From Lachnospiraceae bacterium (GTDB lineage: Bacteria > Bacillota > Clostridia > Lachnospirales > Lachnospiraceae), in NCBI GenBank assembly GCA_021200475.1, contig JAJQGP010000137.1:1-46852 (forward strand): 46,852 bases of DNA, given 5' to 3'. Numbering within the stretch: the stretch's first letter is position 1; the number at the start of each line of letters is the position of its first letter. The position numbers and the translations under genes were made by a program. The notes under the pieces are model-generated. The model was not told where the DNA came from. It made no database searches and was given only the letters and a program-made list of their open reading frames with translations. Below are positions 1-46,852 of the stretch, one piece after another.

Positions 1-69
1 TGCATTTCTGGTGGTCTCCGCCACTACGATTCCTACAGTAGATTTACGCCGTCAGCAACAAAAAATTGG

Positions 70-98
70 TTGACAAATTCGTTTGTATATGCCAAAAT
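70..98 (+). promoter_or_regulatory. Probable sigma-A promoter of the T-box operon
   Basis: A perfect -35 box TTGACA (70-75) is followed, after a 17-base spacer, by the weak -10 box CAAAAT (93-98). It lies about 65 bases before the T-box Stem I, which suits a leader promoter. The -10 match is poor, so the exact start site is uncertain. Bases 1-69 show nothing I recognise. Confidence 0.5.
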
Positions 99-160
99 AA
101 CGGTATCTCACAGCTTTATAGAAATCTTTCGGCTGTGACTATTTGAATAGGGGAAACCGA

Positions 161-537
161 CGATGTGAAAGTCAAACAGGAGATGCGCTCACAGAGAGTG
201 GGTGGTGCTGGGATACCCACAGTAAGCAGCCTGCAAATGGGTCACGGAGGGCGAGGTGAACGCCGCACGTTGAGGGATCGATATGGAGAACGTATCGAGA
301 GTTTGCGGCCAGTAGTCAAGACGTATGCCTGCGTTAAGGGTCGGAAATGTGTCAGCATTTCGCAGAGTGGTTGTCTTTGGTTTGACCTGGATGGCGGACA
401 AAGGGCCGGCGGCAGCTCGTGGCTACGGGCAAGGGCGGCAGATGAGCTTTGACCAGTGATCCGGAAGGAGCAGAGACAGCAAATAAGGTGGTACCGCAGA
501 ATAGAATCTGTCCTTATGTTTTCATAAGGACTTTTTT
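161..537 (+). promoter_or_regulatory. T-box riboswitch leader, tryptophan (UGG) specifier
   Basis: The conserved antiterminator element GGTGGTACCGC is at 487-497, just before an intrinsic terminator. Stem I can be drawn: GTGA (165-168) pairs with TCAC (242-245) and CAGG (177-180) with CCTG (230-233). These flank a specifier loop whose 3' side (234-241) carries TGG at 238-240. The distal arm AGAGAGTGGGTGGTG (193-207) closes with ACCCAC (215-220), as in many T-boxes. Uncharged tRNA-Trp should therefore stabilise the antiterminator and switch on the downstream operon. The element class is certain. The Trp specifier is a reading of the predicted loop and fits the Trp-type transporters downstream. 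Confidence 0.9.
510..537 (+). terminator. T-box-controlled intrinsic terminator
   Basis: A 9-base-pair hairpin GTCCTTATG / CATAAGGAC with a TTTT loop is followed by TTTTTT (532-537). The T-box sequence at 487-497 lies just upstream, so antiterminator and terminator compete. Bases 541-706, between this terminator and the first gene, show no gene. Confidence 0.92.
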
Positions 538-706
538 ATTGGAAAAATGCGAGGTACGGAGCAATCGGCTTTCCATAGCAGAGGGATGTGAGAAAGCCTG
601 AAAAAGAGTTCTCAATATCCGGGTTCATGCCAGCTGCGACACATTTTCCATTCCCCGTGTGTGCGGCGGGGATGGGCGGAATCTTACACATGGAAAGGGA
701 AATACT

Positions 707-1246
707 ATGGCAGAGAAAAGACAGGTTAAGACGGACAACCAGACAGGTTTGAAGAGCATTAACAACCTGATTCTGGTGGGAATCATGATGGCGGTTGGCG
801 TGGTGCTGCGCCTGTGCGCAAGCTTTCTGGTGCTTGGAAATATGCACCCGAATTTTCTGATCGCGACCTACTGCCTTTCGATTCTGATCATTAAGCCGAA
901 TATCAGAGAAGCGGCGATCATCGGATTTATCTCCGGCTGCATCAGCCAGATCGGTACCTCGATGGCCTGGCTTGGCCTGATCAGTGAGACCGTCGGCGCG
1001 GTCGCGATGTGCCTGCTGCTCGCAAATCCCATGCCGAAGGCGCCAAAGGCGCTGGTAAATACATTTATCACGACGCTGATTTCCGGGTTTGCGTTCACCG
1101 GACTGGCGGCGCTGACCTACGCGAACCCGATGCCGATGGCGCAGTTTATGAGCATGGCGCTTGTCACGGTGGTGACGGCCTGCCTGAACTGTGTGATCGT
1201 TACGGTGCTGAGTATCCCGGTAGATAAAATTATCAACAAAGAATAA
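707..1246 (+). CDS. ECF transporter S component, TrpP-like (probable tryptophan or related substrate)
   Basis: This 179-residue, very hydrophobic protein has about five or six membrane segments and is the substrate-binding subunit of an energy-coupling factor transporter. The ATG at 707 is chosen because GGAAAGGG sits 7 bases before it; an upstream in-frame ATG at 659 has no good ribosome site. The layout, with a Gly-x-Met-x-Pro-Asn segment after the first helix (near residues 46-50) and repeated Ile/Ser/Gly-rich helices, resembles the TrpP/YhaG group of tryptophan transporters. The next three genes supply both ATPases and the T subunit, so this is a dedicated ECF system. Tryptophan specificity is inferred from the T-box and this resemblance and is not proven by any residue. 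Confidence 0.8.
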   Translation: MAEKRQVKTDNQTGLKSINNLILVGIMMAVGVVLRLCASFLVLGNMHPNFLIATYCLSILIIKPNIREAAIIGFISGCISQIGTSMAWLGLISETVGAVAMCLLLANPMPKAPKALVNTFITTLISGFAFTGLAALTYANPMPMAQFMSMALVTVVTACLNCVIVTVLSIPVDKIINKE

Positions 1247-1278
1247 AAACCAGGCAGCGGAAAGGAAAGACAGATTCC

Positions 1279-2121
1279 ATGATTGCGTGTAAGGATTTCA
1301 GCTTTTGTTATAAGGGACAGGAGCACAATGCCCTGAGTAATATCAATCTTGTCATTGAAGACGGGGACTTTGTCGGGATCACAGGAAACTCCGGCGCGGG
1401 AAAGTCGACGCTGACCTACGCGTTTTCCGGGATTGTACCGCATCATTTTCCCGGAGACTTTTACGGGGAAGTAAAGGTCAATGGCATAGATACCGTGGAC
1501 GTGCAGACGGAGGAGCTTGCCCGCTTTGTGGGGGAGGTCTTCCAGGACATCGACAGCCAGATGGTGTCCTCGGAAGTGGAGGATGAGATCCTGTTCGGAT
1601 TAGAGAATTTTGGTCTGCCTCACGAGCAGATTGGCAAACGGCTGGATGAGGTGCTGGCCATGCTGCAGATTCAGGAGCTGCGGCATCGGGAGATCAGCTC
1701 TCTTTCCGGCGGACAGAAGCAGAAGGTGGCGATAGCGTCGATTCTGGCGATGCAGCCGGAGATTATTGTGCTGGATGAGCCGACCGGTGAGCTGGATCCG
1801 AAAAGCACGATCATGATTTATGAGATTCTGAAACGCCTGAACGAGGAATTCGGAAAGACCATCGTTGTCGTAGAGCAGAAAATTATGATGCTGAGCCAGT
1901 ACGCGAAGCGGATAGTGGTGCTTGATGAGGGAAAGATTGTTTTTAACGGCAAAAGCGGAGAGATTGTGGAGCAGCAGCCGCTGTTTGACGCCCTTGGAAT
2001 CAGTGTGCCGCGGGTGGTTCGCCTGGGAAATCAGCTGAAGAAGGAAGGGCTTTATGACGGAGTTGTTCCCACAGATGTCGACCACGCGGAGCGGATGGTG
2101 AAGGAGGTACTTGGATGGTGA
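1279..2121 (+). CDS. ECF transporter ATP-binding subunit (first, A)
   Basis: This 280-residue ABC ATPase energises the ECF transporter from the cytoplasmic face. Walker A is GNSGAGKST (about residues 36-44), the signature is LSGGQKQK (about 145-152) and Walker B is IIVLDEPTGELD (about 165-176). The length and the C-terminal tail after the H-loop region suit EcfA proteins. It lies 32 bases after the S gene. A non-coding gap of 144 bases separates it from the second ATPase. Confidence 0.93.
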   Translation: MIACKDFSFCYKGQEHNALSNINLVIEDGDFVGITGNSGAGKSTLTYAFSGIVPHHFPGDFYGEVKVNGIDTVDVQTEELARFVGEVFQDIDSQMVSSEVEDEILFGLENFGLPHEQIGKRLDEVLAMLQIQELRHREISSLSGGQKQKVAIASILAMQPEIIVLDEPTGELDPKSTIMIYEILKRLNEEFGKTIVVVEQKIMMLSQYAKRIVVLDEGKIVFNGKSGEIVEQQPLFDALGISVPRVVRLGNQLKKEGLYDGVVPTDVDHAERMVKEVLGW

Positions 2122-2265
2122 GGACTGATTTTGTCCCTTTTGCCGGTATGATGTGCGGGATGATTGGAAATTCCGATAAGAGAACTCCCAGATGCTGCGT
2201 GCCGGATTTGCATCGTCCATCTGCGCCAGGCAGAGCGGGAGAGGAACGGACAAGGAGGTGCCCGG

Positions 2266-3150
2266 ATGCTGAAGTTTGACCATGTATCGTATGCTTATCC
2301 GGGTGCAGCGCACACCGTAAACGACCTGTCCTTTGTGGTTCATCCAGGTGAGATTGTAGCGCTGATCGGCTCCAACGGCGCCGGGAAATCCACAGTGAGC
2401 CGCCTGGCGAATGGATTGCTGCGGCCGGATTCCGGACACGTCTATGTGGACGGCGAGGATACCGGGAAGGTGCGCACCAGTGCGATCGCGAAAAAAGTGG
2501 GATTTCTGTTTCAGAATCCGGATCGTCAGATCTGCCAGAATACGGTGCGCGAGGAGGTTGCCTTTGGCCCTCAGGTACAGGGGATGCCGGAGGAAGAGAT
2601 CCGGCAGTGGACAGAGGAAATGCTGGAGACCTTTGAACTGAATGGAGACTGGTTCCCATTTACCCGCTCAAGGGGAGAACGGCAGCGGATTGCACTGGCG
2701 AGTGTTCTCGCCTGTAAGCCGAAGCTGGTCATCTTAGATGAGCCGACGACCGGACTGGACTACCGGGAATGTATCCGGATCATGGATTATATCATGGGAC
2801 TGAACCGGGAGACAGGCCTGACGGTGCTGATGGTGAGCCACGATATGGAGCTGGTGCAGGAGTACGCGAAGCGAGTGATGGTGCTGACGGACGGGCGGCT
2901 CGTGGGAGAGGGTCCGACCGGGCAGATTATGAAGGATATGTCGATTCTGGAGCAGGCGCACGTCCTGCCGGCGCAGATTCCAATGCTGGCGCTGCGGTTC
3001 GGAGAACGGTTTTCGGATGTGTATACGGTGGAAGAAATGGCGGAGGCGATTCGAAGGGAAAAGCGAATCTCTTCCGGAGCGCCCATTGAGAAGCGTGCGG
3101 GAACCAGAGACAGGAAGGCTTCAAAAGGAAAAGGGGGCGCACAGGCATGA
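2266..3150 (+). CDS. ECF transporter ATP-binding subunit (second, A')
   Basis: This 294-residue ABC ATPase should pair with the preceding one. The ATG at 2266 is preceded by AAGGAGG with a 7-base gap, so the upstream extension to 2164 is rejected. Walker A is GSNGAGKST (about residues 34-42), the Q-loop follows in FLFQNPDRQ, and Walker B is LVILDEPTTGLD (about 156-167). The signature is unusual, reading RSRGERQR where LSGGE/LSKGE is expected, so one of the two composite ATP sites may be degenerate. It has a long basic C-terminal tail and overlaps the T gene by four bases (ATGA). Confidence 0.92.
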   Translation: MLKFDHVSYAYPGAAHTVNDLSFVVHPGEIVALIGSNGAGKSTVSRLANGLLRPDSGHVYVDGEDTGKVRTSAIAKKVGFLFQNPDRQICQNTVREEVAFGPQVQGMPEEEIRQWTEEMLETFELNGDWFPFTRSRGERQRIALASVLACKPKLVILDEPTTGLDYRECIRIMDYIMGLNRETGLTVLMVSHDMELVQEYAKRVMVLTDGRLVGEGPTGQIMKDMSILEQAHVLPAQIPMLALRFGERFSDVYTVEEMAEAIRREKRISSGAPIEKRAGTRDRKASKGKGGAQA

Positions 3151-3914
3151 ACTTACTGGATTATGTACCAGGAGACTCCTTTTTACATCGGCTGAACCCG
3201 GTCATGAAGCTGCTCGCGGCGTTTCTTTATGGAATTGCCTGTATCCTCTGCGGCAGCGTGCTGATGGAGCTGTTTTATATCGTGCTGATGATTTTGATAT
3301 CCTCCTTCGCGGGACTGCAGAAACGGGCGCTGCGCCTGACCAGAAACCTGCTGGTGCTGGGACTGATTATGTTCCTTTTGCAGCTGCTGTTTGTGCGGAC
3401 CGGCGATCCGCTGCTGGTGATTGGCGGGTTCTGTGTGTTTACGGTCGGCGGCCTCAAAAGCGCCCTGCTTCTCAGCCTGCGGATTGTGGCGACAATGCTT
3501 CCGCTGATGCTGCTGTTTGCGATAACACGGATGAACGACCTGTGCGGCGCACTGGTAAAACGGCTGCATGTGCCCTACCGCTACGCATTTATCGTTACGA
3601 CCGCATTCCGGTTCGTGCCGCTGTTTACGACGGAATTTCACGACATCGAGGATGCGCAGAAGTCACGCGGGGTAGAGTATGACACAGGAAATATTTTCCA
3701 CCGAATCCGTCTGATCGTGCCGCTGTTTGTGCCGCTTCTGATTTCCAGTATGAAAAAGGTGGATGCCGGAGCGATGAGCGCGCAGCTGAGAGGATTTAAT
3801 CTGCGGACTGTGGACAGCGGATACCATGAGTACCCGTTCCGCAAAGAGGACGCGGTGTGTCTGGTGTTTTTAGCGGCGGTGCTCGCGGCGGCCGTGGTGA
3901 GTATGGTGTTTTGA
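3147..3914 (+). CDS. ECF transporter T component (EcfT)
   Basis: This 255-residue membrane protein links the S component to the ATPase pair. Several hydrophobic helices are visible (about residues 22-50, 65-85, 90-110, 115-135 and 235-255). The long coupling-helix region contains the two Ala/Ser-Arg-Gly-type signatures SRGVE (about 173-177) and LRGF (about 215-218) that contact the ATPases in the EcfT family. The start overlaps the previous stop by four bases, which points to translational coupling. With it the operon encodes a complete four-part ECF importer. Confidence 0.92.
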   Translation: MNLLDYVPGDSFLHRLNPVMKLLAAFLYGIACILCGSVLMELFYIVLMILISSFAGLQKRALRLTRNLLVLGLIMFLLQLLFVRTGDPLLVIGGFCVFTVGGLKSALLLSLRIVATMLPLMLLFAITRMNDLCGALVKRLHVPYRYAFIVTTAFRFVPLFTTEFHDIEDAQKSRGVEYDTGNIFHRIRLIVPLFVPLLISSMKKVDAGAMSAQLRGFNLRTVDSGYHEYPFRKEDAVCLVFLAAVLAAAVVSMVF

Positions 3915-3962
3915 TGCGCACGGCCGCGCAGAATGTTCTGTTCGATTGTGGAGGGAATGCAT

Positions 3963-5234
3963 ATGGACGAAAAAATATCACTTGACTACGGCGAAGAGAA
4001 GGTAGAATTTACGGTCGCCGGAGCGGCTTCGGTAAAAACGATCCTGCCGAACCCGATGGAGGAGATTACAGACCTGAAAGCGGCCTTCCTGCACTCGATT
4101 GAGGACGGCGTAATCGGCGGCGCACCGCTGCGGGAGGTTATAAAAAAGGACGACGAGGTGACGATTGTGGTCAGCGACGTCACGCGCAGCTGGATGCACC
4201 AGGATCAGGTGATTCCGTTGCTGGTCGATTACCTCCATGACACAGTTGGCGTGGCGTACGCCCAGATGGTGATTCTGATTGCGGTTGGAACGCACCGCCC
4301 TTCCACAGAGCAGGAGCTGGTGAAAATCTGCTCACAGGAGGTCGTGGACCGGGTGCGGGTGCTCGATCACGACTGTGACGCACCGGATCTGGTTTATGTG
4401 GGGACAACCTCCCGTGGAACCAATGTGCGTGTAAACCCGCTTGTAGTGGGGCGGAAGGTGATCGTCCTGGGCGGAACCGTGCATCACATGATGGCCGGCT
4501 TTGGCGGCGGGCGGAAGAATCTGCTTCCGGGCGTTTCCGGGCGCGATTCGATCCGGCAGAATCACCGGCGCGCGCTGGATCCGGAAAAGGCGATGACCGA
4601 TGTCCGTGTGGGCTGCTGTAAGCTGAAGGATAACCCGATTCACGAGGATATGATGGAGGCTGCGCATCTGGTGCACACAGACTTTGGGATTAATCTTGTC
4701 GTCGCGGCGAGCGGTGCCCACAGCGGAATCTTTTCCGGCGATATGGACGCGGCCTGGGAGGCAAGCTGCGATTTTCAGAAAAAATGTTATGAGGTCGAGG
4801 TAAAAGAGCCGGCGGATATCGTTCTCTGCTCCAGCGGCGGTGCCCCGAAGGATATGAATCTGTATCAGGGCTGCAAAGGGATGCTGAACGCCATGCGTGC
4901 GCTCAAGCCAGGCGGAATCATGCTCTGGACCTGCAAGTGCCCGGAGGGCGGCGGCGCTCCTGATTATTTCAGCTGGCTGAAGCCATTGCAGGAGGGCCAT
5001 CTGGATTCTTCGCTGCGGGCAGACTTTACGATCGGCGGCTATATCTTCTATCTGACAGTAGAGCAGCTGAAAAAAGCCAGCCATGTCTACACACTGACGG
5101 AGCTGGAACCGGAAATGGTCCGCCCCATGGGAATCGAGGCAGGGACGGATCTGGAGGAATTAGTAAGCAAGATCGACTTCACCGGGAAAACGGTGTACGT
5201 GCTTCCGTATGCGGGCAGCGTGGTACCGGTGTAG
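3963..5234 (+). CDS. LarA-family nickel-dependent 2-hydroxyacid racemase homologue (DUF2088)
   Basis: This 423-residue protein belongs to the lactate racemase LarA family, which uses a nickel pincer cofactor to racemise or epimerise 2-hydroxyacids. Family catalytic positions can be matched: D72 and R75 in SDVTR, H111 in GTHRPS, H174 in the GTVHH motif, K185 in GFGGGRKNLLPG (the cofactor-anchoring Lys) and H201. The ATG at 3963 is chosen because GGAGGG lies 7 bases upstream. It sits 48 bases after ecfT and 39 before the binding-protein gene, so it is inside the Trp T-box operon. No larB, larC or larE cofactor genes are in the window. LarA homologues act on several hydroxyacids, so lactate is not assured. 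Indole-3-lactate is a context-based guess. Confidence 0.88.
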   Translation: MDEKISLDYGEEKVEFTVAGAASVKTILPNPMEEITDLKAAFLHSIEDGVIGGAPLREVIKKDDEVTIVVSDVTRSWMHQDQVIPLLVDYLHDTVGVAYAQMVILIAVGTHRPSTEQELVKICSQEVVDRVRVLDHDCDAPDLVYVGTTSRGTNVRVNPLVVGRKVIVLGGTVHHMMAGFGGGRKNLLPGVSGRDSIRQNHRRALDPEKAMTDVRVGCCKLKDNPIHEDMMEAAHLVHTDFGINLVVAASGAHSGIFSGDMDAAWEASCDFQKKCYEVEVKEPADIVLCSSGGAPKDMNLYQGCKGMLNAMRALKPGGIMLWTCKCPEGGGAPDYFSWLKPLQEGHLDSSLRADFTIGGYIFYLTVEQLKKASHVYTLTELEPEMVRPMGIEAGTDLEELVSKIDFTGKTVYVLPYAGSVVPV

Positions 5235-5273
5235 AGATACAATATATATTTCACAATGAAAGGAGCTTTTAAA

Positions 5274-6287
5274 ATGAAAAAGAAATTAGCAGTATGCGCA
5301 CTTGCAGCAACAATGGCAGCTATGACCGTGTCCGGCACAGCGATGGCGGAGGAGTATAAGGTAGGAATCCTGAAGCTCATGGATCACGCGTCCCTGGATC
5401 AGATTGAAGACGCAATCCTTGCAGAGCTGGACGCACTTTCCGAGGAAGGCGAAGACACCTATGTCTATGAGGGCTATGTTTACAGCGGCAACGCGGACTC
5501 TTCCACGATGATGCAGCAGGCGTCTCAGCTGGTGAATGACGACGATGTAGATATCGTTATCCCGATCGCCACGATGCCGGTGAGCATTTTGCAGGAGGAG
5601 ATCGAGGATTCCGGCAAGGATATCCCGATTGTGTTTGCAGCGGTGTCCGATCCGGTAGGCTCTGAGCTGGTTGACTCGATGGAGGAGCCGGGAGGAACGA
5701 TTACGGGAACCAGTGATGCCCTGAATACCGAGGCGATTCTTGACCTGATGTTTATCGCAAATCCGGATCTTTCCAGGGTAGGCCTTCTGTACAGCCTGTC
5801 TGAGGATTCCTCAGAGCAGCCGATCGCAGACGCAAAGGCATATCTGGAGGAGAAGGGCATTGAGTATTATGAAGCGACCGGAACCAGTACCGCGGAAATT
5901 CAGCAGGCAGTTGAGTCTCTGATCGCGGATGGCGTAGAGGCGATCTTTACCCCGACTGACAATACGGTAATGTCCGCGGAGCTTTCCATCTATGAAACAC
6001 TGATCGAGGCGGGCATCCCGCATTACACTGGCGCAGATTCCTTCGCGGTAAACGGCGCGTTTGTTGGCTATGGCGTAGACTATGAGCTGCTTGGAAAAGA
6101 GACCGCTGACCTGGCTGTTTCCATCCTGCAGGGTGCTGACCCGGCAGAAACCGCGGTTGTTACGTTCGACAATGGTATTGTTACCGTCAACACGGAGACA
6201 GCGGAAGCGCTCGGCATTGACTACAGCGGATTCGAAGAGGTGGCGACACAGATCGTAGAGGTTGTGACGGCAGAGAGCATGGAGTGA
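5274..6287 (+). CDS. trpX: ABC transporter substrate-binding protein, TrpX-like (PF04392 type)
   Basis: This 337-residue secreted protein is the ligand-binding part of the ABC importer completed by the next two genes. The signal peptide is clear: basic MKKK, a hydrophobic core and AMA cleavage near residue 25. No lipobox is visible. The mature part has the VGILKLMDHASLDQIEDAI opening and the IPIVFAAVSDPVGSELV segment typical of the ABC_sub_bind family, which includes TrpX of the predicted tryptophan importer TrpXYZ. The ATG at 5274 follows AAGGAG at 8 bases. The symbol is assigned from family plus the Trp T-box; related proteins may bind other ligands. Confidence 0.8.
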   Translation: MKKKLAVCALAATMAAMTVSGTAMAEEYKVGILKLMDHASLDQIEDAILAELDALSEEGEDTYVYEGYVYSGNADSSTMMQQASQLVNDDDVDIVIPIATMPVSILQEEIEDSGKDIPIVFAAVSDPVGSELVDSMEEPGGTITGTSDALNTEAILDLMFIANPDLSRVGLLYSLSEDSSEQPIADAKAYLEEKGIEYYEATGTSTAEIQQAVESLIADGVEAIFTPTDNTVMSAELSIYETLIEAGIPHYTGADSFAVNGAFVGYGVDYELLGKETADLAVSILQGADPAETAVVTFDNGIVTVNTETAEALGIDYSGFEEVATQIVEVVTAESME

Positions 6288-6611
6288 TGCCTGTAGTCAG
6301 ATCTGTAAATGATGTACACAGACGCGTGAGGAATGGCTGCCAGAGCAGCCGCGCGTCCGGCACAAAGGAAAACGCCTTACGTTGGTTACGATAGAAAGAT
6401 AGAAAAGCTCGCCTGGGGCAGACTTGGATTCTCCAGGCGGGCTGCTGTCTTATTATCACTGTCAGTTTCTGGAACATATGCAGCGATTCAGAACAGGCCT
6501 TCCCGCTTGCTGCGAAGACCGTATGAAAATCTATAGCGAACATATTTTGTCCTTCGTGGACAAGGGTGTAAAAGGCCTTCGGACCTGTTAGAGAAAGGAA
6601 TCGGAATTTTC
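6288..6611 (+). other. Intra-operon gap with two hairpins, no gene seen
   Basis: This 324-base gap separates trpX from trpY and shows no credible gene. It contains a 10-base-pair hairpin (6407-6416 with 6433-6442, one G-T pair) preceded by AAAA. On the minus strand that hairpin would resemble a terminator. A second hairpin, TTGTCC / GGACAA with a TTCGT loop, is at 6547-6563. GAGAAAGGAA just before 6612 is the ribosome site of the permease gene. These hairpins may act as processing or stability elements that adjust binding-protein levels. Confidence 0.5.
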
Positions 6612-7532
6612 ATGAGTTCAATTATTACACTTTCGGTAGTGACGAATGCCCTGGAGCTGGGAATCATCTATGGGCTGATCGCGCTGGCTCTGTTTTTGAG
6701 CTACTCCATTTTAAATATTGCAGACCTCTCCACAGACGGCTGTTTTACGCTGGGCTGTGCCGTCGGTGCACAGGTGGCCATCATGGGACATCCGATTCTG
6801 GCGCTGTTTGCGGCGATGGCGGCAGGGGTCTGCTCCGGTTTTATTATGGCGTCCCTGCAGACCAGGCTGGGCGTGGAACCCATCCTTTCCGGAATTATCG
6901 TAAATACAGGACTCTACACGATCAACCTGGGTGTGATGGGGTTTTCCTCAAATCTTTCGATTTTCAAAAAAGATACGATCTATAGTCTGTGCAAGGATTT
7001 CTTCGGAGCGACCTGGTATAAGCTGATTGTGTCGGCAATCATTGTACTGGTTATTTGTCTGATTCTGGCCTGGTTCCTGGGAACGCGGCTTGGTCTTTCT
7101 ATCCGCGCGACCGGCGACAACGAAGACATGGTGCGCGCTTCCAGTATCAACCCTGGTTTTACTGTAACAGTAGGCCTGTGCATCTCCGGCTCCCTGACAG
7201 CGCTTTCCGGCTGTCTGATCGGCCAGTATCAGAAATCCTGTGACATCAACATGGGCACCGGCATGGTGACCATCGCCCTCGCGAGCCTGATCATCGGCGA
7301 AACCCTGCTGGGGAAGCGTTCCATCCCACGGCGCATTGTCGGCGTCATCGTCGGCAGCTGTGTTTACCGTTTTGTGATCGCGATTGCCCTGCGGCTCCAC
7401 GTACCGGCGGAAGCGATGAAGCTGGTATCCGCGATTATCGTGGCCATCGCCATTGCCGCGCCGTATCTGAAGGAGCGGGTTGCGCTCCAGAAGCGGAAAA
7501 TCGCGAATTCGGCGCCGGAGAAAGGAAGGTGA
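6612..7532 (+). CDS. trpY: ABC transporter permease, TrpY-like (BPD_transp_2 family)
   Basis: This 306-residue permease has about eight or nine hydrophobic segments. It belongs to the branched-chain amino acid/sugar-type permease fold (LivH/BPD_transp_2), the class used with PF04392 binding proteins. The segment LGTRLGLSIRATGDNEDMVRASSIN (about residues 156-180) is the cytoplasmic coupling region of this family. It lies between the binding-protein and ATPase genes, 6 bases ahead of the latter. The TrpY name is inferred from family and T-box context. Confidence 0.83.
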   Translation: MSSIITLSVVTNALELGIIYGLIALALFLSYSILNIADLSTDGCFTLGCAVGAQVAIMGHPILALFAAMAAGVCSGFIMASLQTRLGVEPILSGIIVNTGLYTINLGVMGFSSNLSIFKKDTIYSLCKDFFGATWYKLIVSAIIVLVICLILAWFLGTRLGLSIRATGDNEDMVRASSINPGFTVTVGLCISGSLTALSGCLIGQYQKSCDINMGTGMVTIALASLIIGETLLGKRSIPRRIVGVIVGSCVYRFVIAIALRLHVPAEAMKLVSAIIVAIAIAAPYLKERVALQKRKIANSAPEKGR

Positions 7533-7538
7533 GCGGTC

Positions 7539-8345
7539 ATGCTGAAAATAACAAACGTGAAAAAAGTCTTCAATCCTGGTACAGTCAATGAAAAAACTGC
7601 TCTGGCCGGCGTGACACTGACCGTCAACGACGGCGACTTCGCGACCATCATCGGCAGCAACGGCGCCGGGAAATCGACCCTTTTCAACTGCATCGGCGGA
7701 AGTTTTTTCCCGGACGAGGGACATGTTTATCTGGACGACCGCGACATTACCTATGTGCCGGAATACAAGCGCGCGGTCGACATCGGCCGTTTGTTCCAGG
7801 ATCCGATGAAAGGCACCGCCCCGCATATGACCATCGAGGAGAATCTGGCGCTTGCTTACCTGCGGGTGGCAAAGAAAAAAGCTGTTTTTTCCAGAATCAC
7901 TACAGCTGAGCGGAAAATGTTCCGAGAGCGGCTCGCCCTTCTCGATATGGGGCTTGAAGACCGCATGAAACAGCCCGTTGGTCTTCTCTCCGGCGGACAG
8001 CGGCAGGCGCTTACGCTGCTGATGGCTACCCTCGTGCCGCCCAAAATCCTGCTGCTCGACGAGCACACCGCGGCGCTCGACCCGGCAACAGCAGATAAGG
8101 TAATCGCACTGACAAAGCGTGTTGTGGAGGAAAATCATCTGGCCTGTCTGATGATCACGCACAATATGCACTCCGCCCTCGATATGGGCAACCGGACGCT
8201 GATGATGGATGACGGTCGTATCGTACTCGACATCAGCGGCGAGGAGCGCGCCGGACTGACCGTAGACGGGCTGCTGGAGAAGTTCCGCACCGGGGCAGGC
8301 AAGGAGCTTGATAACGACCGGATCTTATTTTCAAAAGTGGAATGA
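7539..8345 (+). CDS. trpZ: ABC transporter ATP-binding protein, TrpZ-like
   Basis: This 268-residue ATPase powers the TrpXY-type importer. Walker A is GSNGAGKST (about residues 38-46), the signature is LSGGQRQA (about 149-156), Walker B is ILLLDEHTAALD (about 169-180) and the H-loop His follows in MITHNMH. DEHT in place of the usual DEPT is typical of this subfamily. It begins 6 bases after the permease stop, with GGAAGG as ribosome site, and a strong terminator follows. Confidence 0.88.
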   Translation: MLKITNVKKVFNPGTVNEKTALAGVTLTVNDGDFATIIGSNGAGKSTLFNCIGGSFFPDEGHVYLDDRDITYVPEYKRAVDIGRLFQDPMKGTAPHMTIEENLALAYLRVAKKKAVFSRITTAERKMFRERLALLDMGLEDRMKQPVGLLSGGQRQALTLLMATLVPPKILLLDEHTAALDPATADKVIALTKRVVEENHLACLMITHNMHSALDMGNRTLMMDDGRIVLDISGEERAGLTVDGLLEKFRTGAGKELDNDRILFSKVE

Positions 8346-8356
8346 GAAGCAGAAAA

Positions 8357-8388
8357 GGGCCGCCGAAAAGGCGGCTCAATTTTTTTGT
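8357..8388 (+). terminator. Intrinsic terminator ending the T-box operon
   Basis: GCCGCC (8359-8364) pairs with GGCGGC (8370-8375) around a GAAAA loop and is followed by TCAATTTTTTTT. It starts 11 bases after the trpZ stop and closes the operon. Confidence 0.88.
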
Positions 8389-8396
8389 GATTTGAG

Positions 8397-8565
8397 GTTA
8401 CTGGTCACAACCCGACCACGCACCTGCTGCGTGGTCAGGGTTGAAAACGTAGTGGCATCAAGCATCCGGCTCATCGCGAAGCGATTTTAATTGGCCGGAT
8501 GCCGTTATAGGTCACACCTGTAGAGGTAAAAATAAGGTAGATTTGGTCAGGGTGTGACCTGTAAC
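8397..8565 (+). repeat. Multi-stem palindromic element, possible mobile repeat or structured RNA
   Basis: Several inverted repeats lie in a row. The outer arms GTTACTGGTCAC (8397-8408) and GTGACCTGTAAC (8554-8565) pair with one mismatch. Inside are hairpin 1 (8409-8420 with 8430-8442), hairpin 2 (GCATCCGGC 8462-8470 with GCCGGATGC 8494-8502, nesting ATCGC-GAA-GCGAT at 8473-8485) and hairpin 3 (AGGTCACACC 8509-8518 with GGTGTGACCT 8551-8560). Hairpin 3 and the outer stem share bases 8554-8560, so they cannot form together. No gene is present. The nested core resembles the in-frame repeats at 9180 and 27776. Confidence 0.7.
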
Positions 8566-8590
8566 GATTTGAGATCTTTTTGGGCAATGC

Positions 8591-8619
8591 TTGACATAAC
8601 ACTTGGGGTTGAGTAAAAT
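8591..8619 (+). promoter_or_regulatory. Sigma-A promoter for the AAA_14 ATPase gene
   Basis: TTGACA (8591-8596), a 17-base spacer and TAAAAT (8614-8619) form a good vegetative promoter about 80 bases before the ATG at 8701. Confidence 0.72.
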
Positions 8620-8700
8620 AAAATTGAAATTTAGAAATATCGGAACTTTATGATTGAAATGGCTATTGAAAGTTCTTTCCGTTTTCGAGGGAGGTCAGCT

Positions 8701-10005
8701 ATGTATATAAAAAGACATTTAGAAGCTCAGATTTTGGAGTCATCAAAGTATTACCCGGTTGTCATGGTGTGCGGACAGCGGCAGGTCGGAAAATCAACCA
8801 TGCTGAATCAACTGCGTGAGAGTGGTCGAAGATATGTTACTCTGGATGATATGAATGCACGCCGATTGGCAGAGCAGGATCCGGGCTTGTTCCTTGAGAC
8901 ATATGGTGCGCCACTTTTGATTGACGAATTTCAGCGCGTACCTTCCCTGCTGCTGGAAATGAAACGAATCGTGGATCAGGCGGCATTAAACGGCGAAGAG
9001 GCAAATGGCAGATACTGGCTGACCGGTTCACAGAAGTTTTCGATGATGCGAGAGGTCTCGGAATCTCTTGCCGGACGTGTAGCAGTATTTGATCTGTCGA
9101 GTCTTTCCGTCTCGGAAATAGAAGGCCGCCCGGCAAGGCTGTTTCATCCGTCGCTGGAGGCTTTGCGGGAGCGTTTGGTGGAAACGTCCCCTCCTTTGCA
9201 GCCGGCGGCAGATCGCGGTTCTGATGCAGAAATCGCTTCGCAATTCAGAACCGCTGAAGACAGCAAACCGAAGGACATTCACCAGATTTTTCACCAGATT
9301 TTCCGCGGTGGTATGCCAAAGCTGGTCGCGACGAATATAGATCGGGAGCGCTACTATATGGATTATGTGAATACGTATCTGGAGCGCGATATAAAGGATC
9401 TGGCACAGGTTGGAAATCTCAGTACTTTCTATGATTTTCTGGTATTTATCGCCGCGCGTACCTCTGGCGAGCTGCGTTATGATGAGATCGCGAATGCGAT
9501 CGGCGTATCCGCGCCGACGGCGAAAGCCTGGGTTTCCATTCTGGAACGTTCTGGCGTGGTTTACATTTTACGTCCCTATTATTCGAATGTGACCAGACGT
9601 CTCGTGAAGACACCGAAGATTTATTTTATGGATACCGGGCTTGCGGCATATCTGTGCAGATGGCCAAGTGCGGAGACACTTGAATACGGCGCGATGGATG
9701 GCGCTTTTTTTGAAACCTGGGTGGTTTCTGAGATCGTGAAAAGCTATTATAACGCCGGAAAACGACCGGATTTATATTATTACAGGGATACCGATAAAAA
9801 AGAACTGGATCTTCTGATTGTAGAAGGCGATAAGCTTTATTCGATTGAGATCAAAAAAAGTAAGGCTCCGGCTCATCCGGATAAGAATTTTGGTGTGCTG
9901 GATAAATTTCATCTCGAGGTACAGCCAGGCATTGTTCTCTGCATGTGTGATGAAATCCTTCCATATAACCGAAATACCTGGCTGGTGCCGGTATCAGTAT
10001 TGTAA
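8701..10005 (+). CDS. AAA_14 / DUF4143 family ATP-binding protein carrying an in-frame palindromic repeat
   Basis: This 434-residue P-loop protein is of the AAA_14-DUF4143 type common in anaerobes, whose cellular role is not established. Walker A is GQRQVGKST (residues 25-33) and Walker B is LLIDEF (about 77-82). A sensor-like LTGSQKF follows, and the C-terminal DUF4143 domain contains a winged-helix-like part and a nuclease-like ELDLLI stretch. The ATG at 8701 is chosen because GGGAGG precedes it; an ATG at 8650 lacks this. Residues about 161-185 look inserted: they are encoded by a palindromic repeat (9180-9255) that recurs in lpd, and the reading frame is kept. The gene has its own promoter and no obvious partner. 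Confidence 0.88.
   Translation: MYIKRHLEAQILESSKYYPVVMVCGQRQVGKSTMLNQLRESGRRYVTLDDMNARRLAEQDPGLFLETYGAPLLIDEFQRVPSLLLEMKRIVDQAALNGEEANGRYWLTGSQKFSMMREVSESLAGRVAVFDLSSLSVSEIEGRPARLFHPSLEALRERLVETSPPLQPAADRGSDAEIASQFRTAEDSKPKDIHQIFHQIFRGGMPKLVATNIDRERYYMDYVNTYLERDIKDLAQVGNLSTFYDFLVFIAARTSGELRYDEIANAIGVSAPTAKAWVSILERSGVVYILRPYYSNVTRRLVKTPKIYFMDTGLAAYLCRWPSAETLEYGAMDGAFFETWVVSEIVKSYYNAGKRPDLYYYRDTDKKELDLLIVEGDKLYSIEIKKSKAPAHPDKNFGVLDKFHLEVQPGIVLCMCDEILPYNRNTWLVPVSVL
9180..9255 (+). repeat. In-frame palindromic repeat, copy 1 (inside the AAA_14 gene)
   Basis: These 76 bases match 27776-27850 at about 64 of 75 aligned positions, with one extra base here. The core is a hairpin with perfect 10-base arms, GCGGTTCTGA (9215-9224) and TCAGAACCGC (9245-9254), and a smaller nested stem around GCTTCGC. 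It is read as the peptide ETSPPLQPAADRGSDAEIAS and onward, without a stop. Confidence 0.85.
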
Positions 10006-10032
10006 AATTATTCTTCTGGAAAATATTTGGAA

Positions 10033-10065
10033 TGACACATTCTGTCCTTCTGATGCGCTATACTG
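10033..10065 (+). promoter_or_regulatory. Promoter/operator of the WYL regulator gene (copy 1 of a shared 33-base motif)
   Basis: The block ends with the -10 box TATACT (10060-10065). Upstream it holds TGAC-N7-GTC, a partial dyad near the -35 position. No good -35 box is correctly spaced, which suggests an activator-dependent promoter. The same 33 bases recur at 12079-12111 with 28 identities. Being just upstream of a WYL regulator, it is a plausible autoregulatory site. Confidence 0.6.
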
Positions 10066-10090
10066 GGGAAAAATCGAAAGGAAGAGTCCT

Positions 10091-11063
10091 ATGAATGGGA
10101 TAGAATACGACAGAAACAGTAAGGTAGAGCGGATTCTTGGGATTTATACAAAACTGATGAATGGGCACCTGATCAACAAGGCGGAGGAAGCATTGCATTA
10201 TGGAGTGAATGAGCGCAGCATCCAGCGTGACATTGACGATATCAGAGATTATCTTGAAGTAAATACCGCCAGTCAGGGATATCCGACATCCGTAATATAT
10301 GACCGTGTCCGTAAAGGCTACCGCCTGGAGCAGACCTATACCATGAAGCTGTCGAACAGTGAGATACTTGCCATCTGCAAAATCCTGCTCGACAGCCGGG
10401 CGTTTACCAAAAAAAGAAATGGACTCCATGCTGGAACGCCTGATCGAAGGCTGTGTGCCGAAAGAAAACCAGAAGCTTGTGGCCGAGCTGATTCGCAACG
10501 AAGCCTTTCACTACATTGAGCCGCGCCACAGGACAGTTTTTCTTGATAAAATGTGGGACCTTGGACAGGCCGTTCGTTCCTGCCAGTACATTGAAATGGA
10601 ATATCGGCGCGGAAAGGACCAGCATGTCGTCACACGCAAGCTGAAGCCGGTCGCGATCCTCTTTTCCGAATACTATTTTTATCTGACCGCTTTTCTGGAT
10701 GATGAGGACGAATCCCGGGAACATTTTGATGTGCTGAACGATTCCTTTCCCACCATCTACCGCATCGACCGGATCCAGAAGCTGACCGTGCTGAACGAGC
10801 ATTTTCATATCCCGTACAGTAGCCGCTTTGAGGAAGGCGAATTCCGCAAACGCATCCAGTTCATGTATGGCGGAAAGCTTCAGAAGCTGAAGTTCCAATA
10901 CTCCGGCACCAATGTCGAGGCGATCCTCGACCGCCTGCCGACTGCCAAAATCCTGACAGAAGAAGACGGGGTGTATACCCTGAGCGCAGAGGTATTCGGA
11001 AAAGGAATCGATATGTGGCTGAGAAGCCAGGGCGATGCGGTGAAGGTGATTGAGAGAAAATGA
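10091..11063 (+). pseudogene. HTH-WYL transcriptional regulator, frameshifted at an A7 run
   Basis: Two frames join into one 323-residue regulator. The first part has an N-terminal helix-turn-helix (RSIQRDIDDIRDYL, about residues 40-53) and runs to LDSRAFTK. The second continues KEMDSMLERLIEG into a WYL ligand-binding domain (IEMEYRRGK, then LKPVAILFSEYYFYLTAF). The break is at AAAAAAA (10409-10415): with six A the frame is continuous. The ATG at 10091 follows AAAGGAAG. WYL proteins regulate transcription, often with a nucleic-acid or nucleotide ligand. Sequencing error, polymerase slippage and real inactivation are all possible. The upstream motif recurs at the left edge of the AT-rich island, which may be its target. 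Confidence 0.85.
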
Positions 11064-11128
11064 AAGTCCTTTGTTGTGAACCTCTGATTGAGTCGTCAAT
11101 TGTCTGTGACAGGGAGGGAGAATGAGAT

Positions 11129-11668
11129 ATGTTTGAGAAAAAAGATAAGATAGAAATCATAAAAGCGCAGCTGCAAAGCTGCCTGGCAACGGAATCCGCG
11201 GCGTATTTCACATATGGCAATATTCCAAGAAAACGCTTTCAGGGAGCCGCCAGAAAATACGCCGCCGGCGTGGCGTATGAATCCGTGATCGGCCTGGTGG
11301 ATACGACGGTTATGGGAAATGGCGAACGGGGCATCGTATTTACGCTGGACGGCGTTTACTATCGGGAGCTTTTGCAGAGCCCCGGTTATTGCTCCTACAA
11401 GGACAGCAAAAAATTTCCGCAGCTGAATGAGATCTACTTTGACAACGCGAACCTTGGGAAAATGCTGATCGCCCTTTCCCATGCGGATCTCTGCAACACA
11501 AAAACGAAAGACCGCCTGAACACAGTATTAAACGTGGCCGGAACCGTGCTGGCAGGCGCAGTCAATATACTGCTGGAGGAGCAGCGGAAGAAATACGCGG
11601 ATGAGGAGACGGACGGGTATCAGGGAAAGAACATCATCGAAGGAGAAGCGGTATTTGTGGAAGAGTAG
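11129..11668 (+). CDS. Uncharacterised 179-residue protein, possible PH-like fold
   Basis: The gene starts 65 bases after the WYL regulator with a good ribosome site (GGGAGGGAG) before the ATG at 11129. The protein is soluble with no signal peptide. The stretch GIVFTLDGVYYREL followed by YCSYKD (about residues 70-95) resembles the strand pattern of bacterial PH-like domains, a weak resemblance by eye only. The C-terminus is charged (about residues 145-179). Adjacency to the WYL gene suggests co-transcription. Function unknown. Confidence 0.65.
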   Translation: MFEKKDKIEIIKAQLQSCLATESAAYFTYGNIPRKRFQGAARKYAAGVAYESVIGLVDTTVMGNGERGIVFTLDGVYYRELLQSPGYCSYKDSKKFPQLNEIYFDNANLGKMLIALSHADLCNTKTKDRLNTVLNVAGTVLAGAVNILLEEQRKKYADEETDGYQGKNIIEGEAVFVEE

Positions 11669-11791
11669 GAAATTCGGGAATTAGGCCATATAAGCGGAGC
11701 GCATGGTGGGGACGGTGGTTGTGTTGTAATAATCGCACATCCTTACAGCTGTGCATCTTTAAAGGAAGTGCATTTCTAAAGACAGCAAAAA

Positions 11792-11839
11792 GTAACGATT
11801 CAGCAGTTTTGCAACCAGTTCGAAGAACTGGTATGAATC
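11792..11839 (+). repeat. Nested palindrome beginning GTAACGATTCA
   Basis: Perfect inner arms ACCAGTTC (11814-11821) and GAACTGGT (11825-11832) around GAA sit within outer arms GATTCA (11797-11802) and TGAATC (11834-11839). The GTAAC-GA-TCA opening is shared with the palindrome at 20740 and resembles the end of the element at 8397-8565. Confidence 0.6.
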
Positions 11840-12078
11840 ACAGCTTGGGATACTGTTTTGGGAATACACTTTTTGCATGTGGTTTTTCGGGAATACGCTT
11901 TTGCATGACAGAACCTGTCTATGTCTTATCTAAAAAGAAATCATATCTAAAATCCTGCTGAAATTCTTAAACAAAAATGAAAAAATTCATTGATTTTGTG
12001 GCTAGGGGGGGGTATATAATCGAACACAACTGCGATAATTGTTGAAAAATGTTGGGAATTGAGGGCTATAATCCAGAC

Positions 12079-12111
12079 ATGACATATTTGGTCATTCCGA
12101 TGCGCTATACT
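12079..12111 (+). promoter_or_regulatory. Second copy of the WYL-type promoter motif
   Basis: This block matches 10033-10065 at 28 of 33 positions, including the 13 bases that end in TATACT (12106-12111). Here the dyad is complete: TGAC-N7-GTCA at 12080-12094. The surrounding DNA is unrelated between the two copies, so the block itself appears conserved. It may direct transcription into the island starting at 12530 or may have served a lost gene. Confidence 0.55.
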
Positions 12112-12529
12112 AAGAAAGTCTTTTACAGTTACAGGGTTACGGAAAGTAATGAAAAACGAATTCTCGGCTTGAGAATAATGTATTATGGCTTGAAGTGTTG
12201 CCATATGAAACTATGACTACACATTAATAGTATAAACCGTATTGACTTTATGCGGTCTGAATTGCCAGATCCCGCTATTGAGCAATGATACGGATACAAT
12301 GAACCATCTGGCTCCTGTTGGCAGTGCTTTGTTTTGCAAAAGGACAGAGGCTTTATGGACTGGTAATTTCAGTTTGCTTCAATTGGAGGGCTATTAGCTC
12401 TTTTAAACAGGAAATGCGCTGCAATACGGATGCGCACCTTAAAAAAGAAAGAGAACTAAGATATTTAGAAATATAAGAAATTTGAGAAAAAATCCAAGCA
12501 GAAACTATATGAGAAAGAAGGAGATGATT

Positions 12530-13438
12530 ATGAGATTTCGTGTTTTTAACCGGTTTGATAGTGAAGAAGATGATAAAGAAGAAAATAAAGAGAAAATAAA
12601 TACAGAGGAAATAAATAAAGAGAGTTTACAGGAAGAAAAAGTACGAGAAGATAAGACAACTGATCAAAACAAAGTACTACTTGGAAGGCTGAAAAAAAAG
12701 CTGATAATTTTGAGTATTATTATTTTGCTGTCTGTAATTGCTGGATTTATTGCAGGAACAATCAGCAATAGTTTGGAAATAAAAAAGGGAATACAAAATG
12801 AGGAAGAGATAACAGGAAATATGTCAGATGCAGAAGAATTTGTGTATGAGGAATTATACGAAGCGACGGAAGCGGAGGATAACGAAATAGATATCTCTTC
12901 ATTGGTCGGCAGGGTAGTATATGCAAGTAATATGAGTGAACGGTTTGAATATAGCTGTGCTGATTCGGCGATATCCTACATTCAGGAAAACCAACGATGG
13001 TTTATTTCGCCGAATGGTTATTTGGAAAAAGTAAAGGAAAATGCGCTCACTGATATCACATATGATACGATTGTATCTAAAATAGAAGCATATGCAGATA
13101 AAGTGGTGCTGATTGAAAATGTGGAGGTCACGGGAATAGAACAAATAACACTGGATGATAGTAAAAACAGCAAGGTTACGTTATTTGAGGCTAAAGATTG
13201 TGACGGAAACATATATGTTGTCTATGTGGATGATGATATTACAGATATAGAAATAGAAAGTAAATGGAATTTTTATGGTATTGCGATGGGGGAAGCAATC
13301 ATTAATGAAACAGAAAGTGAAGATATTGAGGAATGTGTGGCGCTCCTGTGCTGCTGCTATGAAACTGCTAAAGCAGGGTTGATCAGCAATATCTTGAACT
13401 TCGGAAAAAATATATGGAGTAAGACACCTTTTGGATAA
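12530..13438 (+). CDS. Single-pass membrane protein with OB-like C-terminal domain and Cys-Cys-Cys motif (island protein 1)
   Basis: This 302-residue protein has an acidic, Lys/Glu-rich cytoplasmic head (1-52), one membrane helix (about 57-78) and an outward C-terminal domain (about 125-280). That domain is shared with the proteins from 14971 and 16256: a RVVYASN opening, YDTIVSKIEAY, NIYVVYVDDDITDIE, FYGIAMG and a final ALLCCCYE. The pattern of a Tyr-Asp helix, then a strand carrying VYVD, then a YG.P.G-like loop resembles the OB-fold domain of clostridial lipoproteins. The ATG at 12530 follows AAGGAG at about 6 bases; two in-frame ATGs lie just upstream. The DNA is AT-rich. Function unknown. 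Confidence 0.75.
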   Translation: MRFRVFNRFDSEEDDKEENKEKINTEEINKESLQEEKVREDKTTDQNKVLLGRLKKKLIILSIIILLSVIAGFIAGTISNSLEIKKGIQNEEEITGNMSDAEEFVYEELYEATEAEDNEIDISSLVGRVVYASNMSERFEYSCADSAISYIQENQRWFISPNGYLEKVKENALTDITYDTIVSKIEAYADKVVLIENVEVTGIEQITLDDSKNSKVTLFEAKDCDGNIYVVYVDDDITDIEIESKWNFYGIAMGEAIINETESEDIEECVALLCCCYETAKAGLISNILNFGKNIWSKTPFG

Positions 13439-13465
13439 GAATAATAAGGGAGAGGAAAGAAAGGC

Positions 13466-14242
13466 GTGAAAAGGATAAAGAGAAACAGGATGTCAGAGGA
13501 ACAGGAAAATAGTACCAATCGTAATACTGTAGGACAAACGGAAGAACAAAATGATCAAAAGAATTCATATGAAATAGAAAACCAGACTACAGAAAATATT
13601 CGGAATGAGGGAGTCTCTGCAACTCAACGTCGAGGTGACAGGTTAAAGAAGATAACCAGAATCTTTGGAGGAAAGTACAGGAAAATTAAGTTGGCTTCTT
13701 CAATTGTGGTGATAGGGCTTATAGTACTTTTGTTTGGTTTACGATATTTATCTGTGATGCAGATTCGTAAAGCAGTTTCAATTGTGAGCGAGATTAAAGA
13801 AATATCTAAGCTGGCCACTTATGAATATGATTATACTTTATTGAATAAAACGACAAGTAGGGGCTCGATTTTGAAAAGCGAAGAAATTACAATGTACATG
13901 TATAGTGGGACTATAATCTTTGGGATTGATTGTGAAAAAGTTGATGTCAGTGTGGAGGAAGAAAAGATAATCGTTACATTGCCCGAAGTAGAAATCTTAT
14001 CTCATGAAATTTATCCGGATAGTTATATTTACAATATTGGGTCAAATAATAACACTACAGTATTAGAGGCTAGCAGTAACCAGACAGATGATAAGTCTAT
14101 AGCGGAAGAACAGGCGTTTGATAAGGGGTGTGATGAACAGGCTTTGGAGAATGCCAGGAAGCAAATAGAAAAGATGATTCTTTTAATAATGGAAGATGCA
14201 AATGGCGAAACGTATGAGATTGAGTTTGCAGAAGCAGAATAA
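13466..14242 (+). CDS. DUF4230 membrane-anchored protein (island protein 2)
   Basis: This 258-residue protein has a hydrophilic N-terminus (1-72), one membrane helix (about 76-97) and an extracytoplasmic DUF4230 domain (about 100-258). The family pattern is clear: ISKLATYEYDYT, then MYSGTIIFGIDCEKV, then VTLPEVEILSHEIYPDSY, then a charged helical end. A GTG start at 13466 is used; an ATG at 13490 is an alternative with a poorer ribosome site. It starts 27 bases after island protein 1. DUF4230 has no established function. Confidence 0.82.
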   Translation: MKRIKRNRMSEEQENSTNRNTVGQTEEQNDQKNSYEIENQTTENIRNEGVSATQRRGDRLKKITRIFGGKYRKIKLASSIVVIGLIVLLFGLRYLSVMQIRKAVSIVSEIKEISKLATYEYDYTLLNKTTSRGSILKSEEITMYMYSGTIIFGIDCEKVDVSVEEEKIIVTLPEVEILSHEIYPDSYIYNIGSNNNTTVLEASSNQTDDKSIAEEQAFDKGCDEQALENARKQIEKMILLIMEDANGETYEIEFAEAE

Positions 14243-14303
14243 GAACGGATAAAAGAATTTCCTGCCGAGTATAGGATAACAGAAGAAATAAAGAGGAAAG
14301 AGA

Positions 14304-14915
14304 ATGAATGAAAGAGTAGAAGCAAAGGCAAAATGGAGAAGATACATCTTAGGGGGTTGCTTGGTCATATTGCTGGTTTTGGGGGTTACCGTGGCAGTAA
14401 ATTATTATATTAGACCTCATATTGTTACAACGGCAACTATAACCAATGAAATAAAGAGCATTTCGATCCTTGAAACACTTGAATATGATTATACGCTTGC
14501 CAGTAATATTGATATCAAGGATAATTTATTTATTGTAATACCTGTTGATAAGGCTGATTCTATATATGAGTATAGCGGTTGCATTGTTTTTGGCGTTGAT
14601 TGCAGTAAAATAGAAATAGAAAAAGAGCAAAATACATTCATTGTAACTTTGCCTGAGGCAGAAATGGTATCACATGAGATCTATACAGATAGCTATGATG
14701 TGATAGTAGGTGAGAATAGAAAGATGACCAATGAGGCTTATTTGGAAAATCAGCAGATGGATAAGGAAAAGGCAGAAGAGGCAGCAATAGCGCAAGGCTG
14801 CGCTGAAAGAGCATTGGCTAATGCAGAAGAACAGTTAGAAGAGTTGATACTGTATTTGAAAAATGATCCGGGAGGTGAAGAATATACGGTAGTGTTTAAC
14901 GTGGTGGAAGAATGA
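14304..14915 (+). CDS. DUF4230 membrane-anchored protein, shorter paralogue (island protein 3)
   Basis: This 203-residue paralogue of the previous protein has a short cytoplasmic end, one membrane helix (about 13-35) and a DUF4230 domain. The same landmarks occur: ISILETLEYDYT, YEYSGCIVFGVDCSKI and VTLPEAEMVSHEIYTDSYDV. The C-terminal helix carries KAEEAAIAQGCAERALANAE, matching EEQAFDKGCDEQALENARKQ in the paralogue; both keep a single Cys in this helix. Tandem duplication is likely. The start follows GAGGAAAG. Confidence 0.82.
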   Translation: MNERVEAKAKWRRYILGGCLVILLVLGVTVAVNYYIRPHIVTTATITNEIKSISILETLEYDYTLASNIDIKDNLFIVIPVDKADSIYEYSGCIVFGVDCSKIEIEKEQNTFIVTLPEAEMVSHEIYTDSYDVIVGENRKMTNEAYLENQQMDKEKAEEAAIAQGCAERALANAEEQLEELILYLKNDPGGEEYTVVFNVVEE

Positions 14916-14970
14916 TATTTCGGCAATATTTCATGTGTGAAAACAAAAATGTTTTGAGATAAGGAGAAAA

Positions 14971-15927
14971 ATGAAAAAAATACGAATGAGAAAAATAAAG
15001 TGCAGGGATAAAGTGAGATGGGGGATTTGCGGAGCATTAGTATGTTTTTGCCTGCTATTAGGGGGGTGCTCTCTTTCTAACGGAGTTGAGACCAAAACAA
15101 CCAATCAGAGCCAATATGATATTGTGTTTACAAAGAAAAATTCTTCATCATGGGAACAAAAGCTTTATACATCAACAGAGAGCATGGTTACTGTCAGTGT
15201 TACAAGTGAGGGTGGAAAAGTAGCGGTTACGCTTGAAAATGAAGAAGGGGACGTTTATGTAAGTAAGGGAAAAATTTTGACGGATGCAACATTTACCACC
15301 GGTGTAAAATCAGGGCCTGTTTATGTGACGATAAAAGGGGCAAAATTCAAAGGAGAAGTGAATGTAAAGATTATTGACAGTGATGAGTCGAGCGAAGAGG
15401 TATCTGAAAGTGTGGAAGATGAGTCACAAAGCGAAATGCCGGTAGACACTATAGCAGAAAGAGTAGTTTATGCAGGGGCGGTTAGCAAAAAATTTGAATA
15501 TGATATGGGAGAAAAAGCAACTGAGTTTTCTGAGAACTACCTGACATGGTTTGAGGATTTAGAAGGAGATACAGAGGAAAAGAAAAAAACAGCCAATAGT
15601 AAACTTGATTATGAGGATCTAATAAGTGATTCAGAGGTTCTGGAAAGAAATGGAAATCAAGTGATATCCATTGAAAAGGCGAAAGTCATCGCTATTGAGG
15701 AAATCAAAATTGATGGAAAAGGAAGAATTACATTAATAGAGGTAACGGATAAAAAAGGAAATGGGGATTCCTATATAGTGTATATAGATCAGGAAGTTTC
15801 TGATATTGAATTGGATGACACTTTAACTATATATGGAATTCCTATAGGAACTGGAACGGTTTATGATGATCCAAATCAGGGATGTATTCAGGCTCTTGCT
15901 GTTTTGTGCTGCTATTATAAAGAATAA
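14971..15927 (+). CDS. Lipoprotein with beta-rich N-domain and OB-like Cys-Cys C-domain (island protein 4)
   Basis: This 318-residue lipoprotein has a basic N-terminus, a hydrophobic core and lipobox LLGGC with Cys33. Residues about 45-132 form a beta-rich domain (VTVSVTSEGGKVAVTLENEE). After an acidic Ser/Glu linker comes the same C-terminal domain as island proteins 1 and 5: RVVYAGAVSKKFEY, NWF-like LTWFED, YEDLISDSEVL, YIVYIDQEVSDIE, IYGIPIGTG and the final LAVLCCYYKE. AAGGAG precedes the ATG. Outer-face anchoring is inferred from the lipobox. Function unknown. Confidence 0.8.
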   Translation: MKKIRMRKIKCRDKVRWGICGALVCFCLLLGGCSLSNGVETKTTNQSQYDIVFTKKNSSSWEQKLYTSTESMVTVSVTSEGGKVAVTLENEEGDVYVSKGKILTDATFTTGVKSGPVYVTIKGAKFKGEVNVKIIDSDESSEEVSESVEDESQSEMPVDTIAERVVYAGAVSKKFEYDMGEKATEFSENYLTWFEDLEGDTEEKKKTANSKLDYEDLISDSEVLERNGNQVISIEKAKVIAIEEIKIDGKGRITLIEVTDKKGNGDSYIVYIDQEVSDIELDDTLTIYGIPIGTGTVYDDPNQGCIQALAVLCCYYKE

Positions 15928-15992
15928 CGTTTGTTATTCAATGGAGTACTGCACACTTGATGCGAAGTACGTATGAAAACTTATATTATGTA

Positions 15993-16079
15993 GGGAAAAG
16001 CCCTCGCCGGGTGGCATCCCATCCAAAAACCGGATAGGATAATCCCTATCGCGCAGCGCTTCTAAATGGGCTTTTTCCT
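15993..16079. repeat. MITE-like element with 12-base terminal inverted repeats
   Basis: The ends are AGGGAAAAGCCC and GGGCTTTTTCCT, complementary except for one base. The interior folds further, with GGATAGG/CCTATC-type stems and a GGATGGGATG-type arm. On either strand an outer GC stem is flanked by A or T runs, so it could also act as a bidirectional terminator. No target-site duplication could be confirmed. Confidence 0.5.
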
Positions 16080-16080
16080 C

Positions 16081-16108
16081 GTAACTGCGAAGGTGTTGAG
16101 CAGTTAGG
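16081..16108. repeat. Hairpin GTAACTGC / GCAGTTAG
   Basis: GTAACTGC and GCAGTTAG are complementary except at the end base and flank an 11-base loop. It directly abuts the element at 15993-16079. The GTAAC...GTTA-type ends recall the palindromes at 8397-8565 and 20740-20814. Confidence 0.5.
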
Positions 16109-16255
16109 AATAGCGATATGGCCAGGCTTTTCTGCTTATTATATGGTACGAAAAAGTGTTTGGAAAATATTAGATGTTTGTATGATCCTATCCGTGACTT
16201 CTTTGTGATTATGACAGTATATTTGTTGAAAAACAGGAAAGAGAAGAGATAAATA

Positions 16256-17404
16256 ATGGAGCAAAATGATAAAAATGATAAGAAAAGAAACTTAATTAAA
16301 ACGATATGCTTTGTTGGTATTCAAGTAGTGCTGATCCTTGTATTTGTTGTTTTTTCGCTTTCAGCTGGCTGGAAAATTGCAAAAAAAAGTAAAGTGACAG
16401 GAGCTTCCTTTGTTGGTGTGTCTGCTAATGTAATAGAATTTTTGTTCCCTTCTAACATAGAGAACGGGGAGCAGTCAAATGATCAGATATTGGAAGAAGT
16501 GGATAATGGCGTTACTGATTCTATGACAGAAACGGAAAAAGACGTAAAAGAAGAAACAGAAAAAGAAACGGAAAAAGCAATAAAAGGAGAAACAGAAAAA
16601 GAAACGGAGAAGGAAACAGTAAAAGAAACAGAAATAAAAAAGGAAACGGAAGAACAAACTGAGAGACAGACAGACAGCAAATCAGTGGAACAAAAAATAG
16701 AGGAAAAAGATGAGATAGATGAGACGGCAGGAACGCAGGCGTTCACAGAAGCTTTATTAGAGAACGATGAGGAAGTGGTGCCAGAGACAGAAGCAGAATT
16801 AATGTATGTGGATGAGGAAGAGACAGAAAACAAGACAGAGTGCGAAACTGAGATACTTCTTCCGGATTACCAATTTCTTGCTGAGCGTGTGAAATATACG
16901 GGCACGAATAGTATTTATTTCCAGTATGAGGTAGACAATACTGCGTCTGAATATATTGAGCGTATGGAAAACTGGTTTACCAGTATTGAAACAGATGAAA
17001 AGAATAAAAGGACTGCTGCGGATTCAGATTGGACGTACTCGGATATTATTAAGAATATAGAAAAATATGAAGAACAGTTAATAGCAATCAAAAAGGTTGA
17101 CGTTACAAAAGTTGAGTATGTTTCAATAAAAGATGAAGCAACTAATGTTTTATATCGGGCTACCTTGTTGGAAGGGCATGATTCTGATGATGAGGAAGCA
17201 CGTTATGTTATATATATAGACCAGAAAATATCGGATATTTCAGAGGGGGACTGCATAAACATATATGCGCTTCCGATTGGAGCGGGATCAGTAGGAGAAG
17301 AAGATAATAGACAAGAGGCGCTTGTTGTGCTGTGTTGTTATGTGAAAAAGACATCGAACATTGTAGGAAACATCACAGGAAAAATTACGGATATTTTTTC
17401 ATGA
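16256..17404 (+). CDS. Membrane-anchored protein with Glu/Lys/Thr repeat stalk and OB-like Cys-Cys domain (island protein 5)
   Basis: This 382-residue protein has a short basic end, one membrane helix (about 16-38), a long low-complexity acidic stretch (about 80-200) built largely from short ETEKE and KETEK units, and the shared C-terminal domain (about 205-365). Shared landmarks are RVKYTGTNSIYFQY, ENWFTS, YSDIIKNIEKY, YVIYIDQKISDIS, IYALPIGAGS and LVVLCCYVKK. The stretch probably acts as an extended spacer that lifts the domain off the membrane. Repeat DNA such as GAAACAGAAAAAGAAACGGA could expand or contract by slippage. Function unknown. Confidence 0.78.
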   Translation: MEQNDKNDKKRNLIKTICFVGIQVVLILVFVVFSLSAGWKIAKKSKVTGASFVGVSANVIEFLFPSNIENGEQSNDQILEEVDNGVTDSMTETEKDVKEETEKETEKAIKGETEKETEKETVKETEIKKETEEQTERQTDSKSVEQKIEEKDEIDETAGTQAFTEALLENDEEVVPETEAELMYVDEEETENKTECETEILLPDYQFLAERVKYTGTNSIYFQYEVDNTASEYIERMENWFTSIETDEKNKRTAADSDWTYSDIIKNIEKYEEQLIAIKKVDVTKVEYVSIKDEATNVLYRATLLEGHDSDDEEARYVIYIDQKISDISEGDCINIYALPIGAGSVGEEDNRQEALVVLCCYVKKTSNIVGNITGKITDIFS

Positions 17405-17506
17405 TGGTAACGAATGTTCCTGACAAATATTATTGATTTAATGAATGTGTTTTTGATGTCATGATGGCAATCAAAATAATTTTAAATTTCAAGGAGGAAG
17501 AATTTT

Positions 17507-18244
17507 ATGAAAAAAGGTTGGATAATTGGTTTGATTGGCGTTACGATGGTATCGAGCATGCAGATTTCAGCATCTGCGTCTTCCGGAGATGTTATGTCGT
17601 ATGAGGAGTATATTGCTGCTGATATTGATACGTTGGTAACGGTAGAAACTTATGTACAGGCGAAGCAGTCGTGGTGGGAGGATACGGCAACGCTTTATAC
17701 GCAGGATGAGGATGGAGCATATTTTGTATATAATATGGCATGCTCCGAAGAGGAGTATGAACGGTTGGATGCAGGGACAAAAATCAGGGTTACTGGGTAT
17801 AAAAGTGAATGGAGCGGAGAAGTAGAAATTATTGATGCAACTTTTGAATTTGTGGAAGATGGCTGGTCTTACCTCGCGAATCCTTTGGATGTGACAGACC
17901 TTTTAGGAACGGATGAATTGATTAACCACCAGAATGAATTTGTATTGTTTACGGGAATGACAGTTGAGCCGTCTGAGGACGCCAACGGAAATGAAGCAGC
18001 CTTTTTGTATGCATGGGATGGCTCTGGTGAGGATGGAGATGATTTGTATTTTAATGTTTCTTATGATGGAGAAATGTATACTTTTACAGTAGAATCATAT
18101 CTCTGTGACAATACGACGGATGTGTATAATGCGGTTACACAAATGGAAGTTGGTGATGTGATCAATGCAGAAGGTTTTTTGTATTGGTACGAAGGGGTTA
18201 ATCCACACATTACATCTGTTGGTTTTGTTGAAGTTATGGAATAA
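17507..18244 (+). CDS. Secreted protein with two OB-like repeats (island protein 6)
   Basis: This 245-residue protein has a signal peptide (MKKGWIIGLIGVTMVSS, cleavage near residues 22-24) and no lipobox, so it is probably released. The mature part is acidic. Residues about 32-118 (YEEYIAADIDTLVTVETYVQ, then GTKIRVTGYKSEW) read like an OB-type strand series, and residues about 125-240 read like a second (LINHQNEFVLFTGMTV, then VGDVINAEGF). It lacks the Cys-Cys ending of its neighbours. AAGGAGGAA precedes the ATG at 17507. A clear terminator follows, ending the island. Function unknown. Confidence 0.75.
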   Translation: MKKGWIIGLIGVTMVSSMQISASASSGDVMSYEEYIAADIDTLVTVETYVQAKQSWWEDTATLYTQDEDGAYFVYNMACSEEEYERLDAGTKIRVTGYKSEWSGEVEIIDATFEFVEDGWSYLANPLDVTDLLGTDELINHQNEFVLFTGMTVEPSEDANGNEAAFLYAWDGSGEDGDDLYFNVSYDGEMYTFTVESYLCDNTTDVYNAVTQMEVGDVINAEGFLYWYEGVNPHITSVGFVEVME

Positions 18245-18267
18245 TAAATAAGGGAATAAAACAGTTT

Positions 18268-18307
18268 GGGGAAATCAAATTCATATGTATGAAGAGATTT
18301 CCCCTTT
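18268..18307 (+). terminator. Intrinsic terminator ending the AT-rich island
   Basis: GGGGAAATC (18268-18276) pairs perfectly with GATTTCCCC (18296-18304), followed by TTT. It starts 24 bases after the last island gene. Confidence 0.75.
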
Positions 18308-18350
18308 CTGCTGATCTGAGGCGGAATATGCAGATAGGGGAGGTTCCGGA

Positions 18351-19780
18351 ATGCTTCTGTTTTCAACATTGTTACCCATCCATCCGTCCATGACGCCGGA
18401 CGATTTTATTCAGCTGGTTCTGGAATGGAACCGGACAAGCTCTTATGAGTGTAACGTGATTCAGGGAATTGAATGGCATAGGGAGCATACCGTCCGCTAT
18501 GGAAATGACACGCTCTGGCTTGCGTTTGAAGAGTACCAGAGCAGGGAAATTCTTGCGGTGCGCTATGAAAAAGTTGCGTCGGATGGCGTGGTCTGGGATA
18601 CGGATTATGTCATGAATTTTGAAGAGCGGAAAATGGCAGTCCGGCTGGAGCGGAGCTATCTGGAGGAGGCGCTGTCTGTAGATTCCGCATTTTCGACGCC
18701 GCATTTTATTACGCTGCTGATTCAAAAGGGCTACCTGGAGCCGGATGGGAATCTGCCTGTGCTGCGTACACCGATGGTTGTGGAGGAGGACAGGCTGGAA
18801 TTGCTGGCGGATGTGATCAATGGGCATAGCCGCTATCGCCTGCCGGTTGTCTATATTTCGCGTACGTATTATAATGCTTTGCCGGTGGATGTCCAACGGG
18901 TGTCCGGACGGCTGAAGGGTGTGGCACATGTTCTGGTGCAGGGTGACGGCAGCCTCAATCCGAAGCTGGCGGCAGCCTGTGAGGAGAAAAATGAGCGCTA
19001 TGGGCGATTGGGATTTATTATCCGAGCCGTGCGGTGGAACATAAACGTTTCCTGTACCGCATGTACGAGGGCAGTTCGGATGATTTGATGGAAAAGGTGA
19101 TACGTGATGTCATCGAATACTGCAATGCGCAAATGGTGGACCCGCTGTATACCTGGCAGGGCGTCAGCAATGCGCTGCTGCGGGAAAATCTGGAAAAACA
19201 GCAAAAGGAACGGGTGACGGCGGAGCTTGCCCGTGAACAGACCCAAAATGAGACGGATGCGCTGATTGAGTCCGTGGATGAGGATTTGAACAGAATGAAA
19301 CGGCAGGTGGAGGAGCTGACGAGGGCCAATGAGGCTCTTCTCTGCGAAAATCAGGGGCTGCGGGCAAAGCTGCGGGCGAAGGACGAGGTGCCGATACTTT
19401 ATCTGGGAGAGGAAGAGGAATTGTTTCAGGGCGAGATCCGGGAGATGATTCTGGATGCTCTGAGTGAAAGCCTGGAACATACGGCGGGGAAGACGCGCAG
19501 GGCGGATGTCCTGAATGATATTTTGCAAAGCAATCGTTATGAGAAGATCCATGAGCAGCGGGAAAAGACGATTAAAAATCTGTTCCGGGATTATAAGACG
19601 ATGTCCGGAACGCTGCGGCAGGAACTCCAGAAGTTTGGATTTACGATTACGGAGGATGGAAAGCATTATCGATTGACATATTATGGAGATGAGCGTTATC
19701 ATACGACTGTATCAAAGACGGCGAGCGACAGGCGCAGCGGGATGAATACCGCTGCGGATATTGTGAGGGAGATGCTGTGA
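18351..19780 (+). pseudogene. Uncharacterised coiled-coil protein, frameshifted at a GGG run
   Basis: Two frames join into a protein of about 476 residues. The first runs to CEEKNERYG; the second resumes as AIGIYYPSRAVEHKRF. One extra G at 19002-19004 (GGG to GGGG) makes the frame continuous. The N-terminal part (1-215) is globular and unrecognised. Residues about 275-345 form a Glu/Gln-rich coiled coil. The C-terminus (KHYRLTYYGDERYH, then TASDRRSGMNTA) may be a small nucleic-acid-binding module slightly like HicA, which is a guess. The ATG at 18351 follows GGGGAGG. Its last four bases overlap the YitT-family gene. Sequencing error or a real break are both possible. Confidence 0.7.
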
Positions 19781-20638
19781 AATTTGACGTGAAAAAAGAC
19801 GTGAAGCGAACGATCGTCATCTGTTTTGCGGCGCTGATTATGGCGGCAAATATCAAGACATTTGTCAGAACCGGCGGGCTTTATCCGGGCGGTGCGACGG
19901 GACTGACGATTCTGATTCAGAGGGTGGCGCTATTGTATTTTGAGGTGGAGGTGCCGTATACGCTGGTGAACCTGTTGCTGAATGCGATTCCTGTGTATAT
20001 CGGTTTCCACTTTATCGGAAAGAAGTTTACGCTTTTTTCCTGCCTGATGATTGTGTTGACGAGTACGCTGACGGATCTGCTTCCGGGGATTGTGATTACT
20101 TATGATACTCTGCTGATCAGTATTTTTGGCGGCCTGATCAATGGATTTGCCATGAGTCTCTGTCTTCGCATGGGAGCCACGACGGGAGGGACGGATTTTA
20201 TCTCGATTTTTCTTTCAGACAGGAGAGGAATGGATTCGTTTAATCTGATCCTGGGGTTTAATGCGGTGATTCTGGCAGTGGCCGGGGTGCTATTTGGCTG
20301 GGATAAGGCTTTGTACTCGATTATTTTTCAGTTTACTTCGACGCAGACGCTTCATATGCTGTACAGGAAGTACCAGCAGCAGACGCTGTTTATCGTGACG
20401 AATACGCCAGTTGAAGTCTGTGAGGCAATTAATGAGGTCAGCAATCATGGGGCAACGATTCTGGATGGACTTGGCGCACACGATCGGCAGGGAGCGCAAT
20501 GTGGTGTATTCTGTGGTGTCGGGTGAAGACAGCAAGCGGGTGATCGCGGCAGTAAAAAAGACGGATCCGGGTGCGTTTGTGAACGCGATCCGGACGGAGC
20601 AGCTGTATGGAAGGTTTTATCAGAGACCGGAGGAATAG
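19777..20638 (+). pseudogene. YitT-family (DUF161-DUF2179) membrane protein, frameshifted
   Basis: The first frame gives a membrane domain with about five helices and the family segments GGLYPGGATGLTILIQR and GATTGGTDFIS. The second gives the C-terminal DUF2179 domain (GRERNVVYSVVSGEDSKRVI through RFYQRPEE). The break is at GATCGGC (20482-20488): removing one C gives GAHDGRERNVVYSV, a normal family sequence of 286 residues in total. This indel is not at a homopolymer. A GTG start overlaps the previous stop as GTGA. YitT proteins are conserved in Firmicutes but poorly understood. Confidence 0.85.
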
Positions 20639-20699
20639 AAGTCTTGAGAATTTTGCCTGAATTTTTTTGAGAAAAAAAGAAATTGTCGAAATTATTTGA

Positions 20700-20728
20700 T
20701 TGACTTTTGAAATTTTCTATGCTAGCAT
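20700..20728 (+). promoter_or_regulatory. Sigma-A promoter of the glycine cleavage operon
   Basis: TTGACT (20700-20705), a 17-base spacer and TAGCAT (20723-20728) lie about 100 bases before the glycine riboswitch. Spacing is ideal; the -10 box is imperfect. Confidence 0.65.
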
Positions 20729-20739
20729 ACGGGTAACTT

Positions 20740-20814
20740 GTAACGGATCAGAACAGCAGGAAGCCGAAGCGGGTCTTTTGGCCAGGTGATTTTCTTTCTA
20801 TTCTGAGCGGTTAC
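20740..20814 (+). repeat. Palindromic element between promoter and glycine riboswitch
   Basis: GTAACGGATCAGAA (20740-20753) and TTCTGAGCGGTTAC (20801-20814) pair with two mismatches around a 47-base interior. It lies inside the predicted transcript leader. Its GTAAC-GATCAG end resembles the palindrome at 11792 and the TCAGAACCGC arm of the in-frame repeat at 9180. Confidence 0.6.
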
Positions 20815-20828
20815 GTAATTTCATACAT

Positions 20829-20990
20829 CGGGTGATGAGACTGGGAGAGATACGATGTGGTGCGCCGAAGGGGCTGAAGAACTCTCAGGCAAAAGGACCA
20901 GTTTCTGACGATACTCTGGAAAGCGGCAGGTAATGCCGCGCCGAAGAAGCAACCGGATGGTTTCCGGGAATCTTTCAGGTAGCATGACAG
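20829..20990 (+). promoter_or_regulatory. Tandem glycine riboswitch
   Basis: The first aptamer carries the hallmark pieces GGGAGAG (20843-20849), GCGCCGAAGGGGC (20862-20874) and CTCTCAGGCAAAAGGACC (20882-20899). A second aptamer follows with GCCGCGCCGAAGAAGC (20935-20950) and TCTTTCAGG (20971-20979). A terminator follows at once and the glycine cleavage genes lie downstream. Glycine binding is expected to prevent termination and switch on glycine breakdown, as known for this class. Confidence 0.93.
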
Positions 20991-20991
20991 A

Positions 20992-21024
20992 GCGCGAGAC
21001 ATTTTATTTGTCTCGCGCTTTTTT
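20992..21024 (+). terminator. Riboswitch-controlled intrinsic terminator
   Basis: GCGCGAGAC (20992-21000) pairs with GTCTCGCGC (21010-21018) and is followed by TTTTTT. It directly follows the second glycine aptamer. Confidence 0.9.
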
Positions 21025-21151
21025 ACTGCAAAAGCGTCGCCAATATCCAGGCTCGCGGCACGATTGCATGCCTGAGAGCTTGAATATTAGTCAGCTTTTA
21101 CAAAGTGGTATGTGTACCTGAGATATCGGCCCGAAGAAAGGAAGGGAGTAT

Positions 21152-22288
21152 ATGGAAAAAACCACGCCACTTTATGAAACCCACAAAAATTCCGGCGGTC
21201 GGATGGTGCCATTTGCAGGGTATCTGATGCCGGTGCAGTATGAGACGGGGGTGATTGCGGAGCATATGGCCGTCCGCAAAGCCTGTGGACTCTTTGATGT
21301 GTCCCACATGGGGGAGATTACCTGTATCGGGCCGGATGCGCTGAAGCTTTTGAATCACCTGCTGACCAATGATTTTAGCAATATGTATGACGGGCAGGCC
21401 CGTTATAGCGTGATGTGCTATGAGGATGGCGGCTGTGTGGATGACCTGATCGTCTACAAGGTGCGCAAGGAACACTACTTCATTGTGGTGAATGCCGCGA
21501 ATAAGGACAAGGACTTTTCCTGGATGAAGGCGCACGAGGAAGGGGACGCGGTGTTTACCGATATTTCGGATACGGTCGCGCAGATCGCTGTGCAGGGGCC
21601 GAAGGCGAAGACGGTTCTGGGGCGGCTGCTGCCGGAAGAGCATTTTCCGGCACGGTATTACAGCGCGAATTTTGATGCTGTTATCGGTGATATGAAATGC
21701 GTTATTTCCAAAAGCGGCTACACCGGCTCGGATGGCTATGAGCTTTATCTGGCGGCGGAGGACGCGCAGGCCATGTGGGAGCTGTTGCTGGAGACCGGGA
21801 AAGAGGATGGGGTGATTCCCTGCGGGCTGGGAGCCCGGGATACGCTTCGTCTGGAGGCGGGGATGCCGCTGTACGGGCATGAGATGGACGAAACGATCTC
21901 GCCTCTGGAAGCGGGGCTGAATTTTGCGGTGAAGATGTCCAAGGAGGATTTCATCGGGAAAGCGGCGCTTGCCCAAAAAGAGCTTACCCGTACAAGAGTC
22001 GGCCTGAAGGTCACCGGACGCGGGATTGTGCGGGAGCATATGCCGGTTTATCAGGGGAAGGTACAGGTGGGAATCACGACCTCCGGCACACAGGCGCCAT
22101 ATCTTGGCTATCCGGTTGCCATGGCACTGGTGGATGTGGCGGCCTCCCATTCCGGTACAAAGCTGGCAGCGGATGTGCGCGGACGGAGCGTGGAGATGGA
22201 GGTTGTTCCGCTGCCGTTTTATTCGGAGACCAGAAAAAAGGCAGGAGTGTATGGAAAGATACGGAACAGTTACAAAATATTATTATGA
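21152..22288 (+). CDS. gcvT: Glycine cleavage system T protein (aminomethyltransferase)
   Basis: This 378-residue enzyme moves the aminomethyl carbon from lipoylated GcvH to tetrahydrofolate, releasing ammonia. Family marks include the N-terminal [30 protein letters not shown] (about residues 49-58), [10 protein letters not shown] (about 190-199), and [20 protein letters not shown] (about 229-248). Length is normal. GAAAGGAAGGGAG precedes the ATG. It is the first gene after the glycine riboswitch and ends next to the gcvH ribosome site. Confidence 0.97.
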
Positions 22289-22302
22289 GGAGGACAATTA
22301 CT

Positions 22303-22680
22303 ATGAATTTTCCAAAGGAACTGCGTTATTCCAAATCGCACGAGTGGGTCAGCGTGGAGGATGGCATTGCTACAATTGGGCTGACGGATTATGCACAGCA
22401 TGAGCTGGGCGATCTGGTCTTTGTGAACCTTCCGGAGGAAGGCGACGAGCTGACGGCGGGGGAGCCACTTGGTGATGTGGAATCGGTAAAGGCTGTTTCG
22501 GATGTGTATTCTCCGGTGTCCGGGACAGTATGTGAGGTGAATGAGGAGCTGCTGGATCATCCGGAAGCGATCAATGAATCACCCTATGACGCCTGGCTTG
22601 TGAAGGCGGAAGCGATCACAGATGAGGAAGAATTGCTGGATGCCGCTGCTTATGAGGCATTTTGTGAGGAGGAGAGCTGA
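22303..22680 (+). CDS. gcvH: Glycine cleavage system H protein
   Basis: This 125-residue carrier bears the lipoyl arm that moves between the P, T and L proteins. The lipoyl lysine is K63 in [13 protein letters not shown]. The ATG at 22303 is chosen because AGGAGG precedes it; the in-frame ATG at 22285 lies inside that site and overlaps the gcvT stop. Length and motif are normal. The lipoate ligase gene downstream fits the need to modify it. Confidence 0.97.
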
Positions 22681-22815
22681 ACTGGAGCTGCAGCTGCAGC
22701 CATGATTTCTTTACAGAACAGAAAGAAGAGAGTATGAGTGAATGCGGAAGGCGCAGTGCTGTGCAGACAAGCTGGAGACGAAGCGATCACTCAGCTTGAT
22801 GAGGAGGTGTCAGAA

Positions 22816-24201
22816 ATGGGGAGCTATATTCCCACTGCAAAATCAGAACGAATGGAAATGCTGGAAACGATGGGGATGCAGTCGTTTGATGATCTTTACG
22901 CGGATATCCCGGAAGAGCTGCGCTGCCGGGAAGGTCTGAAGCTTCCGGCGGGGCTTTCCGAGATGGAGGTTCTGCGGAAAATGACGGCAATTTCGGAGAA
23001 AAATACCCGGTATTCCCATATTTTCCGGGGTGCGGGGGCGTATTACCATTATATCCCGTCTATTGTAAAACAGGTGACGTCGAAAGAGGAATTTGTCACG
23101 GCCTACACGCCTTACCAGGCGGAGATCAGCCAGGGGATCCTGCAGTCGATTTTTGAATACCAGACGATGATCTGTGAACTGACCGGGATGGATGTGTCGA
23201 ATGCGTCTGTCTACGACGGCGCGACTGCGGCGGCGGAGGCGGTGGCCATGTGCCGGGATCGCAGGCGCGGAACGGTTGTGGTCAGCGGTTCCGTCGATCC
23301 GAAGATTCTTTCCGTTGTAAAAACCTATTGCTTTGGAAGCGGCGCGCCGCTGATTGTTTTGCCGGAAAAGGACGGAAAAACGGATTTGCGCGCGTGGGAG
23401 AAGATGGACAAAAAGGAAGTCGCCTGTCTGCTGATTCAGTCGCCGAATTATTTTGGATTGATCGAGGACGGGGAAGCGATTGCGGAGGCGGTACACGCCG
23501 CGGGTGCGAAGCTGATTGCAAGCTGCAATCCGATCTCCCTGGCGCTGCTGGAGACCCCGGGCGAATACGGCGCGGATATCGCCGTGGGTGAGGGACAGCC
23601 GCTTGGATTGCCGATGGGCTTTGGCGGGCCATATCTGGGCTTTATGGCATCCACGAAGGACCTGATGCGGAAGCTGCCGGGCAGGATTGTCGGCCAGACG
23701 ACGGACGCCGCAGGGAACCGTGCTTTTGTGCTGACCCTTCAGGCGCGGGAGCAGCATATCCGCCGTGAAAAGGCCAGCTCGAATATCTGCTCGAACGAGG
23801 CGCTCTGCGCGATGACAGCGTCGGTGTATCTGGCGGCAATGGGCAGCCGGGGACTGTCCAATGTTGCCGAATCCTGTATGGCAAACGCGCATGCGCTGCT
23901 TTCCGAGCTGGAAGAGATCGGCTTTGTGAGGAAGTATGAGGACGAATTTTTCCATGAAGTCGTGACGATCTGTCCCTGCGATGCGGAGGTACTTTCAAAA
24001 GAGCTGGCGAAACGCGGCTACCTCTCCGGACTGCCGCTTGGCGGGCGTGAAATGCTCTGGTGCGCGACGGAAATGAACTCTGCGGAGGAAATCCTCGCGT
24101 TAAGGGAAGAGATAAAGAGAATCCTTTCCTGCTGTGACTTATCGGAAAAAAATGAGAGAACCGGAGACTGTGCCAGTCGGGAAGGGGAGGTGATGGCATG
24201 A
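22816..24201 (+). CDS. gcvPA: Glycine dehydrogenase (decarboxylating) subunit 1, P protein N-terminal half
   Basis: This 461-residue protein is the first half of the split PLP-dependent glycine decarboxylase. Marks include YIPTAKSERMEMLETMG near the start, FRGAGAYYHYIPSIV, TPYQAEISQGILQSIFEYQTMICELTGMD and SNICSNEALCAM. The ATG at 22816 follows GAGGAGG; an upstream GTG at 22738 lacks such a site and adds unrelated residues. A short charged tail after about residue 440 extends it slightly. It overlaps gcvPB by four bases, suggesting coupled translation. Confidence 0.96.
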   Translation: MGSYIPTAKSERMEMLETMGMQSFDDLYADIPEELRCREGLKLPAGLSEMEVLRKMTAISEKNTRYSHIFRGAGAYYHYIPSIVKQVTSKEEFVTAYTPYQAEISQGILQSIFEYQTMICELTGMDVSNASVYDGATAAAEAVAMCRDRRRGTVVVSGSVDPKILSVVKTYCFGSGAPLIVLPEKDGKTDLRAWEKMDKKEVACLLIQSPNYFGLIEDGEAIAEAVHAAGAKLIASCNPISLALLETPGEYGADIAVGEGQPLGLPMGFGGPYLGFMASTKDLMRKLPGRIVGQTTDAAGNRAFVLTLQAREQHIRREKASSNICSNEALCAMTASVYLAAMGSRGLSNVAESCMANAHALLSELEEIGFVRKYEDEFFHEVVTICPCDAEVLSKELAKRGYLSGLPLGGREMLWCATEMNSAEEILALREEIKRILSCCDLSEKNERTGDCASREGEVMA

Positions 24202-25736
24202 AGCTGATTTTTGAAATGGGGGCTCCGGGACGGGGCAGTGAACTGTTGCCTGTATGTAAGACTCCCTATAAGAGCCAAAAGGTGGCTTTTCGTAAAAAAA
24301 CGCTTCGCCTGCCGGAGGTGTCAGAGACAGAATTGAGCCGCCACTATACGGAGCTCGCGAAACAGACGCATGGTGTCAATGATGGGTTTTATCCGCTGGG
24401 AAGCTGCACGATGAAGTATAACCCGAAGGTGAATGAGGAGGCTGCCGCGCTTCCGGGATTTACACAGATCCACCCGCTGCAGGATTCTTCCGATGTGCAG
24501 GGCTGCCTTACGGTTCTCTCGGAAATGGAAAAAGCTCTGTGCGAGATCACGGGTATGGATGCGTGTACGTTACAGCCGGCTGCGGGCGCACATGGGGAAT
24601 TCACCGGTCTGCTGCTGATGAAGGCATATCATGTCAGCCGGGGGGATATCGCCCGCAAAAAGATCATCGTCCCGGATTCCGCTCACGGCACGAACCCGGC
24701 AAGCGCGGCGATGGCAGGCTTTGATGTGGTTAATATCGCCTCGAATGAGGATGGCTGTGTGGACCTGGAGGCGCTGAAGCGGGCAGTCGGGGAGGACACA
24801 GCGGGTCTGATGCTGACGAACCCGAACACGGTGGGGCTGTTTGACCCGAATATTGCAGAAATTACGCGCATTGTCCATGAGGCGGGCGGTCTGTGCTACT
24901 ATGACGGCGCGAATCTGAATGCCATCATGGGGATCACCCGCCCGGGCGATATGGGCTTTGACGTGATGCATCTGAATCTTCACAAGACATTTTCCACCCC
25001 GCACGGCGGCGGCGGGCCCGGAAGCGGCCCGGTCGCGTGTAAGGAGTTTCTGGCAGAGTTCCTTCCGGGCTTGCGGGTGATATCGGCGAAAAACAGGTCA
25101 GGAAAGGGGCAGATGGTGTCTGGGAAGAGCGGATGCAAGGAGGATCCGGCCATCCGCTGCGAGAATGAAGTCAGGGGATTTCGGGATGAGCTCAGAATGG
25201 ACGAAGTATTGGAGGAGTGCCGTGCATCTGGCGCCATCGGAGATGTGCGCAGCTTCTGCGGGAATTTTCTGGTGATTGTCCGCGCATATGCCTATATTCT
25301 GACGCTTGGTCGGGAGGGAATTCCGGAGGCAGCGACAGGGGCGGTGCTGAACGCCAATTATATGATGCACGGATTGAAGCCTTATTACCGGATGGCGTAT
25401 GACCGGACCTGCATGCACGAATTTGTCGTCACGCTGGAGCAGGAAAAGCATGACCGGAATGTATCCGCCCTGGATATTGCCAAGGCACTTCTGGACCATG
25501 GCATTCATCCGCCGACCATGTATTTTCCGCTGATTGTTCACGAGGCGCTGATGATTGAGCCGACGGAGACGGAAAGTCGTGAGACGCTGGATGCGGCCAT
25601 TCAGATTTTTGCGGAGGTACTGAAGCAGTCAGAGGAAAAACCGGAGGAAATGCATCAGTATCCGCAGGCGACCCCGATCGGGCGTCCGGATGAGGTGAGC
25701 GCTGCGCGCAAGCCGGTCGTGCGGTATGAGTTTTAA
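24198..25736 (+). CDS. gcvPB: Glycine dehydrogenase (decarboxylating) subunit 2, P protein C-terminal half, with loop insertion
   Basis: This 512-residue protein carries the PLP lysine of the P protein in NLHKTFSTPHGGGGPGSGP (about residues 262-280). Other marks are NDGFYPLGSCTMKYNP, AAGAHGEFTGLL and DSAHGTNPASAAMAGF. Between LPGLRV and IGDVRSFCGNF (about 293-345) there is a charged, Gly/Ser-rich stretch roughly 30 residues longer than in typical GcvPB. Its DNA holds a hairpin, AGCGGATG (25128-25135) with CATCCGCT (25151-25158). The frame is kept, so activity may be intact. Confidence 0.95.
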   Translation: MKLIFEMGAPGRGSELLPVCKTPYKSQKVAFRKKTLRLPEVSETELSRHYTELAKQTHGVNDGFYPLGSCTMKYNPKVNEEAAALPGFTQIHPLQDSSDVQGCLTVLSEMEKALCEITGMDACTLQPAAGAHGEFTGLLLMKAYHVSRGDIARKKIIVPDSAHGTNPASAAMAGFDVVNIASNEDGCVDLEALKRAVGEDTAGLMLTNPNTVGLFDPNIAEITRIVHEAGGLCYYDGANLNAIMGITRPGDMGFDVMHLNLHKTFSTPHGGGGPGSGPVACKEFLAEFLPGLRVISAKNRSGKGQMVSGKSGCKEDPAIRCENEVRGFRDELRMDEVLEECRASGAIGDVRSFCGNFLVIVRAYAYILTLGREGIPEAATGAVLNANYMMHGLKPYYRMAYDRTCMHEFVVTLEQEKHDRNVSALDIAKALLDHGIHPPTMYFPLIVHEALMIEPTETESRETLDAAIQIFAEVLKQSEEKPEEMHQYPQATPIGRPDEVSAARKPVVRYEF

Positions 25737-25781
25737 TGGTAATAGTTCAGAACAGCATTGAAATGAAAGGAGAGAATTCCT

Positions 25782-26789
25782 GTGATCCGAAAAATATCCG
25801 TCTGGATCAGCAGATCGACAGACCCATATGAAAACCTGGCAACCGAGGAATTCCTCACCTTTCATGCAGAGCCGGGAGAGTGCATTCTGCTTTTGTGGCA
25901 GAATGCGCATACGGTTGTGATTGGCCGCAATCAGAATTGCTGGCAGGAATGCCGGGTGGCAGCCCTGGAGGAGGATGGCGGGCATCTGGCCCGCCGGCTT
26001 TCCGGGGGCGGGGCGGTCTACCATGATCTTGGAAATCTGAATTTTACTTTCTGCATGAAGAAAAAGGACGCCGATGCTGCGCGGCAGATGCAGGTCATTC
26101 TGAGGGCGGTTGGTTCTTTTGGACTTGACGCGCGGATGACCGGGCGCAATGATGCGGTGGTGATGTGTCAAAGCACGGAGCGTAAATTTTCCGGCAACGC
26201 ATTCTTTGACTCCCGCGGCTGTTATTACCACCATGGGACGCTGCTGCTCTCTGCTGATACGCAGGCGATGTCCCGTTACCTGAACCCGTCTCGCGCAAAG
26301 CTTGCATCTGGCGGCGTCGCTTCGGTCCGCTCCCGTGTGGTCAATCTTTCGGAGCTGTGCGGCATAATTACCATTGATACGATGAAAACGGCTATCATCC
26401 GCGCCGCCTCGGAGGTTTATCAGGCGGCCGCCGAGCCGCTGGACGACCGGAGATTTGACTGGCAGGAAATGGACCGCCTGCGTGACCGCTTTGCCTCCTG
26501 GGACTGGAATTATGGGCAGAAAATCCCGTTTACGAATCGTCTGGGGCAGCGCTTCGAATGGGGAGAATTGGAGCTTGCCCTGAAGGTCAATCGCGGAGTC
26601 ATTGAGGAAGCGCAGTTGTCTTCAGATGCGATGGAGTATTCGTGGTTTGCGGATATTGGGTCGCAGTTCGCCGGATGCCGTTACGATGCGGAGAGCATCA
26701 GCAGCGTGCTGGGCGATATCCTGAAAAAGAGAAAGGTCCCGGAGAGCATTCAAATGGAAGTGATGCAGATGCTCCTGGAGCAGATGTAA
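25782..26789 (+). CDS. lplA: Lipoate-protein ligase
   Basis: This 335-residue ligase attaches lipoate to carrier lysines such as K63 of GcvH. Family marks are the RRLSGGGAVYHDLGNLNFTF motif (about residues 70-89), GRNDAVV (about 121-127), the KFSGNAF motif (about 135-141) and GTLLLSAD. A C-terminal accessory domain (about 255-335) is present. The GTG start at 25782 follows AAAGGAGAG. Its place between gcvPB and lpd links it to lipoylation of the glycine cleavage system. Confidence 0.92.
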   Translation: MIRKISVWISRSTDPYENLATEEFLTFHAEPGECILLLWQNAHTVVIGRNQNCWQECRVAALEEDGGHLARRLSGGGAVYHDLGNLNFTFCMKKKDADAARQMQVILRAVGSFGLDARMTGRNDAVVMCQSTERKFSGNAFFDSRGCYYHHGTLLLSADTQAMSRYLNPSRAKLASGGVASVRSRVVNLSELCGIITIDTMKTAIIRAASEVYQAAAEPLDDRRFDWQEMDRLRDRFASWDWNYGQKIPFTNRLGQRFEWGELELALKVNRGVIEEAQLSSDAMEYSWFADIGSQFAGCRYDAESISSVLGDILKKRKVPESIQMEVMQMLLEQM

Positions 26790-26846
26790 GAGGAATGGAA
26801 CCAGTGATGCTTTGTCAAAGGCAGGCGAGGAGAAAGGAAGGATTTC

Positions 26847-28375
26847 ATGAGCGAACGGTTTGATCTGACGATTATTGGCGCGGGACCCGGCGGTTACGAA
26901 GCGGCTTTTGAAGCGGCCCGGCTCGGTTTTCGCACCGCTTTGGTGGAAAAGGATACTCTTGGCGGCACCTGTCTGAACCGGGGGTGTATTCCGACAAAAA
27001 CGCTGATTCACACAGCAGAATTATATGAGGAAATCAAAAATGCCGCCCGCTTTGGGATTCATGCAGAGCCGCCGGTTCTGGACTGGAATGCGGTGCGGCA
27101 GCACAAAACAGATACCATTGCCGCTCTGCAAAAGGGGATTGCGGCCAGGCTGAAAGCGGCGAAGGTGGCGGTGTACCAGGGAAGCGGGAGCGTGGTTCCG
27201 GGATTTTTTATCGCAGGAGAAGGGCAGCCAATGGGGCCAGTTCCTGTCTCCGGAGAAGCAGCCCACCGGGTGCTGATCACCGCAGCGGATGGTTCCGTGA
27301 CGACTCTGGAAACGGAACGGGTGCTTCTGGCGACCGGAAGTGTGCCTGCCGTCCCGCCCATTCCCGGCCATGATCTGCCGGGAGTCATGATGAGCGATGA
27401 ACTGCTTGCGTATGATGGGGCACCACTGGAATCGCTGCTGATTATCGGCGGCGGTGTGATTGGCGTGGAATTTGCCGGAATCTGGCAGTCATTTGGGACG
27501 AAAATCACAATTCTGGAAGCCCTGCCGTCCCTGATTGCCAATCTGGACCGTGAGCTTTCACAGAGCCTGAAGCTTTCGCTGAAGAAAAAAGGAGCAGATA
27601 TTCACACAGGTGCAAACGTACAGTGCCTTTCTCCTGTGGCTGGAGGGATCTGCTGTACTTATCTGGAAAAAGAACAGGAACAGACCTGTACGGCGCAGGC
27701 GGTGCTGATCGCGACCGGGCGCCGTCCCTTTACAGAAGGATTATTTCCGGAAGCGACAGAGACGGCTCCTGCCAGGGAAACGCCCCTCCCATGCGGTCGG
27801 CGGCAGAACGCGATTCTGGTGCAGAAATTGCTTCGCGATTCAGAGTCGCTATGGAACGCGGCCGCATCCTGGTGGATGACGATTATGAAACCAGCATTCC
27901 GGGCATTTACGCGATCGGTGATGTGATCGGAAAACTACCGCTCGCCCACGCGGCGACTGCGCAGGGCAAAAAGGCTGTCCGCCACATGGCGGGGAAGGAG
28001 GACGGAAATTCCTGTGAACCGGTTCCCTCCTGCATCTATACCAGTCCGGAAATCGCCTCTGTCGGGCTGACGCTTGAGCAGGCCAAAAACAGGGGAATCG
28101 CTGCCAGGAGTCATAAAATACTGAGTTCGGCGAATGGAAAATCCGTCCTGACGATGCAGGAGCGGGGATTTATCAAGGTTGTCTATGAAGAGCAAAGTCA
28201 TGTGCTCCTTGGTGCGCACATGTTCTGCGCGCGGGCAACGGATATGATCAGTGAATTTGCCCTGGCCATACAAAGAGGCCTGACCATGGAAGAAATGGCA
28301 GAAGTCGTGCGTCCGCATCCCTCCTTTAGCGAGATGATTACGGACGCTGTAACGAGTGTGCCAATGCTTGCGTAA
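26847..28375 (+). pseudogene. lpdA: Dihydrolipoyl dehydrogenase (L protein), frameshifted inside an inserted palindromic repeat
   Basis: The first frame carries the FAD motif GAGPGGYEAA (11-20), the redox pair C42/C47 in TCLNRGC, and the NAD-binding IIGGGVIGVEFAG. It then runs into an insertion after LFPEA. The second frame resumes as RFRVAMERGRILVDDDYETS with the FAD-binding YAIGDV and the active-site HPSFSEM. The insertion is repeat copy 2 (27776-27850). Copy 1 has one more base in ACGTCCCCTCC, against ACGCCCCTCC here (27780-27789). Restoring that base gives one frame of 509 residues. So the repeat alone would be tolerated and the lost base breaks the gene. L protein is needed for the operon's pathway, so a sequencing error or a second lpd elsewhere should be considered. 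Confidence 0.92.
27776..27850 (+). repeat. In-frame palindromic repeat, copy 2 (inside lpdA)
   Basis: This 75-base match to 9180-9255 has arms GCGATTCTGG (27810-27819) and TCAGAGTCGC (27840-27849). Compared with copy 1, one arm pair changes from G-C to A-T on both sides and two others become G-T, so pairing is kept. In the intended frame it reads ETSPPMRSAAERDSGAEIAS and onward. It lies between LFPEA and VAMERGRI of dihydrolipoyl dehydrogenase. Confidence 0.85.
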
Positions 28376-28405
28376 CATTGTCTGAACATGGCCGGAAGTT
28401 CATCA

Positions 28406-28436
28406 AAAGCAGATGTTTTTTTGAAATATCTGCTTT
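28406..28436 (+). terminator. Hairpin after the glycine cleavage operon, weak terminator
   Basis: AAAGCAGAT (28406-28414) pairs with ATCTGCTTT (28428-28436) around a T-rich loop, 30 bases after the lpdA stop. The U-run is only three long, so terminator function is tentative. Confidence 0.45.
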
Positions 28437-28445
28437 CAAATTGAC

Positions 28446-28488
28446 TTGTAATTCTGAGAAAACAGCCTATAATTAGTTAGGAATCTAA
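28446..28488 (+). promoter_or_regulatory. Promoter and probable MarR operator
   Basis: TATAAT (28468-28473) follows TTGTAA (28446-28451) at 16 bases; a better TTGACT at 28441 is 21 bases away. The dyad TTAG-GAAT-CTAA (28477-28488) lies just downstream of the -10 box, where repressor binding would block initiation. It is likely bound by the adjacent MarR protein. Confidence 0.6.
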
Positions 28489-28520
28489 GTAAAAGAAAGA
28501 GACCTCAGGAGGCGAATTTT

Positions 28521-28952
28521 TTGGAAAAGACATTGATGCGGACGGTCCGCAATACCTGGAAGCTCTGGGCGGAATATATGAAATCGGTTGCCGCGCAGGC
28601 CGGCATACCGGATTCCTACCGCCTGGTGCTTACTTTTTTGCTGCGGCATCCGGGGGCGAGCCAGAAGGAGCTGGCGGAATTCCGGAATATTACGACGGCG
28701 TCGGTCAGTCAGATTGTGAAGGAGATGGAACTGACCGGCTATCTGGAAAAGAGAACCGACCCGAAGGATCAGCGGTATGTGAACCTTTACCTGACGGAAA
28801 AAGGGGAGGCCTGCGCAGAGGAGCTGCATCGGAGCATTCATCTGGCGGATGAAAGGATTACGCAGATGCTTACCCCCGAGCGGGAGCGGGAACTCATCAA
28901 ACAGATGGAGGAGCTTTCCCGGATTATAGAAAAGGAGCTACCCAAATGTTAA
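28521..28952 (+). CDS. MarR-family transcriptional regulator
   Basis: This 143-residue winged-helix regulator has a recognition region GASQKELAEFRNITTASVSQIVKEME (about residues 45-70) and a wing YLEKRTDPKDQRYVNLYLTEKG (about 74-95), both typical of MarR. The start is a TTG at 28521 with AGGAGG 8 bases upstream. Its stop overlaps the start of the ABC exporter gene (ATGTTAA), so it probably controls the exporter pair, as is common for such loci. Ligand unknown. Confidence 0.92.
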   Translation: MEKTLMRTVRNTWKLWAEYMKSVAAQAGIPDSYRLVLTFLLRHPGASQKELAEFRNITTASVSQIVKEMELTGYLEKRTDPKDQRYVNLYLTEKGEACAEELHRSIHLADERITQMLTPERERELIKQMEELSRIIEKELPKC

Positions 28953-30883
28953 AATATCTGAAAAAATACTGGTTTTACTGTCTGCTTGCGCCGCTGTTTA
29001 TGATGGGTGAGCTGTCGATGGATCTGCTGCAGCCGGATATGATGGCGACGATTGTAGACGACGGGGTCCTGGCGTCGAATATGGAGGTCATTCTGTCGGA
29101 GGGCGTCCGCATGGTACTGCTGGTGCTGTTTGGCGGGACCTGCGGGGTACTGTGCGGGGTTTTTGCGAATATTGCCGCGCAGGAATTCGGCAATGACGTC
29201 CGCAAGGACCTCTTTTCGCGCATCATGGATTTTTCTTTTGAGCAGACAGACCGTTTTACAACTGGGTCGCTGGTGACCAGGATTACGAATGACGTGACGC
29301 AGGTGGAGCAGATGGTGATGATGTCTGTGCGCTCTCTGGTGCGGTGCGTGTTTATGTTTGTGGGCGGCATTGTGATGCTGTATCGTCAGTCGCCGCGGTT
29401 TGCGATGGTAGCGGCCTGCGGCCTGCCGTTTGTGACGGTGATTGTCGTGTTTACGCTGAAAAAGGTGTCGCCGCTCTACACGGTGATTCAGCAGAAGCTT
29501 GACCGGGTGAATGCAGTCATGCAGGAAAACATTGCCGGTGCCAGGGTGGTGAAGGCATACGTCAGGGAAGCGTATGAGCTGGAGCATTTTTCGGAAGCAA
29601 ACAATTCTCTCTGTGACACGAATCTTCAGGCGCAGACGATTCTTGCTTTTCTGAATCCGGCGGTAAATATCGTCCTGAATCTGTGTGTGGTGGGCGTTCT
29701 GTATGTCGGCGGTTATACGGTACAGCATGACGGCAGCATTACGCCGGGACAGACGATGGCGGCCATCACGTATCTCTCCCTGATTCTGATGCGCATTGTG
29801 TTTTTCGCGAATATTTTTCAGACCTTCACACGTGCGTCGGCGTCGTGGAAGAGAATTCAGGAGGTTCTGGATACACCTGTTGTGCAGAGGGAAGAGATAC
29901 CGGAAGAAGCTCAGAAAGAGAAGCACCCGGCTGATACCGGGATGCCTGAAATGGCCGCGAAAGTGCAGGCGGCGCAGCAGGATAGCAGTTTTACGGGCGC
30001 AGGAACGGCATGCGCGGCAGACGTGAATCGAAAAGGTGAGATTGAATTCCGCGATGTTTCTTTCGCCTACCCGGACGATCCGGAGAATCCGGTTCTGGAT
30101 CATATTTCGTTTTCTGTGAAGCAGGGGGAAACAGTCGCAGTCATTGGCTCGACCGGTTGCGGCAAGACCAGTCTGGTGCAGTTGATTCCGCGCTTTTATG
30201 ACGCGACAGAAGGAGAGGTTCTGGTGGACGGGCAGAATGTGCGGACATATCCGATGCAGGAGCTGCGGGATAAGATCGGAATCGTGCAGCAGAAGGCGGA
30301 GCTTTTTTCCAGAAGTATACGGGAAAATATTCTCTGGGGGAGCGAGGAAGAGGAAGTGAGTTCGATTCGCGGTGCATCGGGAGCGCCAGAGGGGACAAAT
30401 GGTTCCGGGCAGGAGAAGCAAATGACTGTGTCGGATACAGACCGTAACGTGCGGGAGATGGAGGCAGTCAGCCGTGCCGCCCGGATCGCGCAGGCGGAGG
30501 ACTTTATTCTGCGTACAGCGGATGGCTATGAAACACAGGTGACAGAAGGTGGCCACTCCCTTTCCGGCGGACAGAAGCAGCGTATTTCCATTGCTCGGGC
30601 GGTGCTTAAAAATCCGGAAATTCTGATTTTTGACGATTCCGGCAGTGCGCTGGATCTGAAGACGGAGGCGGCGCTCTATGAGGCGCTGAACCGGGAATTT
30701 GCGAAAACAACGCGGATTATTGTGGCACAGCGGATTTTTTCTGTCAAAGGGGCAGACCGGATCCTTGTGCTGGATAACGGGCGTATCTGTGCGTCCGGCA
30801 CACACGAAGAACTCCTGCAAAACTCGGAGGTATACCGGGAAATCTGCAGGTCGCAGCTGAAGAAGGGAGAGATCGGGGCATGA
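28946..30883 (+). CDS. ABC exporter half, heterodimer subunit with degenerate ATP site
   Basis: This 645-residue multidrug-type exporter subunit has a six-helix membrane domain (about 1-310) and a nucleotide-binding domain. Walker A is GSTGCGKTS (about 399-407), the signature LSGGQKQR (about 537-544), and Walker B ILIFDDSGSALD, with Asp instead of the catalytic Glu. That is usual for the degenerate half of heterodimeric exporters. Two insertions are visible: a linker before the nucleotide-binding domain (about 315-365) and a Ser/Gly/Glu-rich loop after ENILWGSEEE (about 468-505). The partner gene follows 48 bases later. Confidence 0.92.
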   Translation: MLKYLKKYWFYCLLAPLFMMGELSMDLLQPDMMATIVDDGVLASNMEVILSEGVRMVLLVLFGGTCGVLCGVFANIAAQEFGNDVRKDLFSRIMDFSFEQTDRFTTGSLVTRITNDVTQVEQMVMMSVRSLVRCVFMFVGGIVMLYRQSPRFAMVAACGLPFVTVIVVFTLKKVSPLYTVIQQKLDRVNAVMQENIAGARVVKAYVREAYELEHFSEANNSLCDTNLQAQTILAFLNPAVNIVLNLCVVGVLYVGGYTVQHDGSITPGQTMAAITYLSLILMRIVFFANIFQTFTRASASWKRIQEVLDTPVVQREEIPEEAQKEKHPADTGMPEMAAKVQAAQQDSSFTGAGTACAADVNRKGEIEFRDVSFAYPDDPENPVLDHISFSVKQGETVAVIGSTGCGKTSLVQLIPRFYDATEGEVLVDGQNVRTYPMQELRDKIGIVQQKAELFSRSIRENILWGSEEEEVSSIRGASGAPEGTNGSGQEKQMTVSDTDRNVREMEAVSRAARIAQAEDFILRTADGYETQVTEGGHSLSGGQKQRISIARAVLKNPEILIFDDSGSALDLKTEAALYEALNREFAKTTRIIVAQRIFSVKGADRILVLDNGRICASGTHEELLQNSEVYREICRSQLKKGEIGA

Positions 30884-30931
30884 TGACGGAAGAAAACCGG
30901 ATTGCCCGGAAAGACAGGAGGTGCCGGAAGA

Positions 30932-32755
30932 ATGGCGGAAAATAATGGAAATGCGGGAGCGGCCTCCGCACCTAAAGTGGATCTGCGCCGCCGTGCCCCG
31001 ATGGGGCAGGAGGTGGAAAAACCGAAAAACATGCGGGAGACCATCGGGCGGCTGACGCGCTATTTTATTCAGGCGAAAAGGCTGCTGACTGGTCTGCTGC
31101 TGGCGGTCGTGGCGGTGACCGTTACTTCTCTGATCACACCCTCGCTTCAGGGACAGGCAATCGACGCGATTACGGAACGTTCGTGGCAGGAATTCCGTAC
31201 AGTTCTGCTTTTGCTGCTGCTGGCATTTGTGGCAAACAGCCTTTTCAGCCTGGCGCAGACCCTGCTGGCCGCGCGTTTAAGCCAGAGCATTGTGCGCCAT
31301 ATGCGCTATGATTTATTCTATAAGATCGATCATCTGCCGATCGCTTATCTGGACCAGCATTCCAATGGGGATGTAATGAGCCGCATGACAAACGATATTG
31401 AGAACATTTCGAACACCGTGTCTCAGAGCCTGGCGTCTCTGCTCTCCGGGGTACTGACGATTATCGGCACCGTTGCGATCATGTTCTGGTATTGCCCGCA
31501 GCTGACGCTGATCACCATGCTGACGGTGATTCTGACGGTGTTGGTGACGAGATTTATGTCGAAAAAGATGCGCGTTGTTTATCGTCGCCGCGCGGCCGCG
31601 CTCGGACGTCTGAACGGACATTCTGAGGAAATGATTTCCGGCTATCGCACCGTGCTTGCCTACAATCGGCAGGAGCGCACAAAGGAGGAGTTCCGGGAGC
31701 TGTCCGATAGCCTGACAAAGGAAGGTATCCGCGCAGAGATTCTCGGAGGGAGCATGGGACCGCTGATGAATGCGATTTCCACCCTTGGTTTTGTTATCGT
31801 AGCGGCATTCGGGGGTTATTTTGCTCTGCAGGGGATGATTACCATCGGCGTCATCTCCGCGTTTATCATTTACGCGAAGCAGTTCTCGCGGCCGATCAAT
31901 GAGATCGCGCAGCTGTACGGTTCGCTGCAGACTGCGGTGGCAGGCGCGGAGCGAGTTTTTGAACTGATGGATCAGCCGGATGAGGATAACAGCGGCACAG
32001 AGATCATTGAGAATATGCAGGGAAATGTTTCCTTCCGGCATGTCAATTTTTCTTACCTGCCGGGAAAACAGGTGCTGTACGACTTTAATCTGGAGGTGAA
32101 ATCCGGACAGAAAATTGCCCTGGTCGGAGCGACCGGCAGCGGAAAAACGACCGTCGTGAACCTGCTGATGCGTTTTTATCCGCTTGATTCCGGTGAAATT
32201 CTCATCGACGGGAAAAATATTATGGACCTGAAAAGAGACTGGCTGCGCCACAATACGGCGATCGTTCTGCAGGATACCGTTCTTTTTTCTGATACAATAG
32301 AGAATAATATCAAATATGGAAATCCGGATGCGGACGACGCGACTATGGCCAACGCAGCGGAAACAGGCAACTGTGCCGCGTTTATCCGCCGCATGAAGAA
32401 CGGCTACCAGACGGTTCTGAAGCAGGCCGGGGCGAGCCTTTCTCACGGCCAGAGGCAGCTTTTGAACATCGCCAGGGCGGTGATTGCCGACCCGAAGATT
32501 CTGATTCTGGATGAAGCGACCTCCTCGGTGGATACCCGCACGGAGCAGGGAATTCAGGATGCGCTGGTAAATCTGATGAAAAACCGCACCAGTCTCATCA
32601 TCGCCCACCGGCTTTCGACCATCCAGGATGCGGATGTGATTGTGGTGATGGACAAAGGCAGGGTGGTCGAGACCGGGACCCATGATGAGCTGCTTCAGAA
32701 GCAGGGAGTTTATTACGGACTGTATATGGCGCAGTTTGCCGGCAACCAAACGTAA
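30932..32755 (+). CDS. ABC exporter half, heterodimer subunit with catalytic Glu
   Basis: This 607-residue partner of the previous exporter has an N-terminal extension (about 1-35), six membrane helices and a nucleotide-binding domain. Walker A is GATGSGKTT (about 399-407), Walker [13 protein letters not shown] has the catalytic Glu, and the signature is altered to LSHGQRQ (about 502-508). Together the pair forms one active and one degenerate site. The ATG at 30932 follows AGGAGG; a TTG at 30902 is less likely. Substrate unknown. Confidence 0.93.
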
Positions 32756-32763
32756 AAAATATC

Positions 32764-32792
32764 TGGACTTGAATGAGAAAACCGTGTATGAT
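32764..32792 (+). promoter_or_regulatory. Probable promoter of the pentose phosphate gene set
   Basis: TGGACT (32764-32769), a 17-base spacer and TATGAT (32787-32792) lie 40 bases before the araD start. The -35 box is weak. Confidence 0.5.
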
Positions 32793-32831
32793 AGGGACAG
32801 ACATCTAAGAAGAGAAGGAGGATCTATTCTT

Positions 32832-33527
32832 ATGTTGGAAGAACTGAAGAAGCAGGTTTATGAGGCGAATATGGAGCTCCCGAAGCGCGGACTGGTGACG
32901 TATACGTGGGGGAATGTGAGTGGTCTTGACCGGGAGAGCGGATATTTCGTGATTAAGCCGAGCGGTGTAGACTATGAGCTGCTGACGCCGGACGATATGG
33001 TGGTCATGGATCTGAATTGTAATAAGATCGAGGGCCGCTATAAGCCATCATCGGACACGCCGACCCATGCGGAGCTGTATAAAGCCTTCCCGGAGCTTGG
33101 AGGTGTGGTGCATACACATTCTCCCTGGGCGACGTCATGGGCGCAGGCCGGACGGGATATTCCCTGCTATGGCACGACACATGCGGATTATATGTATGGG
33201 CCGATCCCGTGTGCGAGAAGTCTGACACCGGAGGAGATCAACGGTGAGTACGAGAAGAATACCGGACTTGTGATTATTGAGACATTCCGGGAGCGTGGGA
33301 TCAACCCGGTTTATGTGCCGGCGGTACTCTGTTCGAACCATGGCCCGTTCACCTGGGGCAAGGACGCGGCGGAAGCCGTGCACAATGCGGTGGTGCTGGA
33401 AGAGGTGGCCAAGATGGCCTGCCGTACAGAGCTGATTAACCCGCGTGTGACACCTGCTCCGGACTCGATTAAAGAGAGGCATTTTATGAGGAAGCACGGC
33501 GCAAACGCATATTACGGGCAGAACTGA
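32832..33527 (+). CDS. araD: L-ribulose-5-phosphate 4-epimerase
   Basis: This 231-residue class II aldolase-fold enzyme interconverts L-ribulose 5-phosphate and D-xylulose 5-phosphate. Metal ligands match the family: H94 and H96 in VVHTHSPWA and H170 in [10 protein letters not shown], with D75 in SSDTPTH as the catalytic acid. The length equals that of characterised AraD proteins. AAGGAGG precedes the ATG at 32832. The two transketolase genes downstream would consume xylulose 5-phosphate. L-ascorbate-pathway 4-epimerases (UlaF/SgbE) share these residues, so the pathway is not certain. Confidence 0.88.
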
Positions 33528-33605
33528 TCCGGAATGGGCGGTTCCCTTCCCGCGGTTTTCGGAAAGCGGAGAGGACAGCACTGGTATCTGAGAAAGGAAT
33601 TCATT

Positions 33606-34445
33606 ATGACAATTCTTGAACTTCAAAAAATGGCGAACGAGGTTCGCAAGGGCATTGTGACAGGAGTGCACAGTGCGAAGGCAGGGCATCCGGGCGGATC
33701 GCTCTCGTCTGCGGATGTATTTACGTATCTGTATTTTCAGGAGATGAATATTGATCCGAAGAATCCAAAGGATCCGGATCGTGACCGCTTTGTGCTTTCA
33801 AAAGGGCATAATGCGCCGGGGTATTATTCCGCGATGGCGCACAGAGGATATTTTCCGGTGGAAGACCTGGTGACCCTGCGTCATCTTGGCTCTCATCTGC
33901 AGGGACATCCGTGTATGCAGCACATCGACGGCATTGATATGTCCTCCGGTTCCCTGGGCCAGGGCATTTCGGCGGCTGTAGGCATGGCGCTCGCGGGCAA
34001 GATGGATCAGAAGTCCTACCGTGTGTATACGCTGCTTGGAGACGGTGAGATCGAGGAAGGCCAGGTATGGGAGGCGGCCATGTTTGCCGGTCACCGTAAG
34101 CTGGACAACCTCTGCGTGATCGTGGACAACAATGGCCTGCAGATCGACGGAAGGCTTGAGGATGTCTGCTCCCCGTATCCGATTGACAAAAAGTTTGAGG
34201 CGTTTAATTTCCATGTGATCAACGTGGCGGACGGCAATGACATGCAGCAGCTGGCGGATGCATTCGCTGAGGCGCGTACAGTCAAGGGTATGCCGACTGC
34301 GATTATTATGAAGACACTGAAGGGCAAGGGCGTTTCCTTCATGGAAGGTCAGGTTGGCTGGCACGGCAAGGCGCCGAACGATGAAGAATACGCGATCGCG
34401 ATGGCAGATCTGGAGAAAGTGGGGGAAGCATTATGTCAGAAGTAA
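33606..34445 (+). CDS. Transketolase, N-terminal (thiamine diphosphate-binding) subunit
   Basis: This 279-residue first half of a split transketolase has the ThDP motif GDGEIEEGQVWEAAMFAG to VDNNG (about residues 143-178), SAKAGHPGGSLS (about 22-33) and SKGHNAPGYY (about 64-73). AAAGGA precedes the ATG at 33606. It overlaps the C-terminal subunit gene by 13 bases. With araD it connects pentoses to glycolysis. Confidence 0.95.
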   Translation: MTILELQKMANEVRKGIVTGVHSAKAGHPGGSLSSADVFTYLYFQEMNIDPKNPKDPDRDRFVLSKGHNAPGYYSAMAHRGYFPVEDLVTLRHLGSHLQGHPCMQHIDGIDMSSGSLGQGISAAVGMALAGKMDQKSYRVYTLLGDGEIEEGQVWEAAMFAGHRKLDNLCVIVDNNGLQIDGRLEDVCSPYPIDKKFEAFNFHVINVADGNDMQQLADAFAEARTVKGMPTAIIMKTLKGKGVSFMEGQVGWHGKAPNDEEYAIAMADLEKVGEALCQK

Positions 34446-35371
34446 AGAAAATCGCTACGAGACAGAGCTATGGAAACGCTCTGGTGGAGCTCGGCAAAGA
34501 GCATGACAACCTCCTGGTTCTGGACGCCGACCTCGCAAATGCGACTAAGACAGACACATTTAAAAAGGTATTTCCGGAGCGCCACATTGACTGCGGTATC
34601 GCCGAAGCGAATATGATGGGCATCGCGGCAGGTCTTTCGACGACAGGCAAGGTTCCGTTTGTCAGCACCTTCGCTATGTTTGCTTCCGGCCGTGCGTTTG
34701 AGCAGGTGCGGAACTCCATCGGCTATCCGCATCTGAACGTCAAGATTGGTGCGACGCATGCGGGTATTTCGGTCGGTGAGGACGGCGCGTCCCATCAGGC
34801 GAATGAGGATATGGCGCTGATGCGCTCGATCCCGGGCATGGTAATTATCAACCCGTCGGATGACGTGGAGGCAAGAGCGGCGGTAAAGGCTGCTTACGAG
34901 TACGAAGGCCCGGTTTATCTGCGCTTTGGCCGTCTGGCTGTGCCGGTGATCAATGACCGCCCGGATTATAAGTTTGAGATTGGCAAGGGCGTTGTGTTGA
35001 AGGAAGGCACAGATGTGACGATTATTGCGACCGGTCTTTGTGTGAACAGTGCTCTGGAAGCGGCGGAAAAGCTCGCCGCAGACGGAATTTCCGCTCAGGT
35101 GGTCAATATCCATACGATTAAGCCGCTTGATGAGGAGCTGGTTGTCTCCTGCGCGAAGAAGACCGGCAAAATCGTGACGGTAGAAGAGCATTCCGTGATT
35201 GGCGGCCTTGGCGGCGCGGTCTGCGAGACCCTTTGCGCGAAGGCTCCGACGCCGGTACTGCGGATTGGGATGCAGGATGTCTTCGGTGAGTCCGGTCCGG
35301 CAGCAGCGCTTCTTGCGAAATACAAGCTTGACGGCGACGGCGTGTATGAGCAGGTAAAGGCCTGGGTATAA
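34433..35371 (+). CDS. Transketolase, C-terminal subunit
   Basis: This 312-residue second half of the split transketolase carries the pyrimidine-binding and C-terminal domains. Marks are DADLANATKT, the catalytic Glu in HIDCGIAEANMMGIAAGL (about residues 51-68), ATHAGISVGEDGASHQANED and VVNIHTIKPLD. It overlaps the N-terminal subunit, so the two are translated together. The roughly 280 bases after it contain no gene. Confidence 0.95.
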   Translation: MSEVKKIATRQSYGNALVELGKEHDNLLVLDADLANATKTDTFKKVFPERHIDCGIAEANMMGIAAGLSTTGKVPFVSTFAMFASGRAFEQVRNSIGYPHLNVKIGATHAGISVGEDGASHQANEDMALMRSIPGMVIINPSDDVEARAAVKAAYEYEGPVYLRFGRLAVPVINDRPDYKFEIGKGVVLKEGTDVTIIATGLCVNSALEAAEKLAADGISAQVVNIHTIKPLDEELVVSCAKKTGKIVTVEEHSVIGGLGGAVCETLCAKAPTPVLRIGMQDVFGESGPAAALLAKYKLDGDGVYEQVKAWV

Positions 35372-35655
35372 ATAAGAGTATGGATTTCACACCTGCAGTG
35401 TGGGAAGGATACGGAAAGTATATAGTTTGCGTCAGATTTTTGTGAGAACAGATGGGGGCCGCGTTTGCTTTTTTGACCGCAGTCCCCTGTTCCTCGTTTT
35501 GTCCGGCAGGAAAGCGTTCCGGGTTTCTGAATGGAAAAAGATTCGTACAGGGAAGCAGCGGAAGCAGCAGATGTCTGAATCACATAATTCAACTGACAAA
35601 GGGGTATGATACCATATATTTCACTGGCCTGGCCGGATGGGGAGTAAGGATTTTT

Positions 35656-38139
35656 ATGCATCAGATGAAAAAAAGAAACAGCATTTTTCTGCATCTCATT
35701 TGTATTTTATGCGCGTGTCTGATCAGCTGCGCTGCGGTTTTTTCTACGGATTCTTCGATTCCGGATACGATTTCTTCCGACTACTATGAGGACCTTTCGC
35801 TGGCGGAGGATGGAACCTCGATTCTGGATCAGGTTTTCCTGCGCGCGAAACACTGTACTCTGGACGGGCTGCATGTATGCTTTGAAAAACCAGAGGATGA
35901 AAAAGAGGATCCGGATCCGCAGTTGCTCATGACGTTTGAAGAAGGGACAAGCGTCAATGTCCGAACGGTTGAACTCATTCTGGAAGAAGGCTTTCTCTAT
36001 GATGTGACCTGTGTGCTTTTTTATCCGAACGAAGAAGGCAGCTATGAGGATGAATGTTCCGTAGAAGTCACACTTCCGCGGGAGGAAACCAGTGTGATCT
36101 TTGAAATTCCGGAAGAACTCGGATACTCGGTGGCAAAGCTGCGCATTGATATTGATGAGGATTATACGATAGCGGATATCCGGATTTCCAATGAGACGCC
36201 GGTACAGGAATACAGCCTGGAAAAAGCGTCCATGCTCCAGCGGTGGCTGATTACGTTTGCTGCGGTGTTTGCGCTGGCGGAAGGGATCCTGTACTGTGCG
36301 CCCTGGGTAATGCAGTTCGCCGGGTATTATCTGAAAAACAAAAAAGAGATCAATGCGTTGCTGCTGACTCTGGCGGGGGCTATTCTGGCGGGGAATCTGG
36401 CAGCTTATCTTCTGTTTCACCTGACAGGAAGGGATTATTCCCAGATCTGGATTGCGATGATCAGCCTTTGCAGCGCGATCGTGGCATATCAGCTGCGCCT
36501 TCTTTTTGCCAAAGACAATGCGCCTGTACCGGAAAAGGGCAGAGGCAAGATTTCGGGGAGCCGGATCCTCTTCTGGGCGGGGATTCTGGTCTTCTGCCTG
36601 TTTATCGCGTTTGAATGGATCGATGGGTCGGAGGAGATGCCGGAAATCGCCGGTCTGATCCGTTTCCAGTTCCCGTTTGTATTTGCTGTGGCTGAGACGA
36701 TTCTGGCCGCTTTGCTCTATCAGAAGTATGTCCTGAATGTGCGGGAAGACAGTATCTCATTTTTAAATATCTATATTGCCCTGTTTTTCCTGATGGGGCT
36801 GGCTTATCTGCTGGTTTTCCTGCCTTATGTGTCGCCGGATGAGCCATCACATTTTGCGTCCGCCTACCGTGTGTCGAATCTGTTGCTGGGGAAGACCGGC
36901 CTTACGAGCGGCGACCGGCTGCTGATGCGCGCGGAAGATTTTGTGCTGTATGGCCTGGATGAGGAAGCACTCAGCTCGGAATACTATATGCAGGTCACGG
37001 AGGAGTTTCGCTTTTTTGCCAGTGATCCGAGTTATGTGATTGCGGACGGGGCGATGGTGACAAATGCGATTTTCTCTTATATCGTGCCGGGGATCGGAAT
37101 TGCCCTTGCGCGGATGCTTCACATGAGCGGCACCATGACATTCCTGATGGGACGGCTGGCAAACCTGATTTTCTTTACGGCAGTGCTGCGGTTCCTGATG
37201 AAAAAAATCCCGTTTGGCAGGACGGCGCTCTTTGCCATTGCGATGATGCCGATGACGCTGCACATGGCTGCGTCCTATTCCTATGATGTGATGACATTTG
37301 GATTTGTCGCGCTCTTTGTGGTGCAGGTGATGTGCATGGTCAGGTCTGCGGAGAAGGTCAGCCAGAGAGATTATCGGCTGTGTGTGGTTTACGGGATTCT
37401 GATGGCCCCATCGAAGATGGTGTACATTCCTCTGCTCCTTCTTATTTTCTTGGTTCCCTGGGAGCGGCTGGGTGAGACGAAAAAAGAGGCCTGGAAGAAG
37501 AAGCTTTTTGCGGTTGGGATACCTCTGGCGGTAACCTGTGTGATTATGGTCATTATCAGCCTGGTGAGTGCGGACTCGACGCTTCGAAAGATGGCAGAGC
37601 AAAGTGTCAGTGTGAATATGCTGAGCTGGATAGACGAAGAAGGTTACACGATCTCCTGGGTAATCACTCATATGGGAGAATACATCCTGATACTGGCCCG
37701 CACAGTAGTCAAGATGATGGATTATTACTTTTTTACGATGATCGGTTCAAAGCTGGGATGGCTGGATGTCGATGTTCCGCAGGTGTACGCGGTAGCCAGT
37801 TTCGTGATGCTGCTTCTGGCGGTCAATATCAGGGATGAGCGCTCGGAAGCAGCCCAGATCGGTTTCGGGAAAAAGCTGTGGGTCGCATTTTTGTGCGCGG
37901 GCTGTGTCTTTGCTACGATTCTGGTTATGACGGTGAGCTGGACGCCGATGTCCTATGATTATGTCGCCGGTGTGCAGGGACGCTATTTTATCCCACTGCT
38001 GATCCCGGCCATCTGGCTGCTGCAATCGCGCCTGGTAGAGGTAAAAAGTGTTGTGCGTAAATATCTCGTATTTGGGACCGGATTGCTGAATTTGTGGATT
38101 CTGGTGTATGTGTTTGCGCAGTATATCGTGGGAACGTGA
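35656..38139 (+). CDS. DUF2142 family membrane protein, possible GT-C-like glycosyltransferase
   Basis: This 827-residue integral membrane protein begins with an N-terminal helix (about 9-30). An outward hydrophilic domain follows (about 31-195, acidic, beta-rich), then at least ten membrane helices. The DUF2142 landmark SPDEPSHFASAYRVSN is at about 393-408, and the PDEP-H motif resembles the acidic loop motif of GT-C glycosyltransferases. The ATG at 35656 follows GGAGTAAGGA; the longer frame from 35452 has no ribosome site and a non-hydrophobic start. A flippase gene follows 94 bases later, which fits a role in surface polysaccharide. Enzymatic activity is inferred only. Confidence 0.8.
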   Translation: MHQMKKRNSIFLHLICILCACLISCAAVFSTDSSIPDTISSDYYEDLSLAEDGTSILDQVFLRAKHCTLDGLHVCFEKPEDEKEDPDPQLLMTFEEGTSVNVRTVELILEEGFLYDVTCVLFYPNEEGSYEDECSVEVTLPREETSVIFEIPEELGYSVAKLRIDIDEDYTIADIRISNETPVQEYSLEKASMLQRWLITFAAVFALAEGILYCAPWVMQFAGYYLKNKKEINALLLTLAGAILAGNLAAYLLFHLTGRDYSQIWIAMISLCSAIVAYQLRLLFAKDNAPVPEKGRGKISGSRILFWAGILVFCLFIAFEWIDGSEEMPEIAGLIRFQFPFVFAVAETILAALLYQKYVLNVREDSISFLNIYIALFFLMGLAYLLVFLPYVSPDEPSHFASAYRVSNLLLGKTGLTSGDRLLMRAEDFVLYGLDEEALSSEYYMQVTEEFRFFASDPSYVIADGAMVTNAIFSYIVPGIGIALARMLHMSGTMTFLMGRLANLIFFTAVLRFLMKKIPFGRTALFAIAMMPMTLHMAASYSYDVMTFGFVALFVVQVMCMVRSAEKVSQRDYRLCVVYGILMAPSKMVYIPLLLLIFLVPWERLGETKKEAWKKKLFAVGIPLAVTCVIMVIISLVSADSTLRKMAEQSVSVNMLSWIDEEGYTISWVITHMGEYILILARTVVKMMDYYFFTMIGSKLGWLDVDVPQVYAVASFVMLLLAVNIRDERSEAAQIGFGKKLWVAFLCAGCVFATILVMTVSWTPMSYDYVAGVQGRYFIPLLIPAIWLLQSRLVEVKSVVRKYLVFGTGLLNLWILVYVFAQYIVGT

Positions 38140-38233
38140 TGGACAGAAATGCCGCCCCGGCGAGGACTTATCCCGCACGGAGTGTGGGATGTCGCCCCGG
38201 GTGGGGACGGATATTGGTTTCGGAGGAATGCAA

Positions 38234-39520
38234 ATGAGACGTAAACGCAGATCGGATTCGGAAAACCAGCGGGCAGCCATTATGACGGAAAAAGAGGACT
38301 CCGGACGCGGCGGCGCTTTCTGGAATATGATGGGGAGCGGCATGATGTCGGCCAATACGGTCGTGCTGAGTATGCTGGTGTCGAACTTCTTTGATCTGGG
38401 GGATCTGGGGCAGTTTACCCTGGCGCTTACGACTGCGCAGATTCTGTATTCGCTGGCTCTTTTCGGAGCGAATGACCGGCAGATGCTGGACTATGGACAT
38501 CGCTATCATTTTACACATTATTTCTGGACGAAGCTTTTTAGTACTCTGTTGGCAGCGATTGTCTGTGTAATTACACTTGCTGTGATGCATGCGGGAACAG
38601 CAACCAGGAATTATACGCTTCTTCTGACAGGCTTTATGCTGGTGAACTCCTTTGCAGAACTGTATCAGGCGATGCTCTTTCAGAATAATCGTCTGGATCT
38701 GTCCGGAAAGTCGTTGTTTTTCCGTTATCTTCTGTCGACAGTCGCTTTTCTGGCAGCAGTTTTGCTGGGCAGATCCGTTGTCACAGCCTGTGCGTGGATG
38801 CTGCTGGTCGACATTGCAGTGACGCTGTGGTGGATTTTAAGATATGAAAAAAAATACCGCGATTCAGGGTATGCTCCCGAGCCGGAGCAGACGGGAAATC
38901 TGCTCAAAGAAGTATTTCCTCTGTGTCTCAGTGTTTTGGGCTCTCTTCTGATTATCAACTGTCCGAAATATCTGATCAATTATTATCTGTCCGATGATCT
39001 CCAGGGGGCGTACAGTCTTCTGTTTATGCCGACGTATGTCATTAACCTGTTGGGTCAATTTATTTTTAAACCGTTTTACGCCCGCTATTCGCAGGTGCTC
39101 CTGGAAGAGAGAAAAGGGTTTCGCCCCCTGTTTGCCATGCATGCGGGTGCGGTTGCTGTATTTGCCCTTGTGTGCGGGTTTGGCATGTGGCTGGTCGGAG
39201 CGCCGCTTTTTCAGATATTCTTCGGACAGGATCTTTATGCGTACCGTACAATGATGCTCCTGTTTGTACTTTCCGGCGGGCTGCTCGCGATTAACCAGCT
39301 TTTGTATTATATTATGGTGATTCTGAGTAAGCAGAGGCAGATTCTTGTTAATTACGTGATCGGACTGGCAGTCGGAATCCTCTGCGGTCTGTTTGCGGTA
39401 CCGCGTTTTGGGATCGCGGGCGCCTGGCTGTCGTTCACAGCGGGGCAGCTATGCCTGCTTGCAGGATATGCGTGGATTCTGTGCTGCTATTTTAGAGGCA
39501 GCAGGAAGGATGCTGTGTAA
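38234..39520 (+). CDS. Polysaccharide flippase (Wzx/RfbX-like, MOP superfamily)
   Basis: This 428-residue protein has about twelve hydrophobic helices in the arrangement of O-antigen/teichoic-type flippases. The start region FWNMMGSGMMSANTVVLSML and the pattern of paired helices suit this superfamily. The ATG at 38234 is 7 bases after GGAGG; another ATG at 38228 is too close to that site. It should move lipid-linked sugars across the membrane, perhaps with the preceding DUF2142 protein. Other sugar-assembly genes are not present in the window. Confidence 0.8.
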   Translation: MRRKRRSDSENQRAAIMTEKEDSGRGGAFWNMMGSGMMSANTVVLSMLVSNFFDLGDLGQFTLALTTAQILYSLALFGANDRQMLDYGHRYHFTHYFWTKLFSTLLAAIVCVITLAVMHAGTATRNYTLLLTGFMLVNSFAELYQAMLFQNNRLDLSGKSLFFRYLLSTVAFLAAVLLGRSVVTACAWMLLVDIAVTLWWILRYEKKYRDSGYAPEPEQTGNLLKEVFPLCLSVLGSLLIINCPKYLINYYLSDDLQGAYSLLFMPTYVINLLGQFIFKPFYARYSQVLLEERKGFRPLFAMHAGAVAVFALVCGFGMWLVGAPLFQIFFGQDLYAYRTMMLLFVLSGGLLAINQLLYYIMVILSKQRQILVNYVIGLAVGILCGLFAVPRFGIAGAWLSFTAGQLCLLAGYAWILCCYFRGSRKDAV

Positions 39521-39570
39521 GCGTTGCAGCAATTCATATATTTTTTGTCATACTTTCGCATGTTAGAGCG

Positions 39571-39599
39571 TTGACTTTTTCCATGAGGGTCGTTATACT
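39571..39599 (+). promoter_or_regulatory. Sigma-A promoter of the aquaporin gene
   Basis: TTGACT (39571-39576), exactly 17 bases, then TATACT (39594-39599). It lies 88 bases before the aquaporin ATG. Confidence 0.75.
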
Positions 39600-39687
39600 G
39601 AATCTATAACCATTATGATTTACCGTTTTCGCATAGAAAGGAAAATATGCGGAGCAGTATAGGATTCAGCATTTATGGAGGTGTATT

Positions 39688-40356
39688 ATGGAAAACATCA
39701 AGAAGTACATTGCGGAAGCAATCGGTACCTGTGTCCTCGTCACGTTCGGCTGTGGTACGGCAGTGGCGGTCGGCTGTTCCAGCGAGGCAGGGAGCGGCTA
39801 TCTGCTGACAGCGCTTGCGTTCGGTCTTGTGATTGTCGCGATGGCGTACAGCATCGGAAACATTTCGGGCTGTCATATCAACCCGGCGGTTTCCATCGCG
39901 ATGCTGATTCGCGGTCAGCTGGACGTTAAGGATTTTGTTGGCTACGTAGTATCGCAGGTGATCGGTTCAGCGGTTGGCTGTGTGATACTGGGGATTGTGT
40001 TCGGATTTGACTGCGGATTTGGCGCGAACCAGATTCAGGCCGGATGGACGAATGGTTCTGTTCCGGCTGCATTACTGGTTGAGATCGTGCTTACCTTTGT
40101 TTTTGTGATCACAATCATCGGAGTAACCAGCAAGGTGGAAAACACGGCAGTATCTGGTCTGGTCATTGGATTGACGCTGACGCTGGTACATATTCTCGGC
40201 ATCGCTCTGACCGGCACATCCGTGAACCCGGCGAGAAGCTTGATGCCGGCTATTTTTGCAGGCGGCACAGCGCTTGCGCAGGTGTGGATTTTCATTGTTG
40301 GCCCGCTCATCGGCGGAGCGTTGGCGGCAGTGGTATATGGATATCTGGAAAAGTGA
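39688..40356 (+). CDS. Aquaporin (MIP family), AqpZ-like
   Basis: This 222-residue channel has six membrane helices and both pore motifs: HINPAVS (about residues 63-69) and SVNPARS (about 177-183), with the selectivity Arg after the second NPA. Its short loops and length are closer to water channels than to glycerol facilitators, which carry longer loops and an Asp after NPAR. GGAGGTG precedes the ATG. It is monocistronic, ending in a large palindrome. Confidence 0.93.
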   Translation: MENIKKYIAEAIGTCVLVTFGCGTAVAVGCSSEAGSGYLLTALAFGLVIVAMAYSIGNISGCHINPAVSIAMLIRGQLDVKDFVGYVVSQVIGSAVGCVILGIVFGFDCGFGANQIQAGWTNGSVPAALLVEIVLTFVFVITIIGVTSKVENTAVSGLVIGLTLTLVHILGIALTGTSVNPARSLMPAIFAGGTALAQVWIFIVGPLIGGALAAVVYGYLEK

Positions 40357-40384
40357 AGTCGATCCGAAATCTGGATCGGTGTAA

Positions 40385-40444
40385 ACAGAATACTGAATGG
40401 AAAAGCGGAGGGGTGTACCTCCGCTTTTCCATTCAGTATTCTGT
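40385..40444. terminator. Bidirectional terminator, perfect 27-base inverted repeat
   Basis: The arms 40385-40411 and 40418-40444 are perfectly complementary around GGTGTA. The inner GCGGAGG/CCTCCGC stem is followed by TTTT on each strand, so it can stop transcription from both the aquaporin (plus) and nrdG (minus) sides. The perfect outer extension, ACAGAATACTGAATGG with its complement, exceeds what termination needs. Confidence 0.85.
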
Positions 40445-40459
40445 TGTACATAAAAGGCT

Positions 40460-40957
40460 TCAAACTGTCCCGTAAACATTCAGATGGATGATCCGCTGGT
40501 TCCGGCTGCCGCGAAACTGCAGCGAGATGTCCTTTTCCGCTTCGATGAATTCTCCATCGACAAGTACATCAATGTAAGAGAGCATTTCGCGTGTGACGTC
40601 GGTGAAAACGCAGCCGTCGGGAATCAGATCGACATCATACAGATATCCAGTGTAGCACCAGATATCCTTCCTGGGATAGCGCTCCCGGATTTTTCTCATG
40701 AGGGCGGCGACCACCGGCTGATTTTCCGGTTCAAACGGCTCGCCGCCAAGGGCAGTAAAACCCTGAATATAATCGGGCGCGAGAGCCTCCAGAATCTCAT
40801 TTTCGGTGTCAGCGGTGAAAGGCCGGCCATAGTCGAAGCTCCAGGTCTCGGCATTGAAGCAGCCTTTGCAGTGATGGCGGCAGCCCGACACGAAAAGAGA
40901 GACCCGGACGCCGGGGCCGTCAGCGATGTCATATTTTTTGATCGTTCCGAAATTCAT
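40460..40957 (-). CDS. nrdG: Anaerobic ribonucleotide reductase activating protein
   Basis: This 165-residue radical SAM enzyme installs the glycyl radical on NrdD. The cluster motif is CRHHCKGC (C26, C30, C33), followed by NAETWSFDYG and the GGEPF motif (about residues 68-72). The start at 40957 follows AAGGAGC on the minus strand; the longer frame to 41158 has no support. It is 125 bases downstream of nrdD and probably co-transcribed. Confidence 0.95.
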   Translation of the reverse strand: MNFGTIKKYDIADGPGVRVSLFVSGCRHHCKGCFNAETWSFDYGRPFTADTENEILEALAPDYIQGFTALGGEPFEPENQPVVAALMRKIRERYPRKDIWCYTGYLYDVDLIPDGCVFTDVTREMLSYIDVLVDGEFIEAEKDISLQFRGSRNQRIIHLNVYGTV

Positions 40958-41082
40958 CTGTTTGCTCCTTACAGGATGTTTTCTGAAAAACGAGAACACT
41001 GTGCTTCCATTCCGCACACCGCAGCAAGTGAGTGTCTCTTTCTTATAAGAAAACCTTCCGGACTTTCCTTCCGGACCGTCAT

Positions 41083-43272
41083 TTACAGATGCAGTACCCG
41101 GTCTTTGATCTCCTGGGTGCGCCCCTGGTTCCAGAACTGAGTGCCGATGTAGCCGCATGTACGGCGCGCGACGCTCATCTTATCCTGCTCACGATTGCCG
41201 CAGTTCGGGCATTCCCAGACAAGCTTGCCGGCTTCGTCTTCGACGATTTTGATCTCGCCGTTGTAGCCGCAGCAGTCGCAGTAGTCGCTCTTTGTATTCA
41301 GCTCGGCGTACATGATGTTGTCGTAGATAAACTTCATTACCGAGAGCACTGCCGGGATGTTGTTCTGCATATTCGGTACTTCCACGTAGCTGATCGCACC
41401 GCCCGGAGAAAGTTCCTGGAACGGAGCTTCAAAGCTCAGCTTGCTGAAGGCATCGATCTCCTCCGTTACATGGACGTGATAACTGTTCGTGATATAGTTT
41501 TTGTCTGTCACGCCGGGGATGATGCCAAAGCGCTTTTTCAGCAGCTTTGCGAAGCGGTAGGTGGTGGATTCCATCGGCGTGCCATATACGGAGTAGCTGA
41601 TGTTTTCCGCAGCTTTCCATTCGGCGCATTTGTCGTTCAGCTTCTGCATAACTGCCATCGCGAACGGGCGTGCTTCCGGATCGGTGTGCGATTTGCCGAG
41701 CATGCGTACGCACATCTCATAGAGACCGGCATACCCAAGCGAAATCGTCGAATAGCCATTGTACAGCAGCTTATCAATCCTCTCGCCCTTTTTAAGGCGC
41801 GCCAGCGCGCCGTATTGCCACAGGATCGGGGCAACGTCAGAAACGGTGCCGAGCAGGCGCTCATGACGGCAACGCAGGGCACGGTGGCAAAGCTCCAGCC
41901 GCTCATCGAGAATTTCCCAGAAGCGGTCCATATCGCCCTCAGAGGAGCAGGCCACGTCTACCAGGTTGATTGTGACGACGCCCTGGTTGAACCGTCCATA
42001 GAATTTGTAGCTGCCGTCCGGGTTCCGCTGAGAATCTTCCACAGTCAGGAAGGAACGGCAGCCCATGCAGGTGTAGACATTGCCTCGCTTCAGCTTCCGC
42101 ATCATCTTCGCGGAGATATAGTCCGGCACCATACGCTTCGCCGTACATTCGGCGGCCAGCTCGGTCAGATACCAGTATTTGGAATCTTCCGTGATGTTAT
42201 CCTCATCAAGGACATAAATCAGCTTCGGGAAAGCTGGCGTAATCCACACGCCGCTCTCGTTTTTTACGCCCTGCATCCGCTGACGCATCACCTCTTCGAT
42301 GATCAGCGCCAGGTCGTCGCGCGTCCGACCATCCGGCACCTCATCCAGATACATAAACATCGTCACGAACGGAGCCTGCCCGTTGCAGGTCATCAGGGTG
42401 ATCAGCTGGTACTGGATCGTCTGGATGCCGCTGGTAATCTCGTCCTTCAGGCGGCGTTCTGTGATCATGGAAATGATTTCCTCATCCAGAGATTCGCCGC
42501 AGATCTCGCGTTCCTCAATCACTTTTTTGCGGAGCTTCTGACGGCTGATATCGACAAACGGGGCCAGATGTGCCAGAGAAAACGACTGGCCGCCGTACTG
42601 GTTGCTCGCCACCTGGGCGACGATCTGGGTCGTCACATTGCAGGCTGTAAAAAAGCTGTGCGGCTTCTCAATCAGAGTTTCGCTGATCACGGTGCCGTTT
42701 TGCAGCATGTCCTCCAGATTGATCAGGTCACAGTTGTGTTCCCGCTGCGCATAATAATCGGAATCGTGAAAATGAATGATGCCTTCCTCGTGTGCCTGTA
42801 CGATCTCTTCCGGCAGGAGCACACGCATGGTCAGATCCTTGCTCACCTCGCCCGCCATATAATCCCGCTGCGTGGAGTTAATGGTCGGATTTTTATTTGA
42901 GTTTTCCTGCTTCGCGTTTTCATTGATCTGATCCAGCAGAGACAGAATGCTGTTGTCTGTCGTGTTTGTCTTGCGGGAAATCTCACGTTTGTAGCGGTAG
43001 CGCACGTATTTCTGCGCTACCTCATAGCCGCGCATCTCCATGATGCCCGTTTCCACCAGATCCTGAATATCCTCCACATTCAGCGCGTGAGAAGACTCCA
43101 GCGCTTTCTTTGCAATCTTATCAGCCACCGCCGAAATCTGGTAGTCGTTCAGCTGGTGGATCTTCTCTACACTGTTATTTGCCTTGCGCACAGCGTTCTC
43201 AATCTTCGTTTTGCCAAAGGTGACTTCTTCGCCGCTACGTTTGATGACATTTGCTTTTGTTGCCTGACTCAT
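41083..43272 (-). CDS. nrdD: Anaerobic ribonucleoside-triphosphate reductase
   Basis: This 729-residue class III reductase makes deoxynucleotides without oxygen. It has an N-terminal ATP-cone (VIKRSGEEVTFGKTKIENAV, about 9-28), the active-site region TCMGCRSFL, a zinc site CDCCGYNGEI with CPNCGN, and the glycyl-radical motif RRTCGYIGTQFWNQGR with the radical Gly near residue 707. The start follows GAGGAGG on the minus strand. The ATP-cone implies allosteric control by ATP/dATP. The gene fits an anaerobe. Confidence 0.97.
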   Translation of the reverse strand: MSQATKANVIKRSGEEVTFGKTKIENAVRKANNSVEKIHQLNDYQISAVADKIAKKALESSHALNVEDIQDLVETGIMEMRGYEVAQKYVRYRYKREISRKTNTTDNSILSLLDQINENAKQENSNKNPTINSTQRDYMAGEVSKDLTMRVLLPEEIVQAHEEGIIHFHDSDYYAQREHNCDLINLEDMLQNGTVISETLIEKPHSFFTACNVTTQIVAQVASNQYGGQSFSLAHLAPFVDISRQKLRKKVIEEREICGESLDEEIISMITERRLKDEITSGIQTIQYQLITLMTCNGQAPFVTMFMYLDEVPDGRTRDDLALIIEEVMRQRMQGVKNESGVWITPAFPKLIYVLDEDNITEDSKYWYLTELAAECTAKRMVPDYISAKMMRKLKRGNVYTCMGCRSFLTVEDSQRNPDGSYKFYGRFNQGVVTINLVDVACSSEGDMDRFWEILDERLELCHRALRCRHERLLGTVSDVAPILWQYGALARLKKGERIDKLLYNGYSTISLGYAGLYEMCVRMLGKSHTDPEARPFAMAVMQKLNDKCAEWKAAENISYSVYGTPMESTTYRFAKLLKKRFGIIPGVTDKNYITNSYHVHVTEEIDAFSKLSFEAPFQELSPGGAISYVEVPNMQNNIPAVLSVMKFIYDNIMYAELNTKSDYCDCCGYNGEIKIVEDEAGKLVWECPNCGNREQDKMSVARRTCGYIGTQFWNQGRTQEIKDRVLHL

Positions 43273-43850
43273 CTGCTACCTCCTCACCCGGATACACCGG
43301 AATCAAACTCTATACGATGAAAGAAACATATGCGAACCATGTTTTAGCGCTTCCTGACAGCGAGTGTCAGAGCATCCATGAATCATAACTGGTATTTTCC
43401 CGGACAATATGCCTGCTGTGCATCTGCCATTCAGGGAATGAGAAAAACGGTCAATGAAACATCACATATAGTGAAGAAAAAGAAACCCTTTCCCTGAGCA
43501 GATATGCCAAAACCCTACGGTTACAGGCGTTTCTTCAATCGGGAAAAAGTCTCTTGCCTGCCTACATGAGCAAAATAGAATGCAACACATGATATAGTAT
43601 ATAAATAAGCAAAACGCTACCAGATGTTGCGTAAATTCTATGATACAGGGTTTTTAGAAAAAGTCAAGACAGAAGTGCCTGCCCGGAATGTAGAAAATGG
43701 CAGGCGGGAAGGGTAATTGGTCTTGTGAAAAATGATGTTTTTCAAAAAAACAAAAAAGAAATAGAACAAAAAATGGAACGGAAGGCATAACACCATCCGT
43801 TCTGCTGAAGCAAACTCTGAGATTTTATATAATGGATACATATTTTTACA
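43273..43850. other. 578-base gap: nrdD upstream region and terminator of the minus-strand neighbour
   Basis: No gene is seen. The part next to nrdD must hold its promoter, but I found no well-spaced pair of boxes on the minus strand. Two ACTATAT-containing palindromic words (about 43453-43469 and 43588-43603) recall NrdR boxes but lie too far apart. Near 43676-43710 GCCTGCC and GGCAGGC could form a hairpin. The end near 43767-43802 is a terminator, listed separately. Confidence 0.4.
43767..43802 (-). terminator. Intrinsic terminator of the TauE-kinase fusion gene
   Basis: On the minus strand, GAACGGA and TCCGTTC (43796-43802 with 43776-43782) form a stem followed by ATTTTTTG. It lies about 50 bases after the stop of the fusion gene. 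Confidence 0.7.
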
Positions 43851-45359
43851 TTATATCTGCAATGTTAAAAATATCATCACCGCCGCCGCGACCGGTACAC
43901 TGACCGTATCATATCCGTGCCTGGATGCCAGCTCAACGAGTGCGGATACGAGAGCGATGGCGACTGCAGCAGGGATAGCGGTCAGCCATGAAACACCGAC
44001 AACCGGCAGACCAATCAGAAGGATGAGGACATCCACGCACGCCATCGCTGCGCTGCCCTCGAAGGTTTTATGCTGATCCGCGATGCGCCAGTTTACTCTG
44101 TGCTTTCCGAAGCGTTTCCCGACGAGGGCAGCTGCTCCATCGCCAAATCCCCACACCAGAATTGCGAGGATAACCGTTTCTTTTGAACCCAAAATCCCCC
44201 AGAAAACAGTGACCAGAGCCGCTTCCAGGAAAAACAGCAGCAGCAGGCTTTTTTTGATCTCGCCGTGCTCACGTTCCTGGAAAAGCTCACGGTAAAACCG
44301 TTTCTTTTCGAGCAGGCAGAGAATCGGGTAGACAATGCCCGCAAAGAGCAGCGCGACGATCGTCACAGCATACCAGTGTTCCTGCGAGAGCGCCATGACG
44401 GGCGTTGTCAGAAAGGCAATCATATGCAGAAATTTTCTCCGGAGCTCCCCGGTGACGCCGAGCACGCCAAAACAAAACAGTGCGATCATGACCGCAGCAA
44501 TGAGAAACAGAAACAGTGCTGCGAGGGTATGGAGGACCTCCGTAACAGGTGCCGGCAGCTGCGTGTCACGGAAATAATTCAGATAAATCATGGTTGCGCC
44601 GAGTACTGTCAGAACTGCGCCCGTGACCAGGCCAACCGTGCGGTTGCTGACCCGGTTGGCAAACTGTGCGGAAAACTTTGACGATAAGGTGGCTATAACA
44701 ATACAAAGAATCAGGACATTCCAGCGCTCCAGGACAATCGCCGGGTGAATCAGCGTATGGCTGACAAAGGCGATAAGAGCGGTAAACGTCATAATAAAGG
44801 TACTCGTGCCGACTGCGGTTTTCAGCTCATAGCCGAGAAAAGCAGTAAACACAACCAGCATCATCATGCCGCCGCCGGTGCCGACAAATCCGGTGCCAAA
44901 GCCAATCGTCAGGCCGAAAAACAGGGAAATCGCGATCTCCTTCGCACCCAGCTTCACATTGGTATTTTCTGCATCACTTTTAGAAGTATCCGGTTTCACC
45001 AGAAAACGGATCCCGATACAGAATGTGAGAAACAGGGTAAACCCGCCCAGCACCTGATTCCCCGCCAGATAGGCGACATAGCTGCCAAGCGTGCTCATGG
45101 AAACGATGCAGGCCAGCATGATCCAACCATGCTTCAGGTCGATTTTTTTATTCTTCGCGTAGGTCGCGGAGGTGACCGCCGAACCGAGGATATCCGAGGC
45201 CAGCGCAATCGCCGTTGCCTGATAAGGTCCGTATTCTCCGCTAAATGACGGACACAGCACAATCAGAATCGGCACCATCACCGTCGCCGCAGACAACCCC
45301 GCCAGCCCGGTACCAACGCCGGCGCCGATAGCCGCAAGGATATACCAGAAATATTCCAT
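43851..45359 (-). CDS. Fusion of a TauE/SafE-family transporter and a COG0170-like phytol/dolichol kinase or cytidylyltransferase domain
   Basis: This 502-residue polytopic protein has two halves. Residues 1-265 are TauE/SafE-like: IGAGVGTGLAGLSAATVMVP at the start and the repeat-related GLTIGFGTGFVGTGGGMMML (about 153-172). Residues about 290-502 resemble the COG0170/PF01148 group of CTP-dependent polyprenol/phytol kinases: RRKFLHM, WGFGDGAAALVGKRFGKHR with KTFEGSAAM, and the final ELASRHGYDTVSVP. The domains are continuous in one frame with no ribosome site between them. TauE proteins export sulfite or organic sulfur acids; the second domain phosphorylates lipid alcohols in known relatives. 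The joint role is unknown. Confidence 0.8.
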   Translation of the reverse strand: MEYFWYILAAIGAGVGTGLAGLSAATVMVPILIVLCPSFSGEYGPYQATAIALASDILGSAVTSATYAKNKKIDLKHGWIMLACIVSMSTLGSYVAYLAGNQVLGGFTLFLTFCIGIRFLVKPDTSKSDAENTNVKLGAKEIAISLFFGLTIGFGTGFVGTGGGMMMLVVFTAFLGYELKTAVGTSTFIMTFTALIAFVSHTLIHPAIVLERWNVLILCIVIATLSSKFSAQFANRVSNRTVGLVTGAVLTVLGATMIYLNYFRDTQLPAPVTEVLHTLAALFLFLIAAVMIALFCFGVLGVTGELRRKFLHMIAFLTTPVMALSQEHWYAVTIVALLFAGIVYPILCLLEKKRFYRELFQEREHGEIKKSLLLLFFLEAALVTVFWGILGSKETVILAILVWGFGDGAAALVGKRFGKHRVNWRIADQHKTFEGSAAMACVDVLILLIGLPVVGVSWLTAIPAAVAIALVSALVELASRHGYDTVSVPVAAAVMIFLTLQI

Positions 45360-45412
45360 GAAAATCTACCTGACCTTTCGAACTGCTTAATCAAAGATTT
45401 ACATAATCTTTA

Positions 45413-45440
45413 CCTATAATTTACAGTATAGCAGATTCAA
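45413..45440 (-). promoter_or_regulatory. Probable promoter of the TauE-kinase fusion
   Basis: On the minus strand TTGAAT (45440-45435) is followed by 16 bases and TATAGG (45418-45413), about 55 bases before the start codon. A TATACT within the spacer is an alternative -10 box. Confidence 0.45.
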
Positions 45441-45561
45441 GTGGAAATTCAATATTACAAAAGGTCTTATTTGGGAACATATGCAATCTCTGGTTACTGT
45501 TCTGGCGCGGGTCTGCCATGTTACCTTAAAGAATTATCAGGTCATTTTTTTATGTAAGGAA

Positions 45562-45590
45562 TTGAAAAGAACCGAGAATTTTGTTATAGT
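45562..45590 (+). promoter_or_regulatory. Sigma-A promoter of the methyltransferase gene
   Basis: TTGAAA (45562-45567), exactly 17 bases, then TATAGT (45585-45590), 53 bases before the ATG. Confidence 0.7.
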
Positions 45591-45643
45591 AGGAAAACGA
45601 CAACCAGTAATTACAAAATACGATAACGAAACGGGAGACCAAT

Positions 45644-46501
45644 ATGTGGACAGCCAGTCAATGGACAGACTATGAAGTGATTGATACCTCAAGAGGAGAG
45701 AAACTGGAGCGATGGGGAAATTACCTGCTTGTACGTCCGGATCCGCAGGTGATCTGGGATACCCCGCGCCATCATCGCGGCTGGAAAAAGCCGAACGCGC
45801 ATTATCACCGCAGCTCAAAAGGCGGCGGCGAATGGGAATTTTTCGATCTGCCCGCACAGTGGAGCATCCGTTATCGGGAACTGACTTTTTGGCTGAAGCC
45901 ATTTGCCTTTAAGCATACCGGCCTTTTTCCGGAACAGGCAGTGAACTGGGACTGGTTTTCCGCGAAGATTTGCCAGGCAAATCGCCCAATCAAAGTATTG
46001 AATCTGTTTGCATACACAGGCGGTGCAACCCTGGCCGCCGCGGCAGCAGGTGCACAGGTCACCCATGTAGACGCCTCCAAAGGCATGGTCTCCTGGGCAA
46101 AAGAAAATGCTGCCTCATCCGGCCTGTCCGACGCGCCCATCCGCTGGCTTGTTGACGACTGTATGAAATTTGTAGAGCGCGAGATTCGGCGCGGAAATCA
46201 TTACGATGGCATTATTATGGATCCGCCATCCTATGGTCGCGGCCCCAAAGGAGAGATCTGGAAGATCGAAGATTCGATTCATCCATTCATACGTGAATGC
46301 GCAAGGTTGCTCAGCGACCAGCCGCTGTTCTTCCTGGTTAATTCCTATACGACTGGCCTTGCGCCCGCCGTGCTGACATACCTGATTGCGACAGAACTAA
46401 AAGATCGTGGCGGTCGCGTAGAAGCGCAGGAGATCGGTCTCCCAGTGCGTGAGAGCGGTCTGGTTCTGCCATGCGGCGCGTCCGGGCGGTGGGAGGCCTG
46501 A
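45644..46501 (+). CDS. Class I SAM-dependent methyltransferase, RlmI/RlmK-like
   Basis: This 285-residue methyltransferase has the SAM-binding VLNLFAYTGGATLAAAAAGA (about residues 118-137), an acidic VTHVDASKGMVSWAKENA strand-loop (about 139-156) and the catalytic motif IIMDPPSYGRGPKGEIW (about 189-205). These match the family of 23S rRNA cytosine-5 methyltransferases (RlmI) and close relatives, but the N-terminal PUA domain of true RlmI is absent. The substrate is probably RNA. GGGAGACC precedes the ATG. Confidence 0.85.
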   Translation: MWTASQWTDYEVIDTSRGEKLERWGNYLLVRPDPQVIWDTPRHHRGWKKPNAHYHRSSKGGGEWEFFDLPAQWSIRYRELTFWLKPFAFKHTGLFPEQAVNWDWFSAKICQANRPIKVLNLFAYTGGATLAAAAAGAQVTHVDASKGMVSWAKENAASSGLSDAPIRWLVDDCMKFVEREIRRGNHYDGIIMDPPSYGRGPKGEIWKIEDSIHPFIRECARLLSDQPLFFLVNSYTTGLAPAVLTYLIATELKDRGGRVEAQEIGLPVRESGLVLPCGASGRWEA

Positions 46502-46781
46502 AAATATTGAAGCACCTTATGGTATCTTTTTTTGCAGCCGCGGAGCAGCGAAAAAGCAGTCAAAAAGCAATGAAAGAAAAAAGCGCTGAAGAGCGACACC
46601 TGGAATAAAGTCCGGAAAACATCCCTAAAAACAAGACAGAAGGCATAGGTCGGAAACAACGCGTCAGAAAAACAGTCAAAAAAAACGTGCCGGGAGAGCA
46701 AATAAATTTAAAAAAGTTCTTGCATTTTTAAAAACTCGATGATATAATGAACAAGCTGAAAACAGCGGGGGAACAAAATAA
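46502..46781 (+). other. Intergenic region with tRNA promoter
   Basis: No gene is seen. Bases 46540-46690 are A-rich with several AAAAAGC-type words. The useful signal is a strong promoter just before the tRNA: TTGCAT (46720-46725), exactly 17 bases, then TATAAT (46743-46748). Confidence 0.6.
46720..46748 (+). promoter_or_regulatory. Strong promoter of the tRNA-Pro gene
   Basis: TTGCAT and a perfect TATAAT are separated by 17 bases and lie 34 bases before the tRNA. Confidence 0.8.
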
Positions 46782-46852
46782 CGATGCGTGGCTCAGCTTG
46801 GTAGAGCGCTGCGTTCGGGACGCAGAGGTCGCAGGTTCAAATCCTGTCGCAT
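46782..46852 (+). tRNA. tRNA-Pro (anticodon CGG), cut at its 3' end by the window edge
   Basis: The cloverleaf is clear: acceptor CGATGCG, D-arm GCTC-AGCTTGGTA-GAGC, anticodon stem CTGCG/CGCAG with loop TTCGGGA (anticodon CGG), and T-arm GCAGG-TTCAAAT-CCTGT. The 3' acceptor strand CGCAT is cut at the window end, lacking two paired bases and the discriminator. Confidence 0.93.

Follow-up and report, generated by a model that had tools for sequence, protein, structure and literature searches.

The window analysed here is a stretch of 46,852 nucleotides from a Lachnospiraceae bacterium (contig JAJQGP010000137.1, positions 1 to 46,852 of the forward strand). It carries two copies of a short palindromic element, each inside a protein gene. 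The features are as follows.

8650..10005, plus strand: host gene 1, an ATPase with AAA_14 (PF13173) and DUF4143 (PF13635) domains, 451 aa, frame open across the insert
9179..9256 (+/-1 nt), minus strand: element copy 1, 78 nt net, inside the AAA_14/DUF4143 gene; limits based on the empty site in L113
9215..9254, minus strand: hairpin 1 of copy 1, outer stem GCGGTTCTG/CAGAACCGC (plus-strand reading), inner helix around a GCGAAGC loop
9185..9211, minus strand: hairpin 2 of copy 1, stem CTGCCGCC...GGGG.CG
26847..28375, plus strand: host gene 2, lpdA, dihydrolipoyl dehydrogenase, in two frames (26847-27926 and 27623-28375)
27775..27851, minus strand: element copy 2, about 77 nt, inside lpdA; limits by analogy

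Elsewhere in the window a glycine riboswitch aptamer (20906-21000) lies directly upstream of apparent glycine cleavage system genes, and the list of open reading frames shows, by eye, a row of similar membrane or secreted proteins resembling tandem paralogues (12482-17404).

A sequence-only reading of this DNA had reported two related segments matching at about 64 of 75 positions and read in the same frame in both hosts. We found both segments where it had placed them. A MAFFT alignment gave 60 of 75 identical ungapped columns with a 1-nt gap set at the end, and the figure of 64 is plausible with a better-placed gap. One 25-base core is present at exactly two places in the window, whereas 100 shuffles gave none. 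The AAA_14 copy is indeed read through and adds 26 aa to the protein (about VETSPPLQPAADRGSDAEIASQFRTA). However, the shared frame does not extend to lpdA, where the copy is about 1 nt shorter than the usual length and the frame breaks inside the element, giving two open reading frames and two tblastn pieces. In the sister genome G010 the orthologous lpdA copy is in frame, within one open frame of 514 aa that scores above the TIGR01350 cut-off.

Copy 1 matched the Rfam family RF02987, "GA-cis RNA", over its full length on the minus strand (9176-9258, 40.3 bits, cut-off 34.7), while copy 2 scored 29.2 bits, which is below the cut-off. We built a covariance model, R1, from 34 copies of the same genome; it gave 75.7 bits for copy 1 and 66.0 bits for copy 2 (27772-27853), both window copies being members of the set from which it was made. 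Since the RF02987 match lies on the minus strand, the RNA-like strand is antisense to both host genes. The GA-cis family was reportedly first described in a 2017 RNA survey.

Folded singly, the window copies form a long stem and a second hairpin, but their stability is unremarkable (z -0.16 to -1.78), and we rejected single-sequence folding as evidence of structure because it was not significant. The earlier claim that structure is kept between copies stands on comparison instead. The comparison covered 118 aligned copies, of which 116 are distinct. Standard pairs fill 98.4% of their 2203 pair cells (81.0% after shuffling), and 337 cells carry double changes, compared with 64 after shuffling; the fit of the alignment to the model biases it towards pairing, and related copies inflate the covariation counts. 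Sliding the stem partners abolishes the pairing signal. All four Watson-Crick types occur at five of the six outer-stem pairs, and the consensus of hairpin 2 holds a covarying 2-bp helix flanked by GA on both sides.

The genome is a draft of 3.22 Mb in 180 contigs, 98% complete. Further copies, whose absence would have counted against the sequence-only reading, were abundant: at E<1e-3 the Rfam model found 37 matches, 32 of them above its cut-off, and R1 found 56. The consensus and structure are the same as those of GA-cis RNA, and these 32 copies reach its gathering score. Rfam catalogues that family as an sRNA, and its name implies a location in cis, upstream of genes. The element here is instead high-copy and largely intragenic, with 25 of the 37 copies (the lpdA copy included) lying wholly within one long, coding-scoring open reading frame by a lenient test that used a codon-usage score trained on the other genes of the window.

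The hosts are diverse. DNA polymerase III alpha (dnaE, 1248 aa), MurF, LL-diaminopimelate aminotransferase (DapL) and TatD score above curated NCBIfam cut-offs. Pfam identified IMP cyclohydrolase, UDP-galactopyranose mutase, a BrxC/BrxD-family ATPase, rhamnosidases and two AAA_14 ATPases; one scanned host (L227) had no Pfam match. An 849-aa esterase gene carries three element copies in three phases. At L215 (9258-11363) a 702-aa open reading frame fuses an ABC transporter ATPase to a UDP-galactopyranose mutase and holds two tandem copies.

We scored reading frame and orientation in 125 copies of at least 60 bits from seven genomes, comprising 34 copies of the same genome and 91 from 80 regions in six relatives, these regions being those with the best Rfam matches and a subset of all copies. 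By a strict test, in which the coding score passes the threshold on both sides and one frame runs through, 65 of the 125 copies are genic (21/34 and 44/91, respectively). Six of the remaining 60, the lpdA copy included, lie between stretches of coding DNA but break the frame, a count made with slightly different thresholds from the strict test. The RNA-like strand is antisense to the host in 46 of the 65 genic copies and sense in 19. Forty-one of the 46 antisense copies are entered in one frame (typically x-E-T/M-P-P), five in a second and none in the third, which is used by two long-ORF copies in the separate named-contig set (L117, L172). Counted over the 65 genic copies, the antisense frames are open in 61, 37 and 46 cases respectively, and thus stops alone do not explain the entry-frame bias. 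The 60 non-genic copies have 3.90 of six frames open per copy versus 2.67 in shuffles.

Model-match lengths of 80, 83 or 86 were found in 55/65 genic and 43/60 other copies (p 0.09). We therefore rejected a length divisible by three as a mark of selection, since the genic excess is not significant and this length is mainly a property of the family. Some copies are longer, at about 120 nt (L221:171-292, L065:2879-3000, L071:2779-2900 and L165:4188-4306), with a second GC-rich palindrome nested in the hairpin 2 loop; the added peptide has PPEGRGC in three of the four (L221, L065, L165), and the same piece was seen near L130 and L368. Another palindrome-like piece recurs inside genes near element remnants, with the peptide RSALNxxPLD, at five distinct places among the loci examined (L204 near 3892 and L364 near 3220; on the minus strand, L228 near 4073, L065 near 6619 and L126 near 4007).

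Relatives show sites that lack the insert. For dapL the alignment splits into two pieces around residues 270 and 298, both on a single contig, in 23 of the 26 relatives within the genus; in G011 the two pieces lie on two contigs, and in G009 and G017 there is an N-terminal piece only. DapL is 430 aa here, compared to 404 aa in 21 of the 22 relatives recovered by motif and 406 aa in the other one. The site is plain in the DNA of G010, at 99% protein identity, and the dapL insert was found in this genome only among the genus genomes searched. We also modelled DapL with its insert by AlphaFold2 from a 23-sequence alignment, but at a mean pLDDT of 40.8 the model is unusable and we make no claim on the place of the insert in the fold.

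The AAA_14 insert is present only in this genome (G000) and G010 among the 27 genus genomes. Its site is plain in G001, while G008 and G013 are without the window's insert but carry the other insert, that of the L113 gene. A reciprocal case is the AAA_14 gene of L113, which lacks the 26-aa insert of the window and has its own elsewhere. The remaining AAA_14 matches reach no more than about 52% identity and cannot be taken as clear orthologues. lpdA was matched in 13 of the 27 genomes, with the insert in G000 and G010 only and plain sites in G008 and G013; the other lpdA sequences are about 45-62% identical, element-free and variable in loop length. The sequence-only reading had held that the element sits where the families normally have a short loop. 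For lpdA this is true of most of 11 aligned sequences, although loop length varies and, in the element-poor relative G012 (L404), the loop that holds the element in the window's lpdA is occupied by an unrelated, repetitive segment rich in Gln, Ala and Glu. Orthologues within the genus thus lack the segment rather than share it. Since the AAA_14 and lpdA inserts are confined to this genome and one sister species, and the dapL insert to this genome, we conclude that insertion is recent.

The net difference between filled and empty sites was 78 nt in 21 pairs, 72 nt in three, 75 nt in two, and 79 and 74 nt in one each, in a set of 28 pairs from different genomes that includes six tandem-array steps, one copy counted twice (L162, L338) and two sites seen in two species. 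The difference is a multiple of three in 26 of the 28. At the cleanest site (L372/L318) the flanks are identical at 85/85 positions and the 78-nt insert begins with AGCGCC and ends with TTTCCAT; there is no target duplication. Other non-tandem sites have 0-7 nt of ambiguity, and one has 10-11 nt (L368, L227).

To describe its distribution we searched the 27 genus genomes with R1 at E<=1e-5. Eight had 27-85 copies, one had a single copy and 18 had none; the Rfam model gave three matches each in G003 and G004. The eight element-rich genomes, all of them draft assemblies, form a single branch (support 100/99) of a dapL tree that includes 23 of the 27 genomes, the four absent ones all being element-poor. 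Among 397 genomes of the family, with the best ten candidates scored per genome, Rfam matches were found in 29, this genome included, from 26 of 334 genera. In other genera at least 16 further genomes, reached via named contigs, have 1-37 copies; the pattern scan of those contigs returned at least 117 stretches, many of them unrelated and without a model match.

We inspected 30 loci of these 16 genomes, and a motif found the element in 28, mostly in intergenic positions. By eye, many intergenic copies outside the clade begin at AGGAGG, with the ribosome-binding site and start of the gene itself coming after them. The element may insert at ribosome-binding sites outside the clade. Carriers there include the isolates Roseburia sp. 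1XD42-69, Eubacterium sp. 14-2 and Petralouisia muris. At four loci of other genera (L236, L250, L256, L258) an AGGAGG start precedes the AGGAGG and ATG of the gene, and tandem units measure about 79-88 nt. Phages and plasmids are poor candidates as carriers, and we rejected them: a pattern scan of viral contigs gave 22 stretches, two with weak model matches (34.9 and 26.3 bits), and BLAST with one copy as query had no match among 50,697 phage records and two among 72,556 plasmid records, both partial and marginal.

These data very probably describe a mobile palindrome, short and non-autonomous, whose spread took place in one Lachnospiraceae clade and which protein genes tolerate. We observed directly its many copies, its precise and species-limited insertion, the preservation of frame, strong covariation and an abundance limited to one clade. 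The unit consists of two hairpins with a net length of 78 nt, less often 75 or 72; this length, a multiple of three, and the scarcity of stops in its frames would account for the tolerance. An enzyme supplied in trans would copy or move the element as a folded single strand, which would land without an evident target sequence and join the target with little or no duplication. The host protein would then gain a segment of 24-26 aa. Selection would remove most frame-breaking insertions, while a stop-poor unit of 75 or 78 nt would let many survive as peptide inserts; such selection would leave the survivors enriched in one orientation and one entry frame (...ETPP...). The sequence-only reading had proposed a coding-compatible mobile palindrome like those of Rickettsia, and our results bear this out, although it had not noticed the frameshift in lpdA, the match to GA-cis on the opposite strand, the restriction to a clade or the fact that the element is read in more than one frame.

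We considered whether the element could be a functional structured RNA, lying antisense to or within genes and kept for regulation of its hosts, with its spread secondary. Rfam lists the family as an sRNA, the covariation is strong, and in the 16 genomes inspected outside the clade many copies lie, by eye, just upstream of an open reading frame and start at AGGAGG. Orthologous copies also bear on this. In 21 orthologous copy pairs, which share members and from which the window versus L113 and L342 were excluded as different sites, nine double changes and six single changes left the bases paired and eight single changes broke a pair. Some orthologous genic copies preserve a pair through changes on both sides (L208/L078, L076/L300). 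Since orthologous copies keep pairs by compensation they are not simply decaying, and their sequences hint that the stems stay paired more than those of a dead insert should, as constraint after insertion would predict. As a test of selection after insertion, we rejected this comparison because the independent pairs are too few to separate constraint from renewed copying. Regulation fits less well with hosts and positions that are unrelated, with inserts that, for the three genes searched, only one or two species carry, with 19 sense copies beside the 46 antisense ones, and with three stem pairs broken between the lpdA copies of sister species. We therefore regard a regulatory RNA as unlikely.

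Slightly less probable still is a REP-like element moved by a RAYT-type (Y1, IS200/IS605-like) transposase. The small hairpins, the tandem units and the lack of target duplication at the cleanest site would suit such a mover; RAYTs work on REP DNA in single-stranded form, and REPs inside genes are on record (PMC3733652). However, a search for Y1_Tnp (PF01797) gave no match in this genome (98% complete) or G013 (100%), both element-rich, while it was present in the other six of the eight element-rich genomes and in nine of the 19 element-poor genomes of the genus. Y1 thus does not track the element; with six element-rich genomes carrying it, it is an unlikely mover rather than a cleanly excluded one. 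The insert ends, AGC... and ...TTTCCAn, also carry neither a GTAG nor a CGTC tag.

A further reading is that the insert is never translated, either as a hairpin skipped by ribosomes, for which byp is a parallel, or as an intron-like segment cut from the RNA. Hairpin insertions in essential genes, and an lpdA copy out of frame in an otherwise open gene, are what this would look like. Yet skipping would lift the constraints on length and stops, and we found 65 frame-keeping copies against six broken ones with coding DNA on both sides, net differences that are nearly all multiples of three (26/28) and a strong entry-frame bias (41/46), which makes it very improbable. Finally, ancestral protein segments or assembly artefacts merely resembling insertions are hardly credible and already contradicted, for although the element-rich genomes are all drafts, the same insert lies at the same site in different assemblies (L216/L330, 19/19 pairs the same, flanks 96.5%), dapL is plain in 23 of 26 relatives (three ambiguous) and the carriers form one clade.

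The mobile palindrome can be compared with known repeats. Rickettsia palindromic elements (RPEs) are short palindromes present many times in one genus, many of which sit in frame within protein genes of unrelated kinds and are translated as extra peptide (PMC10969869). The element is likewise a many-copy palindromic repeat inserted in frame in genes that stay open, the window's lpdA being the exception. It differs in its host group and in its length, 72-78 nt against about 150 bp for RPEs (PMC10969869). Its two-hairpin structure matches an Rfam RNA, unlike that of RPEs, and we liken the two by description rather than by sequence. RPEs are the closest parallel in behaviour. In Rickettsia conorii RPEs have a CGTC end tag (PMC3733652), which is absent from the element, whose clean inserts run AGC...TTTCCAn.

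REPs are short hairpin repeats, some of them intragenic in several species, including in replication and repair genes (PMC3733652). The element shares with them short hairpins, intragenic copies and tandem groups, but the GTAG end tag of REPs is absent from its insert ends; the main text of PMC3733652 contains no occurrence of "Firmicutes" or "Clostridi". Like MITEs the element is short, non-autonomous, high in copy number and patchy. In contrast to MITEs, its ends lack terminal inverted repeats, AGCGCC and TTTCCA not being complementary by eye. The cleanest site (L372/L318) has no target duplication, and the other non-tandem sites are ambiguous over 0-7 nt (10-11 nt at one). Since it matches the Rfam definition of GA-cis, is closest to RPEs in behaviour and has neither the RPE nor the REP end tag, we call it a GA-cis-derived, RPE-like coding palindrome, of a family already in Rfam.

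GA-cis is mostly intergenic in the other genera examined, and the coding-gene phase thus looks like a change of niche in this clade. We offer tentatively, as a possibility that we rate somewhat short of even, a wider view in which GA-cis would be a family of mobile DNA or RNA hairpins and not a regulatory RNA. In most Lachnospiraceae carriers it would sit between genes near ribosome-binding sites, and in one clade a stop-poor form with a length divisible by three would have moved into protein genes as a running source of new segments of 25 aa. Once inserted, the element would still have its pairing kept up, through templated correction of one arm against the other or through renewed copying.

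In a literature search made mostly without subscription papers, GA-cis was named only in a table row of the Rfam 15 paper, and no report of such elements in Clostridia or Lachnospiraceae was found. Our results suggest that a family listed in Rfam as an RNA is a mobile element. This lineage offers recent insertions, empty sites in sister species and hosts such as DnaE, MurF and DapL, and thus the origin of such segments and the tolerance of proteins towards them become testable.
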